This document shows, piece by piece, positions 1 to 64,000 of a stretch of DNA of 64,000 nt. The DNA is from Fimbriiglobus ruber. Its GTDB lineage: Bacteria; Planctomycetota; Planctomycetia; Gemmatales; Gemmataceae. The DNA lies in contig NZ_NIDE01000017.1 in assembly GCF_002197845.1 (NCBI RefSeq), positions 1,534,712-1,598,711 of the forward strand. Reading direction: 5' to 3'. A program made the position numbers and the translations under genes. Below the pieces are notes generated by a model. The model did not search any database. It saw only the letters and a program-made list of their open reading frames with translations, and was not told where the DNA came from. Position 1 is the first letter of the stretch. Every line of letters starts with the position of its first letter.

Positions 1-260
1 ACCCATTCAGGACTCCTGCCAACGGGAAAGTCAGTCACGTGATCTCGAAGATGAACCGCCGCACCCCCGGGGAAATCAAAGTGGACGCTATAAATCTGGA
101 GTGGCTGGGACGGTAGACCCTGGGCAGAGGTCATACAAGACTTCCCACTATCGGGACGAATTGGAACAGCACCAGCTTTTTACCAGCATAATTGGAGCGA
201 TCAAAATCGGGTACGCTAGACTGAATTTTACTCAACACGGTCGAATTATTTGGTCTCCCC
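1..260. other. No gene recognised at window start
   Basis: The stretch before the S9 peptidase stop codon has lower G+C than the genes around it. No open frame in it reads like a known protein, and no RNA gene or strong hairpin was seen. It may hold the far end of a gene lying outside the window, but nothing supports a call. Confidence 0.5.
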
Positions 261-2339
261 TCATTTCCCCCGCGGTTCCGCCCCCAACAGATTCCGCACG
301 AAGAAGTCCATCCGCCGCCGGCTCCCGTAGGGCGTCTCGGCCGAGCCGTGGCCGGCGCCGGGGATGATGAGCAGGTCGAAGTCCTTGTCCGCCTTGATGA
401 GCGCGTTGGCCACCTGCATCGTGCTGGCCGGGTCGACGTTGTGGTCGAGTTCGCCCACCACCAGCATCAGCTTGCCCTTCAGCTTGTGCGCCTGCGTCAC
501 GTTCGACTGCTCGGCGTAGTGCGGGCCGACCGGCCAGCTCATCCACATCTCGTTCCACCAGACCTTGTCCATCCGGTTGTCGTGGCAGCCGCAGTCGGAG
601 ACGGCGACTTTGTAGAAGTCGCCGAACGCCAGCACCGCGCGGGTCGAACTCTGGCCGCCGGCCGACCCGCCGTAAATGCCCACGCCCTTCGCCAGGTCGA
701 GCTGCGGGTACTTCGCGGCCGCCGCCTTGATCCACGCGATCCGGTCCGGGAAGCCGCTGTCGCCCAGGTTCTTCCAGCAGACGTCGTGGAACGCCTTGCT
801 CCGCCAGTTCGTGCCCATGCCGTCCATTCGCACCACCACGAAGCCCAGCTCCGCGATCGACTGGGCGTTCCGGTGCAAGGCCCGGAACTCCTTCGGGACG
901 TGGTGGTCGTGCGGGCCGGCGTAGATGTCCTCGATCACCGGGTACTTTTTCTTCGGGTCGAAGTTCGTCGGGCGGAAGATCAGGCCGTAAATGTCCGTCT
1001 CGCCGTCCCGGCCCTTGGCCGCGAACCGCTCCGGAGCTTTCCATCCGGCCTTCAACAGGGCGGACCAGTCCGCCCGCTCCAGCTCGCGCACGAGCTTGCC
1101 GTCGGCCGCGTTGCGGAGTTCGGTCACGGGTGGCAGGTCGGCGCGGGAGTAGGTGTCGATCAGGTACTTGCGGTCGGGGGAGTACTGGACTGTGTGCGTG
1201 CCGTCGCCCGTGGTGAGCCGGACGAGACCGGTGCCGTCGAACTTCACCTTGCAGAAGTGGACGTGGTACGGGTCTTGCGCCGGGTCGATGCCGACGGCGC
1301 GGAACCAGACCTCGCGGGCCGCCACGTCCACCCGGTCGACACCGCGGACGACCCACTTGCCCTTGGTGATCTGAGTCTTCACTGTGCCGGTCTTGGCGTC
1401 GATCAGATAGAGGTGGTTCCACCCGTCTCGCTCGCTCATCCAGAGCAACTCGCCGGTGCCGTCGAAGTATTGCAGGTAGAGCTTGTTCGTGTAGTCGAAA
1501 AAGGTCTTGCACTCCTCGTTCACGACGGCCTCGGCCTTGCCCGTGGCGGCGTCGAGCGCAACGACGCGGGCGACCCCGTGGCCCCGCTGGTTGTAAAAGA
1601 AGAGGAAGCGAGACGAATCGGGCGCCCAGTGCTCGAAGCTCACGTCCCACGGGTTCTGGAAGAGAGCGTCGTCGACCGGGATCTCCTTCTTCGCAGATGC
1701 GTCGAACAGGTGCGGTTTCGGCTGCGGGATCGGGTCGCCGGGCTTGAGGTAGAAGTACGTCGACGTCTTCGGCTGGAGCTGGTCCTTCGGCGCCGATTCG
1801 ACGAGGGTGACGCGCCGGTCGCCGCCGGGCGTCCTGCGGATGGCGACGATCTTCTTGGAGTCCGGCGACCAGAAGAAGGCACCGGTGTACGAATCGCCCG
1901 CGCTGCCGTTCTTGCTGAGCTGCGTCTCGGCCCCACCCGCCCGCTCGCGGAGCCAGATGTTGTGGTCTTTCACAAAGGCCGTCCACGCCCCGTCCGGCGA
2001 CTCGGCCCGCGGTCCGCGGTCCTGCCGGGGTCGCCGCTGGCGCGGGCCGGCGGCCGGCAGTTCGCTCGCCCCCTTGGGCAGGTCCACCTCGGCGACGACC
2101 TCGCGCGTGCCCTTGATCACGTCGACGACGACAAACTCTTTCTTCCCAGCCACGAGGTCGTTGTGGTACCAGAATTTCGTGTCCTTGTCGTACCAGTGCG
2201 GCTCGACCTTCGCGCGGACCACCTTGTCGCGAACGAGCGCGCCGAGCTTGGCTGCGCGCTCGTAATCGGCCGCGGTGCCCTGCGCGAGCGCGGCGGCCGG
2301 CAGGGCGAGGAATAGAAAGGTGAGCGATAGGCGAAACAT
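261..2339 (-). CDS. S9 family prolyl oligopeptidase / dipeptidyl-peptidase IV-like
   Basis: Likely exported serine peptidase that cleaves peptides, often after proline. The protein is 692 residues with a signal peptide at the start (MFRLSLTFLFLALPAAALAQ). The first 400 or so residues resemble the beta-propeller of DPP IV-type enzymes, and the C-terminal third is an alpha/beta hydrolase. The nucleophile elbow is GGSAGG (Ser about 559); the acid is in GELDHN (Asp about 632) and the base in GAGHG (His about 664), so the triad is complete. An upstream in-frame start would place 17 residues ahead of the signal peptide, so the start at the signal peptide is preferred. It stands alone, with transposon remnants upstream. 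The family call is firm; the substrate is unknown. Confidence 0.9.
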   Translation of the reverse strand: MFRLSLTFLFLALPAAALAQGTAADYERAAKLGALVRDKVVRAKVEPHWYDKDTKFWYHNDLVAGKKEFVVVDVIKGTREVVAEVDLPKGASELPAAGPRQRRPRQDRGPRAESPDGAWTAFVKDHNIWLRERAGGAETQLSKNGSAGDSYTGAFFWSPDSKKIVAIRRTPGGDRRVTLVESAPKDQLQPKTSTYFYLKPGDPIPQPKPHLFDASAKKEIPVDDALFQNPWDVSFEHWAPDSSRFLFFYNQRGHGVARVVALDAATGKAEAVVNEECKTFFDYTNKLYLQYFDGTGELLWMSERDGWNHLYLIDAKTGTVKTQITKGKWVVRGVDRVDVAAREVWFRAVGIDPAQDPYHVHFCKVKFDGTGLVRLTTGDGTHTVQYSPDRKYLIDTYSRADLPPVTELRNAADGKLVRELERADWSALLKAGWKAPERFAAKGRDGETDIYGLIFRPTNFDPKKKYPVIEDIYAGPHDHHVPKEFRALHRNAQSIAELGFVVVRMDGMGTNWRSKAFHDVCWKNLGDSGFPDRIAWIKAAAAKYPQLDLAKGVGIYGGSAGGQSSTRAVLAFGDFYKVAVSDCGCHDNRMDKVWWNEMWMSWPVGPHYAEQSNVTQAHKLKGKLMLVVGELDHNVDPASTMQVANALIKADKDFDLLIIPGAGHGSAETPYGSRRRMDFFVRNLLGAEPRGK

Positions 2340-2390
2340 GGCGGCACCGGGGTATGGGGGCGGGTAAGTGTCACTTAAATTGCTAGACAT

Positions 2391-2860
2391 TTGCGTCAGG
2401 CGGCCAAGGCTTGTTCACAGAACTGTCACTCCCAGAAGGCGTCCCGCTGGCCCTTCTCGCTCCGGTACAAGGCGCGGACGTGGCAGACGGCGTGGGAGCC
2501 ATCGGGCCGCCACCACATCCCGGCCCCCTATGAGCTACCGGCCAACGACCGTTTTGTACCCGCTCTCGACGGTCCCCCGACCCGATGCACCAGCCGTTCG
2601 CTCCTTACGCCGGGTAATCTATCCGGTCCTGCGGATTCCGGAAGTACGTCATTTCGCCGTCGCGGGCGAAGCCGCCGGGGCGGCCGGGAAGCGGGAAGCG
2701 GGTCCGCCGTCCCGAGGAGTGTCTGGTACTCCTCCGCGACCACCTGCCGGCATTGGTCGCCGTCCGGTATTAGCCATTTCCGAGGATCGGAGTCGCAAAC
2801 GGATTCCGTTGTAGGGGCGCGCGGCCCTGCGCGAGCGAGATTGGGGGCAAGCGTCATTTT
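2391..2860 (-). pseudogene. Degenerate ISKra4-type transposase C-terminus
   Basis: Read on the minus strand in several frames, this stretch echoes the end of the ISKra4-type transposase lying next to it. Recognisable pieces are ANGW.IGSG, VES.YKTVVG, and a final HVRALYRSE followed by a FW-type ending. It carries in-frame stops and shifts in more than one direction, so it is really decayed. Its outer end (about 2389-2410) matches the end of the neighbouring copy (about 2869-2890) around a shared gcggcca motif. The two therefore look like same-orientation relatives placed side by side. Confidence 0.55.
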
Positions 2861-2878
2861 TGTTGGTAGTCATTTGTA

Positions 2879-4278
2879 TTATGCGGCCAGATCACGCTGC
2901 CAAAAAGCTTGCCATTGGCTTGGTTCGCTGCGGTACAGGGCGCGGACGTGGCAAACCGCGTCTCCGCCCGATGCGCTCCACCGCATTCCGGAACCTTTCA
3001 GGCGGCTTCCGACCACCGTCTTGCACGCACTTTCCACCGCGCCCGAACCGATGAACCAGCCATTGGCCTCGTACGTCGGATCATCCATCCGGTGACACTG
3101 ATTGCGGAAATACGTCCGCACCTCCTCCCGGATGCTGCGGGCGCTCGCCGAGGAGGGGATGTCCCCCTCTTCCAACACCGCGATCATGGCATCGCCGCCC
3201 TCGTCCCGCAGCAACCGCGACCACGCCGCGGTTTGCTCGCGGGCGGCCGGTTCGTCCTGCGGATGCCAGGCCTTGGCCAATTTCCCCAGTGTTCGGCGGC
3301 ATGGAAGAAATCCAGGATCACGACCTCGACCCGCCCGAAATGGTCCCGCAGAAGATCTTCCCGTCCCGCACCGCCGTCGCTCAGCGCAATCTGCACGTCC
3401 GCGATCCAACCCCGACTTGCGCCGCTTGGCGACGCAACAAGGGCCCCATCGCGGACAGTGGGTACAGACCGCTCACGTACCGCGCCGTCATCGACGTGCC
3501 GGCTTCGGCAACGTCTCGAACACCCGCTCGCGATCCGGCAACGGATTGAAAATCATGCCCACGTAGGCCATCCGCCCATCGGCCTTCACCCCACCCCGGC
3601 CTTGCGGGCGAATCCCCGTGGCGTCCAACGCGATGTAACCCACGGTCCGGCCCCACGCGTCGCAATGCCACGCCCACGGCTTCGATTTACCCAGGCCACG
3701 ATCGCCCGACAGCACCGCCGCGATTCGTTTCCCCGCCGCCGCCGTGGTTCGCTCGACCGTCGACTCACGGAGTCGAATCCCCGAGGTCTCGGCCAGCAAT
3801 TCGGCCCCGTTCTCGAAGCTGTCGGCCACCGCACCGGTGAGCGTGGCCAGCCGTTCCACCGCCGGCGTCAGGCGACGTTCGGTTAACCCCACCGCCGGAT
3901 CCCACGGGGCCGTCCCATGACCACACGAGCGACAGTAGTAATAGGCCCGGCGGCAACAGATCCGCCCCCCGAGGGATTCGGCGTGTCGTTCCCGATACCC
4001 GTGGAACGCCGCCGTCGCGCGGCAGTGCGGGCAGTCGATGGACGACCCTTGGTAGCCGCTTTTTTTTCGAGCAGATGCTCGGTGTCGGCCACACCGAGGA
4101 GTCCCAAGGCCTGGTCCCGCAGAGCGAACTCGGTGTCCCCGAAGAGAGTCGCATCCGAGGTGGCGACGAGCGTTCGGGCCATTTCCAGGACGGTCTCCGA
4201 GACGCGCGCCTGCATGCGCGTGGCCAAGGCTTGAGCGTGCTGTTCTTGTTCAGAAGTGAGGTCGGGTCGCGTGGCCAT
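2879..4278 (-). pseudogene. ISKra4-type transposase broken by four frameshifts
   Basis: DDE-type transposase of the ISKra4 kind. The N-terminus (MATRPDLTSEQEQHAQALA) begins at 4278. A zinc-binding middle follows in a second frame (CPHCRATAAF, then CRRAYYYCRSCGHGTAPW), then a catalytic core and the typical end WFIGSGAVESACKTVVGSRL with HVRALYRSEPSQWQAFW. Four breaks cut the frame: in the T-run 4060-4067, at 3499-3500, at 3410-3413 and near 3289. Each is repaired by one extra base and no nonsense codon was noticed, so the gene may be whole in the real genome. It abuts the ISL3-type element upstream. Confidence 0.75.
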
Positions 4279-4314
4279 AATGGGCTCCTCCCGGAGGAAT
4301 TTCCGGTCGACCAT

Positions 4315-5515
4315 CTAACCCAAATCGAACTGAACACATTTTCCACCAACTTTAGAGCGGCTTACCCCTGCCTGCCGCTGGAGCGTCCGGATCTGGTTGT
4401 TGACACCCTCCAGCGGACCGGTCGAGATCGGGCAGCGGTGGTAATTGAGCACCCCCGGTCGGTGCATCCGGACGGTTCCCGCCATCTTCTCCAGCACCGA
4501 CCGCTTCGACGCCTCGGTCGGCTCGACGGCACCAGTCGTCCAGGAATCGGGTGGCGGCCGCCACGCTCGGTTGGTCCCAGAAGTGCCGGAACGCCCCCTT
4601 CATGTCGTAAGCCGTGGCCAGCGGTTGGTTGCTCCGCAAGGCCTCTTCCCACCGCGTCCGTTCGCCTTTCGTCTCGTCCAGGTTCTCGGGGTTCTTCAGA
4701 ATCAGCCAGCGGGTTCCCTTGAGGAGCTTCTGGCCGAGCGGCCCTTCGGCCGCGCGTGGCCACGCGCGGCCGAACGTGGCGAGGCGGTCGTGGAACAATT
4801 TGACGACGCGGAAGTGGTCGAACACGTGGATCGCCCGCGGTAGGTGTTCGCGGATGGCGAGGGTGTACGCGGGCGACATGTCGGTGGCGACCGCCTCGAT
4901 CTTCGCGTGCCAGGCGGTCCGGCGTTTCCGGAAGGGAGTTAACGCGTCGGCGCCTTTGCCCTGGCCGACGAACACCACCGCCCCGCTGACCAGATCGAGG
5001 ACAATGGTGAGGTCCCGGTGGCCGTGGCCGATGGCGATCTCGTCGATGGCGAGGCGCTTGCGCTTGCGCTTCTTGAGCTTGGGCTGGGCGACGTGGGTGT
5101 GCAGGTGCCGCTGGAATAGGGCTTTGATGCTGTCCCAACCGACCTGGAGGTGGTCGGCGACGGCTGGGATGGTCATGTGCGACCGCAGGCTCCGGGCGGA
5201 TCGCCCGAAGGCGTGGGTGACGCGGCGGAAGGGGCGGGCGAAGCGGATCGCGGCCGGGCGGATGCGGCCGCAGTTGCGGCACCCGAGCCGGGGTACGGGT
5301 AGCCGCAGGTCGACGGGCTTGCCCCCGATCGGGACGGTCCGAACGGTGCGTTCCTCGGCCCCGTGGCGGATGACATCGGGGGATTGGCAGTACGAGCAGC
5401 GATCGTGCGTGGGGTCTTGCCGGAGGTGGAGGGTGAGGACGCCGTCGGCGGTGGTCGTCCGGACGCCGTCGTACTGGCGGAACCCGAATGCGCGATAGAG
5501 TACTGTCGAGGACAT
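4315..5515 (-). pseudogene. ISL3-family transposase, frameshifted and truncated at C-terminus
   Basis: Transposase of the ISL3 family. The N-terminal zinc finger is CSYCQSPDVIRHG plus CRNCGRIRP, followed by a helix-turn-helix and the DDE domain with LAIDEIAIGHGHRD and AVATDMSPAYTLAI. The frame is lost at 4514-4521, where a 4-base unit (tcgg on the plus strand) is present twice. Removing one copy joins the frame to SVLEKMAGTVRMHRPGVL and TGPLEGVNNQIRTLQRQA, the usual end of the family. The last residues after RQA do not match the family, so the 3' end also looks cut where the ISKra4-type element begins. Probably inactive. Confidence 0.8.
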
Positions 5516-5600
5516 GCCGTTCTCCGGAAGAAGGTGTGGTTACCCTTCTAGAAACGGCATGCTCCTCATGCTGACCAACTTCCAGGTACGCTCACCCCGG

Positions 5601-6101
5601 ATGAACCAGAAAAGCGATCCCGACTGGTGGCATCACCTGGACACCTACCGGATCGTCCTTGGGGCGGCTTGGGGCAACGACGGAGTGGTTTCCCCGGACG
5701 AAGCCCGCTTGCTGGCCGTACTGAGAAACCACCTCGGGATTACGTCGGAAGACCACTGGCTGATCAGCGCCGTTCTCAAACGATTTCCGAAAGAGAAATG
5801 CGTTCTCCACACGCCGGATGAAATTAACGACGCCCGCAAGGAACTTCAGCGCCAGGGTCTTGTCTGGAACTACAAGGACGAGAACGATCAGAACATTGAC
5901 GTGATACCGGCCGAGATTGCGAGCGTGATCCGTCAGGAATACGTTGGCCTGGAACTCCAAACGGCAAACTATCGCCGGTTACTGTCATACGACGCGATTC
6001 TTGGTGGTGTCGCCCGATCATTGAACGGCGCAGCAGGCTTGCGTACAATTGGTTATGACAACTACCATCACCACCCGGCCCGCAGACCCCGTGGCGGATG
6101 A
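5601..6101 (+). pseudogene. TerB-like hypothetical protein split by IS1-like insertion
   Basis: From the start at 5601 the protein reads WWHHLDTYRIVLGAAWGNDG and continues with an acidic helical region resembling TerB-like tellurite-resistance/SAP-type domains (DEARLLAVLRNHLGI, HTPDEINDARKELQRQGLV). The host part ends at codon 6000-6002, where the IS1-like element begins; beyond that the frame reads into the element. Joining 6002 to 7198 across one copy of the 8-bp duplication keeps the frame open for 19 more codons, to a TGA at 7255-7257. The domain assignment is tentative. The insertion itself is clear from the duplicated target. Confidence 0.6.
5995..6002. repeat. 8-bp target-site duplication (left), IS1-like copy 1
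   Basis: The sequence cgattctt sits immediately outside the left inverted repeat and recurs exactly at 7190-7197 outside the right inverted repeat. Duplications of 8-9 bp are usual for the IS1 family. Confidence 0.85.
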
Positions 6102-7189
6102 CCTCTCCCGGTTCTGCTGTCTCAACCCCGACTGCCCCAAGTACGGCCAGCGTGACGCCGGCAACTTGACCGTCTGCGCCCGCTACGGGACGCACCACCG
6201 GCGGCTCCTGTACTGCCGTGCGTGCAAGGACCGCTTCTCCGAACGCAAAGGCACTCCCCTCTTCGACTCCCGGCTGGCCGACGATGTCGCCCTCAACGTC
6301 CTCGCCCACTTGGCCGACGGGTGCGGGGTCCGCCAGACCGGCCGGCTGGTGGGGGTCACCAAGGACACGGCCGCCCGGTACGCGGCCCGCGCTGGCGGAC
6401 ATGCTCGCCAACTCCATGACGAGTTGGTCGGGCTTTCCCCCCCTCACGACCACCGTCCAGGTCGACGAGAAGTGGTCGTACGTCGGCAAGAAGGAAAAGA
6501 ACTGTGATCCCGACCGGCCGGCCGACCGGCTCAAGGGTGACTGCTGGGACCACGTCGCCCTCGACGCCGACAGCCGGTTGGTCGTGGAGGTGGTCGTCGG
6601 CCCGCGGACGGCGGACCTGGCCCACCAACTCCTGGACGGGGTGAAGGGGCGGTTGGGCGGCCGGGTCCCGGCGTTGCTCACGAGCGACGAGTACGCGGCG
6701 TATGCGGATGTCATCGTGTCGGTGTTCGGGCAGGACGTGACGCCCTCGCGGACGGGCAAACCCGGGCGGCCGGCGGGTCCGCGGAAGGTACCGCCGGCCG
6801 GGATGTGTTACGCGACGGTTCACAAGACGCGGGTGAAGAATCGGGTGGTGTCGGTCGACGAGCGGGTGATCTTCGGGGCTCTGCCCGCGGGTTCGCGGGC
6901 GAATACGTCGTACCTGGAACGGCCGAACGGGACGGACCGACATCGGAACGCCCGGAAGGGCCGGAAGACGTATCGGTTCTCGAAGGCGTGGGCGGCGCAC
7001 GCGTCGATGACCCACTTCACATTGCGGAGTGACAACTTCTGCTGGGCGGTGCGGACGCTGGCGACGAAGGACGCATCGGGCCGGAAGCACCCGCGGACGC
7101 CGGCGATGGCCGCGGGCCTGGCCGACCACGTCTGGAGTTTGAAGGAGTGGGTTACCCGACCCGGCGTTCAACGGTGAGGGGACATCACC
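6003..7189 (+). mobile_element. IS1-like insertion sequence, copy 1
   Basis: A complete 1187-bp element. Its ends are 24-bp imperfect inverted repeats at 6003-6026 and 7166-7189, matching at 18 of 24 positions. The outer ends begin ggtg.tgtc and the inner ends finish ttgaac. Both ends are flanked by the direct repeat cgattctt. It carries one transposase gene in two overlapping frames, and the transposase stop lies inside the right inverted repeat. It interrupts a TerB-like gene. The presence of both repeats and an exact target duplication suggests a fairly recent insertion. Confidence 0.85.
6055..7177 (+). CDS. IS1-like transposase with +1 frameshift in a C-run
   Basis: Cuts and joins DNA for the surrounding element. 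The N-terminal part (6055 to about 6442) has a zinc-ribbon and helix-turn-helix region with CCLNPDCPKYGQRDAGNLTV, CRACKDRFSERKGTPLFDSR and a TGRLVGVTKDTAARY helix. The catalytic part runs on in the +1 frame to 7177: VQVDEKWSYVGKKEKN (first Asp), LTSDEYAAY, and YLERPNGTDRHRNARKGRKT (final Glu), typical of IS1 InsB. The change of frame falls in tttccccccct at 6435-6445. The second element in this window shifts in the same direction at the same protein position, so this is probably programmed. Frame-corrected length is about 373 residues. Confidence 0.8.
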
Positions 7190-7197
7190 CGATTCTT
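7190..7197. repeat. 8-bp target-site duplication (right), IS1-like copy 1
   Basis: Exact copy of cgattctt found at 5995-6002, directly outside the right inverted repeat. Downstream is the rest of the interrupted frame and a tctgcgccctctcgtgcc stretch of the sort common between planctomycete genes. Confidence 0.85.
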
Positions 7198-7384
7198 CTG
7201 GGCGAATTAAGAGCTTTCCTGTTTTTCCTCTGCGCCCTCTCGTGCCCTCTGCGGTGAATATTCTTTTATTCTTTTGATCATCCCCCACGGCGGCTCGCGG
7301 ACTTGCACAAAACTGATCGTATGTTCTAATAGAGTGACCTGCCGGGTTCCATTTTCCTTGCCGTGCCCTGGAGTGCCCATTCCC

Positions 7385-8764
7385 ATGACCGCGCCGCACC
7401 GCCACGCGATCGGGATCACTCGCCGCGAAACACTCCAGATCGGCTACACCGGCTTACTCGGGCTCGGCCTCTCATCCGCGATCGGCCCCCGTATGGCCTC
7501 GGCGGCCGCCGAGGCACCGGCCAAGCCGTCGCGGAAGCCGAAATCGGTCATCCTCGTGTTTCTGACCGGCGCGCCGAGCCACATCGACACGTTCGACCCG
7601 AAACCGGATGCCCCGGCGGAAATCCGCGGCGAGTTCGGCACCATCCCGACGACCGTGTCCGGATTGCGCGTTACCGATCTGCTGCCCAAGCTCGCGACGC
7701 GAGCCGACAAATACGCGATCGTCCGCACGCTGGCCCACAAAGACAACAACCACACGGCTGCCACCCACCACCTGATCACCGGCTCGAAGCAACCGGGCGT
7801 GCGCTTCGACAAGCCGTTGTCCCGTGACGACTGGCCCTGTTACTCGGCCGGGGTCAGCTTCCTGCGGCCGCCGGCTCCCGAGGTACCCGCCGGGGTGACG
7901 CTGCCGACATTCCTGGCGGAAGGCCCGCTCGTCTGGCCGGGCCAGCACGCCGGCTTCCTCGGCCCGCGGCACGACCCCTGGCAGATCACCCGCGACCCGA
8001 ACGCCAAAGATTTTACAGTCGACAACCTGCGGATCGCGTCCGGCATGGATGTCGACCAACTCGGCGACCGCCGCACGCTGCTCGATCAGGTCAACCGCCA
8101 GCAGCGGTGGCTCGCGGAGACGGCCGAGGGCCGGCGGATGTCGGACCAGCAGACCCGGGCGTTTTCCTTACTGACGTCCGGTGCCGTGGCCCGGGCGTTC
8201 GAGATGGAACGCGAGTCTGCGGCCACCCGGGACAAGTACGGCCGGCACACGTTCGGTCAATCGCTGCTGCTCGCCCGCCGGCTCGTCCAGGCGGGGGTGC
8301 CGGTCGTCCAGGCGAACATGGGCCGTGTGCAGAACTGGGACACGCACGGGAACAACTTCAAGCGGATGAAGAACGAACTCGTCCCGCCGGTCGACCAGGG
8401 CGTGTCGGCTTTGCTCGACGATCTGAGTCAGAGCGGACTGCTCGACGAAACGCTCGTCGTAATGCTCGGCGAGTTCGGGCGGACGCCCAAGGTCGACGCG
8501 AAGAACGCCGGCCGCGACCACTGGGCCCCGTGCTTCTTCGGGCTGTTCGCCGGCGCCGGGGTCCGTGGCGGCCAGGTGATCGGGAAGTCCGACAAGATCG
8601 GCGCCTACCCGACGACCACGCCGTACTCCCCGGACGACGTCGGGGCGACCGTCTACCACACCCTCGGTATCGACCCCGCGACCGAAGTCCGCGACCGGCT
8701 CAACCGCCCGGTCCAGCTCAACCGCGGCCAGGTGATCCAGAGCTTGTTCACCGGCGCGGCGTGA
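7385..8764 (+). CDS. DUF1501 domain protein (sulfatase-like), Tat-type leader
   Basis: Exported protein of the DUF1501 family, which is strongly expanded in planctomycetes and related in fold to sulfatases/alkaline phosphatases; the substrate is unknown. The 459-residue protein starts with a twin-arginine-like leader (GITRRETLQIGYTGLLGLGL). Family landmarks are VILVFLTGAPSHIDTFDPKP, a RTLAHKDNNHTAATHHLITG segment, WDTHGNNF, and MLGEFGRTPKVD followed by GRDHWAPCFFGLFAGAGVRG. The start at 7385 is chosen because it puts the leader at the N-terminus. It stands alone after the mobile-element island. A paralogue with the same motifs lies at 17082-18455. Confidence 0.88.
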   Translation: MTAPHRHAIGITRRETLQIGYTGLLGLGLSSAIGPRMASAAAEAPAKPSRKPKSVILVFLTGAPSHIDTFDPKPDAPAEIRGEFGTIPTTVSGLRVTDLLPKLATRADKYAIVRTLAHKDNNHTAATHHLITGSKQPGVRFDKPLSRDDWPCYSAGVSFLRPPAPEVPAGVTLPTFLAEGPLVWPGQHAGFLGPRHDPWQITRDPNAKDFTVDNLRIASGMDVDQLGDRRTLLDQVNRQQRWLAETAEGRRMSDQQTRAFSLLTSGAVARAFEMERESAATRDKYGRHTFGQSLLLARRLVQAGVPVVQANMGRVQNWDTHGNNFKRMKNELVPPVDQGVSALLDDLSQSGLLDETLVVMLGEFGRTPKVDAKNAGRDHWAPCFFGLFAGAGVRGGQVIGKSDKIGAYPTTTPYSPDDVGATVYHTLGIDPATEVRDRLNRPVQLNRGQVIQSLFTGAA

Positions 8765-9134
8765 GTTTGCCAAAGTTTGTTATCGTCATTTCGGCTGCCA
8801 TTCGGCGCCGCCATACCCGCGGAGTAGTTCTCGCGGGTTCTTCCCGTCCGCATCGCAGACGAAAAGGGCGGCTGACTGGTTTTCCCGAAAGTACCCCTCG
8901 GCAGTCCTCTCCCGCTTCGCGCGTCACCCGCACGGAGACCCGATCGGTAGGTATTGATAAAACTTACTCCGCGTAGGTAATAACACCTTTTACTACAGAT
9001 ATACATTCGTTTGTTATCAAAAAAATCCCCCGCCTTGCCGCAGATAAGTAGAGCGGTTCAAACGGCCTGACCGCGATCCTTCCTCCCGATTGTTTCGGGA
9101 GAGAAGACACCGCGCCGTCTTTTGGGGGAAAAGT
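8765..9134. other. Gene-free 370-bp stretch
   Basis: No convincing gene was seen between the DUF1501 gene and the next small gene. The right half (about 8950-9040) is notably A+T-rich for this window and includes tattgataaaact and an A-run. This half probably holds the promoter of the gene at 9135. No strong hairpin or repeat was recognised. Confidence 0.5.
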
Positions 9135-9659
9135 ATGTCGCAAATCGACACCGCGCCCGACGTGCCCGGAAGCGAAATCCCGTTGTTCGAGGGGTTCGTT
9201 TCCAACGGCCTGGTGTATGCCGGGTTCGAAGGGACTGTCTTCCGGCTCGCGCTCGAACGGCGAGGCGGGTTGTTCGCGGGCCGGTTCATCTCGGACGGCC
9301 CCATGTGGTTAAGAATTCTACCCTCGGGCACGGCGCCGGTCGCCGTGGCGAGCCGCAAACCGGCCCCACAAGACATCGCCCGTGCCGCTCTGCCGGAGGG
9401 TGCCCACGAACGAGCGCCACTCCCGCTCACCCGGCGGACGGTTTTCATGGACGAGTGCGGCGAGATCGAGCGGGCCGAGTGGTGCGTGCTGACGCCCGCT
9501 CAGTTCACTCGCGTCATGACGTACCCCGCGACTCCGATAGTCCCGAGCCGGGAGCGCAGAATCCCGCTCGGCCGGTGCGACGAATATTACGACCAAGACG
9601 GCCGCCTGTGCCGAACGGCCTGGGCAACTCGCTCGACGTCACAACAGCGCGCGGCGTAA
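9135..9659 (+). CDS. Hypothetical protein, 174 residues
   Basis: Not recognised. The protein opens MSQIDTAPDVPGSEIPLFEG and has no signal peptide or membrane segment. It contains an acidic middle (VFMDECGEIERAEWCVLTPA) and a basic end. The codon pattern is high in G+C at third positions, as in real genes here. The start at 9135 follows a gggggaaaagt stretch that could serve as ribosome-binding site. It converges on the gene at 9892-10509, with a strong hairpin between them. Confidence 0.6.
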   Translation: MSQIDTAPDVPGSEIPLFEGFVSNGLVYAGFEGTVFRLALERRGGLFAGRFISDGPMWLRILPSGTAPVAVASRKPAPQDIARAALPEGAHERAPLPLTRRTVFMDECGEIERAEWCVLTPAQFTRVMTYPATPIVPSRERRIPLGRCDEYYDQDGRLCRTAWATRSTSQQRAA

Positions 9660-9836
9660 CCGCGGTCGTCGGCCGGGTCCCGGTCTCGATCGGGGTCCGG
9701 CCGACGACCGCGGTTCGTATCACGAATTCGTGTTGGTTGTCGTGGCGGTGGGACGAGAAGTCCGTCTGCTCCTGCCGTTCATTTCGCCCCGGTTGTTACT
9801 TTCAGTGTGGACAGTTGAGTGCCAACGGTGACGCCA

Positions 9837-9886
9837 GCCGCCACCTCCCGCCCGATCAACATCGTGATCGGGCGGGAGGTGGCGGC
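9837..9886. terminator. Perfect 22-bp hairpin between convergent genes
   Basis: Bases 9837-9858 pair exactly with 9865-9886 around the six-base loop acatcg. It lies 6 bases past the stop codon of the minus-strand gene and 177 bases after the plus-strand gene, so it could end transcription from both sides. There is no clear T-run, so it may act by structure alone or be a repeat-type palindrome. Confidence 0.6.
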
Positions 9887-9891
9887 CGCGG

Positions 9892-10509
9892 TCATTCAGG
9901 TGTCTTGTCCACGGTCTTTTCGTTCCGAATCGAACGGCCGATTTGCTCGACAACGAGCATGACCTTGGGGTCGCGTTTCAGGTCGAAGAGTGCGGTGAGG
10001 AAGTCGGTCAGGGCGGCGGGAGTCGGTCGATCTGCCGTCGGCCCGACGGGGGAAACGACGGCACGATAGGCGAGTTGGACGATCACTTCGATCGCCAACG
10101 TGGCGGCGCGAAGTGGTTTCGTGACGCGTACCTCGCGCCATGGCAACCTGAGGGGATAGGGCAAGGTTTCATGGAGTTTAGCAGCTTCGATTATCTGTTC
10201 GAGTTGCTTGACCAGTGGTATCGAAGTATCGCGTTTGGGGAGCCCCACGTCGTCCGCACGGAACGGGTCACAGAACAGGAGAACCGACTCAACGAGCGGT
10301 CCGCACCCGAACGTTTGGGCCCGTTTTGCGATGTCCGTCGTGAACTGTGAGCGGGTTCGTTCTACGTCGTCGAGTTCGCCGGTGGCTTCATTGCTCGCCG
10401 CTGTCGGTCGACTATGGCGGGCCCGCTGTTTATCTGCGAGAAATTCCGTGTTGGGGTCTTGTAAAGACGGATTGCCCCAACGTTTTGGTGTGTTATCAGG
10501 CGTGGACAT
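9892..10509 (-). CDS. Hypothetical protein, 205 residues
   Basis: Not recognised. The N-terminal third is polar and charged (KRWGNPSLQDPNTEFLADKQ, then ELDDVERTRSQFTTDIAKRA). The rest is predicted helical with hydrophobic patches such as LRAATLAIEVIVQLAYRAVV but no clear transmembrane segment. A ggga element lies a few bases before the ATG. G+C is lower than in neighbours, which may mean transfer. A 15-bp palindrome (10532-10546) sits just upstream and a perfect hairpin just downstream. Three small genes at 10918-11848 face the same way and might belong with it, but the 408-bp gap makes a shared transcript uncertain. Confidence 0.6.
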   Translation of the reverse strand: MSTPDNTPKRWGNPSLQDPNTEFLADKQRARHSRPTAASNEATGELDDVERTRSQFTTDIAKRAQTFGCGPLVESVLLFCDPFRADDVGLPKRDTSIPLVKQLEQIIEAAKLHETLPYPLRLPWREVRVTKPLRAATLAIEVIVQLAYRAVVSPVGPTADRPTPAALTDFLTALFDLKRDPKVMLVVEQIGRSIRNEKTVDKTPE

Positions 10510-10917
10510 GATATCCCTAGTCGGTAGGTAACCACCTGTCAGGTGGGCGGGGGTCTGTAACGAACGGAATGCGCGTCAGCGGCTGCGAGAGCCCAGATTG
10601 GGTTGCCCGGTGCCCTTCCTTGGCGACGTTCTGGTACCCGACCGCCGGCGCGCATCCAGGCGCCGGCGGACAACATGCACAGGAATCAGCGTCCACAATT
10701 CCTCCCCTCGAATAAACGTGGTTGATGGTCAACAAACGAACGCACGGCAATTTCAACCGACATAGGAGTTTTGCATGCACTTCTGTGGCGGTCCTCGAAT
10801 CGAGGTGGCACAGAGCGCGGGCCAAAGATGGAAGAGGTGCCCGGGAAAGAGGGCAGGTCGGTCAACCGACCTGCTCGGGGGCAATCTTTGGCAAATCGAC
10901 GAGTGAGAGGCCGATCG
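10510..10917. other. Gene-free 408-bp stretch
   Basis: Apart from the palindrome at 10532-10546, no gene is supported. Short open frames exist on both strands but have poor composition and no start signals. A cgccggcgcgcatccaggcgccgg stretch near 10640-10672 can form a G+C-rich stem. Confidence 0.45.
10532..10546. promoter_or_regulatory. 15-bp palindrome upstream of the 205-residue hypothetical gene
   Basis: The sequence ccacctgtcaggtgg has 7-bp arms around a single base. It lies 23-37 bases before the ATG at 10509, where a repressor site would overlap the promoter. No regulator gene is adjacent, so its role is a guess. Confidence 0.3.
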
Positions 10918-11154
10918 TCAACCCCGTTCGGGGTTCTTGGGTCGGGGGGGCTCGGTTGCGGCGAGTTCGGGCGACGCGCCCCATAACACGGCATGGGTGG
11001 CGAGGTAGGTCTTGAACACCGCCGGATCGCGCAAGTCCTCCGTCAGCTCTGAACTCCAACTTAACGGATATTCCCCGTTCCACGCCAGTATTTCTTCGAC
11101 AATCCGCCCGATCATGTCGCTCGGTAACCAGTCACCGGAATTCGGCTCAGCCAT
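10918..11154 (-). CDS. Small hypothetical protein, 78 residues
   Basis: Not recognised. The protein begins MAEPNSGDWLPSDMIGRIVE and reads as a soluble helical protein with Trp residues (AWNGEYPLSWSSELTEDL), ending in a Pro-rich tail. Its ATG overlaps the stop of the gene before it by 8 bases (atggctga), so the two are probably translated together. This overlap decided the start over a longer frame. It is the last member of a three-gene run reading leftwards from 11848. Confidence 0.55.
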   Translation of the reverse strand: MAEPNSGDWLPSDMIGRIVEEILAWNGEYPLSWSSELTEDLRDPAVFKTYLATHAVLWGASPELAATEPPRPKNPERG

Positions 11155-11509
11155 TATCGGGCTCCCGCCTCGGCCGAAAATCGTCGGGAACTCGCCCTTC
11201 CGCGTCCGCACCACTGTCCGCCGGTCGAGGCTGATGGACCGAGGTGACGGAAAAGGGCAACGGACCGGTGGTATCGACTCTCGCCGTGATGGTCCCACTG
11301 GTCGGTTTAACGGTTCGCGTCGTGGTCGGCTTCGAACCGGGCTTCCCTTTCGGATCTTCGGTCAGTTTCTGATCGGTCGCCGGCGCGACCGGGGTCGTCT
11401 TGGTACGCGCGTTCTTGCGGGTTACGGGGGACTTCGGGGTCGGGTTCTTGGTCGAAGGCCGGGTGGACTTCGACGTCGGCTTCGTGGTTTTCGTGTGGCG
11501 AGTTGTCAC
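11147..11509 (-). CDS. Thr/Lys/Pro-rich basic protein, 120 residues
   Basis: No family is recognised. The first 75 residues are low-complexity and strongly basic, dominated by Thr, Lys, Pro and Arg (for example TTKPTSKSTRPSTKNPTPKS), like a disordered nucleic-acid-binding tail. The remainder is Pro/Arg-rich with an acidic patch. The start is GTG with a ggag element about nine bases upstream. It ends overlapping the following 78-residue gene by 8 bases. The overlap supports a real gene, but the sequence bias makes the call moderate. Confidence 0.5.
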   Translation of the reverse strand: MTTRHTKTTKPTSKSTRPSTKNPTPKSPVTRKNARTKTTPVAPATDQKLTEDPKGKPGSKPTTTRTVKPTSGTITARVDTTGPLPFSVTSVHQPRPADSGADAEGRVPDDFRPRREPDNG

Positions 11510-11563
11510 GGGTAGGTACTCCGGAAAGAGGAAAAAATGGTGCCAGGGTGACGGGGTCTTGGT

Positions 11564-11848
11564 TTAATCGCTCAGACGGAGTCGCAACGAGCGAACGTCT
11601 TCGCGGTTTAACGAGAGGTTGCTGGAGGCACGAACAAGTCGTGTGAGAGTCGAGTATGCTTCGTCGACCGCATCTTGGGCCGCGAAGACGTTCTGCAGGC
11701 AATCATCCCGGTCGCGGTCGGTCATTTCGTCCTCACAACACAGCTTGTGTAACTCGCTACGGGCCGAGTTCGTCCGGGTCAGAGCGGTCATGTAGGCGAT
11801 AAGGGCGATGAGAACTACTTCCACCTCGTTCAGATCTTGGCACGCCAT
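11564..11848 (-). CDS. Small hypothetical helical protein, 94 residues
   Basis: Not recognised. The protein starts MACQDLNEVEVVLIALIAYM, has a Cys pair (KLCCEDEM) and is otherwise helical, with DCLQNVFAAQDAVDEAYSTL. A clear ribosome-binding site (aaggaga, eight bases before ATG) fixes the start at 11848. It heads the run of three small genes and is followed after 54 bases by the basic Thr/Lys-rich protein. Lower G+C than most of the window. Confidence 0.6.
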   Translation of the reverse strand: MACQDLNEVEVVLIALIAYMTALTRTNSARSELHKLCCEDEMTDRDRDDCLQNVFAAQDAVDEAYSTLTRLVRASSNLSLNREDVRSLRLRLSD

Positions 11849-12213
11849 GTTCTCGTCTCCTTGTTGGCATAACATGATGGGACGGCAAAAGAGTCACGCG
11901 ACGGGTGATTCGCATCCGACCTGACCGCTGCGAGGTCTCCCATCTCTCACGTGGGAAATTCGGAATTTGCGCGGAAAACAGGTCAAAATCACGCGGAAGA
12001 GATTTGTTAAGTCTTAAAAGACAGGAACTTAAATTTTTTTCGATCTTTTCCAATCGTCTTTCTACGCCTCAGTCGTTTGAGGGAAAAACCAGCGATGCTG
12101 TTTTCAGAGACACGCCGACCGACCCCGGCCGACCAGGATTATGAAGTGTGACTACTTCCCGCGAGAGGTCCAATTTTCACGAAAAGATGGTAATCGGCGG
12201 AGGCGGTCCGCGA
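11849..12213. other. Gene-free 365-bp, A+T-rich stretch
   Basis: No gene seen. Bases 11930-12070 are unusually A+T-rich for this window (runs such as aaattttttt) and probably hold the promoter of the leftward gene run starting at 11848. The right end borders the stop of the membrane-fusion protein gene. Confidence 0.5.
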
Positions 12214-13566
12214 TCATTCTTCCTTCGGCGTGACCGTCTGCCCGTCGGCGAGGGCGCCGAGGTTGCCGACCGCGAACTTCTCGGTGCCGGTCAACGGCTG
12301 CCAGTCGCCGGCATAGACGGTCGCGAGCCGCTTCTCAAGGAGTTGGTAACCGACCGGGTCGGTGCGACCGACGCGGACGCGGAGTTTGACCGCCTTACCC
12401 CCCTCGATCGCGTAACAGTAGGCCGTCTCGTCCGCGAACAGGACGCACGCGGCCGGGACGACGTAGGCGTCCTTCGTCGTCGCCGCGATGCGGGCCATCG
12501 CGTACGTCCCGGGCGTCAGCGAGCCGTCGGCGTTTTGCAGGTCGATCTCGGCCCGCAAGGCGCGGGTGTCCGGGTTGACCACCCGGGCAGTCCGCGTCAC
12601 CGCGCCGGCCACCTCCCGGTTGCCCAGCGCGGGGAACCGGACGACAGCCTTCGACCCCGCTTTGACTTGGTCGGCCGCGACCTCGGGGACGTCCACGAAC
12701 ACGCGGACCACGTCCAGCCGGGCGACCGTAAACAGCGGTTCGGACCGCGTCCCGGACGACGGCTGCAAGAAGTGGCCGGTGTGGACGTACCGGCCGGTGA
12801 TGACGCCCTTGAACGGCGAGCGGATCTCGCGGTAGTGGAGGAGGGCCGTCATCCGCCGGGCGTCCGCCTCGGCCAATCGGACGTGCGCCTGGGCGGCCTT
12901 CAAGTCGGCATCCGCCCGGCCCCGCCGGGCCGTCGCCTCCCGCAGCGCGGCCTCGGCCGATGCGACCCGCGCGGCCACCTCGGCCTTCGTCGCGGCAGCC
13001 GACTTCGACTGCTTCCGCGTCTCGTCCAGCGTCTGGGTGTCGATCACCTTCTGGGACACCAGCGTCTCGACGCGGCGGACTTCGGACTCCCACCGGGCGA
13101 AGTCCGCCTCCGCGCGGGCGATGGCGGCCTTCGCCTCCGTGACCATCGCCCCGGCCGCGGTCTCGTGCGCGGCCGCGACGTCGATCCCCTTCCGCGCCTG
13201 CTCGACTTCGGCCTCCGCCTGTCCGACGGCCGCGACCTTCTGGGCCGCCTCCTGCTCCAGTTCCGGGATGTCGATGGTGGCGAGGACTTCGTCCGCCTCA
13301 ACCGGGTCGCCCAGGTCTTTCGGGATGGTCTTGACGTACCCCGGCAGTTTCGCGACGAGCGGCGTCGTCTCGAACGCCTGGACCGTCCCCGGTTGCTCGA
13401 CCGACCAGTTCAAATCGAGCCGCTTCGGCGTGGCGACGGCAACGACGGCCGGCGCGTCCGACGCGGACAGGGAACTACCGCCGGTCGCACCCGTGCTACG
13501 ATTGCACCCGGCGCACGCGGCGAGCGCGAGCGCCAGCACGGCGGAAAGACGGGGACGGGTCGGCAT
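12214..13566 (-). CDS. RND efflux periplasmic adaptor (HlyD/MFP family) lipoprotein
   Basis: Membrane-fusion protein linking an inner-membrane pump to an outer-membrane channel. The 450-residue protein has a lipoprotein leader (LALALAACAGC). The lipoyl/barrel-sandwich region follows (VQPGTVQAFE-like start, PLVAKLPGYVKTIPKDLGDP, ADEVLATIDIPEL), then a long Ala/Glu-rich coiled coil of about 130 residues. The second half of the lipoyl domain is REIRSPFKGVITGRYVHTGH, followed by the beta-barrel. No RND pump or TolC gene is next to it; the nearest TolC trace is the remnant at 20830. It may pair with a pump elsewhere. Confidence 0.88.
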   Translation of the reverse strand: MPTRPRLSAVLALALAACAGCNRSTGATGGSSLSASDAPAVVAVATPKRLDLNWSVEQPGTVQAFETTPLVAKLPGYVKTIPKDLGDPVEADEVLATIDIPELEQEAAQKVAAVGQAEAEVEQARKGIDVAAAHETAAGAMVTEAKAAIARAEADFARWESEVRRVETLVSQKVIDTQTLDETRKQSKSAAATKAEVAARVASAEAALREATARRGRADADLKAAQAHVRLAEADARRMTALLHYREIRSPFKGVITGRYVHTGHFLQPSSGTRSEPLFTVARLDVVRVFVDVPEVAADQVKAGSKAVVRFPALGNREVAGAVTRTARVVNPDTRALRAEIDLQNADGSLTPGTYAMARIAATTKDAYVVPAACVLFADETAYCYAIEGGKAVKLRVRVGRTDPVGYQLLEKRLATVYAGDWQPLTGTEKFAVGNLGALADGQTVTPKEE

Positions 13567-13628
13567 GGATAGGCTCTTGGGGTAGTTGCACGATATTATA
13601 ACACGCTCACGGAAGGCGACGGCTCGGG

Positions 13629-14465
13629 TTACTCATCGGAGTCGTCGTACTCGTCCCAAGTCGGCCAATCAACGGGAATCTCCGCAGAGCTTTCGTTGCG
13701 TACAAGGCGCCCATTTTCGAACCGCAGCCAGTGTGGTCCGGTATTAGAAACAGGCTCGGGGCACCACGTTTTGAATTCATCGGAGTCGCTGTACGGTCGA
13801 AGGGCAGTGTTTGATGGTCCGGAGACATCCCGAAAATATCCGTTCACCTGCTGTATGACTCTGCGGGCAATTTCAGATTCTCGCTCGGCGCACATGTTGT
13901 AAGCGAGAATTTCCCACCGGCCGCATCTGAGATGCGGTTCCAGAGACGGCGGAGTCGGGCGGAGCAATTCGATTGCCCCCGGCGGTGCGCCCGCGTATTC
14001 GGGATACTGCCAGTCTGGCGGGTCGGCGATCGCAAGGAGACGAACACCAGCCGGGGTCACGGACCAGTACGCCGGCACGTCCGGGATCGCGACCTGACAG
14101 AGATAGACAGTGCTGAGTGGTGCCATCGCATAGAGCCCGGGCGCGGCACCGACGTACTCCTCGGCGGAAAGCGTAACTGTCTCCGGCATCCCGCGGCTAA
14201 ATTCGATGGCCTCGACCCGCGCGTACGGCGCGAACTCGGTCGTCCACCGTTTGCGGTTCCGGGCTAGCAGAAGGGCCGTTTCGGATATCGATTGGACCCA
14301 CTCCGGCGACCACGGGGCGGCGTTCGGACGTTCGATCTGGAGCCGGATGAGGGCGGCCCGTTCCGGGTAACCGCGTTCCTCGATCCAGTCCGCGTACACG
14401 AGCCGCGGGAGGTCGTCGGCCGGGTTCGCGATGATCGCCCCGAGAAGTGCCCGCTCGTCGTCCAT
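13629..14465 (-). CDS. TIGR02996 domain protein, 278 residues (paralogue 1)
   Basis: Gemmata-type protein with the N-terminal TIGR02996 motif (DERALLGAIIANPADDLPRL, then VYADWIEERG and RAALIRLQIE). The rest is a long divergent region of unknown function, ending in a strongly acidic tail (DWPTWDEYDDSDE). TIGR02996 is a short companion domain known mostly from Gemmata relatives; its job is not established. The start is set at the motif. Only 26 bases separate it from the next paralogue upstream, so both are probably on one transcript and arose by duplication. Confidence 0.8.
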   Translation of the reverse strand: MDDERALLGAIIANPADDLPRLVYADWIEERGYPERAALIRLQIERPNAAPWSPEWVQSISETALLLARNRKRWTTEFAPYARVEAIEFSRGMPETVTLSAEEYVGAAPGLYAMAPLSTVYLCQVAIPDVPAYWSVTPAGVRLLAIADPPDWQYPEYAGAPPGAIELLRPTPPSLEPHLRCGRWEILAYNMCAERESEIARRVIQQVNGYFRDVSGPSNTALRPYSDSDEFKTWCPEPVSNTGPHWLRFENGRLVRNESSAEIPVDWPTWDEYDDSDE

Positions 14466-14491
14466 AATTCGCGACTCCGTCGCCGACCGGC

Positions 14492-15331
14492 TCACAGGTA
14501 TTCGACGTCCCACACAAAGTCCCATTCGTAAGGGATGTCGAACCCGACAACATGCCGCACCGGCCGCCCGTCCTCGAACCACAACCACTGCGGTCCTTCA
14601 GACGGGTCCGGCACCCGGCACCAACCCTCGAAGTCTTTCAGGGTATAGTACGGCCGGACCGCGAGCGACCACCGCCGCGCGTCGCCGGCCACCCACGAGT
14701 CGAAGTCGGCCCCGGCGATGAATCGCTCCGCGATCGCCCGTTCGTGCATACTGGTTATGTCAAACGCCAGGACGAGCCACGTTCCGGTCCTCAGTTCCGG
14801 CTCCAGGCGACACGGGGTTGCCGGCAGGAGGTCGACGAAGAGCGATTCCGATTCGTCGCCGGACGGCGATTCCCACGATAGTACCCGGATCCGGATGCGG
14901 CGCCCGAGGGCGTGTTGAAACCTGTCGGCCGTCGCGAGCGCGCGCCACAGTTTTTCGGTATCGGTCAGGTGCAGTTCGCGGACCGGCAGCGCGTGGAACA
15001 GATCGCTCTCGGACTCGCAAACCGCGGCCGTCGAGGCGCGAACGATTTCCGGCATCCCGCGGCAGAAATCGATCCGCTCGGCGGCAATGTATCGCCGGCA
15101 CTCATCCATCCACTCCACACGGTAACGGGCAAGCAGGCCGGCGGTCTGTCCGATCAACCGCCAATAGGTCGGCGACCCGTTCGACGTCCGGTGCAGTTCG
15201 ATTTGCGCGCGGATGAAGTGGGCCCGGGCCGCCCGCCCCTGTTCCTCCAGCCAGTCGGCGTAAACCAGGCGCGGGAGGTCGTCGTCCGGGGTCACGGCGA
15301 CCGCCCGTAGAAGGGCGTCCTCGTCCGTCAT
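14492..15331 (-). CDS. TIGR02996 domain protein, 279 residues (paralogue 2)
   Basis: Same architecture as the gene after it. TIGR02996 (DEDALLRAVAVTPDDDLPRL, VYADWLEEQG, FIRAQIELHR) is followed by shared landmarks: a LLARYRVEW segment matching LLARNRKRW, FCRGMPEIV matching FSRGMPETV, and a GPQWLWFEDGRPVR segment matching GPHWLRFENGRLVR. The two clearly share a common origin along their full length. No signal peptide. Function unknown. It probably heads a two-gene unit, with its promoter in the 315-bp gap shared with the divergent ferritin-like gene. Confidence 0.82.
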   Translation of the reverse strand: MTDEDALLRAVAVTPDDDLPRLVYADWLEEQGRAARAHFIRAQIELHRTSNGSPTYWRLIGQTAGLLARYRVEWMDECRRYIAAERIDFCRGMPEIVRASTAAVCESESDLFHALPVRELHLTDTEKLWRALATADRFQHALGRRIRIRVLSWESPSGDESESLFVDLLPATPCRLEPELRTGTWLVLAFDITSMHERAIAERFIAGADFDSWVAGDARRWSLAVRPYYTLKDFEGWCRVPDPSEGPQWLWFEDGRPVRHVVGFDIPYEWDFVWDVEYL

Positions 15332-15646
15332 CGTTTCGGGGGGCCGCGTTCGCGGCGAGAAGGTCGGCGGACCGGCCGGGCGGGACGTTCCCGCATCCGG
15401 CCACTGCCTTCATGCGTTCCATCTTCCTTCTCGACACCCCGTGTCCGGTTCGGGTTCATCGGACAACGTGGCCGGAGGGGTGCCCGAGGGACAATCGCCG
15501 AATTGCCTGACCATTGCTGGTTCGATTCACCAATTCACATCTTGGGAAAAGTCACGTTTTCGACTTAAAAATGGCCGGTTTGGAATTGACGGGAATCTTC
15601 CAGCCCATTAACTTTGCATTGCAAAATAATTTACACAGGAGAGCCA
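15332..15646. other. Divergent promoter region, 315 bp
   Basis: Lies between the leftward TIGR02996 pair and the rightward ferritin-like gene. No gene is seen. The right part (about 15530-15630) is A+T-rich and likely holds the promoter of the ferritin-like gene. Confidence 0.5.
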
Positions 15647-16483
15647 ATGCCCCACTTCGTACCGTGCACACCCCGGTCGTCGGCCGAGTGGTGCGATTAT
15701 TTCGAGGCGAATGCGAAGGGGCTGCTCGCCGTGCCCTGGGACGCGGGGCCGGGCATCACCGACGTGGAATTGGCGGCCGTCGCGGGATCCATTCAGCAAT
15801 TCCAGCTCGGAGAAAGCTCGGAAGGCCGCAACCTCATTCGTGCGGCCGCCGAGTACGCGGTTCAGGTCAACGACCCCGATTATTTGAAAGCCATGCTCCT
15901 CTTCATTGGCGAAGAACACCGGCACGCCCGCGACCTCGGCCGCTTTTTGGCGCTCGCCGGTGTCCCCCTACTGCGGCACAACTGGGTCGACAGCGTGTTC
16001 CGCCGGCTGCGGCGCGGTGCCGGGCTGGAGTCGACGCTCGTCATCTTGCTAACAGCGGAACTCGTGGCGAAGGTGTACTACCGCGCGATCCGCGACGCCA
16101 CGGCGTCGCCCGTCCTCCGCCGCCTTTGCTCGCAAATCTTGCGCGACGAACTGATGCACACACGGTTTCACTTCGAGCGGTTGGGCCGGCTCCGCTTTGG
16201 TCGGGCACGGTGGCGGGTGGCCGGGAGTGTGTTGCGTCACCGAGTCCTGTTCGGCGTCGCGTGCGTCGTCGTCTGGTGGACCCACCGGGCGGCCCTGCGG
16301 GCGGGCGGGTACGGGTTCGCGCGCTACTGGGGAGCCATGATGCGGGAATTCCGCAGCGCAGTTCGGGAGATGGACCCCGCACGATATCACTTCAGGGAAC
16401 CAGTGGACAACGCTCCTCAACCCGAAAGCACCGCCCGTAGACGATTCCTTCCGGAGCAGTGTGTCGTTTCGACAACGAGTTAA
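15647..16483 (+). CDS. Ferritin-like domain protein
   Basis: Predicted four-helix di-iron protein of 278 residues, function unknown. Iron-ligand-type motifs are visible: GEEHRHARDLGRFL in the first half and LTAELVAKVYYRAI with LRDELMHTRFHFERL in the second. This gives the E-x6-Y and E-x2-H pattern of rubrerythrin/ferritin-like proteins. A hydrophobic stretch near residue 200 (VLFGVACVVVWWTH) may be membrane-associated. The start at 15647 follows aggagag at a good distance. It may act in iron or peroxide handling, or as a di-iron oxygenase; the sequence alone does not decide. Confidence 0.7.
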   Translation: MPHFVPCTPRSSAEWCDYFEANAKGLLAVPWDAGPGITDVELAAVAGSIQQFQLGESSEGRNLIRAAAEYAVQVNDPDYLKAMLLFIGEEHRHARDLGRFLALAGVPLLRHNWVDSVFRRLRRGAGLESTLVILLTAELVAKVYYRAIRDATASPVLRRLCSQILRDELMHTRFHFERLGRLRFGRARWRVAGSVLRHRVLFGVACVVVWWTHRAALRAGGYGFARYWGAMMREFRSAVREMDPARYHFREPVDNAPQPESTARRRFLPEQCVVSTTS

Positions 16484-16738
16484 CAGTCGCCGTTCAAGTG
16501 GTTTATGGAATGGCCGAAGTTCATGGGCCGGTACGGGACGGATAGGTCAGATCGCGGCAATCGTTGAGACAGTCACTCCGGCTTTGCCGGAGTGGGTCGT
16601 TCGCCGGAGCCGGTACGCCAGTTGCTGAGACTGATCGCCTCGCGAGTGACGGGGCCAAGCGGCTTCGTCAAACGCTCGCGATCTTCACCCCGCCGCCTTC
16701 GGGCAGCCGGGACTCTCCGTTTAGAAGGAATCTCCGTC

Positions 16739-16951
16739 ATGTCGAAGAAAGCCGCCGAATCACATAAGAAGGCTGCCGAATCGCACAAGAAGGCCGGCGA
16801 ACATCACGAACAGGCCGCCAAACATCACGAAGCGGGCAACCACGAGAAGGCCGCGCACCACGCGCATACCGCGAAGGGGCACCAAACCCACGCCGAGCGG
16901 CACACGAATGATGCCGCCGCGCACCACGCCGAAGAACACGGCGCGAAGTAG
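16739..16951 (+). CDS. His/Lys/Ala-rich small repeat protein, 70 residues
   Basis: Tiny protein made of imperfect seven-residue units such as AAESHKK, AAESHKK, AGEHHEQ and AAKHHEA. It continues with HEKAAHHAHTAKGHQ and ends in DAAAHHAEEHGAK. About one residue in four is His, so metal binding is possible. The heptads suggest a single amphipathic helix like small stress or LEA-type proteins. The start follows aaggaa at 10 bases. A strong rho-independent terminator follows 16 bases after the stop, showing a short, self-contained transcript. No family can be named with confidence. Confidence 0.7.
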   Translation: MSKKAAESHKKAAESHKKAGEHHEQAAKHHEAGNHEKAAHHAHTAKGHQTHAERHTNDAAAHHAEEHGAK

Positions 16952-16967
16952 TCTTGGGCTAAAGCCA

Positions 16968-17002
16968 GACGGGGTGCGGAACCTTCCGCACCCCGTCGTT
17001 TT
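16968..17002 (+). terminator. Rho-independent terminator after the His-rich gene
   Basis: Thirteen-base arms (16968-16980 and 16985-16997) pair exactly around acct, followed by gttttt. Textbook intrinsic terminator for the plus-strand gene ending at 16951. Confidence 0.88.
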
Positions 17003-17046
17003 TGTGTCCAGATACGCACATCTTCCAGGTCGTTCACTTCCCCAAA

Positions 17047-17088
17047 TCAACCACCGAGCGTTACACCTCAACCACCGAGCGTTACACC
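17047..17088. repeat. Exact 21-bp tandem duplication across a stop codon
   Basis: Two identical 21-base units lie head to tail (17047-17067 and 17068-17088). The second contains the stop codon of the minus-strand DUF1501 gene (17082-17084), and the first repeats it 21 bases further on in the same frame. It may be slippage, or a back-up stop. Confidence 0.8.
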
Positions 17089-18455
17089 AGCTCGCGGACC
17101 GGCAGGACTTCGGGCTCGACCGGGTATTGCGGGCGGCCGTTCGCGTCGAACTCGCGGACCGGGTTCAGGTCGATGCCGAGATTCCGGTAGAGGGTGGCGA
17201 AGATTTCCGGGTGCGTGACCGGCCGCTTGGTCGCGTACTCGCCGAGCCGGTTCGACTCGCCGATCACCTGACCCGTTTTCATCCCGCCGCCGGCCATCAG
17301 GGCGCAGCTGAGTTGCGGCCAGTGGTCGCGGCTGGCATTCTTGTTGATCCGCGGGGTGCGGCCGAACTCGCCCCACACGATCACCGACACGTCCTTGTCC
17401 AGCCCGCGGTCGTAGATGTCTTCGACCAGGGAAGTCACGGCCCGGTCGAGCAGCGGGAAGTCTTTCCGGGCCTGCACGAAGTTCATCCCGTCCCCGCCGT
17501 GCCAGTCCCACCGGGTGAAGTTCATCGTGACGACGCGGGCGCCGGCCTCGACCAGTCGGCGGGCGACGCAGAAGTTCCGCACCATCCGCGGGGCACCGTC
17601 CCGCTCGAACGCCGGGTCGTCGACCCCGTACCGGGCCAGCGTCTCGGGCTTTTCTTTCGACAGGTCGAGGGCGTCCTTGAGCCGGGACGATGTGAGGATG
17701 TCGAGGGCCTGGCGGTTGAACGCGTCCATGCCGTTCATCACGCCGGTCGCGTCGATCTTGCGGTCGATGTCGTCGAATCCCTTCATGAGGCTGACGCGGT
17801 CGGAGAGCCGGTCGGGGGTCACGCCCTGGAGGACGAGACTGTCCGACTTCATCCCGTTGTCTTTGCCCCCGACGAGCCGGAACGGGGCGTGGGCCTGCCC
17901 GAGGAATCCGCCGTCGCCGGGATAGCCCCAGCGCTGCTCACCCGTGCGGTACATCAGTGTGACGTGCGCGGGGACGGACGGGTCGGCCGGCCCGCGGAGC
18001 TTCGACACCCATGCCCCGAGCGACGGCCAGTACCCGTTGTTGGCCGGCGTCCGCGGGCGGCCGGTCATGCACTGGTAGGCGTCGTGGTCGCCGGAGCTGC
18101 CGACGAGTGAGCGGATGATGGCGAACTTGTCCATCATGGCGGCGATCCGCGGGAAGAGTTCGCAGATCTCGATCCCGGGCACCTTCGTCTTGATCGGCTT
18201 GAATTCGCCGCGGACCTCGACCGGGGCGTCCGGTTTCAAGTCCCACATGTCGATGTGCGGCGGCCCGCCCGGCAGGTAAATGTTGATGACCGCCTTGTGC
18301 GACGATTTAATCCCCGACTGGGCTTCGGCCGCGAGCAGGGACGGCAGCGACAGGCAGCCGCCGAGCAGCGTGCCGCCGACCGTGAGGAAGTCCCGGCGGC
18401 TGGTGCCGTCGCAAAATCCGCCGCGGGAGTGCGACTTGCCGAAAATGGTGAGCAT
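17082..18455 (-). CDS. DUF1501 domain protein (sulfatase-like), Tat-type leader
   Basis: Exported DUF1501 protein of 457 residues. A twin-arginine motif is clear (CDGTSRRDFLTVGGTLLGG). Core motifs match the family: VINIYLPGGPPHIDMWDLKP, IRSLVGSSGDHDAYQCMTG, WDWHGGDGMNF, and VWGEFGRTPRINKNASRDHW followed by LMAGGGMKTGQVIG. In planctomycetes such genes usually sit beside DUF1549/1553 cytochrome genes; here no partner is adjacent, which is unusual. The stop codon is inside an exact 21-bp tandem repeat. The substrate is unknown. Confidence 0.9.
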   Translation of the reverse strand: MLTIFGKSHSRGGFCDGTSRRDFLTVGGTLLGGCLSLPSLLAAEAQSGIKSSHKAVINIYLPGGPPHIDMWDLKPDAPVEVRGEFKPIKTKVPGIEICELFPRIAAMMDKFAIIRSLVGSSGDHDAYQCMTGRPRTPANNGYWPSLGAWVSKLRGPADPSVPAHVTLMYRTGEQRWGYPGDGGFLGQAHAPFRLVGGKDNGMKSDSLVLQGVTPDRLSDRVSLMKGFDDIDRKIDATGVMNGMDAFNRQALDILTSSRLKDALDLSKEKPETLARYGVDDPAFERDGAPRMVRNFCVARRLVEAGARVVTMNFTRWDWHGGDGMNFVQARKDFPLLDRAVTSLVEDIYDRGLDKDVSVIVWGEFGRTPRINKNASRDHWPQLSCALMAGGGMKTGQVIGESNRLGEYATKRPVTHPEIFATLYRNLGIDLNPVREFDANGRPQYPVEPEVLPVRELV

Positions 18456-18699
18456 GACCGGTCCTGGGCACGAAGGGCCGCTGGGGGCGGGAGTACGGTG
18501 GGTGTCGCCGAGCAGGTGTAATAGATTTCGCCGATTTCCGGCCCGCCGTCCAGTGACATTCTGCCCAAATAGAATGAGAAGGTCGTCCGTCGAGAGGGGA
18601 AACGATACCAGGTCTCCCCGTGAGAAGCGAAGTCGCTTGACCCGCTACGGCCGGCGGGTAGGCTGGCAGTGTTTGACAGTCTCGGGGCGAGAAGGAAAG

Positions 18700-19830
18700 A
18701 TGATCCGCCAAGTCCGTATCGAGAACTTCAAATCCATACCGGATCTCGTTTTAGATCTTGGTCGTGTCACCGTCCTCATCGGCGCGAATGGGAGTGGCAA
18801 AAGCAACATACTGGAAGCCATTGCGACGGCGTCAGCTGCCGCCCAGAACAAGCTGGACAACGAATTTCTAAGTTCCAGAGGCATCCGGACAACCGAGATG
18901 CAATTCATGCTTTCGGCGTTTGAAAGGAGCCGCTTACCCATAGATAACATTGGAATCACGATTCGGCGAGATAATGATATTGCATTTAGTTGTACAGTTT
19001 GGGCAGACAAAACCGCATCCTATCTCAAATGGAAACATAGGAACACGTTACCATTTCTCGTGAAGGAGATTGAGGAAATTGTTGCCCGTCTGCGTGATGC
19101 AGGGCGTTCTCCAGAAGCCACATTCACTCCCGAATTCCTGAATCAATTACTTACCGAAAAGTTCGTTACCCTTCCCGGGTTTCTCGTCTACGCGCCTGAG
19201 AACTCAGCACTTCGTACGTTCCTAGCTGAAGGGCAAATCCTCCCGCTCGGGATTAGAGGAGAAGGGTTATTCGCACATCTAAAAGGGCTCGGCTCGGAGA
19301 AATACATAGCACGAATGAAAAGGATTAAGGAAAGGCTATCGCTAATCGATTGGTTCGAGGAGTTCGAGATACCCAAGGATCTTGGTCAGGGTGAGCGAAG
19401 CATCCGGATACGAGATCGTTTCCTTCCGGATGGCACCTTTTTCGATCAACGGAGCGCGAACGAGGGTTTTCTCTTCCTCCTGTTTTACATGACACTATTT
19501 ATCAGTCCGGACACGCCGGCTTTCTTCGCGATCGACAACATCGATAGCTCTCTCAACCCAAAATTGTGCATCGCTCTGATTCAGCAAATTGCAATACTCG
19601 CGAAGGAATACGACAAGCAAGTCATTCTCGCGACCCACAACCCGGCGATTCTCGATGGACTCGACCTCCACGACGACGAACAGCGGCTCCTTGTCGTGGA
19701 ACGGAACAAGTCGGGCCACACCCGTGTCCATCGGGTCGAGGCACCGAAACAAGTCACGGGGCAATCGCCTGTGAGCCTGTCTGAGGCATTTATGCGCGGT
19801 TACATCGGCGGTCTCCCGAAGAACTTCTAA
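18700..19830 (+). CDS. AAA (AAA_21/RecF-like) ATPase, first gene of a candidate defence pair
   Basis: ABC/SMC-like ATPase of 376 residues. It starts MIRQVRIENFKSIPDLVLDL with Walker A GANGSGKSN (about residues 27-35). The Walker B region reads FFAIDNIDSSLNPKL, and the H-loop is VILATHNPAILDGLDL. There is no nuclease domain of its own. The start at 18700 has gaaggaaa just upstream. Ten bases after its stop comes the GTG of a TOPRIM-like partner. Base use is unlike the neighbourhood: a hand count of 18961-19080 gives 49 G+C in 120, against 96 in 120 at 12841-12960, so recent transfer is likely. This layout is known from AbiL- and OLD-like anti-phage pairs; the role here is inferred. Confidence 0.8.
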   Translation: MIRQVRIENFKSIPDLVLDLGRVTVLIGANGSGKSNILEAIATASAAAQNKLDNEFLSSRGIRTTEMQFMLSAFERSRLPIDNIGITIRRDNDIAFSCTVWADKTASYLKWKHRNTLPFLVKEIEEIVARLRDAGRSPEATFTPEFLNQLLTEKFVTLPGFLVYAPENSALRTFLAEGQILPLGIRGEGLFAHLKGLGSEKYIARMKRIKERLSLIDWFEEFEIPKDLGQGERSIRIRDRFLPDGTFFDQRSANEGFLFLLFYMTLFISPDTPAFFAIDNIDSSLNPKLCIALIQQIAILAKEYDKQVILATHNPAILDGLDLHDDEQRLLVVERNKSGHTRVHRVEAPKQVTGQSPVSLSEAFMRGYIGGLPKNF

Positions 19831-19840
19831 CCACTCGGCC

Positions 19841-20605
19841 GTGAGGTTCCGCGTGTTCAAGTTTGGGGTCATCGCCGAAGGAGCGAGCGATCAGTTGGTG
19901 ATCGAAAACATTCTCGTCGGCTATTTCCAGGGCCAGGAAGAGCCGTCCATCACATTCGTTCAGCCGCCTCCTGCATCCGTCGCCACCCCGTCCCCGCCGG
20001 GCGGTTGGACACGGGTGTTCGACAGCCTCAAGCGCGGGGACTGCCAGCAGGTCTTGCAATTCAACGACTTCGTGGTGATTCAGATCGACACGGACGTACA
20101 AGAGGAACCCGGCTTCGACGTCCCGAGGCGAGAGGGCGGAAGCGAACTGTCGCTACCGGACCGGGTCGCCCGCGTGATTGCCAGACTCAAGCGAGATGTC
20201 GAACCGGAATTCTGCACCGCCCACGAACACCGGATTCTGTTCGCCATCGCAGTCGATTCGATCGAATGTTGGCTCCTACCATTGCTTTACGTGAACAACA
20301 AGGCTCAAAAAACGACTGGCTGCCTGGACGCGGCGAATGACACACTGCGGAAGAAAAAAATGGACGGCTTGTCCTCTGCCGAGGGCACCAAATTTCCCCG
20401 CGCATACGAACGAGCTTCGAGGGAGTATACGAAACAGAAAAGCTTGACAAAACATCGCAGCAGAAATCCAAGTTTGGAACTTTTTGTCAAGCAACTCGAT
20501 GATTTGCAGGGCCGATTAAACGCATCTCAAAATGCGGCGCCGCAAGAGCCCGAAGATGTAAGCCGGACTGACGAAAACTCAGCCACCGAGCCGCCGGGAC
20601 AGTGA
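19841..20605 (+). CDS. TOPRIM / RloB / DUF4276-like protein, second gene of the defence pair
   Basis: 254-residue partner of the ATPase. The N-terminus has KFGVIAEGASDQLVIENILV (a TOPRIM-type Glu with GxSD), then FVVIQIDTDVQEEPG (DxD-type acidic pair), then FAIAVDSIECWLLPLLYVNN. The last resembles the S.PcFE.Wll motif of RloB and DUF4276 proteins. These acidic sites suggest a metal-dependent nuclease, perhaps acting on tRNA or DNA. The start is GTG, ten bases after the ATPase stop, so the pair is co-translated. The tail is polar and disordered. A named family cannot be fixed by eye; a DUF4276-like protein or AbiLii-type effector are the best guesses. Confidence 0.65.
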   Translation: MRFRVFKFGVIAEGASDQLVIENILVGYFQGQEEPSITFVQPPPASVATPSPPGGWTRVFDSLKRGDCQQVLQFNDFVVIQIDTDVQEEPGFDVPRREGGSELSLPDRVARVIARLKRDVEPEFCTAHEHRILFAIAVDSIECWLLPLLYVNNKAQKTTGCLDAANDTLRKKKMDGLSSAEGTKFPRAYERASREYTKQKSLTKHRSRNPSLELFVKQLDDLQGRLNASQNAAPQEPEDVSRTDENSATEPPGQ

Positions 20606-20714
20606 CTTCATTAAGCAATAAGTCACAATTTGCTGTCTACGAATAATTTGTGGCAAATTGGCTTCGTTTTGCAAAAAGGCGTTGTTGCGGCAAGTGACGC
20701 ACACTCTACACAAT

Positions 20715-20803
20715 TACGCCAATTTAGAGTGCGGCGCTTGACCGCCGCTTTGGTTTTTTAAAAGCAAAAGCGGCGGTCAAGCGCCGCACTCCAAATTGGC
20801 GCA
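20715..20803. repeat. MITE-like inverted repeat, copy 1 (short form)
   Basis: Two arms of about 40 bases (20718-20757 and 20760-20800) are nearly perfect inverse copies. Their core is gtgcggcgcttgaccgccgc. A close relative with the same arms but a 90-bp centre lies at 43030-43196, so this is a dispersed element, not just a terminator. It sits 110 bases after the defence pair and 30 bases before the TolC remnant. Confidence 0.75.
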
Positions 20804-20829
20804 ACAGCTCCTGCGATTTCGTCGCCCGC

Positions 20830-21084
20830 TCACTCCCCGCCGAGCAACCCCTGGGCAGCGTCCAATCGCACCCGCGCCTGACGCCAGGTCATGACGGCGG
20901 CTACCACTTCGGCCCGGGCCCGTAACGCTTCCAGTTCGGCCGGGAGTTCGACGAGCGGGCCTTTGCCCTTCGCGTCGGCCGCCTTTTTGATGAGCAGGTC
21001 TGCCCGCCACCGCGCCAGGCCGACCTGCTTCGCCTGGGCGTCCAGGGCCGCGGCCGCTTCGTGAACACGGTTCCGGAACTCGAT
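20830..21084 (-). pseudogene. C-terminal remnant of a TolC-family outer-membrane channel
   Basis: About 80 residues ending ALRARAEVVAAVMTWRQARV then RLDAAQGLLGGE, with VHEAAAALDAQAKQVGLARW before it. This is the final coiled-coil helix pair of TolC-type efflux channels. The rest of the protein, normally some 400 residues, is missing. The sequence upstream (on this strand) changes to non-coding material that looks like part of a group II intron. The call rests on the amphipathic pattern and the ARVRL..AQGLL ending. Confidence 0.5.
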
Positions 21085-21850
21085 GTCTCCGCCATGTTTC
21101 CCTCCAACTGGTCCGTTCCCAGATGCCCCCTTCCCTCCCCGGGATACCCGTGGGGCGGGTTCGCCCGGCTCGACGGTACTCTGGGGCATTCCGACTCCCG
21201 GCCGACCGTCCCGCCGCCCTTCGTTGTCCTTCGGTTAGCGGTACCACCGCGTACATCTGTGTTCGTCTCTTCCGTCCCGCCCGACGCCGGCCGGCGGACC
21301 TGGAGCGTTCGGGTTTGGCAGCCCCACGCCAACTTCTGACACGATGGAGTCGACCGGGTCTCCCAGGTTCCTGAGCCACCCTGTTGCACCTGTGCCCGGG
21401 TCTCTGACCCCGGCGGGACCGATCCGTCTGGCCATGACGACGGATCGGCGCAGCCCCCCGGCCCCCCGGCCCCATAACGAGGAGGGCTCCCTACGACACA
21501 AACCCTTTCGGGGGCTCCATCGCCGGGCCTCAGTGCTTGCAGTCTACGCTTCGTGGTGTGGGTCGCCCCACCGCGGCACGCAAAACTCGCTTCCGGCTGC
21601 GGGCTCCGCTCTGCCGGATGGGATTGGATACCCATAGGGTCGCTGTGACAGGTTTCCGTGATGCTCAAGCCATCGCTTCCCCCTCTCTCAAGTTTCCTGG
21701 CGCAAATTGGGTTCGTTTGGTAAAAACCGGTCCCGGCGTCCGGCGGCCCGAAATGGATTCTGGCTTCTTCCGAGATGTTGGTGGCAGACGGGACTATCTC
21801 CCGGGCTTTCCCAGGGCCAACAAGCCCGGGGTAGTTGTCCCGGATAGCCC
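21085..21850 (-). mobile_element. Possible group II intron 5' fragment
   Basis: Read on the minus strand this G+C-rich stretch has no believable protein. It shows short phrases of the kind that precede group II intron reverse transcriptase genes: gtggctcaggaacctgggag, gggagtcggaatgccccaga and a late gcatctgggaacggacc. Several nested stems can be drawn. No reverse transcriptase or domain V was found, so at most it is a truncated element. It borders a TolC remnant, which it may have broken. Low confidence; it could instead be another structured repeat. Confidence 0.3.
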
Positions 21851-21958
21851 AGCTTCTACTCGCGCGGTTGCTCTTTTTTCCGAGACCGAGTTGGCGTAAC
21901 ATTTCTCTGGTGTGTGCCCCGACCGGCCCGGCGCCGGTGCGCCGCGGAAGGATCCGCT

Positions 21959-22735
21959 ATGCCGACCACGTCCCCCAGTCCGAATGACTTGACCCGGCAG
22001 CAGCTCGACGAACTGGACACGCTGCTCCAGCGGATGCTCAGTCTGCCGACTGGCCCCGGCCCGGATGCGGCTGCGCCGGCCGTCCGGCAGGTGCCCGCGC
22101 CGCCGCTCCCGGAATCGCCTGCGGCGCCGAATACCGGGGCGTGGCGGGCGGACCTGGCAGTGCCGGGCGCGAAAGCCCCGCACCACTCGCCCGAGCCCGC
22201 GGCCGTCGTCCGCCTCCCGGAGCCGCCCGCCGCCAAAAAGCCTGATCCGGTCACGCCTTACGCCCCGCCGACGCGAACACCAACGACGTCCGATAAGCCG
22301 ACCAACCTGGCGGAGACCCTCCGGCTGTTCGGTTCGTCGACCGAGGAGACAACCGCCCTCCAGCCCGCGAGTTCCGAACCGCAGCCCGCGACGCTGCGCG
22401 GCGTGGACGCCCCGGCCGTGCCGCACGGCTTCCGGTCGGCGTTCGCCCCCGAAACGTCGTTCCCGGCCCCCGAGGCCGCGCCCGTCCCACTCTTGCCGGC
22501 ACCCGAAGCCGGGGGCGCCGCTCCGAAAAGTGGTGTACCCGTCGTTTTGTGGCCGCTGTTCGCCGCCAATTGGGTTCTCGAAGCGATCCTCGGCCTGTTC
22601 GGTCCCCTCGGAACGCTCCTCACGCACCCGGCCATGAAACACCTCCTGGGGTGGACCGGCGTACTGCTTATCATCGCGGCCGGCGTGTGGGTGGCGCAGG
22701 GCATGGGGTGGATCACGCTGCCGATCCCGCGGTAG
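21959..22735 (+). CDS. Pro/Ala-rich protein with C-terminal membrane segment
   Basis: Hypothetical 258-residue protein. A short helical start (LTRQQLDELDTLLQRMLSLP) is followed by about 170 residues rich in Pro and Ala and probably disordered. The hydrophobic end has WPLFAANWVLEAILGLFG and a membrane span near LLGWTGVLLIIAAGVWVAQG. This suggests a protein anchored by its C-terminus with a long cytoplasmic arm. The start has ggaagg nine bases upstream. It is followed after 136 bases by two overlapping membrane-protein genes. No family is recognised; Pro-rich proteins of this form are common in Gemmataceae. Confidence 0.75.
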   Translation: MPTTSPSPNDLTRQQLDELDTLLQRMLSLPTGPGPDAAAPAVRQVPAPPLPESPAAPNTGAWRADLAVPGAKAPHHSPEPAAVVRLPEPPAAKKPDPVTPYAPPTRTPTTSDKPTNLAETLRLFGSSTEETTALQPASSEPQPATLRGVDAPAVPHGFRSAFAPETSFPAPEAAPVPLLPAPEAGGAAPKSGVPVVLWPLFAANWVLEAILGLFGPLGTLLTHPAMKHLLGWTGVLLIIAAGVWVAQGMGWITLPIPR

Positions 22736-22871
22736 GACCGTCCTTTCTTCGTGTAGCCGGATACGGGCGGTGGGTTCTATAATCCCGGAACCCGAAAATC
22801 CCGGGCTCGCGCGGGCGAACGACTCTCTGTTGTTCGCCCGCCCCACGCCCCGGACGCCGGTCGAGGCCCCG

Positions 22872-23516
22872 ATGACGTCTCCCGCTCCACCGTCTCAACC
22901 GCGCCCGCTCGACTTCCTCGCCGCCACCCTGAGTTACCTGCTGCCCGGTCTGGGTCAGGTGCTCCAGGGCCGGATCGGAAAAGGGGTACTGTTCTTCGTC
23001 TGCCTGTACGGGTTGTTCTTCTACGGGATGGCGATGGGTCAGATGAAGAACGTCTGGCTGCCGGACGTGTCGAAGGAAGCCGACGCGGACGTGCCGGTCG
23101 TCGGGAAGCAGCTGAACGGCGTCCCGAAAGCCCTGTATTACCGGCCGCAATTCGTGGGTCAGTTCTGGATCGGTATCGCGGCCTGGCCGGCGATCGTGCA
23201 GTACGCGACGACCGAGCCGCCGGCCGAGCGGGGCGACCCGCCGAAGCCGAACGGGATGCTCGGGCACTACATGCAAGCCCTGCCCGAAGGCGATCTGAAC
23301 AACCTCCAGCGGTCGGAAGACAAGCGGTGGGATCTGGGCTGGGTGTACACGGTCATCGCCGGGGTGCTGAACGTCCTCGTCATCTACGACGCGCTGGCCG
23401 GCCCGGTGATCCGCGACGACCAGCCGGCGGAAGCGCCCCCCGCCAAGCCGGCGGCCGCTTCCCCGCCGCCCCCGCCGCCCGTCCCGACCCCCGTGACGGC
23501 GGAGGCCCGATCGTGA
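22872..23516 (+). CDS. Planctomycete membrane protein (DUF6677-like)
   Basis: 214-residue membrane protein. It opens LDFLAATLSYLLPGLGQVLQ, then has a first span (GVLFFVCLYGLFFYGMAMG), a second near FWIGIAAWPAIVQYA and a third near VYTVIAGVLNVLVIYDALAG, with a Pro-rich tail. The YLLPGLGQ..QGR..KG pattern is shared with small TM2-like proteins, and the whole resembles the planctomycete DUF6677 group. The start was taken at the ATG just before the conserved part. Its TGA overlaps the GTG of the next gene (gtga), so the two are coupled. Confidence 0.7.
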   Translation: MTSPAPPSQPRPLDFLAATLSYLLPGLGQVLQGRIGKGVLFFVCLYGLFFYGMAMGQMKNVWLPDVSKEADADVPVVGKQLNGVPKALYYRPQFVGQFWIGIAAWPAIVQYATTEPPAERGDPPKPNGMLGHYMQALPEGDLNNLQRSEDKRWDLGWVYTVIAGVLNVLVIYDALAGPVIRDDQPAEAPPAKPAAASPPPPPPVPTPVTAEARS

Positions 23517-23706
23517 GCCCACTTTTCGCCGTGAGCATTTACTGGGATCTGCCCGTCCTGCTCGTCATTTTCAGTTTGGTCTATAGCGCCACCCGGCACG
23601 ACCGCTGGGACCGCATCCTGCGCGAAGCCTTCGGCTGGGGCCTCCGCGTCGGCGGCTTCCTGCTCGGGTCGGCGTGCTGCTCTACGTCCTTTCGTCGCTC
23701 CTGTAG
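23513..23706 (+). pseudogene. Small membrane protein, frame lost near the C-terminus
   Basis: Starts with a GTG overlapping the previous stop and reads SPLFAVSIYWDLPVLLVIFS, LVYSATRHDRWDRILREAFG, then WGLRVGGFLLG. In the present frame it then runs into repeat sequence and ends at 23800. Adding one G to the run 23666-23668 gives the more natural ending VGVLLYVLSSLL with a stop at 23704-23706, a second membrane span. About 64 residues. Conserved partner of the gene before it in related genomes, as far as I recall. The break is probably a run-length error. Confidence 0.6.
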
Positions 23707-23710
23707 AAAA

Positions 23711-23820
23711 GTCATCAAGTCGTCAGGTCGTCAAGTCTTCAAGTCAACAGCTATGACCCGTACATTGCATTTGGGAACGGCAATGGACTTGAAGACTTGA
23801 CGACTTGATGACTCGGTTTT
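23711..23820. repeat. Inverted repeat hairpin with following T-run
   Basis: A left arm at 23711-23745 and a right arm at 23786-23812 pair over 27 bases built from caagtc units; the left arm has one extra 8-base unit. The loop is about 40 bases. The right arm is followed by actcggttttctt, so it could end transcription of the membrane-protein pair. It also looks like a dispersed palindrome. Confidence 0.65.
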
Positions 23821-23886
23821 CTTGACCCATTCGGCCGCGAACCCGCACTATACCAGGTGAGTTCCTCACCTGTTTCGGGTCCAGAA

Positions 23887-25128
23887 ATGCCGTCCGGTGC
23901 GGTTTACACGTTACTGCGTCACCTCCGCGGCTGTCCGCCCGAGCCCGGCGGCGGGCTCCCGTCCGACACGGAACTGCTCGCCCGGTTCGAGGGAACGCGG
24001 GACGAGGCCGCGTTCGAAGAAATCCTGCGGCGGCACGGCCCGCTTGTATGGGGCGTTTGCCGGCGGGTTCTCTCCAACCGCGCGGACGCCGAGGACGCGT
24101 TCCAGGCGACCTTCCTCGTCCTCGCGAACCGGGCCGGCGCGGTTCGCAAGCCCGGCGCGCTGGGGTACTGGCTGTACGGGGTCGCCAACCGGGTCGCCCG
24201 GCGGATGCGGGCCCGGCGGGTTCCGCTCCCCCTGGATCCCCAGTCCCCCGGGGCCGTCGCCGTCGAAGCCCGGCCGGCCACCGACGCCGTCACGGCCCAC
24301 GATTTCCTGGCCGCACTCGACGAGGAACTGCTCCGCCTGCCGGTCCGGTATCAGGCGGCGCTGGTCCACTACTTTCTTCGGGAACAGACGCAGGACGAGG
24401 CCGCGCGGAGCTTGAACGTCTCCCTCAGCACCCTCAAACGTCGGGTCGCCGTGGGCCGGGAGATGCTGCGCACCCGCCTCGCCGGCCGGGGGATCGATCT
24501 GGCGGTACTCCTGGTAGGCGTCGGGGTGGCGGGGACGGCCGCGGGCGACGGGGTGCGGGCGACCACGCTCGCGGCCGTCCTGGCCGGCCCCGGGGCGGCC
24601 GGATTCGTTTCCCCAACCGTTATTAATGTGGCCGAAGGAGTGACAAAAGCCATGTGGCGGACCAAACTGCGGGCGTGGGCGACGGGAGCCGCCCTGGCGG
24701 CCGTCGCGGCCGGCGGGATCGGGTACTTCGCGTACACCGGGTTCAGCCAGGACGATGTTCCCCGAGTGGCTAAACCGGGCGGGCAACCCGCCGCGGACGC
24801 GAAGCCGGGCGCGCCGAAACCCACGCTCGAACCGAGACCCGACGATGACTTGCGGCAGTCGCGGCAGGAAAAACTGAGGCTCGCACGCGAAGGACTGGCA
24901 CGCCAACTCGAGGTGACGCGGGGGACCGACCGCGCGCAGGCGGTGTACGAGTGGTCGTTGCGGGTGTTGGATGCCGAGCGGGAACTCGACCCGTCCGCCG
25001 CCGGTACGGTCGCAGCTGCACGCGGCCATCTCGACCGAATGAAGACGAATGTCGCCCTGGCCGATGCGGTCTTCGAGACGGGCAGGGGCAAGCTCTGGAA
25101 AAAGAAACAGCCAACTATCGCCGAATAG
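23887..25128 (+). CDS. ECF-type RNA polymerase sigma factor with membrane-anchored repeat extension
   Basis: Sigma-70 family ECF factor. Region 2 is seen in DEAAFEEILRRHGPLVWGVC with AEDAFQATFLVLANRAG, and region 4 in LPVRYQAALVHYFLREQTQD with LNVSLSTLKRRVAVGREML. After this comes a hydrophobic segment (AWATGAALAAVAAGGIGYFA), so the C-terminus is probably outside the membrane. Then comes the first of three repeats (DDLRQSRQEKLRLAREGLAR, YEWSLRVLDAERELDPSAAG). The frame ends at 25128, but adding one A to the run 25099-25103 joins it to two more repeats ending at 25949. ATG at 23887 is preferred over an upstream GTG at 23857. Sigma factors with long extensions are typical of planctomycetes. Confidence 0.8.
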   Translation: MPSGAVYTLLRHLRGCPPEPGGGLPSDTELLARFEGTRDEAAFEEILRRHGPLVWGVCRRVLSNRADAEDAFQATFLVLANRAGAVRKPGALGYWLYGVANRVARRMRARRVPLPLDPQSPGAVAVEARPATDAVTAHDFLAALDEELLRLPVRYQAALVHYFLREQTQDEAARSLNVSLSTLKRRVAVGREMLRTRLAGRGIDLAVLLVGVGVAGTAAGDGVRATTLAAVLAGPGAAGFVSPTVINVAEGVTKAMWRTKLRAWATGAALAAVAAGGIGYFAYTGFSQDDVPRVAKPGGQPAADAKPGAPKPTLEPRPDDDLRQSRQEKLRLAREGLARQLEVTRGTDRAQAVYEWSLRVLDAERELDPSAAGTVAAARGHLDRMKTNVALADAVFETGRGKLWKKKQPTIAE

Positions 25129-25949
25129 AAGCCACGATCAGGCTGAAAGAAGCCGAGACGCGGTCTGCGAAGGAGACGAAGACCGGCGCCGACGACGGCT
25201 TGCGGCAGATGCGGCAGGAAAAACTGAGGCTCGCCCAAGAAGGCATGGAGTTAATGTTGGAAAGGATGACCCGCGGGGTTGCGTCGATCATGACTCCCGA
25301 AACTTATGAGTGGTCCAGGCGGGTATTCGAAGCCGAACGGGAGCTCGATCCGTCCAACGCCAACACTCTTGCGGCGGCCCGCGAACACTTCGGCCGGATG
25401 AAATGGAAGGAGGCAGGGGCGATCGAGATCGCCAACGAGGCCGCCAAAACGGGGCAAGTCATACCTCCGAAATGGGAAATGGGTGCCTGCCAACGCTATG
25501 AAGCCGAGATCTGGTTGAAGGAAGCCGAGGGGAAGGCCGCGCCCAAACCCGCCGCAGAGACCCGACCGGACGCACCGAAACCCCAACCCGACTCGAACGC
25601 CGACGACTTACGACTGCTGCGACAGGAAAAGGTGAAAGCCGGTCGCGAGGAGTTGGGGCGCCAGCTCGAACGGTTGAAGCAAGGATCAGGAACGACCTCC
25701 GCGCCGGACGTGTACGAATGGTCGAAGTGGGTGTTCGAAGCCGAGCGCGAACTCGACCCGTCCGGCGCCGGTACGGTCAAGGCCGCCCGCGAACACGTCG
25801 AACGAATGAAGGCGAACGAGGCCCGGGTTACTCAGATCGCAAAGGTAAAACAGGTGAAGCCGCTGGACCTGCAACAGGTCGCCTATCAGCGCGTGGAAGC
25901 CGAGATTTGGTTGAAGGAGGCCGAGGCACGGGCTGCGGCCAAGCCGTAG
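25104..25949 (+). pseudogene. Continuation of the sigma-factor extension: repeats 2 and 3
   Basis: This frame has no start of its own and continues the protein of the sigma gene after the A-run at 25099-25103. It carries the end of repeat 1 (NYRRIEATIRLKEAE), repeat 2 (LRQMRQEKLRLAQEGMELML, YEWSRRVFEAERELDPSNAN, YEAEIWLKEAE) and repeat 3 (LRLLRQEKVKAGREELGRQL, YEWSKWVFEAERELDPSGAG, VEAEIWLKEAE). Each repeat is about 110-115 residues, charged and helical. The repaired protein would be about 687 residues. Codon use matches the sigma gene, supporting one intact gene and a sequence error. Confidence 0.7.
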
Positions 25950-26064
25950 TCATTCAGGGGCAATTCGCACGAATACGGCGGCCGACCAGCCACGGTCGAG
26001 AGAACGTCGCCGGCCGGTATGAGACGTGATCTTGTTTCTAGACATCATGCCATGCAGGTTACAC

Positions 26065-27057
26065 ATGTACAGAATAACCGGCGCGTTCTTGGCGTGTCTC
26101 GGTGTCGCAGGCGTTCTGTCCTGGGTGGCCGGAAATGCGCCGGCCCAGGCGGACAAGCCGCCTCCCGCGGCCGACGCCGCAGCGAAAGAAAAGGTCGCCA
26201 AGGTAACTGTCGATTCGGTGACCAAGGAATGGACCGCCCGCCAGGAAAAAGTCAAAACCGCGGTGTTCGAGTGCAAGATTGAACGGACATGGCACAAAGG
26301 TTCATTCGACGCCGAACCTTTGCCGTACTGGAAGAAAGATCAACACACCCCTCCCGAAGATCTGAAAAGGACGGGGATCAGCCGGGTCGTTTTCGGCGGC
26401 CAAAAATTTCGCTTTGACGATCACATTCCCCGGTGGGATCCCGGAACGGTTGGAACTTACGACAGCAAGCACGTCGATACGTATGACGGGCAACTGGCCA
26501 AGATGCTTTCCGATCCGACGAATTCGCGGCAAAAGTATCCCACCGGTCGTGTCGAAAAGTCTGAGGCATCGTTCGCCGCAAAATTCATCGGCCTTGAGCC
26601 GTACTTCCTCAGTTTTCGCGGCGACCACCCTCAACACTCTCACCGATTAAACTTGTACAAGCCGACCGGCCGCTCGTCCGTGATAGCGGGCAGGACGTGT
26701 GCAGAATTGTCAAGGGAGGTCCCGGCTAATCAGAATCAATACCTGTTATACGTCGATGTCGACAGATTCGTCGTCGTAAAGAAGGTGACCTTGAACAAGC
26801 GACACACCGAGCCGACGTGGCAGATCGACATCTCCTATTCGCCCGACGCGGTCATTGGTTGGGTACCGCAGACGTGGGAATACCGCATCAGAACTGGCCT
26901 CGAAAACAAAGTGAGCGAATCCGGGCGGACGCTGGTCACCAAGTATCAAATCAATCCGGACGTTCCCAAAGAAGAGTTCGATATCGCCTTTCCCCCGGGA
27001 ACGTATGTCGTCGACAAATCGTCGGATAAAGCAGTCGAATACGTTATTCGGTGGTGA
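26065..27057 (+). CDS. Secreted hypothetical protein, C-terminus altered by IS insertion
   Basis: 330-residue protein with a signal peptide (ITGAFLACLGVAGVLSWVAG, cleaved near APAQA). The body begins VDSVTKEWTARQEKVKTAVF and reads as beta-rich, with VDRFVVVKKVTLNKRH and a final FPPGTYVVDKSSDK. This is reminiscent of LolA/outer-membrane lipoprotein-sorting folds, as seen in many planctomycete secreted proteins. The last two residues and stop (RW, TGA) lie inside the IS1-like element that starts at 27050, so the true C-terminus is lost. It follows the sigma gene and may be its target or partner. Start chosen from the signal peptide and an aggt element. Confidence 0.65.
   Translation: MYRITGAFLACLGVAGVLSWVAGNAPAQADKPPPAADAAAKEKVAKVTVDSVTKEWTARQEKVKTAVFECKIERTWHKGSFDAEPLPYWKKDQHTPPEDLKRTGISRVVFGGQKFRFDDHIPRWDPGTVGTYDSKHVDTYDGQLAKMLSDPTNSRQKYPTGRVEKSEASFAAKFIGLEPYFLSFRGDHPQHSHRLNLYKPTGRSSVIAGRTCAELSREVPANQNQYLLYVDVDRFVVVKKVTLNKRHTEPTWQIDISYSPDAVIGWVPQTWEYRIRTGLENKVSESGRTLVTKYQINPDVPKEEFDIAFPPGTYVVDKSSDKAVEYVIRW
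27042..27049. repeat. 8-bp target-site duplication (left), IS1-like copy 2
   Basis: The sequence cgttattc lies directly outside the left inverted repeat and recurs exactly at 28259-28266. Confidence 0.85.
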
Positions 27058-28258
27058 CCTACTTCCGTTGCACAGCCGGGTAGGTCATCCATTCGCTCAC
27101 CGACCACACATGATCGGTGAGCCCCGCCGCCATCGCTGGGGTCCGCTTCTGCCATCGTCCGTCCGCATCGCGGACCCGGAGGGTGCGGACCGGCCAGCAG
27201 AAGTTGTAACTGTAATGGCTGAGCATCGTGGCCGCCCGGTGCGTCTCCCAGTCCTTCGAGAACGCATACGTCTTTCGCACCTTCCGACTACACCGATTCC
27301 GGTCCGTCCCGTTGTGCCGCTCGACGAAGCAGGTGTTGACCACCCGGCTGACGGTCGAGACCGCTAACGCCAGAGCGACGGCCAACATCGTCCCGAACAC
27401 CACCCGGGTGTCGACCTGGACCACCCGCCCGTTCTCCCGGACCTTGTGAACGGTCGCGTACGTGACCTCTGGCGGTAACACCGTCCGCGGTCCCGGTGGG
27501 CGACCCGGGCGACCCGTCGGGGGCGGCGTCACGGTCGTCCCGTACGCGGCCCGGATGGCCTCCGGGTACGCCGGGAGTTCGTCCGATGTGATCAACCGCA
27601 GGACCCGCCCGCCGGTCCGCTGGTGGAAGTCCCGGACGACCGCCGACACGCTCTCGGACGTCCGCTTGCCGACCACCAGGCTCACGATCAAGCGGGTCTC
27701 GGGGTCAATGGCCGTGTGGTCCCAGCAGTCCCCCGGCGGACCTCGTCGGGGGCACAATTCTTCTCCTTGCGGTCGACGAACGACCACTTCTCATCGAACT
27801 GGACTTCGGTCGTCCGAGGGGGAAAAAGCCACGAGTTCATCGTGGAGTTGTTCGGCATGGTGACCGGCCCGGCGGATGTACCGGGTGACCGTATCGGGGT
27901 GGACACCGGTCAATCGAGCGGTCTTCCGCGTGCCGATGCCCTCGGCCACATGAGCGAGGACCGACAGGGCTTTGTCGGCCGGCAACCGGGTATCGAACAG
28001 GGGCGTCCCTTTCCGCTCCGAGAACCGCGTCCGGCAGGTCGAACACCGGAGCAGGCGGGTCTGGTTCGGCCCGTACCGCATGGGCACGGTCAGATTCCCG
28101 TGGCCCCGCTTCCCGTGATCCCGGCACGTCTCGTTGAGGCAGCAGAACCGACTCAGGTCATCCATGACCCACCCACCCAGGACGGCGAATATCCGGACAT
28201 CGGACGTAACTATTTACACCACCTCAGGCTCCGAGTGCAATACTGAACGGACACCACC
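27050..28258 (-). mobile_element. IS1-like insertion sequence, copy 2
   Basis: A 1209-bp element of the same type as the one at 6003-7189 but clearly diverged. The 24-bp inverted repeats (27050-27073 and 28235-28258) share the outer ggtggtg.cc and inner ttgcac, 15 of 24 positions. Flanking cgttattc duplications confirm the borders. The transposase reads leftwards. It has cut the end of the secreted-protein gene, supplying a new stop codon. The coexistence of two such copies suggests that the family has been active in this genome. Confidence 0.85.
27059..28165 (-). pseudogene. IS1-like transposase, copy 2, with conserved +1 shift and an extra break
   Basis: Homologue of the transposase at 6055-7177. 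Frame 1 gives LSRFCCLNETCRDHGKRGHG and CSTCRTRFSERKGTPLFDTR. At gctttttccccct (about 27817-27829) reading must move +1 to continue as VQFDEKWSFVDRKEKNCAPD. The same shift is needed at the same point in copy 1. A second break follows in the C-run 27730-27734; one added base restores GDCWDHTAIDPETRLIVSLV and the rest, including FVERHNGTDRNRCSRKVRKT. The first shift looks functional; the second is either decay or a run-length error. Confidence 0.75.
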
Positions 28259-28266
28259 CGTTATTC
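28259..28266. repeat. 8-bp target-site duplication (right), IS1-like copy 2
   Basis: Exact copy of cgttattc from 27042-27049, directly outside the right inverted repeat. Confidence 0.85.
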
Positions 28267-28597
28267 AATGGAGAGCCGGGAGGCAAAATCCCTTCAAGTT
28301 CTCGGCCCACTTACGAGAAACTCAAGCAAACTCCCCAACGGTAGCGGGCGGCGGGAACGGTCGTTCGGCGTCACCGGCAACCGTAACCGGATCGACGCGG
28401 GAGTGCCATTCCGCAACAGCGCCCGGAAAAAGGAGATTTCTTGTTCCACGCGGCAGATCGTGGGGGGGCTTTTGGTCGCGAGAATGGGTGGCGGTCGGTG
28501 CCTCGGGTGGAATCGGCGGGAGCCCGGAGTCACCGGGCGCCGACTCCACGCTCATTCTTCTGAGCTCACACCACCGCCGCCTTCCTACAACAGCCCC
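28267..28597. other. 331-bp stretch after the IS, no clear gene
   Basis: No independent gene is supported. If the IS and one target copy are removed, the frame of the secreted protein stays open from here to a TGA at 28599-28601, overlapping the ATG of the HAD gene. The composition (many Ser, Arg, Gly) is not very protein-like, so this may be chance. The promoter of the HAD-aroA pair probably lies here. Confidence 0.4.
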
Positions 28598-29290
28598 ATG
28601 AACACCGCGCCAGAACACGCCGTCATTTGGGACGTGGACGGGACCCTCGTCGACACGGCCGAGCAGCACTTCCGGTCCTGGGAACACCTGGCCGCCGAGA
28701 TCGGCCGCCCGTTCACCCGCGCCGACTTCGCCGCCACGTTCGGCTGGCGGAACCCGGAAATCATCCGCCACCTGTTCTTCCCCGACGCCACCGACGCCCG
28801 CTGCGCCGACCTCGGCCTCCGGAAAGAAACCTTCTACCGCGCCAGCGTCCGCGACCACGGTGTCGCCCTGCTGCCGGGAGTTGCCAAGCTCTTGGCCGCG
28901 AGCGCGGCGGCGGGGTGGCCGCAGGCGATCGGGTCGTCCGCGCCGCGCGGGAACCTCGATCAGCTCCTCGGCGTCACCGGCACTCTGCACTACTTCGACG
29001 CGATCGTGAGCGGCGAAGACGTGACCCGTGGGAAGCCGGACCCGGAAGTGTTCCTGGCCGCCGCCCACAAACTCGGCGTCGACCCGGCCAGGTGCGTGGT
29101 GTTCGAGGACGCGGTGGCCGGCGTGCAGGCGGCGAAGGCGGCCGGGATGAAGTGCGTGGCCGTCCGGTTCGTCGGCCACCACCCCGCGGACACCCTCCGC
29201 GCGGCCGGCGCGGACCTGCTCGTCGAATCGCTGAACGAAGTCGATGCCGGGGCGGTCCGGTCCCTCTTCGCGAAAGGGCTCCCCCGATGA
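28598..29290 (+). CDS. HAD-family phosphatase / beta-phosphoglucomutase-like
   Basis: 230-residue HAD hydrolase acting on a small phosphorylated metabolite. Motif I is IWDVDGTLVDTAEQH (both Asp present), motif II QAIGSSAPRGN, motif III the Lys of GKPDPEVFLAA, and motif IV VVFEDAVAGVQAAKAAGMKC. The helical cap between motifs I and II is of the subclass I type (WEHLAAEIGRPFTRADFAAT). Residue choice is nearest beta-phosphoglucomutase/phosphoglycolate phosphatase-like enzymes. Its TGA overlaps the ATG of aroA (atga), so the two are translated together. Whether it serves the shikimate pathway is not shown. Confidence 0.85.
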   Translation: MNTAPEHAVIWDVDGTLVDTAEQHFRSWEHLAAEIGRPFTRADFAATFGWRNPEIIRHLFFPDATDARCADLGLRKETFYRASVRDHGVALLPGVAKLLAASAAAGWPQAIGSSAPRGNLDQLLGVTGTLHYFDAIVSGEDVTRGKPDPEVFLAAAHKLGVDPARCVVFEDAVAGVQAAKAAGMKCVAVRFVGHHPADTLRAAGADLLVESLNEVDAGAVRSLFAKGLPR

Positions 29291-30609
29291 GCGAACTCGC
29301 GTTCACTTACCCGGCCCGCCTCCCGATCGTGCCGCTGACGGCCACGCCGAAGACATCAGCCGCCGTGCCCGGGAGCAAGAGCATCACCAACCGGGCGCTG
29401 GTCCTGGCCGCCCTCGGCGGCGCCCCCGACGGCTGTCTGCTCACCGGCGCGCTGCGGAGCGAAGACACCGAGGTGATGATCGACTGCCTCCGCCGGCTCG
29501 GCATCCAGGTTCAGGAAGACTGGGCCGCGGCGACGATCCGCGTCAACAATCCCGTGCCGGGCGGCATCCCGGCGACGGTCGCTGACCTGTTCGTCGGCAA
29601 CTCGGGCACGACGGTCCGTTTCCTGGCCGCGATGGTCGCCCTGGGCCGCGGGCGCTACCGCCTCGACGGCATCCCGCGGATGCGCGAGCGGCCGATCCGC
29701 GACCTGCTCGACGCCCTCGCCCAACTCGGCGTCAAGGCGGAGAGCGAGACCGGCACCGGCTGTCCGCCAGTGGTGATCGAGTCCGAGGGATTCCGGGCCG
29801 GTTCGGTCCGCATCCGGGCTGACAAAAGCAGCCAGTTCCTGAGCGCGCTACTCATGGCGGCGGCTTACGCCGGCGACAACCCCGACCACGCCGCGACGAC
29901 GATTCACCTGGACGGCCCCCGCGTCTCCGAGCCGTACATTGACATGACGCTGGCGATGATGCGGACGTGGGGGCTGGTCGTCGAGCGACCGGCGCCGGAC
30001 GCCTTCCGCATCCCGACCGGGCACCGCACCGCGGTCGCCGAGTACGCGATCGAGCCCGACGCCTCGGCCGCGTCGTACTTCTGGGCCGCCGCCGCGATCA
30101 CCGGCGGCCGCGTGACGGTCCGCGACTTAACCAAGGCGTCCCTCCAGGGCGACGTGCTGTTCGTGGACGTCCTCGAACAGATGGGCTGCCGCGTCGAGGA
30201 ATGCGAGTCCGGAATCACGGTCCACGGCCGACCGCTCGCGGGCGTGGACGTGGACATGAACGCGATCAGCGACACGGTGATGACGCTCGGCGCCGTCGCG
30301 TGCTTCGCCACCGGACCGACGACGATCCGCAACGTCGCCCACATCCGGCACAAGGAGACGGACCGGATCGCCGCCGTCGCCACGGAACTGCGCAAGCTCG
30401 GCGCGGGCGTCGACGAGTTCGCGGACGGGCTGACGATCACGCCGCGGCCGCTGACGGGCTGCGCGGTCGACACGTACAACGACCACCGGATGGCCATGAG
30501 CCTCGCGCTGATCGGGCTGAGGATCTCGGGTGTGGTCGTCAACGACCCGGGGTGCGTGGTGAAGACGTACCCCGGCTTCTGGCAGGATCTGGAAAAGCTG
30601 CGGAGGTGA
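29287..30609 (+). CDS. aroA: 3-phosphoshikimate 1-carboxyvinyltransferase (EPSP synthase)
   Basis: Sixth step of the shikimate pathway: joins phosphoenolpyruvate to shikimate 3-phosphate in the cytoplasm. The 440 residues are the normal length. Substrate-binding motifs are all present: PGSKSITNRALVLAALGGAP, LFVGNSGTTVRFLAAMVALG, RMRERPIRDLLDAL, IRADKSSQFLSALLMAA, HKETDRIAAVATELRKLG, and VDTYNDHRMAMSLALIGL. The ending is VKTYPGFWQDLEKL. GNSGTT replaces the more common GNAGTA, resembling variants in some class II-type enzymes. It overlaps the HAD gene by four bases and converges on the gene at 30628, only 18 bases away. Confidence 0.96.
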   Translation: MSELAFTYPARLPIVPLTATPKTSAAVPGSKSITNRALVLAALGGAPDGCLLTGALRSEDTEVMIDCLRRLGIQVQEDWAAATIRVNNPVPGGIPATVADLFVGNSGTTVRFLAAMVALGRGRYRLDGIPRMRERPIRDLLDALAQLGVKAESETGTGCPPVVIESEGFRAGSVRIRADKSSQFLSALLMAAAYAGDNPDHAATTIHLDGPRVSEPYIDMTLAMMRTWGLVVERPAPDAFRIPTGHRTAVAEYAIEPDASAASYFWAAAAITGGRVTVRDLTKASLQGDVLFVDVLEQMGCRVEECESGITVHGRPLAGVDVDMNAISDTVMTLGAVACFATGPTTIRNVAHIRHKETDRIAAVATELRKLGAGVDEFADGLTITPRPLTGCAVDTYNDHRMAMSLALIGLRISGVVVNDPGCVVKTYPGFWQDLEKLRR

Positions 30610-30627
30610 CACCGCCCGGCCGCGTGT

Positions 30628-31524
30628 TCACTTCGGCAGAAGCCCGGGCGTGACGGTGAAGAAGCCGAGCCAGTACGGCAGTTCCCGGTCCGAGATGCTG
30701 GAATCCGCGCGGGGGGCGGTGAACAGTTCCTTGCCGTTGTAGGCGAGGTGCAATTCGGCGTGGGCGAGGCGGCCGGTGGCGTACTGCCAGACGGTTTTCG
30801 TCTTGTCGTTCGGGCTTACCCGGGCCTCGATGTAGAGCATGATCTCCGGGTTGGTGCCGTTGGCGAAGGTGAACAGCCCGCCGTCCAGGAGGCCGGCGGC
30901 TTCGTCCCGGTATGTGTGCAGCGGCCGGTCGAGCAGGCGGAGGTCGTACCGGGTGTTGTTGGGGTCCCAGAACTCGTGGCCGGCGAACTTCTGGGCGAGT
31001 TGCTTCATCTGCCGCTGGCGCTGGGCGGTGGTGGCCGCCGGGGGCGGGGCGCCGGGGATGTCCCTGGGCTCGGTGGCCGACGTGTTCTCGCCCCACCAGG
31101 GGGCGTCGACCCAGCGGCCGCGGAGCTTGCTGCCGGACGTGTTGCAGACGGCGAACAACCATTTCTGGCGGTTGACGGTGTCCTGGAAGAGTTCGAGGAG
31201 GGCGACCGGCCGCCCCTTCTCGCCCCACGCCCACAGGCTGCCGCGGTCGTTGTCCCGCGTCAAATCGCCGTAGAGGAGCAGGGGTTTCTCGATCTGCTTG
31301 ACCTTGCCCCACGCGTCGCCGGTCGAAATTTCCAGGTCGACCGCGGCGATGATCCGGGCCGCCTCGCGGAGCGATTCCGAGTCGGCGCCCGGCTCCCCCT
31401 TCCCCGGTTGGGGCTTGGCCATCGGTGACTCTTGCGGCGCCCCGACGAGTGGGGTCGAGACGACCAGTGCCGACAGGACCAGGACGTGAACTCGGACCGC
31501 GATCGTTCGTTGTCGCCGCGTCAT
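30628..31524 (-). CDS. Secreted hypothetical protein, 298 residues
   Basis: Exported protein with an N-terminal signal (TIAVRVHVLVLSALVVSTPL). The body has no recognised domain. Noted segments are IIAAVDLEISTGDAWGKVKQ, the Trp-rich RGRWVDAPWWGENTS, a QRQRQMKQLAQKFAGHEFWD stretch and a C-terminal beta-rich part (LPYWLGFFTVTPGLLPK). A strong ribosome-binding site (caggaga, six bases before ATG) fixes the start at 31524, inside a longer open frame. It is transcribed alone. Similar proteins appear to be common in Gemmataceae, but a function cannot be given. Confidence 0.75.
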   Translation of the reverse strand: MTRRQRTIAVRVHVLVLSALVVSTPLVGAPQESPMAKPQPGKGEPGADSESLREAARIIAAVDLEISTGDAWGKVKQIEKPLLLYGDLTRDNDRGSLWAWGEKGRPVALLELFQDTVNRQKWLFAVCNTSGSKLRGRWVDAPWWGENTSATEPRDIPGAPPPAATTAQRQRQMKQLAQKFAGHEFWDPNNTRYDLRLLDRPLHTYRDEAAGLLDGGLFTFANGTNPEIMLYIEARVSPNDKTKTVWQYATGRLAHAELHLAYNGKELFTAPRADSSISDRELPYWLGFFTVTPGLLPK

Positions 31525-31781
31525 GGGTTCTCCTGATTCACAGGCTCTTGAGAGGTCGCGGGCTACGCCGCGCGAGAAAGGTCGAGTCCAGCCGCTCTTA
31601 CCCGGGGCGTCGACCGGCCGAGGCGGCCAATTTTCAGACACCGTGTCTTGAGCGACAAGTCCGATGGTATCCGATGGGAAAGCGGGTGCAAGTGGTTACT
31701 TCAGGTATGCGGTCGTCGTTTTGGATTACACATTCGCCCGGGCCGCCTGCCGCTCCTACTCCGGTCTGGGAACGTCGGTCT

Positions 31782-32903
31782 CTATCCTGCGACCTTTCGC
31801 ATGACCCATTCGAGCGGGCCGTGCCGGAAGACCATCTTCCAAACGCTGGAAACCAGGACCGCGACCGCGAAGAAACCGACCCCGCACCCCGCGGCGACCG
31901 GCAGCGACTGTGAGCCCACCAGGTCGAGGGCGACGACCGTGCCCAGGCCGAGCATGATGTGGGCGAAGTACCAGGTGAGCGCCATCTGGCCCGTGGCGAC
32001 CAGCGGCCGCCACCCGCGGGACGGCTCCCGCCCCGTCAAGCGGACGCACAGGGCGATGACGGCCGTCGCTGCCCCGCCGCTCGCCAGCAGGAAGAGTGGC
32101 AGTGCCGGCATCGACTCGGTCCCGAACAGTGCCCGGATCGTCTCGACGTCCATCCCACCCGGGTGGGCGAGGAAGTACGCGACGCAGAGTCGCGAGACGG
32201 CTTCCGCACCGAGCGCTGTGCCCGCCGCAATAAGTAAGACGCGGCTGTTCACTGCCCGATTGCCCAGGTCCAGCCGGCCGAGCCACATCCCGAAGAAGAG
32301 GAACCCGGCCCACGGGAAGACGCTCCGGAATCCGTCGTAAAACAGGTTGCGGACCAGGCCCGCGGGGGTCCAGAGGTGGTGGTAGGTCAACGTGGCCCAG
32401 TCCCAGTTCTGCCCGAAATCCAGCGCGAGGAGCAGAGCCACGAAGCCGGCCGCGCAGCCGAGGGCGACGAGCCACAGCCGACGGTCGGACGCCGGGATCA
32501 AGCGGGAGGCCAGCAGGAGCGACACGCCGTAGACGCGGAGAATGTCTCCGGGCCAGATCCGCAAGTTCAGGAACCCGAGAACGAGGAGAACGACCCCGCG
32601 GCGGACGAGAACCGCCCGCGCCCGGGCAACGCCATCCTTGTCCGCGCCCAAGACGACCCGCCGGGACATCAGGGTGACGCCGACGCCGGCGAGGACGACG
32701 AAGGTGGCCGCGGCCCGGCCGTCGAGGAGGCTCAAGACGGCGGTGAGCCAGCCGGGGCCGCTGCGGTCGGCCGCCAGGACGAGGGAAAAGTGGACGACCA
32801 CCATCCCCAGGATGGCAAGAGCGCGGGCGACATCGTACCCGATGATCCGCTCGGTTGGGGTGGCTCGCGACCCGGTTTCCGTGGCGGGTTGCACTGCACT
32901 CAC
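31782..32903 (-). CDS. Acyltransferase-like integral membrane protein (HGSNAT/DUF1624-DUF418 type)
   Basis: 373-residue protein with about ten membrane spans. The first reads GYDVARALAILGMVVVHF, the hallmark R..D..R.....MV..H pattern of the heparan-alpha-glucosaminide acetyltransferase catalytic domain and of DUF418/DUF1624 proteins. Later spans include AATFVVLAGVGVTLM, VLLVLGFLNLRIWPGDIL and MALTWYFAHIMLGLGTVVAL, where WY.H is also typical. It probably transfers an acyl group across the membrane to an unknown acceptor. It stands alone. The exact subfamily is uncertain. Confidence 0.78.
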   Translation of the reverse strand: MSAVQPATETGSRATPTERIIGYDVARALAILGMVVVHFSLVLAADRSGPGWLTAVLSLLDGRAAATFVVLAGVGVTLMSRRVVLGADKDGVARARAVLVRRGVVLLVLGFLNLRIWPGDILRVYGVSLLLASRLIPASDRRLWLVALGCAAGFVALLLALDFGQNWDWATLTYHHLWTPAGLVRNLFYDGFRSVFPWAGFLFFGMWLGRLDLGNRAVNSRVLLIAAGTALGAEAVSRLCVAYFLAHPGGMDVETIRALFGTESMPALPLFLLASGGAATAVIALCVRLTGREPSRGWRPLVATGQMALTWYFAHIMLGLGTVVALDLVGSQSLPVAAGCGVGFFAVAVLVSSVWKMVFRHGPLEWVMRKVAG

Positions 32904-33012
32904 TCCTTGCGCCGAGTCTTGGGGCGGAAGCCCGTTGCGGCCGAATGACGACTCTCGGCCGGAGTCTGCGGCGAGCCAACTGACCCGGGACGTTAGACTG
33001 AGTGCCCGCCGC

Positions 33013-33507
33013 TCAACTCAGGATGCGATCCATCTCCCGCCACAACTCGTCACACAACCCCGGGCGGTGTGCGGCTGCTTGGAACTCCGGGTGTTCCCGG
33101 CGGTACATCCCCAGTTTGGACGCTGGGCCGCCGGCGGCCGACTCGCGGAGGTTGGCCAACCGGTCGGCGGCCTTGACGACCAGGGCCAACTCTTTCCCGC
33201 TCGCGACGGCGGACAGCTTGGCGTTGGTGCGGGCTTTCCGGTCCCTCCGATTCGCCCCTGGTTCGTCGGTCACGATTCCCACGATGGCCGCCACGTCGTC
33301 GCCGAACTCCCTCCGCACGTCTTCAAGGGAGGTTGCAGTATCCTCGACGACATCATGGAGGTAGCCAATGGCCTGGGCCTGCTCGCCATACGGGGCGAGG
33401 AGTGCGGCCACGGCGTCGAGGTGATCGGCGTACGGTCGGTCGCCGTAACGTTGGTCACCGTGGGCTGAGACGGCGAACTCCCGGGCACGTACTACCGTTT
33501 TGTCCAT
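33013..33507 (-). CDS. Small HD-domain protein, (p)ppGpp hydrolase-like
   Basis: 164-residue single-domain protein of the SpoT/MESH1 HD type, which removes pyrophosphate from (p)ppGpp. Visible signature: AREFAVSAHGDQRYGDRPYA with H for metal binding, DHLDAVAALLAPYG, then IGYLHDVVEDTATSLEDVRR (the HD pair) and VVKAADRLANLRESA (the D..N metal and base site). There is no synthetase domain. The start follows gggagcg at a good distance. It stands between unrelated genes. It may be a small alarmone hydrolase, but other nucleotide substrates are possible. Confidence 0.8.
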   Translation of the reverse strand: MDKTVVRAREFAVSAHGDQRYGDRPYADHLDAVAALLAPYGEQAQAIGYLHDVVEDTATSLEDVRREFGDDVAAIVGIVTDEPGANRRDRKARTNAKLSAVASGKELALVVKAADRLANLRESAAGGPASKLGMYRREHPEFQAAAHRPGLCDELWREMDRILS

Positions 33508-33645
33508 CCAACACGCTCCCTTCGCCTGGCAACGATGCTCAACAGCGGCGGGACACCAGTGAGTTGGGAGACCCAGAAACGAATCATGCCCCGCCGTCTG
33601 CTGCAGCGGAGGGTTCGACGGGCCTCATGCCCGGCATTCACCACG

Positions 33646-33984
33646 CTACCAATTATTGCCCCATTGCCGCAGAACCCGGAATGCGGGCTGGCCCCCGTGC
33701 TCGCAGATGAGCTGTATGCCGAAGCTCGGGATCAGCAGCCGCGCCCCGTCGGTTGCTTCGATCTCCAGGAACCCGCTCACCAACCCGGACGAGAACTCGG
33801 TGATCCGATCGAAAGTGCGGATGCCCACGAACCGAACGTCCTCATACAGCCGCTCCTCGCCCGTAGCCAAGCAGTACACGTCGTATCGCTTCTCCGTGTC
33901 GAACTGGGATACCGGGATGTGGTTGGCTTGCTCCACTGCTGTGGGGGGCGTGGGAGCCGGTTGTCGCGATCCGAACAGCCCCAT
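33646..33984 (-). CDS. Hypothetical protein, 112 residues
   Basis: Not recognised. A short Pro-rich start (MGLFGSRQPAPTPPTAVEQA) is followed by a compact beta-rich domain: DVYCLATGEERLYEDVRFVG, then LEIEATDGARLLIPSFGIQL and ICEHGG. The strong ribosome-binding site ggaggt six bases before the ATG fixes the start at 33984 and shortens a longer open frame. Many Gemmata relatives carry small proteins that begin with a similar MGLF stretch, but no domain name can be given. Confidence 0.65.
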   Translation of the reverse strand: MGLFGSRQPAPTPPTAVEQANHIPVSQFDTEKRYDVYCLATGEERLYEDVRFVGIRTFDRITEFSSGLVSGFLEIEATDGARLLIPSFGIQLICEHGGQPAFRVLRQWGNNW

Positions 33985-34187
33985 CTGCTGTACCTCCGCG
34001 GCCGAAAGAATCCGTGCAAGTTGGATTTGGTACGGTGAAGGGTGTCGCCCGTCATCGTGTGGAAGACCTGTGCTGGCGTCGGATCTCATTATGGCGATCA
34101 ATCTCGGCCGACACCAGCCGGTCGCGTCTCTGGTCTCTGGTTGCCCCTTGGCAACACGCTACGAGGTTCGGCGCGAACACCTACAAC

Positions 34188-34835
34188 TCACTCGGGCCGG
34201 CGCAACGTCGCGAAGATGGCCTCGAACAGCGCCTGCAGGCACTCGACGGACCCCCGCTCGGGCGGGCACTGGAACTCGTGTGGCCGCAGCCAAAACCCCG
34301 CCCACCCGGCCTCCCGCAGGCGGACCAGCGCACCCGGGTGGTGAACCAACCTGACGCGCCAGTTGGCTGTCAGCGCGACCCGCACCCAGCTGCCGATCCA
34401 CTCCCGCGACTTGCGGTGCTGCCCGACCACCTCGATGCTCTCGCGGGCGTACCGGTCCGGAGCCAACAGAGCATGCCAGTGGTTGCGGGTCGCCAGGAAA
34501 ATCTTGGCGTTCGGCCGAAATAACCGCGTGCCGTGACGAGCCCCCTCGCCGACCACGGACGGGCGGGTGTCCACGATGTTGCCGACCACGCACCAGACCG
34601 GGGGGTCGAGCCTGGCCAGCCAGTACACAGGGCAGCCGGCCCGCAGCTCTTGCTCACGGGCTTGAAGCGGGGCATGGCTCGGATCGTCGTCTGCCGCCTC
34701 CCGCAATCGGACCTGCAAGCGGACCAACTCGGCCCGCGGGTCTGCCCGCTCCTCCAGCCAGTCCGCATATACCAGCCGGACGGTGTGGTCGTCGGGCGCC
34801 GCTCCGATCGCGCGAAGGAACGCTTCCTCGTCCAT
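34188..34835 (-). CDS. TIGR02996 domain protein, 215 residues (paralogue 3)
   Basis: Starts with TIGR02996 (MDEEAFLRAIGAAPDDHTVR, LVYADWLEERADPRAELVRL) and continues with an unrelated region of unknown function containing GCPVYWLARLDPPVWCVVGN and many Trp/Arg residues. The domain is shared with the tandem pair at 13629-15331, but the remainder differs, matching the view that TIGR02996 is an add-on module. ggagg lies six bases before the ATG. Transcribed alone. Confidence 0.8.
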   Translation of the reverse strand: MDEEAFLRAIGAAPDDHTVRLVYADWLEERADPRAELVRLQVRLREAADDDPSHAPLQAREQELRAGCPVYWLARLDPPVWCVVGNIVDTRPSVVGEGARHGTRLFRPNAKIFLATRNHWHALLAPDRYARESIEVVGQHRKSREWIGSWVRVALTANWRVRLVHHPGALVRLREAGWAGFWLRPHEFQCPPERGSVECLQALFEAIFATLRRPE

Positions 34836-34943
34836 CCGCACCTCCCTCGCCGAATGACAATTTCAGCGGCCCAGCCGCTCCGCCGATCCGACCCAGAAAG
34901 CCGTCCCACGGCGAGGTCTGCGACGGCTACCTGATTCGGCCCG

Positions 34944-35702
34944 TCAGCAGAACTCTGCATACTCATACGTCTCGACACCAAGGGTCCGTTCAACGAGGGA
35001 TTTCAACCGGGGATGAAAGCGAAGTTGTCGCCGGCCGAAGAACTTGCCGCAGTCGACGACGACGGCGAACCGGTAAGTCGCTCCGCCCCGAACTCGCATT
35101 GCGGCGCCCGTCCTACCGTCTCGGCCAGTTGCGACAAGCTGTGTGGGGTCAAAAGCCGCACCGCACTGCGGACACCGCGCCGCCAGCCGTGCGGAGTAGA
35201 ACGGATCGTTGTCCGACTCCGGTTCGCACTCGACGGTGTGGCCGCGAGAACACAACGGCGAAGGCTTAAAAGGGTCAATGCCCTCGGAGGTATGGTAGAT
35301 GAAGTCGCGTCCGAAGTGGAACTGGACCTCGTAGTAACAATCAGCGGCGTCCGCAGGGTCGTCAAACGGAAGTGGATCGAGAGGGTATCGGAGGCCGCTC
35401 GTGGCCAACGACTCAACCGGCCAAACCATCATCAGATCGCGGTCAGCGTACTCGTCGAACATCTCTGGAAGGGGTGCCGCGAAGGAATCCCGCCTTCCAA
35501 CGGTGAGGGCAAAGTAACCGTGTTTCCGAGCTGACGGGTAGAGCCGACTTTGTTTAAACGGCAGTAGCGCCAAGGCAGGATGTTCGGGGCCGAGTAACCA
35601 ACCGTCATCCCGGAGCGCGGTAACGAGCGCGAACGCGGCATCGGGGTGTGGTCGAAACGTGTTGGGTCTAGGGATCAGGAAACAGCGGTACTCGACGCCC
35701 AC
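34944..35702 (-). CDS. Hypothetical protein with CxxC zinc-ribbon-like motif
   Basis: 252-residue soluble protein. The middle is acidic and aromatic-rich (FDEYADRDLMMVWPVESLAT, YYEVQFHFGRDFIYHTSEGI). This is followed by possible metal ligands CSRGH and CPQCGAAFDPTQ about 30 residues apart, then a beta-rich end (YRFAVVVDCGKFFG). The start MGVEYRCFLIPRPNTFRPHP is at 35702. No domain name can be given with confidence; similar proteins seem to occur in planctomycetes and some other environmental bacteria. Confidence 0.7.
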   Translation of the reverse strand: MGVEYRCFLIPRPNTFRPHPDAAFALVTALRDDGWLLGPEHPALALLPFKQSRLYPSARKHGYFALTVGRRDSFAAPLPEMFDEYADRDLMMVWPVESLATSGLRYPLDPLPFDDPADAADCYYEVQFHFGRDFIYHTSEGIDPFKPSPLCSRGHTVECEPESDNDPFYSARLAARCPQCGAAFDPTQLVATGRDGRTGAAMRVRGGATYRFAVVVDCGKFFGRRQLRFHPRLKSLVERTLGVETYEYAEFC

Positions 35703-35844
35703 AGTTTTTCATACCTCCCAGGCCGAACTTGTTACCTGACCAGCCGTGGCTAGTTAGGCTAACGCCGATACAATCGCCTGTCAAATATCGCGCCGGCCGC
35801 CAGTCAACCCGTTCCTTACCGCATCGCGCGGTCGATCTCGGGCG

Positions 35845-36028
35845 CGACCGCGCAAAAGCCGGGCCCGGCCCGTGTGTGCATGTCGATGCTCGACGACGAA
35901 ATGCGGTCCAATGAGCCGACCATTTTCCGTGCATGGGTATCCTGGTCCATCCACCGTCAGAAAACACGCTGCAAGGTGCGAAAAGCGAAAAAACCCCCTC
36001 GGGCCCGGTTTCATGACCCCGGCGGTCA
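35845..36028. repeat. Dispersed ~180-bp repeat, copy 1, in a 614-bp gene-free gap
   Basis: Closely similar (roughly 80 percent by eye) and in the same orientation to 47476-47660. Shared blocks include gtcgatgctcgacgacgaaa, attttccgtg, aaacacgct, aggtgcgaaaagcg and cccggtttc. The minus-strand translation of both copies is also alike (FRFSHL.AC.LTVDG, then FVVEHR), but neither has a clear start. The rest of the gap 35703-36316 shows nothing else except an A+T-richer run before the TPR gene. Confidence 0.65.
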
Positions 36029-36316
36029 CTTCCACGTCACGAGAGACCGCGACGCCTCGCTCTCCCGATCGCCATTTTTGACCGCCTCCCAAATCCCTCC
36101 AATCCGCACGGATTCGGGCGCAATCCATTCCCCGACCAGTACAATCGATTGACTCGACCTATCCCCCGCGACCACAATGGACCCACGCGCGGTAACTTCG
36201 GTCGACTTTTCCGTTTGGGTACGGTTACCGCGGAACGATTGCCCTCCCCGCGTCGTCTAAGCTGGTTGTGCCGGTTTAGGCGATCGTCCGATTTGCACCG
36301 GGAGTATGGACCTCCA

Positions 36317-39300
36317 ATGACGCCACCGCCCCGCCTTCGCAGCGCTTCCCTCGCCGCGTTCTTCCTGGCTCTCGTCACCGGCTCCGTCGTTGCCCAGCAG
36401 CCAATGTCGCCGGAGCAGCAGGCCGAGGTGATCCTGACGGCCGCCCGAAAGGGGTACAACGAGGGCAACCTGCCGTTCGCCCGGGACCGCTTCCAGGAAA
36501 TCGTCCAGAAGTTCGCCAACACCTCGCACGCGAACCCGGCCCGCTTCGGCCTCGCCGTTTGCCTCATCAACTCCCCCGAACAGGACTTCGCCAAGGCCGC
36601 CGAGATCCTCAACGGTCCGGCCAACGACGGCGGGTTCGTCGACCGCGCGCAGGCGGCCTACGAACTCGGCGTCTGCCACCGCGCCCTCGGGCTCAAGGAA
36701 CTCGAAAGAGGCATCCAGGCCCCGAACGAAGCCCAGCAGCGAAAGAAGACCGCCGACGAGAAATTCACCCACGCAGCGCAGGCGTTCGCGAACGCCCGGG
36801 ACGCGTTCGCCGGGAAGAAGGACGACGAGAAATCTGCCCGGGCTCGCTGTGACGTGGCGGAAATGGAAATTCGGGTCGGCCGCGTGAAGGAAGCGCGGAA
36901 TACGTGCGAGCCGTTCGTGAAGGACGCCGCACTCGCCAAGAACAAGAGCCGCCCGCTCGGCCTCTACTACCACGGGCTCGCCTGCTTCCAGGACAAGGAT
37001 TACACCGCCGCCGGCCGGTCGCTCAACCAGGTCGCCCCGTTCACCGACCCCGCGTTCGGGACGCACGCCCGCTACCTCGTCGCCCGCGTGCTGCAGATGA
37101 GCGGCGAGACGGCGGAGGCGGCCGTGAACTACGAGGCCGTCCTGGCGGACTACGAGAAAGCCAAGAAGGACGCGGCCCAGGCGCTGGGCCAACCGGACAA
37201 GTTCAAGAACAACCCGTTCGAGAAGGCCCGGCTCGAAGCGCTGGCGAAGGGACCGGTGCCCGAATACGTCTCCGGGGCCGTGTTCCACGCGGCCGAGCTG
37301 GGCTACGAGGCGGGCCGGTTCGCCGACGCGCTGCCCAAGTTCCAGGGCTTCGCGAAGGACTTCCCGACCTCCCCGCTGCAACCGGACGCCCAGCTCCGGG
37401 CCGGCTTCTGCCTGGTTCAAGTCAAGCAGTTCGACGAGGCCGCCAAGCTCCTCCAACCGCTCGTGGACAAGACCCCGCGGCTCGCGGACCAGGCGCAGTT
37501 CTGGCTCGGCAAGGCCCAGGTCGGCCTCGCCCAGACGGCCGACCCCACTAACCCCGCGGACCGCGACAACAAGCTGAAAGCCGCCCTCGACTCGCTCCGC
37601 AAGGCGGCCGAGAAGGCCAACCAGATGGCCGCCAGCGACCCGGACGCCAAGAGCCGGCGTCACGAGATCCTGTTCGATCTCGCCGACGCGGTGCAACTAG
37701 CCAAGCAATACAAGGAAGCGGCCCAGATTTACGAACAGCTCTGGAACGAGCAGACGGCTCTTCCCGCCCGGCGGGAAGAAGTTCTCCAGCGGCTGACCGC
37801 CTCCCTCGGGGCGGCCGGCGAGTTCGACCGCTCGAACCAACGGTGCGACGAGTACCGCAAGGCGTACCCCCAGGGCGTCCTCACGCCGGCGGTCGCGTTC
37901 CGGTCGGCCGAGAACTCGTTCGCCAGGGCGGTCGAGCTGGCGAAGGCGAACGACAAGAACCGGGCGGCCGAACTCAAGCAGAAATACGACGAGGCGGCTG
38001 GCAAGTTCAAGGAGATCGTCGACAAGTACCCCGAGTTTGAGCGGGTCAGCTTCGCCCGCTTCGGCATCGGCGTCTGTCTCGCCCAGACGGGGAACCTCGA
38101 AGAAGCCGTGAAGGCGTTCGACGCGATCCCCGGCCCGGACCGCTCCGGCGACATCGCGACCGCGGCCTACCTGCTGGCGGACTGCCTGATCCGGCAAGCG
38201 CCGGCGAAGGCCGACGACGCGCTCGCCGAGAACCAGATGCGTGAAAAGCTGTCGGCCGCGGCCGACCTGCTACAAGGGTTCGTGGCCGCCAACCCGAAGG
38301 CGCCCGAGGCGCCGGCCGCGCTCCTGAAGCTCGGCTACTGCACCAAGCGGCTCGGGGCCACGCTCGCCGACCAGAACGAGCGGAACCAGACGCTCAACAA
38401 GGCCCGCGAGGTGTACGAAAAGTTGGCCAAGGAATACCCCAAAGACCCGCTCGCCGCGCAAGGGACGCTCGAACTCGCCAAGGTCCGCGCGCTGGCCGGC
38501 GACATCGGCGGCGCCCAGAACGACCTCCGCCAGTTCTCCCAGAACGAAGCCCTCCGGCAGTCCCCGGTCGCGCCCCTCGCGGCCCTGCATCTCGCCACGC
38601 TCTTCCGGCAGCAGAATAACCCGGCCGAGGCGGTCAAGGTTCTCGCCGAAGCCCGGCAGCGGTACGAAGGCGACCTCGCAAAAGACCCGGAACGGGCCGA
38701 GTGGGTGGGCCTCCTGCGGTATCACCACGCGGTCGCGGTGTTCGAGACCGGCAAGCTCGCCGAGGCTCGCCCCTTGTTCGAAGAAGTGGCCAAACAGTCG
38801 CCCGGCAAGCCGATCGCGGCCGAAGCGTTCTTGCGGGCCGCCCAGTGCCGGATCGCCGAAGGGAAGAAGTTACTCGAAGAGGGCAATCAGGCGAAGGCCC
38901 AGGCCGGCAACGACAACAACAAGAAGAACGCCGCCGAGCAGAAGCTCCAGCAGGGACGGCAGGCGATCAACGAGGCGGCCGACCATCTGCTCAAGCGGGC
39001 CGAAGACCTCCGGGGTACTCTCCCGACGCTCGAAGCCCGCAGCCGCATGTACTACGACGCGGCGTGGGCCTGGCGGGCGGCCGCCGAGAGCGAGCTAGTC
39101 AACGTCCGCGAGCAGGTCCAGAAACAGATGCAGTACCGGTTGTTCGAGGACGCGGTCCGACAGCTCCCGCCCGGCGCCCCGCAGCCGAAGCCGGAGCAGT
39201 TCCCGCTGCCCGAAGTCCCCCGGGCCAAGATCCCGCTCATTGGGTTCGAGAACCAGTCGTATTACGCGTACAAGCGGATGATCGAGGAGTTCCCGGACTC

Positions 39301-40195
39301 GGCCGCCACGATCGACGCCCGGTTCGAACTGGCCGAATTGAAAGCCGAGCGCGGGGAAAACGCCGAGGCCGCGAAGCTGCTCAAGGAAGCGCTCGACAAG
39401 GAGCCGACCGACCGACCTGCAACCCCGGACACGATCGAGCGCGTCCGCCTGCGGCTCGGGGCGAGCCTGTTCGCCATCAAGGACTACCCCGCGTCGGCCG
39501 CCCAATTCGAGGCGGTCGCGGCCAACCCGAAGACACCGTACATCGCCCAGGCGCTATACCGGGCGGGTGAGAGCCTGTACGCGGCCGGCGAGTTCGCGAA
39601 GGCGGCCGAGAAACTGGTCGTGTTCCGCGACAAGGGCGAGTTCCACAACCGGGACGGCCTGAGCGACCGCGCCCTGCTCCGCCTGGGCGATTCGCTCGCC
39701 GGGGCGAAGCAGTGGGACGCGGCCCGGCAGTCGTTCGAGACCCTGATCCAACGGTTCGGGGCGGGCAACGCGTTCGCGGCCGAGGCGCGGTACGGGATCG
39801 CCGGTACCCTGCAAAACCAGTCGAAGTACGACGAGGCGGTCGCGTCGTACCAGCAGGTGATCGCGGCCACGCAGGCCGAGATCGCGGCCAAGGCCCAGCT
39901 CCAGGTCGGCCAGTGCCGCCTGGCCCAGAAGAAGTACGCGGACGCCGCCGCGGCCTTCCTGACCGTCCCGTACACCTACGACTACCCCGAGCTGGCTGCC
40001 GCCGCCCTGCTCGAAGCCGCCCGCGCCTTCGCCGAGGACGGCAAGAAGGACCAAGCAGAAAAGGTGCTGGCCAAGCTGATCAAGGACCACCCGGCTAGCA
40101 GCGAATGGGTCAAGGCGGCGAAGGAACGGCTGGAGAAGCTGAAGAGTGAGACGAGCGGGGCGCCCAAGTCGCCTGACGCTCAGCCGAAGAAGTAA
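36317..40195 (+). CDS. Large exported TPR protein, 1292 residues
   Basis: Signal peptide (RSASLAAFFLALVTGSVVAQ) followed by tetratricopeptide-like helical hairpins along almost the whole length. Examples are ARKGYNEGNLPFARDRFQEI near the start, ALPKFQGFAKDFPTSPLQPD near residue 340, AREVYEKLAKEYPKDPLAAQ near 700 and ARQSFETLIQRFGAGNAFAA near 1135. The spacing resembles YbgF/BamD-type periplasmic TPR proteins. It probably acts as a protein-binding scaffold in the periplasm or paryphoplasm. The start at 36317 is where the signal peptide begins; an upstream in-frame start would add 56 non-signal residues. A large palindrome follows, then the FG-GAP gene. Confidence 0.85.
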   Translation: MTPPPRLRSASLAAFFLALVTGSVVAQQPMSPEQQAEVILTAARKGYNEGNLPFARDRFQEIVQKFANTSHANPARFGLAVCLINSPEQDFAKAAEILNGPANDGGFVDRAQAAYELGVCHRALGLKELERGIQAPNEAQQRKKTADEKFTHAAQAFANARDAFAGKKDDEKSARARCDVAEMEIRVGRVKEARNTCEPFVKDAALAKNKSRPLGLYYHGLACFQDKDYTAAGRSLNQVAPFTDPAFGTHARYLVARVLQMSGETAEAAVNYEAVLADYEKAKKDAAQALGQPDKFKNNPFEKARLEALAKGPVPEYVSGAVFHAAELGYEAGRFADALPKFQGFAKDFPTSPLQPDAQLRAGFCLVQVKQFDEAAKLLQPLVDKTPRLADQAQFWLGKAQVGLAQTADPTNPADRDNKLKAALDSLRKAAEKANQMAASDPDAKSRRHEILFDLADAVQLAKQYKEAAQIYEQLWNEQTALPARREEVLQRLTASLGAAGEFDRSNQRCDEYRKAYPQGVLTPAVAFRSAENSFARAVELAKANDKNRAAELKQKYDEAAGKFKEIVDKYPEFERVSFARFGIGVCLAQTGNLEEAVKAFDAIPGPDRSGDIATAAYLLADCLIRQAPAKADDALAENQMREKLSAAADLLQGFVAANPKAPEAPAALLKLGYCTKRLGATLADQNERNQTLNKAREVYEKLAKEYPKDPLAAQGTLELAKVRALAGDIGGAQNDLRQFSQNEALRQSPVAPLAALHLATLFRQQNNPAEAVKVLAEARQRYEGDLAKDPERAEWVGLLRYHHAVAVFETGKLAEARPLFEEVAKQSPGKPIAAEAFLRAAQCRIAEGKKLLEEGNQAKAQAGNDNNKKNAAEQKLQQGRQAINEAADHLLKRAEDLRGTLPTLEARSRMYYDAAWAWRAAAESELVNVREQVQKQMQYRLFEDAVRQLPPGAPQPKPEQFPLPEVPRAKIPLIGFENQSYYAYKRMIEEFPDSAATIDARFELAELKAERGENAEAAKLLKEALDKEPTDRPATPDTIERVRLRLGASLFAIKDYPASAAQFEAVAANPKTPYIAQALYRAGESLYAAGEFAKAAEKLVVFRDKGEFHNRDGLSDRALLRLGDSLAGAKQWDAARQSFETLIQRFGAGNAFAAEARYGIAGTLQNQSKYDEAVASYQQVIAATQAEIAAKAQLQVGQCRLAQKKYADAAAAFLTVPYTYDYPELAAAALLEAARAFAEDGKKDQAEKVLAKLIKDHPASSEWVKAAKERLEKLKSETSGAPKSPDAQPKK

Positions 40196-40245
40196 CGGCG
40201 AGCGGGGTCTGTCGCCGGCGAGCGTCCCCGGCGTCGGGCTGTGGT

Positions 40246-40412
40246 CAGCGCCCGGTGTCCCCGGGCTTCCGCCCGGGTCTACGTTAGGCCGCCCCGGAGG
40301 GGCGGAAAGACATCGTTTCGGGCGAAGATCAGGTACGGTGGGCGCTGGTGTTCCGCCCCTCCGGGGCGGCCTAACGTAGACCCGGGCGGGAGCCCGGGAA
40401 CACCGGGCGCTG
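40246..40412. repeat. Long palindrome with 62-bp arms
   Basis: Bases 40246-40307 and 40351-40412 are inverse copies with two mismatches in 62 positions, around a 43-base centre. It lies between the TPR gene and the FG-GAP gene. It could fold into a very stable RNA hairpin, acting as terminator, or be a MITE-like element. Confidence 0.85.
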
Positions 40413-40466
40413 GTCCCAACCCATCTCGGCGAATGAGATCCGACGTTCCGTTACGGAGGGTGAGCG

Positions 40467-42905
40467 ATGCGACTGCGATTTCTCCTCGGCGTCCTTTGCC
40501 TGGCGGTCGTCGCCGTCCCCGCGCCCGCGTACGTCGAGGCGCCGATGTCGCTCGGGTCGGTCATCCAGCAGTCGGTCGTGATCTGCTCGATGGTCGTGAC
40601 CAAGGTGGACAAGCAGAACAACCTCATCATCTTCCAGAAAGTCGCGGACATTAAGGGCAAGCACCCGCAGGACGTGATCAAGCACAACATCGGCCGCGGC
40701 GGGCTGCGGGCCGGCGAGTGGGAAGAGATCATGCGGTGGGCCGAGGTCGGCAAGCCGGCCATCTTCTTCCACAACGGGTCGGCCAGTGAGACCTACATCG
40801 GCCAGACGTGGTACCAGGCGTACCCGAACGGCGAGTGGTGGGGCATGTCCCACGGCGAGCCGTTCCTGATGCGGAGCTACTCCGGCAAGGTCGACAAACT
40901 CCCGGGCTTCGTGGCCGAAATCGTCGCCGGGAAGGAAGTCATCGTCCCGTGCATGGTCGACGGGGACAAGGAAACGCTGCACAAGAAGACGGCCAAGGTC
41001 CAGCGGGTGAAGGCCAGCCTCAAGATCCAGGACTATAACCCGAAGCGGGACTTCGTCGGCTGGGGCGGCGAGGACATCCGCCGGCTCGCCGGCATGCCTG
41101 GGTTCGACCGCTTCGCCGCCCTCGGCAACGCCGGAGCCGACGCCCAATCCGCGACCGCGATCGACTTCGACGCGGACGGCCGGGTCGACCTCTGCCTCGT
41201 CAGCGCGAACAAGGTCTCCCTCCTCCTCAACGGCGGCGACGGGTTCAGTGAAGTCATGCTCCCCGGCTTGACCGGCGGCGCCCGCTCGGCGGTCTGGGCG
41301 GACTACACGGGCGACGGCCTGCCCGACCTGCTCCTCGCCACCCCGACCGGCCCCCGGCTCTACACCAACCTCGGCAAGGGCCAGTTCCGCGACGATACCA
41401 AGCTCCTACCAGTGGAAGCGGCGTACAACCTGACGGCCGCCGCCTGGGGCGACTTCGACGGCGACGGCAAGCCGGACATCGTCCTGGCCAACGGCTTCCA
41501 CGGCCTCCGCATGTACCGCAACATTCGCCCGGACGACGCCACCAAGAAGATCAGCCCGCCGAAACTGGGCGGCTGGCTGGCGGTCGGCCCGTTCCGGCAC
41601 AAGGACGGCCCGCAAAAGAACTTTGAGACCGAGTTCGGCCCGGAAAAAGACCTCGATCCGGCCCGCAAACACAAGGGCAAGCGCGACGTGGAAGTCGCGT
41701 GGACGAAGCAAGAATACCCGGACGGGCAGGCCAACGATCTGGCGCCGTTCGGGGCTAACTGCGCCACCTACCTCCAGCGCGAGATCGAAGTCGCGGCCGA
41801 GACGGAACTGCCCATCTCCCTTGGAAGCGATGACAACCTGACCGTCTGGCTGAACGGCCAGAAGATCCACAGCGACCCGACCAAGCACGCCTGCGCCCCG
41901 GACCAGGTGGTCCTTCCGCTCAAGCTCAAGCCGGGCAAGAACACGCTGCTCCTCAAGGTGTGCAACACCGACGGCGCGTACGCGTTCTACTTCAAGGTCG
42001 GCGCGGCCGGTGCGGGGAGCAAGCCGTGGTTCGAGGACGCCTCGGTCGCGTGGGGGCTCGGGGAAAACGGCCTCGCCGGCGCGCTCAAAGGCGACTCGCT
42101 GTCCGTGGCCGACTTCGACGGCGACGGCAAGCCGGACGTGCTGTACGGCGCCGGCACCGGTGTCGTCCTGCGGAACACAGGCAAGAAATTCGAGATCAAG
42201 ACGGACGCCGGCATCAGCTACAAGCCGGGCAAGGTCGGCCCCGCCCTCTGCGACTTCGACGGCGACGGGCACGTCGACCTGTTCATCCCGCAATCCGGCG
42301 GTGCGTCCAAGCTCTACCGGAACGACGGCACCGGCAAGTTCGTGGACGTGACGGCCAAGGCCGGCGACCTCGCGAAGCTCGCGGGTCAAGCGGTCGGCGC
42401 CGCGTGGGGCGACTTCGACAACGACGGCAAGCCGGACCTCCTGGTCTGCGTCCTCCGCGGCCCGAACCGGTACTTCAAGAACAACGGCGACGGCACGTTC
42501 ACCGACAAGTCGGCCGACGTGGGCATCTCGCAGAGGGTGTTCAACACCCAGGCCGCGACGTGGGCGGACCTGAACAACGACGGCCGGCTCGACCTGATTA
42601 TGGCGAACGAGGGCCAGGACAGCGCGGCCCTGTTCGGCACCCCGGCGGACGCGAGTAAGTGGGCCCAGGTGGTCGTGAGCCTGCCGGCCGGCTCGGGGCT
42701 GGTCGGCGGCAAGGTGACAGTCACCGGCGCGGACGGCAAGCGGGTGGCGTCGGCCGAGGTGTACGGCGGCGACGGCCGCGGCAGCCAGGGCGGTCTCGCC
42801 CCCCGGTTCGTCCTCCCCCCGGCAGCTACAAGTTCGCCGTCCGCGGGACCGACGGGACGACCAAGGAGAAGGAGTTCACCGTCAGCACCAACCCGATGCG
42901 GGTGA
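40467..42905 (+). CDS. Exported FG-GAP/VCBS repeat protein, last residues frameshifted
   Basis: Signal peptide (MRLRFLLGVLCLAVVAVPAP) and about seven FG-GAP/VCBS repeats with calcium-binding D.D.DG.PD loops: DFDADGRVDLCLV, DYTGDGLPDLLLA, DFDGDGKPDIVLA, DFDGDGKPDVLYG, DFDGDGHVDLFIP, DFDNDGKPDLLVC and DLNNDGRLDLIMA. A PA14-like or carbohydrate-binding insert lies near residues 440-510. Such beta-propellers bind ligands or partners at the cell surface. After SAEVYGGDGRGSQGG the frame is lost in the C-run 42815-42820. One added C restores LPPGSYKFAVRGTDGTTKEK and a stop at 42914-42916. ggagg precedes the ATG. Confidence 0.85.
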   Translation: MRLRFLLGVLCLAVVAVPAPAYVEAPMSLGSVIQQSVVICSMVVTKVDKQNNLIIFQKVADIKGKHPQDVIKHNIGRGGLRAGEWEEIMRWAEVGKPAIFFHNGSASETYIGQTWYQAYPNGEWWGMSHGEPFLMRSYSGKVDKLPGFVAEIVAGKEVIVPCMVDGDKETLHKKTAKVQRVKASLKIQDYNPKRDFVGWGGEDIRRLAGMPGFDRFAALGNAGADAQSATAIDFDADGRVDLCLVSANKVSLLLNGGDGFSEVMLPGLTGGARSAVWADYTGDGLPDLLLATPTGPRLYTNLGKGQFRDDTKLLPVEAAYNLTAAAWGDFDGDGKPDIVLANGFHGLRMYRNIRPDDATKKISPPKLGGWLAVGPFRHKDGPQKNFETEFGPEKDLDPARKHKGKRDVEVAWTKQEYPDGQANDLAPFGANCATYLQREIEVAAETELPISLGSDDNLTVWLNGQKIHSDPTKHACAPDQVVLPLKLKPGKNTLLLKVCNTDGAYAFYFKVGAAGAGSKPWFEDASVAWGLGENGLAGALKGDSLSVADFDGDGKPDVLYGAGTGVVLRNTGKKFEIKTDAGISYKPGKVGPALCDFDGDGHVDLFIPQSGGASKLYRNDGTGKFVDVTAKAGDLAKLAGQAVGAAWGDFDNDGKPDLLVCVLRGPNRYFKNNGDGTFTDKSADVGISQRVFNTQAATWADLNNDGRLDLIMANEGQDSAALFGTPADASKWAQVVVSLPAGSGLVGGKVTVTGADGKRVASAEVYGGDGRGSQGGLAPRFVLPPAATSSPSAGPTGRPRRRSSPSAPTRCG

Positions 42906-43029
42906 AGGTGGAGTAGCGAACGCAGGCGCCCAGCCAGAGGCGAACCGGCGACGCGATACGGAATTGCATTACATTGAGACTTCTGGCTCGACGCGACTGT
43001 ACCCGGCGCGATGTTATGAGGTGGACTTG

Positions 43030-43196
43030 ATTTGGAGTGCGGCGCTGTACCGCCGCTGTGGTTTTTGTTTCTGGCATCCGAAGCGTCGCCGAGCGCGAAG
43101 CGGACCCCGGAGAGCTGGCACGGGACGCGACCTTGGTAGGGGCTAAATTGGGCTAATCCCAAAACAAAAGCGGCGGTCCAGCGCCGCACTCCAAAT
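43030..43196. repeat. MITE-like inverted repeat, copy 2 (long form)
   Basis: Arms at 43030-43067 and 43161-43196 match each other and the arms at 20718-20800, with the core gtgcggcgct.taccgccgc. The centre of about 93 bases is not shared with the short copy. No gene is in the 314-bp gap 42917-43230 that holds it. Confidence 0.75.
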
Positions 43197-43230
43197 TTTG
43201 TCGCGTCGAGCGAGAAGTATCAAAAATTCC

Positions 43231-43430
43231 TTATTTTCCCAAGTTGACGGCCCAGCGGAACCCGACGCCCCCCTTGACGATCAACGGGTTCCGAGCCAGC
43301 CACCACCACCGCCGGGTGATCCGTCGCCGGAGGTCGGCCAACCGGTTGAACGTCTCGTTGGCCACGGCTTCCCGGACCAACGTCCCGAACGGTTCGACCG
43401 GTGGCAACTCCGGAAAACAGCCCGCAGCCC
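43231..43430 (-). pseudogene. Unrecognised C-terminal gene fragment
   Basis: Reading leftwards, a protein-like ending is visible: ELPPVEPFGTLVREAVANET, FNRLADLRRRITRRWWWLAR, NPLIVKGGVGFRWAVNLGK and a TAA stop at 43231-43233. Upstream of this the frame turns low-quality, and no start was found before the cytochrome stop at 43463. It may be the end of a gene whose front has been lost, bordered by the MITE-like repeat. No family is recognised. Confidence 0.4.
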
Positions 43431-43462
43431 CGCTGTCGACCGGAAGGGAAGGCGCCGGCGTA

Positions 43463-44808
43463 CTACAAGGTCTTCAGGTATTCGATCACGGCCGCGCGCT
43501 CGGCTTCCGTCAGTTCGTCTCCGAAGGTGTGGCCGCCGTTGCCCTGACCCCGCCGGGTCGTGTCGTAAACATTTCTCCGCTCGGCGTAAGGCAGTTTGGC
43601 GTCGGGCGGCTCCACGGTCGCAACCTTCCAGCCCACCCGGACCGGGTCGTAGTCTTCCTCGGCCGTCCGGTACGAGCGGGTAAACACCCTCGGCCGGGCT
43701 TTCGAGTTGAGGACGTGATAGAGCGTCGGGACGGAGGCGTTGTGAAAGTAGGGTGCCGTCGCCCACACGCCGTCGAGGGGTGGGGCTTGGTAGCCGCGGG
43801 CCGGGAGGAACCTGTACGGCTTGCCGTCCGGGCCGACCTCACGGGCCAGCCAGGTGGAATTCATCAGCTCCACTTCCCGGTCCGTAACCGCCTCCGCCAG
43901 GACCGGGTCGGTCCCCAGGTCTTTGAGCGGGACGATTCGGTTCGGGTAAGTCCAGGCCGTGTCGTGCGTCCCGTGGCAGCGGGCGCAGTGTTCCTTGAAC
44001 AGCGCCCCGCCCCGGGCCGCTTCCTTACCGTCCACCGGGAACGGGTAAGCCGGCGGTTTCGTACTCACGACGAACGAATGGATGTCGGCGAACACCGGCT
44101 CGTGTTTCTTGATGTACTCCGGGGAGTGGAACGGGTGGAGTAGGGTGATGAGATCGACCCGGGCGGATTGGGCCGCCATCGCGCCGGTCCAGTCGCGGGT
44201 TTTCTTCTTCTTGAGTTGCCACCAGGCCGGCGGGTCGCTGAGAACGTCCCGGGCGAGTTCGCCGCCCGGTTGGCCGGGGCGGAGGTTGAGTTCGGCGTCG
44301 CGGAATCGCATCAGGTACGCCCCGGGCGAGACGGCGTCGATCGTCCCCGGGCGTAGCTGAACTGAAACGGGATGTCGATCTTCAACCCGGTGGCAGCCAT
44401 CAGGTCGTCGGTCAGGGATTGGAAATCCAGGGACGCGTTCCCGAGCCCGAGGTACGTCTTCCCGGCGATCGTCCCGGTGTGGCAGAGCGCGCACGTGATC
44501 GTGATGCCGTCGACGAACAGCCCCTTGGCCTTAACCAACCCGACCGGGAGGCCGCGGCCGTCGGCCGTCGCCGGGAGGAGGCCGTACCGCTCCCGGACGG
44601 CCCGGTCGTAATCGGCCGGCTTTTCCTTGAGCCCCCACTGCTTCCAGAGCGCGTCGTAGGCGGAGGTCGTCCAGAGGGGCGGATTTAGTGCGAGATGTCG
44701 GACGGCTTCCCGGCCGCGGTCGGGGCTCGGGCTGGTTGGTTCGACGGCTGGCGCCGGCCCGGCGAGGCCGAGCGCGGCGGCGAGCAAGGCGGCGGATGAC
44801 GTGCGCAC
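43463..44808 (-). pseudogene. Di-haem c-type cytochrome (peroxidase-like), one frame break
   Basis: Exported protein with two haem c sites: ITCALCHTGTIAG in the first part and HCARCHGTHDTAW in the second. The signal peptide is SSAALLAAALGLAGPAPA. The second half has the VPLKDLGTDP and GYQAPPLDGVWATAPYFHN elements common in bacterial di-haem cytochrome c peroxidase-like proteins. The start is GTG at 44808, five bases after gggaggt. The frame breaks at 44345-44348; one added base restores about 447 residues ending VIEYLKTL. Two copies of a 14-bp palindrome upstream suggest control by the nearby TetR regulator. Confidence 0.75.
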
Positions 44809-44891
44809 GACTACCTCCCTTCGGAAACGACTCACGACCTGGCTACGGGGTGAAGAGGTCGTGGGACGACGGGAAAGCCCGACGGTTTAAA

Positions 44892-44905
44892 GTGACTTCG
44901 CTCAC
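44892..44905. promoter_or_regulatory. Candidate TetR operator 1 (cytochrome promoter)
   Basis: gtgacttcgctcac is a GTGA-N6-TCAC palindrome, set in aaagtga......tcacattgta. The same flanks occur at the TetR promoter (47038-47051). It lies 84 bases upstream of the cytochrome GTG. Confidence 0.6.
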
Positions 44906-44940
44906 ATTGTAATCGGGGCGAGCGCGTCGTCAAGGATAAA

Positions 44941-44954
44941 ATGAGCGCAGTCAC
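44941..44954. promoter_or_regulatory. Candidate TetR operator 2 (cytochrome promoter)
   Basis: atgagcgcagtcac matches RTGA-N6-TCAC with one half-site base changed; read on the minus strand it is aaagtgactgcgctcat. It lies 35 bases from operator 1, between the kinase stop and the cytochrome gene. Confidence 0.5.
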
Positions 44955-44973
44955 TTTACGGCGACCCACGTTC

Positions 44974-46383
44974 CTAGTCCCACGCCGCGACCGCGTACTC
45001 GCTGTCGGTGACCGCCCGGACGTCGACCCGGGCTCGCAGCCGGTGCAATAGTGTGGTCAGTCCCATGTGCCAGCGCGCGGAGAAGACGCCGAGCGGGAAA
45101 CCGCGGGCCCACCGCGAACGGAGGAGCCGTTTGATGAGAGCGATCCCGTCGCGCAAATACGCGCCGTCGCCGAAATCGAACGGCCCACCGGCCGCGCAGG
45201 GGCGATTCATCCACTCGGCCCACTCTCCGAGTACCCCCGGGTCGACCGGATCGAAACCTTCTGTCGGGCCCAGTCCGACGAACCCGTGGAACACCGCGGC
45301 CCGGTCGGCCGGGGTCTGCCGGGTCGCGCGCTCCCACCGGCGGGCCCACTCCCACTCCTCGGCCGAGTAGGTCCGGACGCACCCGAAGTCGACCAGCCCG
45401 AGTCGGCCGTCCGGGGCGAACAGGACGTTGCCGGGGTGCGGGTCGGCGTAAAGCATCCGGCCGGTGTAGTGGAGGCGGGCGTAAGACCGGCAGAGCCCGG
45501 TCCCGAAGTGGTCGCGCAACCGTTGGGACGGGTCGCCCGCCAGGAAGTCGGACAGGTGGACGCCGGGAACCCGTTCCATCGTCAGCACCCGGCCGGTCGA
45601 GAGTTCGTCGTAGACCCGGGGGACGATGACGCCGTCGCTCTCGCGGAACAGGGCCCGGGCCGACCGCAGGGCCGCGGCCTCCGCCCGGTAGTCGGTCTCC
45701 CGCTCGATCGTCCGGCAGATGTCCGCGAGGTAGGTCGCGAGCCCGGCCCGCTCCCGCGCGGGGCGGAGCGGGGAGAGGAGAAGACCGAGCAGTCGGAAGT
45801 CCGCCAGGATGGACTTCGCGATCGCCGGGTATTGAACTTTGACCGCGACCTCCCGGCCGGACGGGAGGACGGCCCGGTGGACCTGGCCCAGAGACGCGAC
45901 CGCGAACGGCCGGAGGTCGAAGACGGCGAACGCGTCCCCCGGGTCGCAGCCGAATTCGCCGCGGAGTTGCTCGCGGACGAGCGCGGGGTGCATCGGCGGG
46001 GCTTCGAAGTGGAGGCGGTCCAGCGTGTCGACGAACTCGGACGGGAGGAGACCGGGGAGGTTGGCCAGCCCCTGCCCGGCCTTCATCGCGGCCCCGCGGA
46101 GGTAGCCCATCCCCGCGACTACCGCCGCCGCAGCCCGGAGGTGGGCCTTGGCCCGCTCCCGCTCGCGGCGGTCGGCGTCGCGAAACAGCCACCGCGCCCA
46201 GTACCCCAGGTACGGCAGGCCCACCCGGACCTGGAGCCCGCCAATCACCCAGAGCCGTCGCATCACGCCGACCGGCGGCCGGCCGGCCAGCGCCGCGGCG
46301 GCTTCCGGGGTCAGCCCCGGCGGCAGGTCGCCCGCGGGTCCGGCCGCGCGAAGCGCCACGACTACCTCGTCGATCGACGGCAC
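44974..46383 (-). CDS. ABC1/UbiB family atypical kinase-like protein
   Basis: 469-residue member of the UbiB/ABC1/ADCK family, linked to quinone biosynthesis or lipid handling. All hallmark motifs are visible: AAMKAGQGLANLPGLLPSEF (the KxGQ regulatory motif), VAVKVQYPAI (ATP-site Lys), ERETDYRAEAAAL (ExD), LYADPHPGNVLFAPDG (catalytic loop) and LVDFGCVRTYS (metal-binding DFG). The start is eight bases after the TetR stop, so the two form one operon. The pairing with a TetR regulator and a di-haem cytochrome under similar operators suggests a respiratory or redox link, which is inference. Confidence 0.9.
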   Translation of the reverse strand: MPSIDEVVVALRAAGPAGDLPPGLTPEAAAALAGRPPVGVMRRLWVIGGLQVRVGLPYLGYWARWLFRDADRRERERAKAHLRAAAAVVAGMGYLRGAAMKAGQGLANLPGLLPSEFVDTLDRLHFEAPPMHPALVREQLRGEFGCDPGDAFAVFDLRPFAVASLGQVHRAVLPSGREVAVKVQYPAIAKSILADFRLLGLLLSPLRPARERAGLATYLADICRTIERETDYRAEAAALRSARALFRESDGVIVPRVYDELSTGRVLTMERVPGVHLSDFLAGDPSQRLRDHFGTGLCRSYARLHYTGRMLYADPHPGNVLFAPDGRLGLVDFGCVRTYSAEEWEWARRWERATRQTPADRAAVFHGFVGLGPTEGFDPVDPGVLGEWAEWMNRPCAAGGPFDFGDGAYLRDGIALIKRLLRSRWARGFPLGVFSARWHMGLTTLLHRLRARVDVRAVTDSEYAVAAWD

Positions 46384-46391
46384 CGGTCACC

Positions 46392-47021
46392 TCACTTTCG
46401 GGGCCGGGTGGCGCCCGCGGCGGTCGGCCCGGCGGCGTCGAGCCAGCCGACGAACGCCCGCACGGAGTGATCGAGGACCGCGAGGGTCTCGTCGCGGTCG
46501 GGCGGGGGGGCGGCGGCCCAGAAGGTCAAAACCCCGGCGTAAAGGGACCAGTACAGGTGTTCGGTCACGGGCCCGGTGGGAACGGCCGGCCGGTGAGTCG
46601 CGAGGAGGCCCCGGACCCGATCCAGGTGGCCTGCGCGGACCGCCGCCGTCTCGGGGTCGTCGGCCGCGCCGGAGGGGGGCTTGAGAACCGCTTCGAGGAC
46701 CGGGATGAAGTAGTCGCGGTGCGGTTCGAGGGCGCGGAGTTCGTCCACGATAAGGGTGAACAGTTGCTCGTCAAGTGTGGCCGTTCGGGCAGCACGCGCG
46801 TCCCAGGCGGCCCGGGCGTCGGCCAGCGAAACAGCGGCGAGGGCGACCGCGACCGCCTCTTTGGTGCGGAAATAGTTAAACAGCGTCCCGGTCGCGATGT
46901 CCGCGGCCCGGGCGACGTCGCGGGTGGTGACCGCGGCGAACCCTCGCTTCGCGAAGAGCCGGTGTGCCACCCGGAGAATGCGCTCCCGGGCGGCCGTCTT
47001 CTGAGCCGCGGTGATCCTCAC
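46392..47021 (-). CDS. TetR/AcrR family transcriptional regulator
   Basis: 209-residue repressor-type protein. The N-terminal helix-turn-helix is clear: ERILRVAHRLFAKRGFAAVT, TRDVARAADI, then ATGTLFNYFRTKEAVAVAL. The ligand-binding domain is Ala/Leu-rich and not assignable. The start is GTG with gaggg six bases upstream. A GTGA-N6-TCAC palindrome lies 17-30 bases before the start, so it probably controls itself and the ABC1-type kinase that follows at eight bases. The same site occurs twice before the di-haem cytochrome gene. Confidence 0.9.
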   Translation of the reverse strand: MRITAAQKTAARERILRVAHRLFAKRGFAAVTTRDVARAADIATGTLFNYFRTKEAVAVALAAVSLADARAAWDARAARTATLDEQLFTLIVDELRALEPHRDYFIPVLEAVLKPPSGAADDPETAAVRAGHLDRVRGLLATHRPAVPTGPVTEHLYWSLYAGVLTFWAAAPPPDRDETLAVLDHSVRAFVGWLDAAGPTAAGATRPRK

Positions 47022-47037
47022 GACACGCCCTCACAAA

Positions 47038-47051
47038 GTGAACGTGGTCAC
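47038..47051. promoter_or_regulatory. Candidate TetR operator 3 (TetR-kinase operon promoter)
   Basis: gtgaacgtggtcac, a GTGA-N6-TCAC palindrome set in aaagtga......tcacattgta, shares its outer flanks exactly with operator 1. It lies directly upstream of the TetR GTG, where binding would block transcription. Confidence 0.65.
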
Positions 47052-47100
47052 ATTGTACAGTCTTGCGGGGCCGGGGTGTAGTTCAGGACCGCTCGCCGGC

Positions 47101-47381
47101 TAGAGCATTTTCACTTCCAGTCTGGCGGCTGACCCATGATCGTTGGTTTTCAAGCGTTACGGCCAATCCCGCTTGCTGTAGGTCTTTACGCCGGAGGCGT
47201 TGCAGCGATTAGTTGTGGCAATCGCGAACCGGTGGTGTCGCTGCGCTCAACCACCGGCTAATCGCTGCGACGCCTCCGGCGTAAAGATTAGAACATTTTT
47301 ACCTCCAATCTGGCGGCTGACCCGTGATCGTTGCCTTTAAGATCAAGGTTGGGCCGCCAGACTGAGAGTAAAAGTGCTCTA
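47101..47381. repeat. Nested repeat block in an 803-bp gene-free gap
   Basis: A unit of about 45 bases (47101-47145) recurs in direct orientation at 47289-47333, and about 30 bases of it in inverse orientation at 47351-47381; the shared core is tctggcggctgaccc. Between them, 47184-47212 and 47258-47286 are 29-base near-perfect inverted arms around another small inverted pair. This layered layout suggests a non-coding mobile element or one element inserted in another. No gene was seen in 47059-47861. Confidence 0.7.
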
Positions 47382-47475
47382 ACGTCGCGAATTCAGGTCG
47401 TTGACGACCTGTCGGCAAATTTACTTCGGCCTCGCTTCTCGGGACTGTATCCTTCGGTCGATCCGAACACACATC

Positions 47476-47660
47476 CGCGCAAAAACCTCCCCCGACCCGG
47501 GCGTGCAAGTCGATGCTCGACGACGAAACGCGGTCTACTGGGCTGACAATTTTCCGTGTAGGGATGTCCTGATCCGTCCACTGTCAACAAACACGCTAAA
47601 AGGTGCGAAAAGCGCAGAAATTCCCTCGGCCCCGGTTTCGTGGTCCGGGCGGTCACCTCT
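47476..47660. repeat. Dispersed ~180-bp repeat, copy 2
   Basis: Partner of 35845-36028, in the same orientation and also between genes. Shared blocks are gtcgatgctcgacgacgaaa, attttccgtg, aaacacgct and aggtgcgaaaagcg. Neither copy has visible terminal inverted repeats or target duplications. Confidence 0.65.
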
Positions 47661-47861
47661 GCGCCGCAAAATGGCGGTCGCATACGGCTCCCACCCGGCG
47701 TACAAGGTTAGTCTGAGGTCGAAGGGGAGGCCCGATCCGCTCGGGGGATCGGCGTGTCAGGACCGCTCGCAGGATGCCGGCATCCCGGCCGCATCACGGG
47801 CCGATACCGGCGCTATCCCCAACGGGCGCCGTCCGTGATCGCGAGCTTCCCGGTTCGCCCA

Positions 47862-48536
47862 CTACGACGGCCGTGTGACTTCCGGGTAGTATTGCGGGGC
47901 TTCGCGCCGGTCGAACATGCCGTAGTCGCGCACCACGCGAATGCGGCGGAGCCTCGCGCCGTCCGGTAAGGAGACTGTGCCCTCAAAGGCTTCGGCGGCG
48001 GTCTGGCCGTGCCACGACGCGAGCAGAATGACGGCGCCGGGTGTCAGAACGGCGTCGAACACGTCCCAGGTGACGAGCCCCGGTGCCTCAGGCGCGAGGC
48101 CCAGCCACCAGGCGACGTCCTCCGGGGTGGAGCCTTTCACCCACTCGGCCGGTCGCCGGGCATCGATCAGAGTCACCGTGGTCCCCTCGCCCGTCTCCGT
48201 CTCGTCCAGCCTCTGTTCTCGAAGGATGTGGCCGGCAGGCGGCGCGGTGTCCCGCGTCACCTGGCCGACGCGCAGGTGGTAGTCCGAGAGGATTTCGGAG
48301 CGGCCCCTCTCTTGCACCTCGTGATGCTTCGCCCGGGTGCGCCAGCGGACCAGTGCCTTTTCGTCGCGCCAACCTGAAAGCGACAAGATCCACCCCTCGC
48401 GGGTGAGGCTCTTGTAGCGGATGTTGTCCACGAATCCGTCGATCTCCTCCAGTTCGGGACGAAGCATCTTGGCGTTGCCGAGGTAGGCGTCCCACTGGTC
48501 GGTCTTCGGGCGGACTTCGAACAGGACGGAAAACAT
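47862..48536 (-). CDS. Antibiotic biosynthesis monooxygenase (ABM) domain protein
   Basis: 224-residue soluble protein. The N-terminal ABM domain is recognised by MFSVLFEVRPKTDQWDAYLG, LEEIDGFVDNIRYKSLTREG and LSLSGWRDEKALVRWRTRAK HH, a dimeric alpha/beta barrel fold. A second half of similar size (VTLIDARRPAEWV, GLVTWDVFDAVLTPGAVILL ASW) looks like a divergent second ABM repeat. Such proteins may be cofactor-free oxygenases or haem-related enzymes. aggag lies seven bases before the ATG. The alkyltransferase gene lies downstream of its divergent neighbour region at 48614, in the same direction. Confidence 0.8.
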   Translation of the reverse strand: MFSVLFEVRPKTDQWDAYLGNAKMLRPELEEIDGFVDNIRYKSLTREGWILSLSGWRDEKALVRWRTRAKHHEVQERGRSEILSDYHLRVGQVTRDTAPPAGHILREQRLDETETGEGTTVTLIDARRPAEWVKGSTPEDVAWWLGLAPEAPGLVTWDVFDAVLTPGAVILLASWHGQTAAEAFEGTVSLPDGARLRRIRVVRDYGMFDRREAPQYYPEVTRPS

Positions 48537-48613
48537 GAACTTCTCCTGGCCTCATTCGGTCTGCGCCGCAACGCAGGCGCCAAGTCATTTCGCGGACGGC
48601 GCGATCGGTATCG

Positions 48614-49114
48614 TCAGCTCTTGGTGTCAGCATCCGGCATGCCTTCCAGCCGAAGTAACAACGACTTCGTCGCGAGTCCCCCGGCGTACCCCGTTAATTT
48701 GCCGGACGACCCGATCACGCGGTGGCACGGTCCGATGATCGATATGGGGTTCTTCCCGTTGGCAGCCCCGACGGCGCGGGCCGCCGTGGGGTGCCCGATT
48801 TGTCGCGCGAGGTCGCCGTAACTCCGGGTTTCGCCGAACGGAATGCTCATCATCGCTCCCCACACCTTCTTCTGGAACGGGGTGCCCACGAAATCGAGCG
48901 CGACCGAAAACACCTTCCGCTTTCCCGCGAAATACTCGTTTAATTGCCGTTCCGTCTCGACGAGTACCGGGTGGTGCGGATCTTCCGGGCCGGCTTCGAG
49001 TCGCACGCGCGCCGGGTCGTCGTCTTCCCAGAGAATGGCCGCCAACCCCTTTTCACTGCCGACGAGTTTGAGATTGCCCACGGGGGATTTCATCGTCTTG
49101 TGAACGTAGTTCAT
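48614..49114 (-). CDS. ogt: Methylated-DNA-[protein]-cysteine S-methyltransferase
   Basis: DNA repair suicide enzyme that moves the alkyl group from O6-alkylguanine to its own cysteine. The 166 residues are typical for Ogt. Visible motifs: DFVGTPFQKKVWGAMMSIPF, GETRSYGDLARQIGHPTAAR, the arginine finger AVGAANGKNP, and the active site ISIIGPCHRVIGSSGKLTGY. There is no Ada N-terminal domain. It lies 77 bases before (upstream of) the ABM-domain gene in the same orientation. A clear and confident call. Confidence 0.95.
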   Translation of the reverse strand: MNYVHKTMKSPVGNLKLVGSEKGLAAILWEDDDPARVRLEAGPEDPHHPVLVETERQLNEYFAGKRKVFSVALDFVGTPFQKKVWGAMMSIPFGETRSYGDLARQIGHPTAARAVGAANGKNPISIIGPCHRVIGSSGKLTGYAGGLATKSLLLRLEGMPDADTKS

Positions 49115-49472
49115 GGTGACGCCCTTTTGCTACGGCCCAATGCCTTCGGCTTCATACGCCGTAAACTTCGCCCGGCCGATCCAGAACAGAGCGATACCAA
49201 GTTATACCGAACGACATACGAGCCGATCGATCTCGGTTGGTGCGTCGGGCTAGTTTCAGCCGTCGCAGGTAGAAGAAAAATGTGAGGGCGTGGATCAGAA
49301 AGGTGGAAAAGAGGGACATCGTCGCCGCGCGGTCGGCGATTCCAGGACGCCGTGGTCGCTGCGCGATGGTGTGGGACAAGTGCGGCGGCAGGTCACACTT
49401 TCGTGTGACGGCACTGCCGCGCTCGGACCAAATCGCGCGTCGCTCTTGTTCACAAAGGCGCACGCAAGGAGG
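49115..49472. other. Gene-free 358-bp stretch
   Basis: No gene supported. A short open frame on the minus strand has poor composition. The stretch is rich in irregular A+T-containing sequence and probably carries the promoter of the alkyltransferase gene. Confidence 0.45.
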
Positions 49473-50021
49473 CTACAATCCGGCCACCTTCTTGATCGCC
49501 TCGGCAACGGCCTCCGCCGTTTTCCCAGTCGTGTCGATTGTCCGTTCCGTAATTCCTGGAAGTTCGGGGTAGCTGAAAAGAGGGTGTTTGTGTTCGTAGA
49601 AACTCGCGCGCCCTAATTCCGCGAGTACGTTATGGTTCGCTTCATGTCCATTCCGATCAGTCAACCTCTTGAGAATGTCTTTCCATTCGGCCGTCAAGAA
49701 AAACGGATAGATCTCACGCTTTACCTTCTGAAGAATGCCCATCCATTCATTCGCTCCCCTGGTCGCCCCCGGAGAAGTCAGTCCGTCCGGTTCGCCCCAC
49801 GCCAGTTCCACCACCAAGACGGGCTCCTTTGCGAGTTGGAGGTCGGCGTACCGAAATTCCGGCTCCGCGTATCGCCACTCGTCCTTGCCCCAGTACGCAT
49901 CGAGGTTAATGTGGCGCCCCGATTTTCCGAGATGAGCTTGAAGCTGTTTGCGAACGGCGCTCTTCCCCACGCCGGGAGGGCCGCGAAGAATGATGGCCTT
50001 GAGAACGGGACTGGTACTCAC
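49473..50021 (-). CDS. P-loop kinase-like protein (AAA_33 / zeta-toxin type)
   Basis: 182-residue ATP-binding protein. The N-terminus is LKAIILRGPPGVGKSAVRKQ, a Walker A motif with Thr/Ser at the end as in small-molecule kinases. It is followed by a Walker B-like VLVVELAWGEP and an Arg/Lys-rich lid (WKDILKRLTDRNGHEANHNV). The C-terminus ITERTIDTTGKTAEAVAEAI is common in AAA_33/CPT-like kinases. The start is chosen as the GTG with ggag eight bases upstream, in preference to another GTG 30 bases earlier. The substrate is unknown. Confidence 0.75.
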   Translation of the reverse strand: MSTSPVLKAIILRGPPGVGKSAVRKQLQAHLGKSGRHINLDAYWGKDEWRYAEPEFRYADLQLAKEPVLVVELAWGEPDGLTSPGATRGANEWMGILQKVKREIYPFFLTAEWKDILKRLTDRNGHEANHNVLAELGRASFYEHKHPLFSYPELPGITERTIDTTGKTAEAVAEAIKKVAGL

Positions 50022-50071
50022 GTTTTTTCTCCAACGATCAATGAAACTCACCTACCCAACTCCGTATTGCG

Positions 50072-50608
50072 TCACCCGACGGTCTTCCGATAGCAATGTT
50101 CAAAGAGTAACTGCCATTCCAGCGCCTGAACCCGCTTCGCCAACTCTTCCTCGCTGGTGCCGCCGCCGCGTACGCGCTCACAAAAGTCCACGAACGCCGT
50201 GGGGCTCGTGTACGAATAACCCAGCGCGGGCGTTTCCGAGGCGAGCCGGGAGAGGACCAGGTGCGATCCGACTTGCCGCCACCAGTATTTGCTGTTCGAC
50301 GGATCCGGTTCGCGGCGGTGGAGAATCGCGTGCCAGAAACTTCCCTCGGCCGTGGGCAAGTCCTGGCTAATAGCGTGCGCTTCGTCGTGGAAGTCGTGAT
50401 AGAGGAAGAGACCGGCGAGGCAAGCCTGGGCAGCTTCGCGGTCGCGCACCGGCTGCGCGAAGTCGCGGCTGGGGTCGAACGCCGACAGGGCCGCGCGAGC
50501 CGCCGCGTTGGGAGTCCCTGGGCCCAACTCCGCAACTCGAATCGGGAGAACGAGGGCGGCCACGGCGGAGCCGTATGCGTTCGGATCGAACGAAAAGGGT
50601 TCACTCAT
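50072..50608 (-). CDS. Hypothetical soluble protein, 178 residues
   Basis: Protein of unknown function. It starts MSEPFSFDPNAYGSAVAALV and contains LAGLFLYHDFHDEAHAISQD, then SFWHAILHRREPDPSNSKYW. The HAI.HRREPD..N..YW pattern, rich in His, Glu and Asp, looks conserved and could bind a metal. This pattern is seen in proteins from planctomycetes and some other bacteria, as I recall. No membrane segment. It may be co-transcribed with the kinase-like gene 50 bases downstream. The start is at the ATG nearest the conserved part. Confidence 0.7.
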   Translation of the reverse strand: MSEPFSFDPNAYGSAVAALVLPIRVAELGPGTPNAAARAALSAFDPSRDFAQPVRDREAAQACLAGLFLYHDFHDEAHAISQDLPTAEGSFWHAILHRREPDPSNSKYWWRQVGSHLVLSRLASETPALGYSYTSPTAFVDFCERVRGGGTSEEELAKRVQALEWQLLFEHCYRKTVG

Positions 50609-50682
50609 ACCGACGATCATACCGGAACAAGGCGACGGCGGCACGACGGAAGGCCGTCGTGCCGCCGTCCACACTTCCTCGG

Positions 50683-51156
50683 CTACTTCGACGCTAATTT
50701 GATGTCGTGCGTTTGCTTGCCGGATTTGACCGTCACTTTCAGGTCGGTCGTGGCGAGTTCTTCGTACTTCGCCGGGATCGGGACGAATACGAGGCCGACA
50801 TCTTTCGGCACCACCATCCCGGCCGAGGAATTTTCCTTGGCCGGCGGTTTCGGCCCGGCGGGCGTCTTCGGGGGCGGCGGCATGCCCTTCAGGATGGACG
50901 TCTTGACCACCAGTTTGCAGTCGCCGAGCGGCGGTTCTTTCAGCGTGTAGCCGCCGTCCGGGCGGACATCGCAGCCGACCGCGTTCACGCCGTCGGCGGA
51001 GTAAATCTCCACCCGGCCGCCGCCGATCGGCTTGTCGTCCAGCGCGATCATGCCGGTCAGTTCACCGCCGCGATTCAAACCGTCCGGCTTCTCGCAGGAC
51101 GTAAGGAAGAGCGCGGCAGCCGTCACGACGGCCGCCGCGGCGAATCGCGAAATCAT
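50683..51156 (-). CDS. Carboxypeptidase-regulatory-like lipoprotein
   Basis: 157-residue secreted lipoprotein with leader ISRFAAAAVVTAAALFLTSC. The rest is a beta-sandwich of the type placed after DUF1559 genes in planctomycetes: LTGMIALDDKPIGGGRVEIY, VRPDGGYTLKEPPLGDCKLV and a Pro-rich insert, then KYEELATTDLKVTVKSG. This pattern (GxV..dg.p..g..V.f, PdG.Y....P.G) marks a transthyretin-like/CarboxypepD_reg fold. It starts 25 bases after the DUF1559 gene stop, so the two form an operon. Function unknown. Confidence 0.8.
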   Translation of the reverse strand: MISRFAAAAVVTAAALFLTSCEKPDGLNRGGELTGMIALDDKPIGGGRVEIYSADGVNAVGCDVRPDGGYTLKEPPLGDCKLVVKTSILKGMPPPPKTPAGPKPPAKENSSAGMVVPKDVGLVFVPIPAKYEELATTDLKVTVKSGKQTHDIKLASK

Positions 51157-51181
51157 GGGAGGGTTCTCGCGGGCGGGTCGG

Positions 51182-52132
51182 TTAGTTCCAGTCGCTACCA
51201 AGGATCTGGCCGTCGCCCGGGTCGACCGCGTAGCCCCAGGTGGTCGCGGAGATGCTCGGGCTAACCGACCGGACGCTGCCGTCGCCCATCGCCACCATGA
51301 TCCCGCCGGCGCTGAACGCCTGCGGGAGGGTCGGGTCGCAGTTGGCCTGGGTGACGGCCGTCTGGAACTTGATGTTCGGGGCCTTCAGCCCGGCGAACAT
51401 CGGGGCGAACGTCGGGTCCCAGCCGCCGTGGAACAGCAGGTTGGCCTTGGACCCACAGACCATTAGCTTCTCGGCCAGAAAAATCGTGTTCGACGTGCCG
51501 TCCGGGATGGTACCGACGGTGTAGTTGGTGTACCAGTTGTCCGAGTTGTTCGGGTTACCGGCGCGGAGCCCGAAGACCTGGTAGTTGTAAGCGTAGCTCG
51601 TCGCCGACCAGTCGCTGTTCGCGCCGCCGTTGAGCCAGCTGTACGACAGCGTGAAGAAATCCTGCGGGCTCGGGTCGAGCGGGGCCTTGAAGGTTTTCAG
51701 TTGGACGGTCCAGACGTTCGTCGTCCCGACGGTCGAAAACAGTTGCTGCCCGTTGTTCGGGGCGTAAAGCGGGGCCTGTTCCAGGAACGGCATCAGGTGG
51801 TAATACATCGTCACGTCGCCGATCAACGACTGCCACGGGCCGCGGTACGTGCCGCTGATGTACCCGGCCGGGTTGCCCCCGGGTTGGCCGACGTGCATCC
51901 ACCAGGCGTTCCAGGCGACCGGGATCGACCCGCGGGTGTCGTTCGCGCTGTGGGTCGCCAGCACAATTTGCTTCATATTGTTTTGCGACTGGGACCGGGC
52001 GGCCGCCTCCCGGACCTTCTGGACGGCGGGCAAGAGGAGCCCGATCAGAATCGCGATGATCGCGATGACGACCAATAATTCGATCAGCGTGAAGCCGCCG
52101 CGGCGGCCCCACCGACGAGGGGAGAGAGGCAT
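51182..52132 (-). CDS. DUF1559 domain prepilin-like protein
   Basis: 316-residue protein of the planctomycete DUF1559 family, processed and displayed like type II/IV pseudopilins. It has the prepilin cleavage site and helix [19 protein letters not shown], then [20 protein letters not shown], the middle motif [20 protein letters not shown] and the H-x9-DG-type C-terminal motif [16 protein letters not shown]. This family is expanded to tens of copies per genome in these bacteria; roles in surface structures are suspected. It is followed by a secreted carboxypeptidase-regulatory-like lipoprotein, the usual arrangement. Confidence 0.93.
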
Positions 52133-52243
52133 AACATTCCAGCCGAACGAGTACAGTAAAAAAGGAGAAGGGCGGGTGAATCGCCCTCATAATTCTTTAA
52201 CCGATTCAGAATTCGGACGCAAGCTTCTCCCGGGTGTCAACGC

Positions 52244-53595
52244 ATGAAAACCGTTCGGGTCGGCAACGGGTGCGGGTTCTGGGGCGATAACATCGACGCC
52301 CCCGCGCGGCTCGCGCGGGACGGCCGCCTCGACTACCTGACCCTCGAATACCTCGCCGAACTGACCATGTCGATCCTCGGCCTGCTCAAGCAGCGCGATT
52401 CGCGGGTCGGCTTCGCCACCGACTTTCTCGACGTGTTGACCAGCCTCGCGCCTATCCTGGGCGAGCAACCTGGGCTCAAGATCGTGACGAACGCCGGGGG
52501 CATGAACGCCCGGGCGTGTGGCGAGCGGGCGCGGGATACGCTCGCCCGGCACGGCCGGACCGACCGCCCAGTCGCCATCGTCTCCGGCGACGACCTCATG
52601 CCGCGGCTCGACGACCTGCTCGCCGCCGGGCACACGCTCAACCACCTGGACACCGGCGAACCGCTCGCGGCCGTCCGCGGCCGGGTCGTCAGCGCGAACG
52701 CGTACCTCGGCGCGCGGCCGATCGCCGACGCCCTCGCCCGCGGTGCGGCAGTCGTCGTCACCGGCCGCGTCGCCGACGCTTCTCTGACGTTAGGCCCACT
52801 CGTCCACGAGTTCGGCTGGGCGTGGGACGACTGGCGGCGGCTCGCGGCAGGGACGGTCGCCGGGCACCTCATCGAATGCGGCGCCCAGATGACCGGCGGC
52901 CTGTGGTGCAACGCCGACGCGAACACCCACCTCGAAGATGTGGGCTACCCGATCGCAGACGTCGGAGCCGACGGCACGTTTCACGTCACGAAACCGGCCG
53001 GCACGGGCGGGGCCGTGAACATCGAGACAGTGGCCGAACAACTCCTCTACGAAGTGGCCGACCCCACCCGGTATTACACGCCGGACGTGGTCGCCGACTT
53101 CACGACCCCACGCTCGCCGTCGCGGGCCAGGACGTAGTTCGAGTGCAAAACTTCCACGGGCTGCCGGCCACGGATACGTACAAGGTCTCGGCCGCCTACC
53201 GCGACGGGTACGCGGCCGCGGGGACGCTGGTCATCCCCGGTCCGGGGGCCGCGGCCAGAGCCCGGCAGAGCGGCCAGATCCTCCTCGACCGGCTGACGCG
53301 GGCCGGGATCACGCTGGAGCAATCGCACATCGAAGTGCTGGGCGCGGGTGACAGCGTGCCGGGTGTCCTGCCTGCGGCCGACCCGCCGGAAGTCGTGATG
53401 CGGGTGGCGGTCCGCGACCCACGGCGGGCGGCCGTCGAGCGGTTCACCAAGGAGTTCGCCCCGCTGGTCACGTCCGGCTTCCCCGGCACGACCGGCTACA
53501 CGACCGGCCGCCCGCAGGTCCGTGAGGTGTTCGCGTACTGGCCGGCCCTCGTCGCGAAGTCGGCGGTGACGCCGGTGGTCGAGGTGCTGGGATGA
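52244..53595 (+). pseudogene. Acyclic terpene utilisation AtuA family (DUF1446), one frame break
   Basis: AtuA/DUF1446-like protein, a family linked in Pseudomonas to acyclic terpene breakdown. The first 290 residues read MKTVRVGNGCGFWGDNIDAP, VTNAGGMNARACGERARD, AIVSGDDLMPRLDDL, AYLGARPIADALARGAAVVV and ECGAQMTGGLWCNAD. The frame is lost in the C-run 53106-53109; one extra C joins it to TLAVAGQDVVRVQNFHGLPA, GYAAAGTLVIPGPGAAARAR and an end at 53595. The repaired length is about 450 residues, normal for the family. The rest is well preserved, so the gene is probably intact in the real genome. Confidence 0.75.
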
Positions 53596-53622
53596 CAGGC
53601 CGAGGGGACGGACGCGAAGGGG

Positions 53623-54018
53623 CTACCAAATGCGCGTGACGCCGTAGGCGTCGAACTGCGCGTCGGTTCCCACGATGTTCAAGTGATTTCGCTTGGCCTG
53701 AGTGATAATCAGCCGGTCGAACGGATCACGATGATTTGCTGAGGGAAACGGTAGAATTTCGTACTCAGCACAATCCTCGAAGGTGATCGGCAGGACAGTC
53801 AGACCGTAGCTGGTGATTGCCGCAGTAATAAATGGCACGTAGGAACTCGACAGGGTGAGTTTCCTCAACCCGGACTTGATGGCGATTTCCCAAAGGGTCG
53901 CCGTGCTGAGGAACAATTCGTTCGCCGGATCGACAAGCAGAGCGGTGGCCGTGGCGCTCATCTGTGGGCTCCCGTCCGCATGCCACAAAAATGTGTGCGT
54001 GTCGAGCAGGAGCTTCAT
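53623..54018 (-). CDS. PIN-domain toxin (VapC type)
   Basis: 131-residue ribonuclease toxin. PIN-domain acidic residues are seen at MKLLLDTHTFLWHADG (first Asp), TATLWEIAIKSGLRKL (Glu) and ANHRDPFDRLIITQAKRNHL (Asp pair), ending IVGTDAQFDAYGV. This is the DTHt.lW PIN subtype common in planctomycete VapC-like toxins. Its ATG overlaps the stop of the antitoxin by four bases (atga), so they form a coupled operon with the antitoxin first. RNA target unknown. The length and the arrangement strongly support the call. Confidence 0.88.
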   Translation of the reverse strand: MKLLLDTHTFLWHADGSPQMSATATALLVDPANELFLSTATLWEIAIKSGLRKLTLSSSYVPFITAAITSYGLTVLPITFEDCAEYEILPFPSANHRDPFDRLIITQAKRNHLNIVGTDAQFDAYGVTRIW

Positions 54019-54254
54019 TCCATGTACTCCTTCATATCTTCCAGCGGAGCGTCGAAGTCTGGGGCCATGTAGGTAATCATTCCCTTGCACACGCCGGGGC
54101 CGGGCCTTGGCGATTTGCTTGTCGTCGGTTGCACACGCACCAACTTCGCCACGGGTTGTTGGTTCTCTGTGATGACGAGTTCTTCGCCTGGGATCATGCG
54201 GCGAATGATTTCCGGCAAGTTGGCCTGGGCTTCTTCGATGGTCACGGTCGCCAT
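54015..54254 (-). CDS. Phd/YefM-like antitoxin partner of the PIN toxin
   Basis: 79-residue antitoxin. The N-terminal DNA-binding part is MATVTIEEAQANLPEIIRRM, GEELVITENQQPVAKLVRV, the hallmark of Phd/YefM antitoxins (VTI.EA...L..ll......e..I......PVA.L). The C-terminal part, GMITYMAPDFDAPLEDMKEY, is the toxin-neutralising tail (DFDAPLEDM is typical for partners of PIN toxins). It probably represses its own operon. It starts at 54254, with the promoter region shared with the ADP-ribosylglycohydrolase reading the other way. Confidence 0.9.
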   Translation of the reverse strand: MATVTIEEAQANLPEIIRRMIPGEELVITENQQPVAKLVRVQPTTSKSPRPGPGVCKGMITYMAPDFDAPLEDMKEYME

Positions 54255-54374
54255 AAACGGTGCGCCTCGAAATTCACGGTCGATGAACGATGCGCGGAGC
54301 GTTGGCCACGCGAGATATGGTATTTTACCACGGGTCACCTTCCGTTCGCTCCGGTGGCTGGTGGAAGATCTCGG

Positions 54375-55481
54375 ATGACGGACTCGATCTACACAGGAGA
54401 CGCCGCCGGCTGCCTCCTCGGTCAAGCCATCGGGGACATGATGGGCCTGCCGGCCGAGAACCTGTCGCGGCGGCGGATGGCCCGCCTGTTCCCGAACCTC
54501 GACCGCCCCCGATTCTTTTTCGGCCGCGGCATGGGCTCGGACGACACCGAACACGCCTGCATGACAGCCCACGCTCTGTTGCAATCTAACGGCGACCCGG
54601 ACCGATTTCGGCGGAGTCTCGCGTGGCGGCTGCGGTGGTGGTTTTTGTGCGGCCCGCCGGGGATCGGGCTCGCGACGTTGAAGGCGTGTCTCAAGTTGTG
54701 GCTGGGGTTTCCTTCGACCAAATCGGGCGTCTTCTCGGCCGGCAACGGCCCGGCGATGCGGGCGGCGATTCTCGGCGTGGTCGCCGGAGACGACGCGGTC
54801 TTGCGGCGGAATTGGGTGCGCGAATCGACACGGCTCACGCACACGGACCCGAAAGCGGAATACGGCGCCCTCGCCGTCGCCACCCTCGCTTACCTGGCGT
54901 CTCGTTCATGCGGCGGGGCGGCGCCGGCACCAGCCGATTTACAGAAAGAACTCGACCCGCATTTACCCGAAGGCAAGGCGGCCAACGAGTTTCGCGGGTT
55001 GTTCGCGAAAGTCGCGTCCGGCGTCCGGGACAATCTTTCGGTCGAAGGCTTCGCGGACGCACTCGGCCTGACGCGCGGCGTCAGCGGGTACATCTACCAC
55101 ACTGTTCCTGTCGCGGTCTTTGCGTTCTTCCGGCACCCGAACGATTACCGGGCGGCGGTCGAAGCCGTCATTCGCTGTGGCGGCGACACGGACACGGTAG
55201 CCGCGATCGCGGGTGCGATGGTCGGAGCGCGGGTGGGAAAGAAGGGCATCCCTACGGAATGGCTGGCCGGCTACCGCGACTGGCCGTGGACGGTGTGGCG
55301 AATGGAACTGTTGGGGCGAAACGTGGCGATGCCGTTTGGGGGATTGTCGTCACCAGCAAACGACCCGCGATGGGAGTGGGATCTCCTGCTGTCGCCGTTG
55401 CTGGTTCCCGTACGGAACTTCGTGTTCTTCCTCATCGTACTGGGGCACATCGCGCGGCGGACGCTGCCGCCGTATGGATAA
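54375..55481 (+). CDS. ADP-ribosylglycohydrolase family protein
   Basis: Removes ADP-ribose from modified targets. The 368-residue protein has the metal-binding motifs of the DraG/ARH family: AGCLLGQAIGDMMGLPAENL near the start, MGSDDTEHACMTAHALLQS (SDDT, with Glu for the usual Thr-Asp region), and near the end IRCGGDTDTVAAIAGAMVGA. A helical all-alpha fold is expected. The C-terminal end has a hydrophobic stretch (VPVRNFVFFLIVLGHIARR) that may reach the membrane, which is unusual. It is divergent from the toxin-antitoxin pair. Start at 54375 chosen for the conserved first motif. Confidence 0.85.
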   Translation: MTDSIYTGDAAGCLLGQAIGDMMGLPAENLSRRRMARLFPNLDRPRFFFGRGMGSDDTEHACMTAHALLQSNGDPDRFRRSLAWRLRWWFLCGPPGIGLATLKACLKLWLGFPSTKSGVFSAGNGPAMRAAILGVVAGDDAVLRRNWVRESTRLTHTDPKAEYGALAVATLAYLASRSCGGAAPAPADLQKELDPHLPEGKAANEFRGLFAKVASGVRDNLSVEGFADALGLTRGVSGYIYHTVPVAVFAFFRHPNDYRAAVEAVIRCGGDTDTVAAIAGAMVGARVGKKGIPTEWLAGYRDWPWTVWRMELLGRNVAMPFGGLSSPANDPRWEWDLLLSPLLVPVRNFVFFLIVLGHIARRTLPPYG

Positions 55482-55555
55482 CAGGCGGCAACGTCCGATT
55501 AGCCAGGATATAATCCTGTCGACAGAATAATACAACTAGAGAGAGAATACCCAAG

Positions 55556-56362
55556 GTGTTTCGAAAGATCCGCTGGGCGTGGCAGAAATTTCATTCAAAC
55601 CCCGGTGTCGTTTTCTTGCCCAGTCATGTCAGTTCTTCATATGTCACCCATAAACTCAAGGTTCAGCAATTACCGGCTAACGCCCTCGGATACGAGCAGT
55701 TGGCTTCCGTGTGGGACGACTACTCACACTATCTGAGTCCTCGGTACGATCGCTTGGTGGCTGCGGCGGGACGATACTTTGGTCAGCCCGTCGAGTCAGT
55801 GTTGGATTTGGCATGCGGGACTGGTTCGTTGACCCGCATTCTCGCGAAAAAGATCGGCCGTGTTGTCGGTCTCGACGTCAGCGAGGCCATGCTCGCGAAA
55901 GCCAAAGCCCTCACCCGGTCCGACAACCTCACGTATAAAACTGGGGATTTCCGCAATTTTTCACTGGGCGAATCTTTTGACGCCGTCACCTGCAGGAGCA
56001 ATTCTCTCAATTATGTGAACGCGCCCGTTGAACTCGAAGACGTATTCCGGTGCGTTTATCATCACCTGCAGCCGGGCGGCCTGTTCATTTTTGACGTGTT
56101 GGACGAAACCCGGTTCCGCCAACTGGCAGATAAAAAGGTCATCGCTTCCGTGGGCGAGCGTGTGTTTGAAATCTATTTCTTTTATGACCCCAAAAACCGT
56201 ATCAGCGAATCTCGGGTTGTGATCGAAAAGGTCGTCGAACGCCACAGGCGTGTGCCAATTGAGACGCAAGACGTCCGACGGGCGGCGTCGAAAGTCGGAC
56301 TTATGGTAGCGGACAAGTTTGGCTACTCCTGGCGATATTATGTGTTGCGGAAGCCAATTTGA
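55556..56362 (+). CDS. Class I SAM-dependent methyltransferase
   Basis: 268-residue methyltransferase with unknown substrate. Motif I is VESVLDLACGTGSLTRILAK, then VVGLDVSEAMLAKAKALTRS (acidic loop), the GDFRNFSLGESFDAVTCRSN post-motif region and LQPGGLFIFDVLDET. The C-terminal part is beta-rich (VFEIYFFYDPKNRISESRVV). The start is GTG with gagag upstream. G+C is lower than most neighbours (56 of 120 by hand count at 55561-55680), suggesting a different origin. It stands alone after the ADP-ribosylglycohydrolase. Confidence 0.82.
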   Translation: MFRKIRWAWQKFHSNPGVVFLPSHVSSSYVTHKLKVQQLPANALGYEQLASVWDDYSHYLSPRYDRLVAAAGRYFGQPVESVLDLACGTGSLTRILAKKIGRVVGLDVSEAMLAKAKALTRSDNLTYKTGDFRNFSLGESFDAVTCRSNSLNYVNAPVELEDVFRCVYHHLQPGGLFIFDVLDETRFRQLADKKVIASVGERVFEIYFFYDPKNRISESRVVIEKVVERHRRVPIETQDVRRAASKVGLMVADKFGYSWRYYVLRKPI

Positions 56363-56581
56363 TACACCGCCAGTCTTTTAGGCCTCGGCCGCCGACGTCT
56401 TTTTACCCGGCACCGAATCGGGCGTGGCGTACTTTTTTGTTTTGATTCACTACGCCCACCTAAAATCCCGCCCCGTCCCCGGCGAATCCCTTCTTGACGT
56501 CGGTATTTTGGTTGTCCTGCCGGGCGGCCGGGGCCAGAATACCGGCGTCACTTCTTTCGCACCACTTGGGGAGAGTCCGCG

Positions 56582-57700
56582 ATGAGCGTCTGGGACCGGC
56601 TGACCGGCGAACTGATCGACATCATCGAATGGACGGAACCGTCGCAGAACGAAATCCTCGCGCACCGGTTCACCCGTTACAAGAACGAGATCAAGAACGG
56701 CGCGAAGCTGATCGTCCGCGAGGGGCAGGCGGCTGTCTTCGTCAAGGAAGGGCAACTCGCGGACGTGAAGACGCCCGGGATGTACACCCTGGACACCAAC
56801 AACGTCCCCATCCTGTCCAGCATCCTCGGCTGGAAGTACGGGTTCGAGTCGCCGTTCAAATGCGAGGTCTACTTCATCGCCACGCGGCAGTGGACCGACC
56901 AGAAATGGGGCACACAAAACCCGGTCATGATCCGCGACCCGGAGTTCGGTCCCATCCGCGTCCGCGCGTTCGGCACCTACGCCTTCAAGATCACCGACCC
57001 CGGCACGTTCCTCAAGGAACTCGTCGCCACCGACCCGTCGTTCGAAGCTTACGAGATCGCGGCCCAGTTCCGCAACGCGATCGTCTCCCGGTTCGTCGAC
57101 GTCGTCGGGTCGGCCCACATTGCCGTCCTCGATCTGGCCGGGAATTACGAACGAGTCAGTAAACTCGCGCTCGACCGGCTCGGGCCCGACCTGGGCAAGA
57201 TGGGTATCAGCCTGACGCAGTTTTACGTCGAGAACATCTCGCTGCCGCCGGAAGTCGAGGCCGCGCTGGACAAGCGGTCGCAGATGAGCGTCCTAGGCAA
57301 CCTCGACCAGTACACCAAGTTCCAGTCGGCCGAGGCGATCCGGGACGCCGCCCAGAACCCCGGCGGCGCGGCCGGTCTGGGCGTCGGGCTCGGGGCCGGC
57401 GTCGCCCTCGGTCAGCAGGTCGGCGCCGCAATGGCCGCCGGCGCGCACGCGAATCCCGTCACCACTCCAGGAACCGCCCCGCCGCCGCTACCGGGGGCAG
57501 CCGCTCAATACCATGTGGCCATCAACGGCCAGCAGGCCGGCCCATTCGACGCCGCGGCGCTGGCGGCCAAGGTTCGCGAAGGGGCGGTGACCCGGGCGTC
57601 ACTGGTCTGGAAGGCGGGCATGGCGCAGTGGTCGGCGGCCGACTCGGTGCCGGAGCTGCAACCGCTGTTCGCGGACACGCCGCCGCCGCTGCCGAAGTGA
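56582..57700 (+). CDS. SPFH-domain protein (YdjI/virion core-like) with C-terminal GYF-like domain
   Basis: 372-residue protein. The N-terminal 250 residues form an SPFH/band-7-like domain of the YdjI type: IEWTEPSQNEILAHRFTRYK, GAKLIVREGQAAVFVKEGQL, GMYTLDTNNVPILSSILGWK and a helical GISLTQFYVENISLPPEVEA. After a Gly/Ala/Pro linker comes a GYF_2-like domain (YHVAINGQQAGPFDAAALAA, LVWKAGMAQWSAADSVPELQ) found in planctomycete and other membrane proteins. In Bacillus, YdjI acts in membrane-stress and phage-shock-related complexes; here the role is inferred. ggggag precedes the ATG. Confidence 0.88.
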   Translation: MSVWDRLTGELIDIIEWTEPSQNEILAHRFTRYKNEIKNGAKLIVREGQAAVFVKEGQLADVKTPGMYTLDTNNVPILSSILGWKYGFESPFKCEVYFIATRQWTDQKWGTQNPVMIRDPEFGPIRVRAFGTYAFKITDPGTFLKELVATDPSFEAYEIAAQFRNAIVSRFVDVVGSAHIAVLDLAGNYERVSKLALDRLGPDLGKMGISLTQFYVENISLPPEVEAALDKRSQMSVLGNLDQYTKFQSAEAIRDAAQNPGGAAGLGVGLGAGVALGQQVGAAMAAGAHANPVTTPGTAPPPLPGAAAQYHVAINGQQAGPFDAAALAAKVREGAVTRASLVWKAGMAQWSAADSVPELQPLFADTPPPLPK

Positions 57701-57740
57701 ACATGGGGTCGGGGCGCGGGTCGGCCGCGCCCGTCGGCCG

Positions 57741-59126
57741 CTACGTTCGTTTAAGCAGTTTTTCGATCGCGTCCGTCATCCGCTTCTCGCTCCCCTTTTC
57801 GACCCAGCACCAGTCGGCAAGATTGCCGTCGTTCTCGGCCCAGGCCCGCTCGATCGGGATGTAACCCGGGCCACATTCGCCGTAGCCGGCGACGAGTACG
57901 AAGGCGTCGGGCCGCTGCTTCTGGGCGAGTAACTGGTATTCGACGTAAGACTCGGCCGGCAGGACAGCCACGACGGCGCTGCCGAAATCGAGGGCCGTCA
58001 GGTCGATCGGCTTGCCGGTGTCAACCCGGTGCTTCCAACTCAGCCCCAAGGCGGCGAGGCACTGGCCGAACGGACGGGGATCGGTCCTCAGCCGGTTGTA
58101 GAGTTCTTTTTCGGAGAACCCCGGTGACCGCCGCGCTTCCAGCGTCAAAGGCACCGACCGGAACTCCGGTATTGTCACGGGCACCTTCTTCGTCGCCTTC
58201 CACGCCTCGGCCATTGCCCGGTAGATCCGGTCGGCGAGGACCGGGCGGTTCGCCGGGTCGCCGTCGTTGTACTTCCCGGCCGTCACGTTCCCGCTACACC
58301 CAGACACGTACATTTGGAAGACGCCCGGCGTATCGGCCTGCCGGCGCTTGCGGGCCTGGCCGACGAAGTCGGCGTTCACACCGCCGCGGCCGTAAAAGCT
58401 CATCGGGTGTGTGGCGTAAGCCGAAAGGCCGAGGAGGGGCGTGTCGCCGTTCCAGAAGCTGAGTGTTTTCAGGAGCGGGTCGATGATGCCTTCTTCGCCC
58501 GCCCGGATCTTGGGATCGCGGGACGCCGACAGGCGATCGTACCGGACTGCTCCGCTGGCGTCGAGGTACCGCCGGTTCGAGGCCACCTGCTCAACCCGGG
58601 CCTGGCCCGTGCCGAGATGTGTGACCGGCTTCGCGGCCGCGAGCGACGCCTTCGCCGCCGCCGCCACCCGTTCGACCGCTTTTTCGAGAAACGCCAGATC
58701 GCAGATGCTTCCCTTCGCCTTGTGGGCTTCCAAAAGCTGTTGGGCTTCGACGTCGACCACGGGTGCGTCGTGCTGATGGAGGGCGCAGAGCATCACACGC
58801 ACGAGGTCGGTGCCGACGGCGGCCGCGATCCTCATACGGAACAGGTCGTACGCCCAGTTGCGGATCTCGCACCAGTCGACCGCGACGAACACCACGGGCT
58901 TGCCCGCGCCTTGAAGAATGAACCCGTGAACGAAGAGGGGGTCGATGACCTCTTTGGCCGGCGCGATCCCGCCGCCCATCAGCGCGTGACCGAGCGGGAC
59001 GGTTACTTCCGCGATAAACGTCGAGAGAGTGAGAGTCGGGGCGGTGGCGGCCCGGGCCTGTGCGGGGAGCAAGCCGGCGGTGGCTGCACCGAAAGCGGCG
59101 AGAGCCTGGCGGCGGGTCGGGGACAT
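57741..59126 (-). CDS. Tat-exported neutral/alkaline ceramidase-like protein
   Basis: 461-residue exported protein starting with a twin-arginine-like leader (SPTRRQALAAFGAATAGLLP). The body resembles the N-terminal domain of neutral/alkaline non-lysosomal ceramidases common in planctomycetes: FIAEVTVPLGHALMGGGIAP, KPVVFVAVDWCEIRNWAYDL, VMLCALHQHDAP (metal-binding His), and YATHPMSFYGRGGVNADFVG (a His). Near the end VLPAESYVEYQLLAQKQRPD and GYGECGPGYIPIERAW recur in this family. Substrate not shown; members are often annotated only by family. The start fits the leader. Confidence 0.82.
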   Translation of the reverse strand: MSPTRRQALAAFGAATAGLLPAQARAATAPTLTLSTFIAEVTVPLGHALMGGGIAPAKEVIDPLFVHGFILQGAGKPVVFVAVDWCEIRNWAYDLFRMRIAAAVGTDLVRVMLCALHQHDAPVVDVEAQQLLEAHKAKGSICDLAFLEKAVERVAAAAKASLAAAKPVTHLGTGQARVEQVASNRRYLDASGAVRYDRLSASRDPKIRAGEEGIIDPLLKTLSFWNGDTPLLGLSAYATHPMSFYGRGGVNADFVGQARKRRQADTPGVFQMYVSGCSGNVTAGKYNDGDPANRPVLADRIYRAMAEAWKATKKVPVTIPEFRSVPLTLEARRSPGFSEKELYNRLRTDPRPFGQCLAALGLSWKHRVDTGKPIDLTALDFGSAVVAVLPAESYVEYQLLAQKQRPDAFVLVAGYGECGPGYIPIERAWAENDGNLADWCWVEKGSEKRMTDAIEKLLKRT

Positions 59127-59176
59127 AACGGCACCTTGTCGGAGGAAGTGGCCGGGGGCAGAACACCGAGAATACC

Positions 59177-59302
59177 GAAATAGCCACGAAAAGGCACAAA
59201 AAGGCACAAAAATGAAAGCGAAAGGCGAGAAGGGCGCGATGAATTGCCGTACCCTGCTGTCTTCCCTTTTCGTGCTTTTTTGTGCCTTTTCGTGGCCATT
59301 TC
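59177..59302. repeat. Inverted repeat between divergent genes
   Basis: A 31-base left arm (59177-59207) pairs with 59272-59302; the core is gccacgaaaaggcacaaaa. The centre is about 64 bases. It lies between the start of the ceramidase-like gene (leftwards) and the isomerase-like gene (rightwards), so it falls in a shared promoter region rather than after genes. Confidence 0.7.
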
Positions 59303-59384
59303 TGCTCTGTTATGGATGACTTTTGCGGCCATCTTGATGAAAAAACCCGCGGCCGAGTGATTTCTTCTACCGGAGACGATTCCC

Positions 59385-60332
59385 GTGACTATCACCCGTC
59401 GAACGTTCCTCGCCGGCGCTGCCGCAGCGGCCGCGGTTGGCGCTCCCCGCGCCACCACGGCCGCCGACCCGGTTTCTCCCCTCCCCTCAGCCCACCGGAC
59501 GCGGTTCGCGGTTTCCACGTACTCGTTCTGGCAGTTCAAGAATTCCGCCCTGCGTGACGTCGAAAAGTGCATCGACATGGCGGCCGAGATGGGGTTCGAC
59601 GGGGTCGAACTCCTCCTCCGCCAGTTCGCGGAGGAAGCGGCCGACCCGGGCTACCTCCAGCGGCTCAAACGGCGGGCGTTTCTCAACGGCCTCGATCTCT
59701 GCGGCTTCTCCACCCACCAGGGCTTCGTCTACCCGGACAAGGCCGAACGGCAAAAAAACATCGACCTGACCAACTACCAGACCGAACTCGCCTACCAGAT
59801 GGGCATCCCGACGATGCGCATCAACACCGGTCGCTGGAACACGTCGAAGGACTTTGACGAGCTGATGAAGAATCGCGGGATCGAGCCGATCCTCAAGGGG
59901 TACACCGAGGAAGACGGCTTCAAGTGGGTGATCGACTCGCTCGCCCAGTGCGTCAAGACGGCCGAAAAGTGTGGCGTCGTCCTCGGGCTCGAAAACCATT
60001 GGGGCCTCGGGCTGACGCCGGAAGGCGTACTTCGCATCGTGGACGCGATCAAGTCGCCGTGGCTGCAGGTGACGATGGATACGGGAAACTTCCTCGAAGA
60101 CCCCTACGACCGGCTCGAAAAGCTCGCCCCGAAGACCGCACTCGTGCAGGCGAAGACGTACTTCGGCGGCGGCCTCTGGTACTCGCTTGACCTGGACTAC
60201 GACCGCATCGCGAAAATGCTCAAGAAGCACAACTACAAGGGCTACGTCTCGCTCGAATTCGAGGGCAAGGAAGACCCCAAGACGGCCGTGCCCAAGAGCC
60301 TGGCGTTATTACGCAAGGCGTTCGCGGCGTAA
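59385..60332 (+). CDS. Sugar phosphate isomerase/epimerase-like TIM-barrel protein, Tat leader
   Basis: 315-residue protein. Twin-arginine leader TITRRTFLAGAAAAAAVGAP, then a xylose isomerase-like TIM barrel: FAVSTYSFWQFKNSALRDVE, MAAEMGFDGVELLLRQFAEE, VLGLENHWGLGLTPEGVLRI (a metal-ligand Glu), LQVTMDTGNFLEDPYDRL (Asp ligand), ALVQAKTYFGGGLWYSLDLD and GYVSLEFEGKEDP (final Glu). Such exported proteins are very common in planctomycetes and likely act on sugars outside the cytoplasm. The start is GTG, chosen for the Tat leader. Divergent from the ceramidase-like gene. Confidence 0.88.
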   Translation: MTITRRTFLAGAAAAAAVGAPRATTAADPVSPLPSAHRTRFAVSTYSFWQFKNSALRDVEKCIDMAAEMGFDGVELLLRQFAEEAADPGYLQRLKRRAFLNGLDLCGFSTHQGFVYPDKAERQKNIDLTNYQTELAYQMGIPTMRINTGRWNTSKDFDELMKNRGIEPILKGYTEEDGFKWVIDSLAQCVKTAEKCGVVLGLENHWGLGLTPEGVLRIVDAIKSPWLQVTMDTGNFLEDPYDRLEKLAPKTALVQAKTYFGGGLWYSLDLDYDRIAKMLKKHNYKGYVSLEFEGKEDPKTAVPKSLALLRKAFAA

Positions 60333-60334
60333 GA

Positions 60335-60446
60335 CCGATTTTTTCGCCGCAGATGAACGCAGATAAACGCGGATCAGAAGAGATCAAAACAAGATTATCT
60401 ATTTCTTGATCTCTTCTGATCCGCGTTCATCTGCGGCGAAAATCGG
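60335..60446. repeat. Palindrome between convergent genes
   Basis: The right arm 60406-60446 (41 bases) pairs with 60335-60387, the left arm having an extra cgcagataaa unit. The core is gatcagaagagatcaa and its complement. It fills the gap between the isomerase-like gene and the symporter gene, ending both, so it may serve as a two-way terminator. Confidence 0.75.
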
Positions 60447-60449
60447 CCT

Positions 60450-61769
60450 TCAGACTACGGTCTTCGCGGAGTCGTGCATGTGTTCGATCGGGGTATCTTC
60501 CGCGGTAGCTGGTAGTGGCGTGGTGGCCTCGGGTGTGGAACCCGGCTGGTCGTTGAACTCCCCCTCCCAGCGGGCGATCACGCACGTCGCCAGGCAGTTA
60601 CCGATCAGGTTCACGGTCGTCCGGGCCATGTCCATCAGGGCGTCGACGCCGAGGATAATGGCGACCGCCTCCAGCGGCAGCTTGAACGACGCCAGCGTGC
60701 CGGCCAGGATCACCAGCGACGCCCGCGGGACGGCCGCCACGCCCTTGCTCGTGACCATCAGGGTAAACATCATCACGAGCTGCTGGCCCCAACTCATCTC
60801 GACGCCGGCCACCTGGGCCGCGAACACGGACGCCACGGCGAGGTAGAGCGTGGAGCCGTCCAGGTTGAACGAGTACCCGGTCGGCATCACGAACGCGACG
60901 ATCTTCCGGGGGACGCCGATCGCCTGCATGGCCAGCATCGCCTTCGGCAACGCGGCCTCCGATGATGTGGTCGAGAACGCGATCAGAGCCGGTTCCTTGA
61001 CCGCCCGGGCGAACACACCGATCGGGATACGGGTAAACCAGGCGATCGGGACCAGTACGCCGAGGATGAACACGACCAGCGCGGCGTACAGGGTCAGGAT
61101 CAGGGCGGCGAGGTTACCCAGCACCATGATCCCGTTCTCCCCAACAGTCGCCGCGATGGCCGCGCCAATCCCGATGGGGGCGTACTTCATCACGATGCCG
61201 GTGAATTTGAACATCACCTCCGACAGTGCCTCCAGGCCGGTCACCATGAACTCGTGCGACTTGCCCTTCACCTGCGTCAGCGCGACCGCGAACAGAATCG
61301 CCCAGAAGACGATCTGCAGCACCTCGTTGTGGACCGCCGCCTCGAACACGCTGGCCGGGACGATGTGTTCGAGGACGTTCGCGAACGTCGTTTGCTTGGC
61401 CGCGAACTCCTGGCCCTTTTCGGTCGTGCCCTTGAGTTCGATGCCAACGCCGGGCCGGGTCAGGTTGACGGCCGCGAGCCCGATGAACAGGGCCACCGTG
61501 GTGACGACCTCGAAGTAAATCAGCGACTTGAGAGCAATCCTGCCCACCTTCTTCATGTCGTCCCCGTGGCCCGCGATGCCGATGACCAGGGTTGCGAAGA
61601 TGAGCGGGGCGATCAGCGACTTGATCATCCGCAGGAAGACATTCGAGAACGGCTTCAACTGCTGAGACGCCTCGGGAAACGCCGACCCGATCACGACCCC
61701 CACGATCATCGAGAAAATAATCCATTGGGTCAGTGAGCGGTTGCGCAGAAACGCGAGCATGGATCGCAT
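60450..61769 (-). CDS. Dicarboxylate/amino acid:cation symporter (DAACS, GltP/DctA type)
   Basis: Inner-membrane carrier that brings in C4-dicarboxylates or glutamate with Na+ or H+. 439 residues with about eight spans and two re-entrant loops. Visible: LTQWIIFSMIVGVVIGSAFP, FLRMIKSLIAPLIFATLVIG, the Ser-rich loop AFSTTSSEAALPKAMLAMQ, FVMPTGYSFNLDGSTLYLAV (the NMDGT-type motif, here NLDGS) and SKGVAAVPRASLVILAGTL. The start MRSMLAFLRNRSLTQW is the likeliest of several nearby ATGs. Stands alone; palindrome downstream. The family call is firm; the substrate is open. Confidence 0.93.
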   Translation of the reverse strand: MRSMLAFLRNRSLTQWIIFSMIVGVVIGSAFPEASQQLKPFSNVFLRMIKSLIAPLIFATLVIGIAGHGDDMKKVGRIALKSLIYFEVVTTVALFIGLAAVNLTRPGVGIELKGTTEKGQEFAAKQTTFANVLEHIVPASVFEAAVHNEVLQIVFWAILFAVALTQVKGKSHEFMVTGLEALSEVMFKFTGIVMKYAPIGIGAAIAATVGENGIMVLGNLAALILTLYAALVVFILGVLVPIAWFTRIPIGVFARAVKEPALIAFSTTSSEAALPKAMLAMQAIGVPRKIVAFVMPTGYSFNLDGSTLYLAVASVFAAQVAGVEMSWGQQLVMMFTLMVTSKGVAAVPRASLVILAGTLASFKLPLEAVAIILGVDALMDMARTTVNLIGNCLATCVIARWEGEFNDQPGSTPEATTPLPATAEDTPIEHMHDSAKTVV

Positions 61770-61895
61770 CCGTGGCGGAGTTGATGTTAGTTGAACCGGC
61801 GTCAATGCTACGCGGGAGAGTGCGAGATTGCAGGATCAAAATAGGAAACGAGCGGCGAACGTCTCCCGCGGGCGAACGGCGGAATCGCACGCTGT

Positions 61896-64000
61896 TCAAT
61901 TCGCCGTGACTTCGACGAGGTTGTCGAAGAACGTGGCTCCGCCACCGAGGTCGGTCAGGGCGGTACTCGTGGTCGTGTTGCAGTTGGCCCCGTCGTCCGT
62001 GTACCGCGCCCACCAGAGCCCCAGGCTCACCACGACGCCGGGCTTCACCGCGTCGCCCACGAGCGCCTTCGCACGGAACCGGCCGCGGTCGTTGAACACC
62101 GTCACCGTTTGGCCGTCCGCGATGCCGCGGGCGGTCGCGTCGGCCGGGTGCATCTCGACAGTCACCTCGCCAGCCGTTTTGCGGAGCGTGTCCACGTTCA
62201 CGAATGACGAATTGAGGAACGAGGGGGCCGGCGGCGTAAGCATCTGGAGCGGGTACTTGGCCGCGAGGTCAGGGCGGGTCTGTGGGTCTTCGTGGGGTGG
62301 GGCGTAGTGCGGCAGCGGGTCGCGACCGGCGCGGGCCTCGCGCTCGCTGTAAAACTCGCACTTGCCCGAAGGCGTCCCGAATCCGCCTTCCGCGAACGGC
62401 GTCCAGTTTGTCGGCACGTTCAGCCGCACCGGGCCGGCTTTTACGGCGTCCAGCGAGATGCCGTCGAATGCTTCCCGTTGCGGGTAGACGTAGCCGTTGG
62501 TGCCGTTCAAGGCACCCTTCGCGAGTTCCTCGTCCGTCACCTCGAACAGTTCCGGCTCGTAGCCCATCTCGCGGGCCAGAAGACGGAACACCTCCGTGTT
62601 CGGCTTCGCTTCCCCGAGCGGGGCGATGGCCGGATTGTTGGCCTGGACGTACAGGTGACCGTAGCTACCGTGGAGGTCGAAGTGTTCGAGCTGGGTCGTC
62701 GCCGGGAGGAGGATGTCGGCGTAGTCGGCCGTGTCGGTCTGGAACTGCTCGTGAACGACGGTGAACAGGTCTTCGCGCTTGAGACCGGAGAGAACGCGCG
62801 ACTGGTCGGGGCAGACGGAGGCCGGGTTCGAGTTGTAGACGAACAATGCGGCGACCTTCGGCCCGGGCAGTTCGCCGTGAAGGGCTTCCGCGAGCTGCAC
62901 CATGTTGACCGTGCGCGTGCCAGGAGGGATCAGGTCGGGCCGCTCCAGAAACGCGTTGTCGAACGGATACGCTTTGCTGGTGCTCAGGAGCGCACCGCCG
63001 CCGACGTGGCGCCAGTCGCCCGTCAGGGCCGGCAGGCAGACGACGGTGCGGACGGCCGTCCCGCCGCCGCCGTGGCGCTGGAGGCCGTAGTTCAGCCGGA
63101 TGAGCGCGGGGCCGCCGAACAGCTCTGAGCTACGTGCGTACTCCCGCGCGAACCGTTCCACGTCTTCGGCGGACAGGCCCGTGATTCGCGCGACCCGCTC
63201 GGGCGGGAATTCGGCCAGCACGCGGTCGCGGAGTTGGTCCGTGCCGAGGCAGTAGCGGTCGAGGTAGTCCTGGTCCTGCCAGCCTTCGCGGAAGATGACG
63301 TGCATGACGCCGAGGGCGAGGGCCGCGTCCGTGCCGGGGCGGACCGGCACCCACCAGTCGGACCTGGCGGCCGTCGGCGAACGGTACGGGTCGACGGTGA
63401 TGATCTTCGCCCCGCGCTTCCGTGCCTCGAACTCGATCTTCCAGAAGTGGCTGTTCGTGACCGCGGTATTCGAGCCCCAGTTGATGATGTACCGGGCGTG
63501 GACGGCCGCCTCGGGGTCGATCATCGCCCGGGTGCCGAGGGTCACGTCGCAGCCGACGCTGCCGGCCTCGGCGCAAATGGTGCGGGCGAGGAGACTCGCC
63601 CCGTAGCGGTGGAAGAACCGCCGATCGAGGCTGGCGTACATCAGCTTCCCCATCGTCCCGGCGTAGCTGTACGGTAGCACCGCTTGCGGCCCGGCCGGAG
63701 ACGCGGCGCTCTCCCGGAAGCGGGCGGCGATCTCCTTGATGGCGGCCGCCCAAGTGATCCGCTCGAACCGTCCCTCACCCTTCCGGCCGACCCGCCGCAT
63801 CGGATACAGCACGCGGCCGGGGTGGTAAACTCGTTCGAGGTAGTTCGAGACTTTTTGGCAGAGGAAACCGCGCGTGAACGGGTGGTCCTTGTCGCCGCGG
63901 AGCGCGACCGCCCGGCCGTCGGCCGGGTCGACCGAGACGACGAGGCCGCAGGTATCCGGGCAGTCGTGTGGGCAGACGGCCCGCACGGTTTCGAGGGCTC
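61896..64000 (-). CDS. Molybdopterin oxidoreductase, 5' end cut by window
   Basis: Molybdenum enzyme of the DMSO reductase family, with at least 696 residues visible. The N-terminus has the 4Fe-4S ligands CPHDCPDTCGLVVSV and GFLCQKVSNYLERVYHPGRV, then YPMRRVGRKGEGRFERITWA. The cofactor-binding parts include ICAEAGSVGC, IINWGSNTAVTNSHFWKIEF, and VHEQFQTDTADYADILLPAT. The C-terminal dinucleotide-binding domain has VEMHPADATARGIADGQTVT and FNDRGRFRAKALVGDAVKPG. The codons before 63986 stay open to the window edge (ALET), so the real start may be outside. Substrate unknown; some close relatives act on formate or thiosulfate/polysulfide. Confidence 0.92.
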   Translation of the reverse strand, partial: ALETVRAVCPHDCPDTCGLVVSVDPADGRAVALRGDKDHPFTRGFLCQKVSNYLERVYHPGRVLYPMRRVGRKGEGRFERITWAAAIKEIAARFRESAASPAGPQAVLPYSYAGTMGKLMYASLDRRFFHRYGASLLARTICAEAGSVGCDVTLGTRAMIDPEAAVHARYIINWGSNTAVTNSHFWKIEFEARKRGAKIITVDPYRSPTAARSDWWVPVRPGTDAALALGVMHVIFREGWQDQDYLDRYCLGTDQLRDRVLAEFPPERVARITGLSAEDVERFAREYARSSELFGGPALIRLNYGLQRHGGGGTAVRTVVCLPALTGDWRHVGGGALLSTSKAYPFDNAFLERPDLIPPGTRTVNMVQLAEALHGELPGPKVAALFVYNSNPASVCPDQSRVLSGLKREDLFTVVHEQFQTDTADYADILLPATTQLEHFDLHGSYGHLYVQANNPAIAPLGEAKPNTEVFRLLAREMGYEPELFEVTDEELAKGALNGTNGYVYPQREAFDGISLDAVKAGPVRLNVPTNWTPFAEGGFGTPSGKCEFYSEREARAGRDPLPHYAPPHEDPQTRPDLAAKYPLQMLTPPAPSFLNSSFVNVDTLRKTAGEVTVEMHPADATARGIADGQTVTVFNDRGRFRAKALVGDAVKPGVVVSLGLWWARYTDDGANCNTTTSTALTDLGGGATFFDNLVEVTAN

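Follow-up and report, generated by a model that had tools for sequence, protein, structure and literature searches.

The window analysed here, a 64,000-nucleotide stretch of a Fimbriiglobus ruber contig, contains two IS1-type insertion sequences in which the transposase is divided between two reading frames at a run of T and C. The question raised by this locus is whether the two elements are simply broken, or whether the change of frame is a programmed step in making the enzyme and, if so, whether it takes place during translation or during transcription.

Two divided transposases in the window

Copy 1 lies on the plus strand and has the following features:

6003 to 7189, plus strand: copy 1, IS1-type insertion sequence, 1187 bp, ends GGTGGTGTC.../...GGACATCACC
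5995 to 6002, unstranded: target duplication CGATTCTT, 8 bp, left of copy 1
7190 to 7197, unstranded: target duplication CGATTCTT, 8 bp, right of copy 1
6055 to 6507, plus strand: ORF1, zinc-ribbon-like CC..C..C and helix-turn-helix (HTH), 0 frame, possible ATG start
6403 to 6433, plus strand: predicted RNA hairpin adjoining the tract, -18.9 kcal/mol, z -4.36
6434 to 6443, plus strand: candidate slip tract TTTCCCCCCC, T3C7
6444 to 7177, plus strand: ORF2, DDE catalytic part, +1 frame

The open frames of copy 1 extend over 6025-6507 (ORF1) and 6170-7177 (ORF2), with ORF2 offset by +1. ORF1 stops 25 codons past the residues HDELV, and its HTH match is weak, HTH_29 being below cut-off; ORF2 matches the Pfam domain DDE_Tnp_IS1, as does ORF2 of L004, a sister copy of copy 2. 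The stem of the predicted hairpin ends right at the tract and was equalled by 1 of 200 shuffles. Within the catalytic part of ORF2, 10 residues are missing and ERPNG stands in place of the ERHNG of a relative, and this suggests that it encodes an inactive product. L002/L009 is a degenerate near-relative of copy 1, L002 forming a second, degenerate copy that is 97% identical over about the same stretch. We also note that the element lies within an open reading frame of roughly 200 codons (5499-6101), which continues into it; this may be a gene interrupted by copy 1.

Copy 2 lies on the minus strand:

27050 to 28258, minus strand: copy 2, IS1-type insertion sequence, 1209 bp, ends GGTGGTGTCC.../...GGTCACCACC
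28259 to 28266, unstranded: target duplication, 8 bp (GAATAACG on the minus strand), 5' side of copy 2
27042 to 27049, unstranded: target duplication, 8 bp (GAATAACG on the minus strand), 3' side of copy 2
27791 to 28165, minus strand: ORF1, zinc-ribbon-like and HTH, 0 frame, ATG start
27829 to 27845, minus strand: predicted RNA hairpin CCACGA-UGAAC-UCGUGG, one base before the tract, z -2.09 for the 41-nt stretch
27818 to 27827, minus strand: candidate slip tract TTTTTCCCCC, T5C5
27059 to 27817, minus strand: ORF2, DDE catalytic part, beginning in the +1 frame and broken at the G run 27730-27734

Here ORF1 is open over 27791-28213 and ORF2, again offset by +1, over 27688-27909 and then 27059-27790; the second frame break arises at a run of five G (27730-27734) where the sister copies L003-L005 have six. 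The hairpin was equalled by 7 of 200 shuffles. Five copies of the copy 2 type were found in the same genome, 99.6-100% alike over about 1.21 kb, and all five have their own 8-bp duplication, a T5C5 tract and the +1 offset between ORF1 and ORF2. The ORF1 of L004 matches HTH_23, and in L005 the ORF1 match begins only at residue 21. L006, a more distant copy in this genome (80% in DNA), has a T4C5 tract and encodes the protein in a single frame of 383 residues. L007 and L008 (window 27050-28258) are identical and share the lesion that breaks ORF2, but have different target duplications, and so a broken copy of this type has apparently been mobilised in trans, the sister copies presumably supplying the transposase. 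Next to the L007 copy (contig C14, same genome), self-matches in L007:1-692 reveal direct repeats that recur about every 74 bases. In the window, an open frame (26023-27057) has copy 2 at its 3' end and takes its final bases and stop from the element.

Both window copies have GGTGGTG-type ends and 8-bp duplications, that is, terminal repeats and a short duplication of the IS1 type. PF03400 was matched above cut-off by P0001, ORF2 of L004 and the fused L006, and just below cut-off by ORF2 of L016 (23.6 versus 24.1 bits). NF033558 spans both parts of L006 with an E value of 9.3e-18, at 64.9 of 100 bits; this is below the curated cut-off, and L006 is therefore a divergent IS1 member at most. Judged by these matches, the elements are divergent relatives of IS1. 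A search of solved structures gave nothing useful (best E 0.24).

The initial annotation had described both copies as changing frame in one and the same direction, at matching places in clearly diverged proteins. Our analysis bears this out: ORF2 is in the +1 frame of ORF1 at T3C7 as at T5C5, the shift lies just past HDELV and ahead of the DEKWS segment in both copies, and the ORF2 products of copy 1 and L004 are 56% identical. Both tracts exist as described, at coordinates about one base away from those first given (the true positions are 6434-6443 and 27827-27818). The second frame break of copy 2, and the 10-residue loss and ERPNG of copy 1, had been overlooked. Given these other lesions, the two window copies are both unlikely to be autonomous and are probably inactive by themselves.

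As letters alone the tracts are unremarkable: TTTYYCCCCC is expected 1.0 times per 64 kb, and at least two occurrences were found in 27 of 100 shuffles. Two tracts in 64 kb are thus compatible with chance, and we therefore relied on homologues instead. What goes beyond chance is the position of both tracts at the same junction and their conservation in homologues.

The junction among homologues

Homologues were sampled from a collection of named species (37 loci), from the host's own family, class and phylum, from another Planctomycetes family, and from relatives of the Methanospirillum, Magnetococcales and Kiritimatiellia hosts. The 221 loci listed are a sample; 85 of them have no ORF1/ORF2 junction and 43 are duplicates, leaving 93 unique junctions. 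For counting, T3C5 was the minimum accepted as a tract, so that the phase of the tract and any excess beyond T3C5 lie outside the definition.

A T(3-5)C(5-7) tract is present in 50 of the 93 junctions, and in these ORF2 is in the +1 frame in 45, in the same frame as ORF1 in five, and in the other direction in none. This agrees with the original proposal that a programmed +1 shift, or else slippage of the transcript, takes place at a run of pyrimidines. The check suggested at the time, a search of homologues for a conserved slippery site, gave the same answer from the other side: among 47 unique +1 junctions, 45 bear the tract and two (L115 and L123) do not. The remaining junctions without a tract comprise 36 in one frame and five with a +2 offset (L071, L129, L138, L155 and L176); the latter five, like L115 and L123, are distant or partial matches. 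Hosts of the 45 split junctions are found in Planctomycetota, Kiritimatiellota, Magnetococcales, Desulfosporosinus and the archaeal Methanospirillum. The one-frame junctions with a tract are L002, L006, L030, L042 and L179, of which L002 and L179 are otherwise broken.

A tree was calculated from 47 of the 72 unique junctions then in the set, 25 having been dropped because their open pieces were too short. The tract-bearing rows form one group of 33 (support 100/99), with 30 split and three single-frame members, and all 14 rows without a tract lie outside it. Single-frame homologues lacking the run had been named as evidence that would count against the proposal; the 36 junctions of this kind do exist, but those in the tree lie outside the clade. 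Closer one-frame junctions without a tract (L044, L143, L145, L153 and L190) have early breaks in ORF2 and are either absent from the tree or were found after it; the offset of L044 is +1 with one query set and 0 with another. The three single-frame rows that bear a tract (L006, L030 and L042) are separate, scattered tips inside the clade, and could be natural constitutive transposases that have escaped from frame control. L042 runs off its contig.

The split form also multiplies. In one genome (G026), 22 full-length matches were listed and 20 of these fetched; all 20 have the junction of the split copy L053, in three variants of 15, three and two copies, and 16 of the 20 are flanked by exact 8-bp duplications. 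It follows that reading in a single frame is not needed for mobility. Decay was considered as an explanation for the clade, and is ruled out by the target duplications together with the identical split copies.

Tract, predicted hairpin and the probable route to a fused transposase

The boundary between T and C has the same codon phase in all 45 split junctions, and this constant phase together with the tract means that the 0-frame codons are NTT-TCC-CCC. The first codon is TTT in 35 junctions, CTT in seven, GTT in two and ATT in one. Elsewhere in these elements TTT makes up 24% of Phe codons, TCC 18% of Ser and CCC 32% of Pro, related rows being counted as separate in this and in the length statistics. 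The tract forms are T5C5 (24), T3C7 (7), T4C6 (6), T4C5 (3), T3C5 (2), and one each of T4C7, T3C6 and T5C6. The total length is 10 in 37 of the 45 (T5C5, T4C6 and T3C7) and shorter in the T4C5, T3C5 and T3C6 tracts. T and C lengths are correlated at -0.75 (44 junctions), and a total of 10 occurs in 36 of these 44; 20,000 permutations of the C lengths give 19.7 such totals on average and at most 31. On the tree, the three to four informative independent pairs show the trade-off as expected and none is contrary (median p 0.125); the trend is thus clear, with small independent support. At the wobble position that lies five bases ahead of the boundary, T is present in 25 of 29 junctions having C5 and in 2 of 16 having C6 or more (Fisher 1.7e-6, related rows counted as separate), while T-ending codons make up 14% of Ala, Gly, Pro and Ser codons elsewhere. 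If one site serves all junctions, the switch must fall between -9 and +5 bases of the T/C boundary, as delimited by L057 on one side and by L018 and L029 on the other; in these last two a 0-frame stop codon (TAA and TGA, respectively) comes right after CCC.

The RNA just upstream of the tract tends, by prediction, to fold. Over 48 tract-bearing junctions the upstream hairpin has a mean of -9.2, versus -7.0 for synonymous shuffles (Wilcoxon 2.6e-5); taken singly, 13 of the 48 beat their shuffles at p<0.1. A profile over 61 offsets, made with the 37 split junctions left after thinning for relatedness, has its strongest mean at the tract, narrowly (-7.75 versus -7.65 at -84). The hairpin at the tract is a separate peak, surrounded by bases that fold weakly, and ranks in the best five offsets for 11 of the 37 junctions singly. 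The two arms also co-vary: in 28 GC-rich junctions, kept after thinning and a GC filter, native arms are 1.8 kcal/mol better than swapped arms, the largest difference among 25 positions, the other 24 ranging from -1.24 to +0.72. Some hairpins are weak (L024, -1.2; L048, -2.2; L023, -3.4 kcal/mol), and L024 and L048 have none by a stricter measure; in the archaeal members the hairpin is weak or absent.

The comparison of homologues, as a result drawn from sequence, thus establishes a conserved +1 junction with its tract, a mostly constant tract length, a predicted adjacent hairpin in many of the members and the spread of split copies. The +1 switch itself is almost certainly programmed, and the explanations that do away with a switch fare poorly. 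Both window copies carry other lesions and long runs are prone to error, and this would fit degenerate pseudogenes or homopolymer sequencing errors; yet 45 different junctions, spread over many genomes and several phyla, share the tract, its phase and its direction, and one genome has 20 identical junctions, 16 of them in copies with target duplications. We regard this reading as refuted for the clade as a whole and barely credible overall, even though the two window copies are likely to be inactive. Nor do ORF1 and ORF2 look like two separate proteins, the second made by an internal start or by coupled re-initiation. An ATG in the ORF2 frame does lie within -60 to +40 of the boundary in 23 of 45 junctions, but 12 of the 45 have no ATG, GTG or TTG in that frame (some of these are broken copies), and in L057 no more than 9 bases of open ORF2 frame precede the boundary. 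The fusion is also encoded by single-frame relatives, both within the clade and beyond it, and the tract would be left unexplained. The start-codon scan of the 45 junctions led us to reject an independent start of ORF2, and the two-protein arrangement is very improbable.

The harder choice is between ribosome and RNA polymerase. Programmed +1 ribosomal frameshifting at TTT-T or CCC-C within the tract is compatible with 43 of the 45 tracts, which contain TTT-T (T4 or more) or CCC-C (C6 or more). A stop after the shift codon favours the +1 shift in prfB, and the stops right after CCC in L018 and L029 might therefore speak for ribosomal shifting. The prfB gene also has a Shine-Dalgarno-like (SD-like) stimulator just upstream of its shift codon; SD-like motifs (AGGAG, GGAG, AGGA, GAGG or AAGG) were found within 18 bases upstream of the tract in 0 of 45 junctions, so a stimulator of the prfB type is absent. 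Ribosomal shifting also has no universal re-pairing site to work with, T5C5 being without CCC-C and T3C7 without TTT-T, and it leaves unexplained the trade-off of T and C to a total of 10, the wobble T found mainly at C5, and the abutting 5' hairpin, which would presumably fall inside the ribosome. Furthermore, the part consulted of a 2016 review states that no IS elements using +1 ribosomal frameshifting had been identified (PMC5009743). We therefore consider this explanation unlikely, though worth keeping in mind, and the broader proposition that an entire IS1-related clade, bacterial and archaeal, relies on true +1 ribosomal shifting at a T/C tract of sliding position a shade less likely still; given the statement in that review, it would if true be the first IS group of its kind.

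Slippage of the transcript is favoured over ribosomal shifting because the tract mostly totals 10, a predicted hairpin often lies directly 5' of it, SD-like motifs are missing and T5C5 has a precedent. Our preferred reading, to which we give a probability of roughly 0.7 on the present sequence analysis, is that the transposase of this IS1-related clade is made by programmed transcriptional realignment. The T(3-5)C(5-7) tract would fill the RNA:DNA hybrid of RNA polymerase, which is 9-10 bp long according to the part of the review consulted (PMC5009743), while the RNA just behind it would form a hairpin within the exit channel. The hybrid would slip forward in a minority of passages, giving a transcript one base short (a C, by precedent). 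We infer the slip itself, its place at the RNA level, its frequency and the base lost from this arrangement. The loss of one base would put the DDE domain of ORF2 in frame with the zinc/HTH domain of ORF1, and ordinary translation of the slipped transcript would then yield the fused transposase, that is, a little of the full enzyme. Unslipped transcripts would give the short ORF1 product. In IS1 the corresponding short product, InsA, is a regulator, and free ORF1 might have a similar role here.

Comparison with known systems

The elements resemble IS1 (InsA/InsAB') in their two-part transposase, with a zinc ribbon and HTH followed by a DDE part, in their short target duplications, in ends similar to the GGTGxTG type of IS1, and in their similarity to PF03400 and NF033558. 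They differ in the shift: IS1 uses a -1 shift at an A run, whereas here the change is +1 at a T/C tract, and -1 occurs in none of the 50 tract-bearing junctions. Three Methanospirillum loci (L023, L024 and L048) have both the tract and the +1 offset, and L024 is placed in the clade. They may for this reason belong to the ISMhu11 subgroup of the IS1 family; the literature search found no paper on ISMhu11. A DDE_Tnp_IS1 cluster of 230 genes is listed with -1 shifts in the part consulted of PMC3711429.

The closest parallel is an IS630 element of Roseiflexus studied by Penno et al. (2015), as described in the part consulted of the 2016 review (PMC5009743). There, slippage at T5C5 is undetectable when the tract is without its context; with the 5'-adjacent inverted repeat, transcripts lacking one C are formed, in that direction only, and ordinary translation of the slipped transcript gives the transposase. 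The likeness extends to the T5C5 tract, the +1 outcome and the transposase product, and in part to the inverted repeat directly 5' of the tract: tests over the whole set support such a hairpin here, the offset profile narrowly, and it is weak or absent in some members. In our set this type of tract stands at the frame switch in 24 of 45 junctions, and a total of 10 in 37 of 45. The Roseiflexus element, as described there, belongs to another IS family and has a GCGGGC/GCCCGC stem with a 4-base loop, while the stems here are variable and in part weaker, the tract also takes the forms T4C6 and T3C7 and is clade-wide, and slippage is predicted. In IS1447, of the IS3 family, slippage at an A run (nine, seven being sufficient) beside a predicted stem-loop gives the transposase, according to the part consulted of PMC6211511. 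That run slips both ways, as described there, whereas the T/C tract here is associated with +1 only wherever the frames differ.

Among the literature matches listed, PMC5009743 and PMC6211511 are the two that mention T5C5 slippage, in each case in IS630 as far as the parts consulted go, and T/C slippage in the IS1 family appears in none of the titles and abstract openings; an earlier description is possible. On that literature the kind of slippage site is already known, from IS630, and its occurrence in an IS1-related clade would be new. The same matches, in the parts consulted, hold one experimental example of hairpin-assisted slippage at a T/C tract, and the 45 natural junctions, with several tract forms that add up to the same length and with hairpins that vary, offer a natural series for the study of slippage by RNA polymerase. 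Gene callers may be reporting such transposases as broken when they are intact. The comparison suggests that relatives of IS1 and of IS630 have reached the same regulatory device separately.
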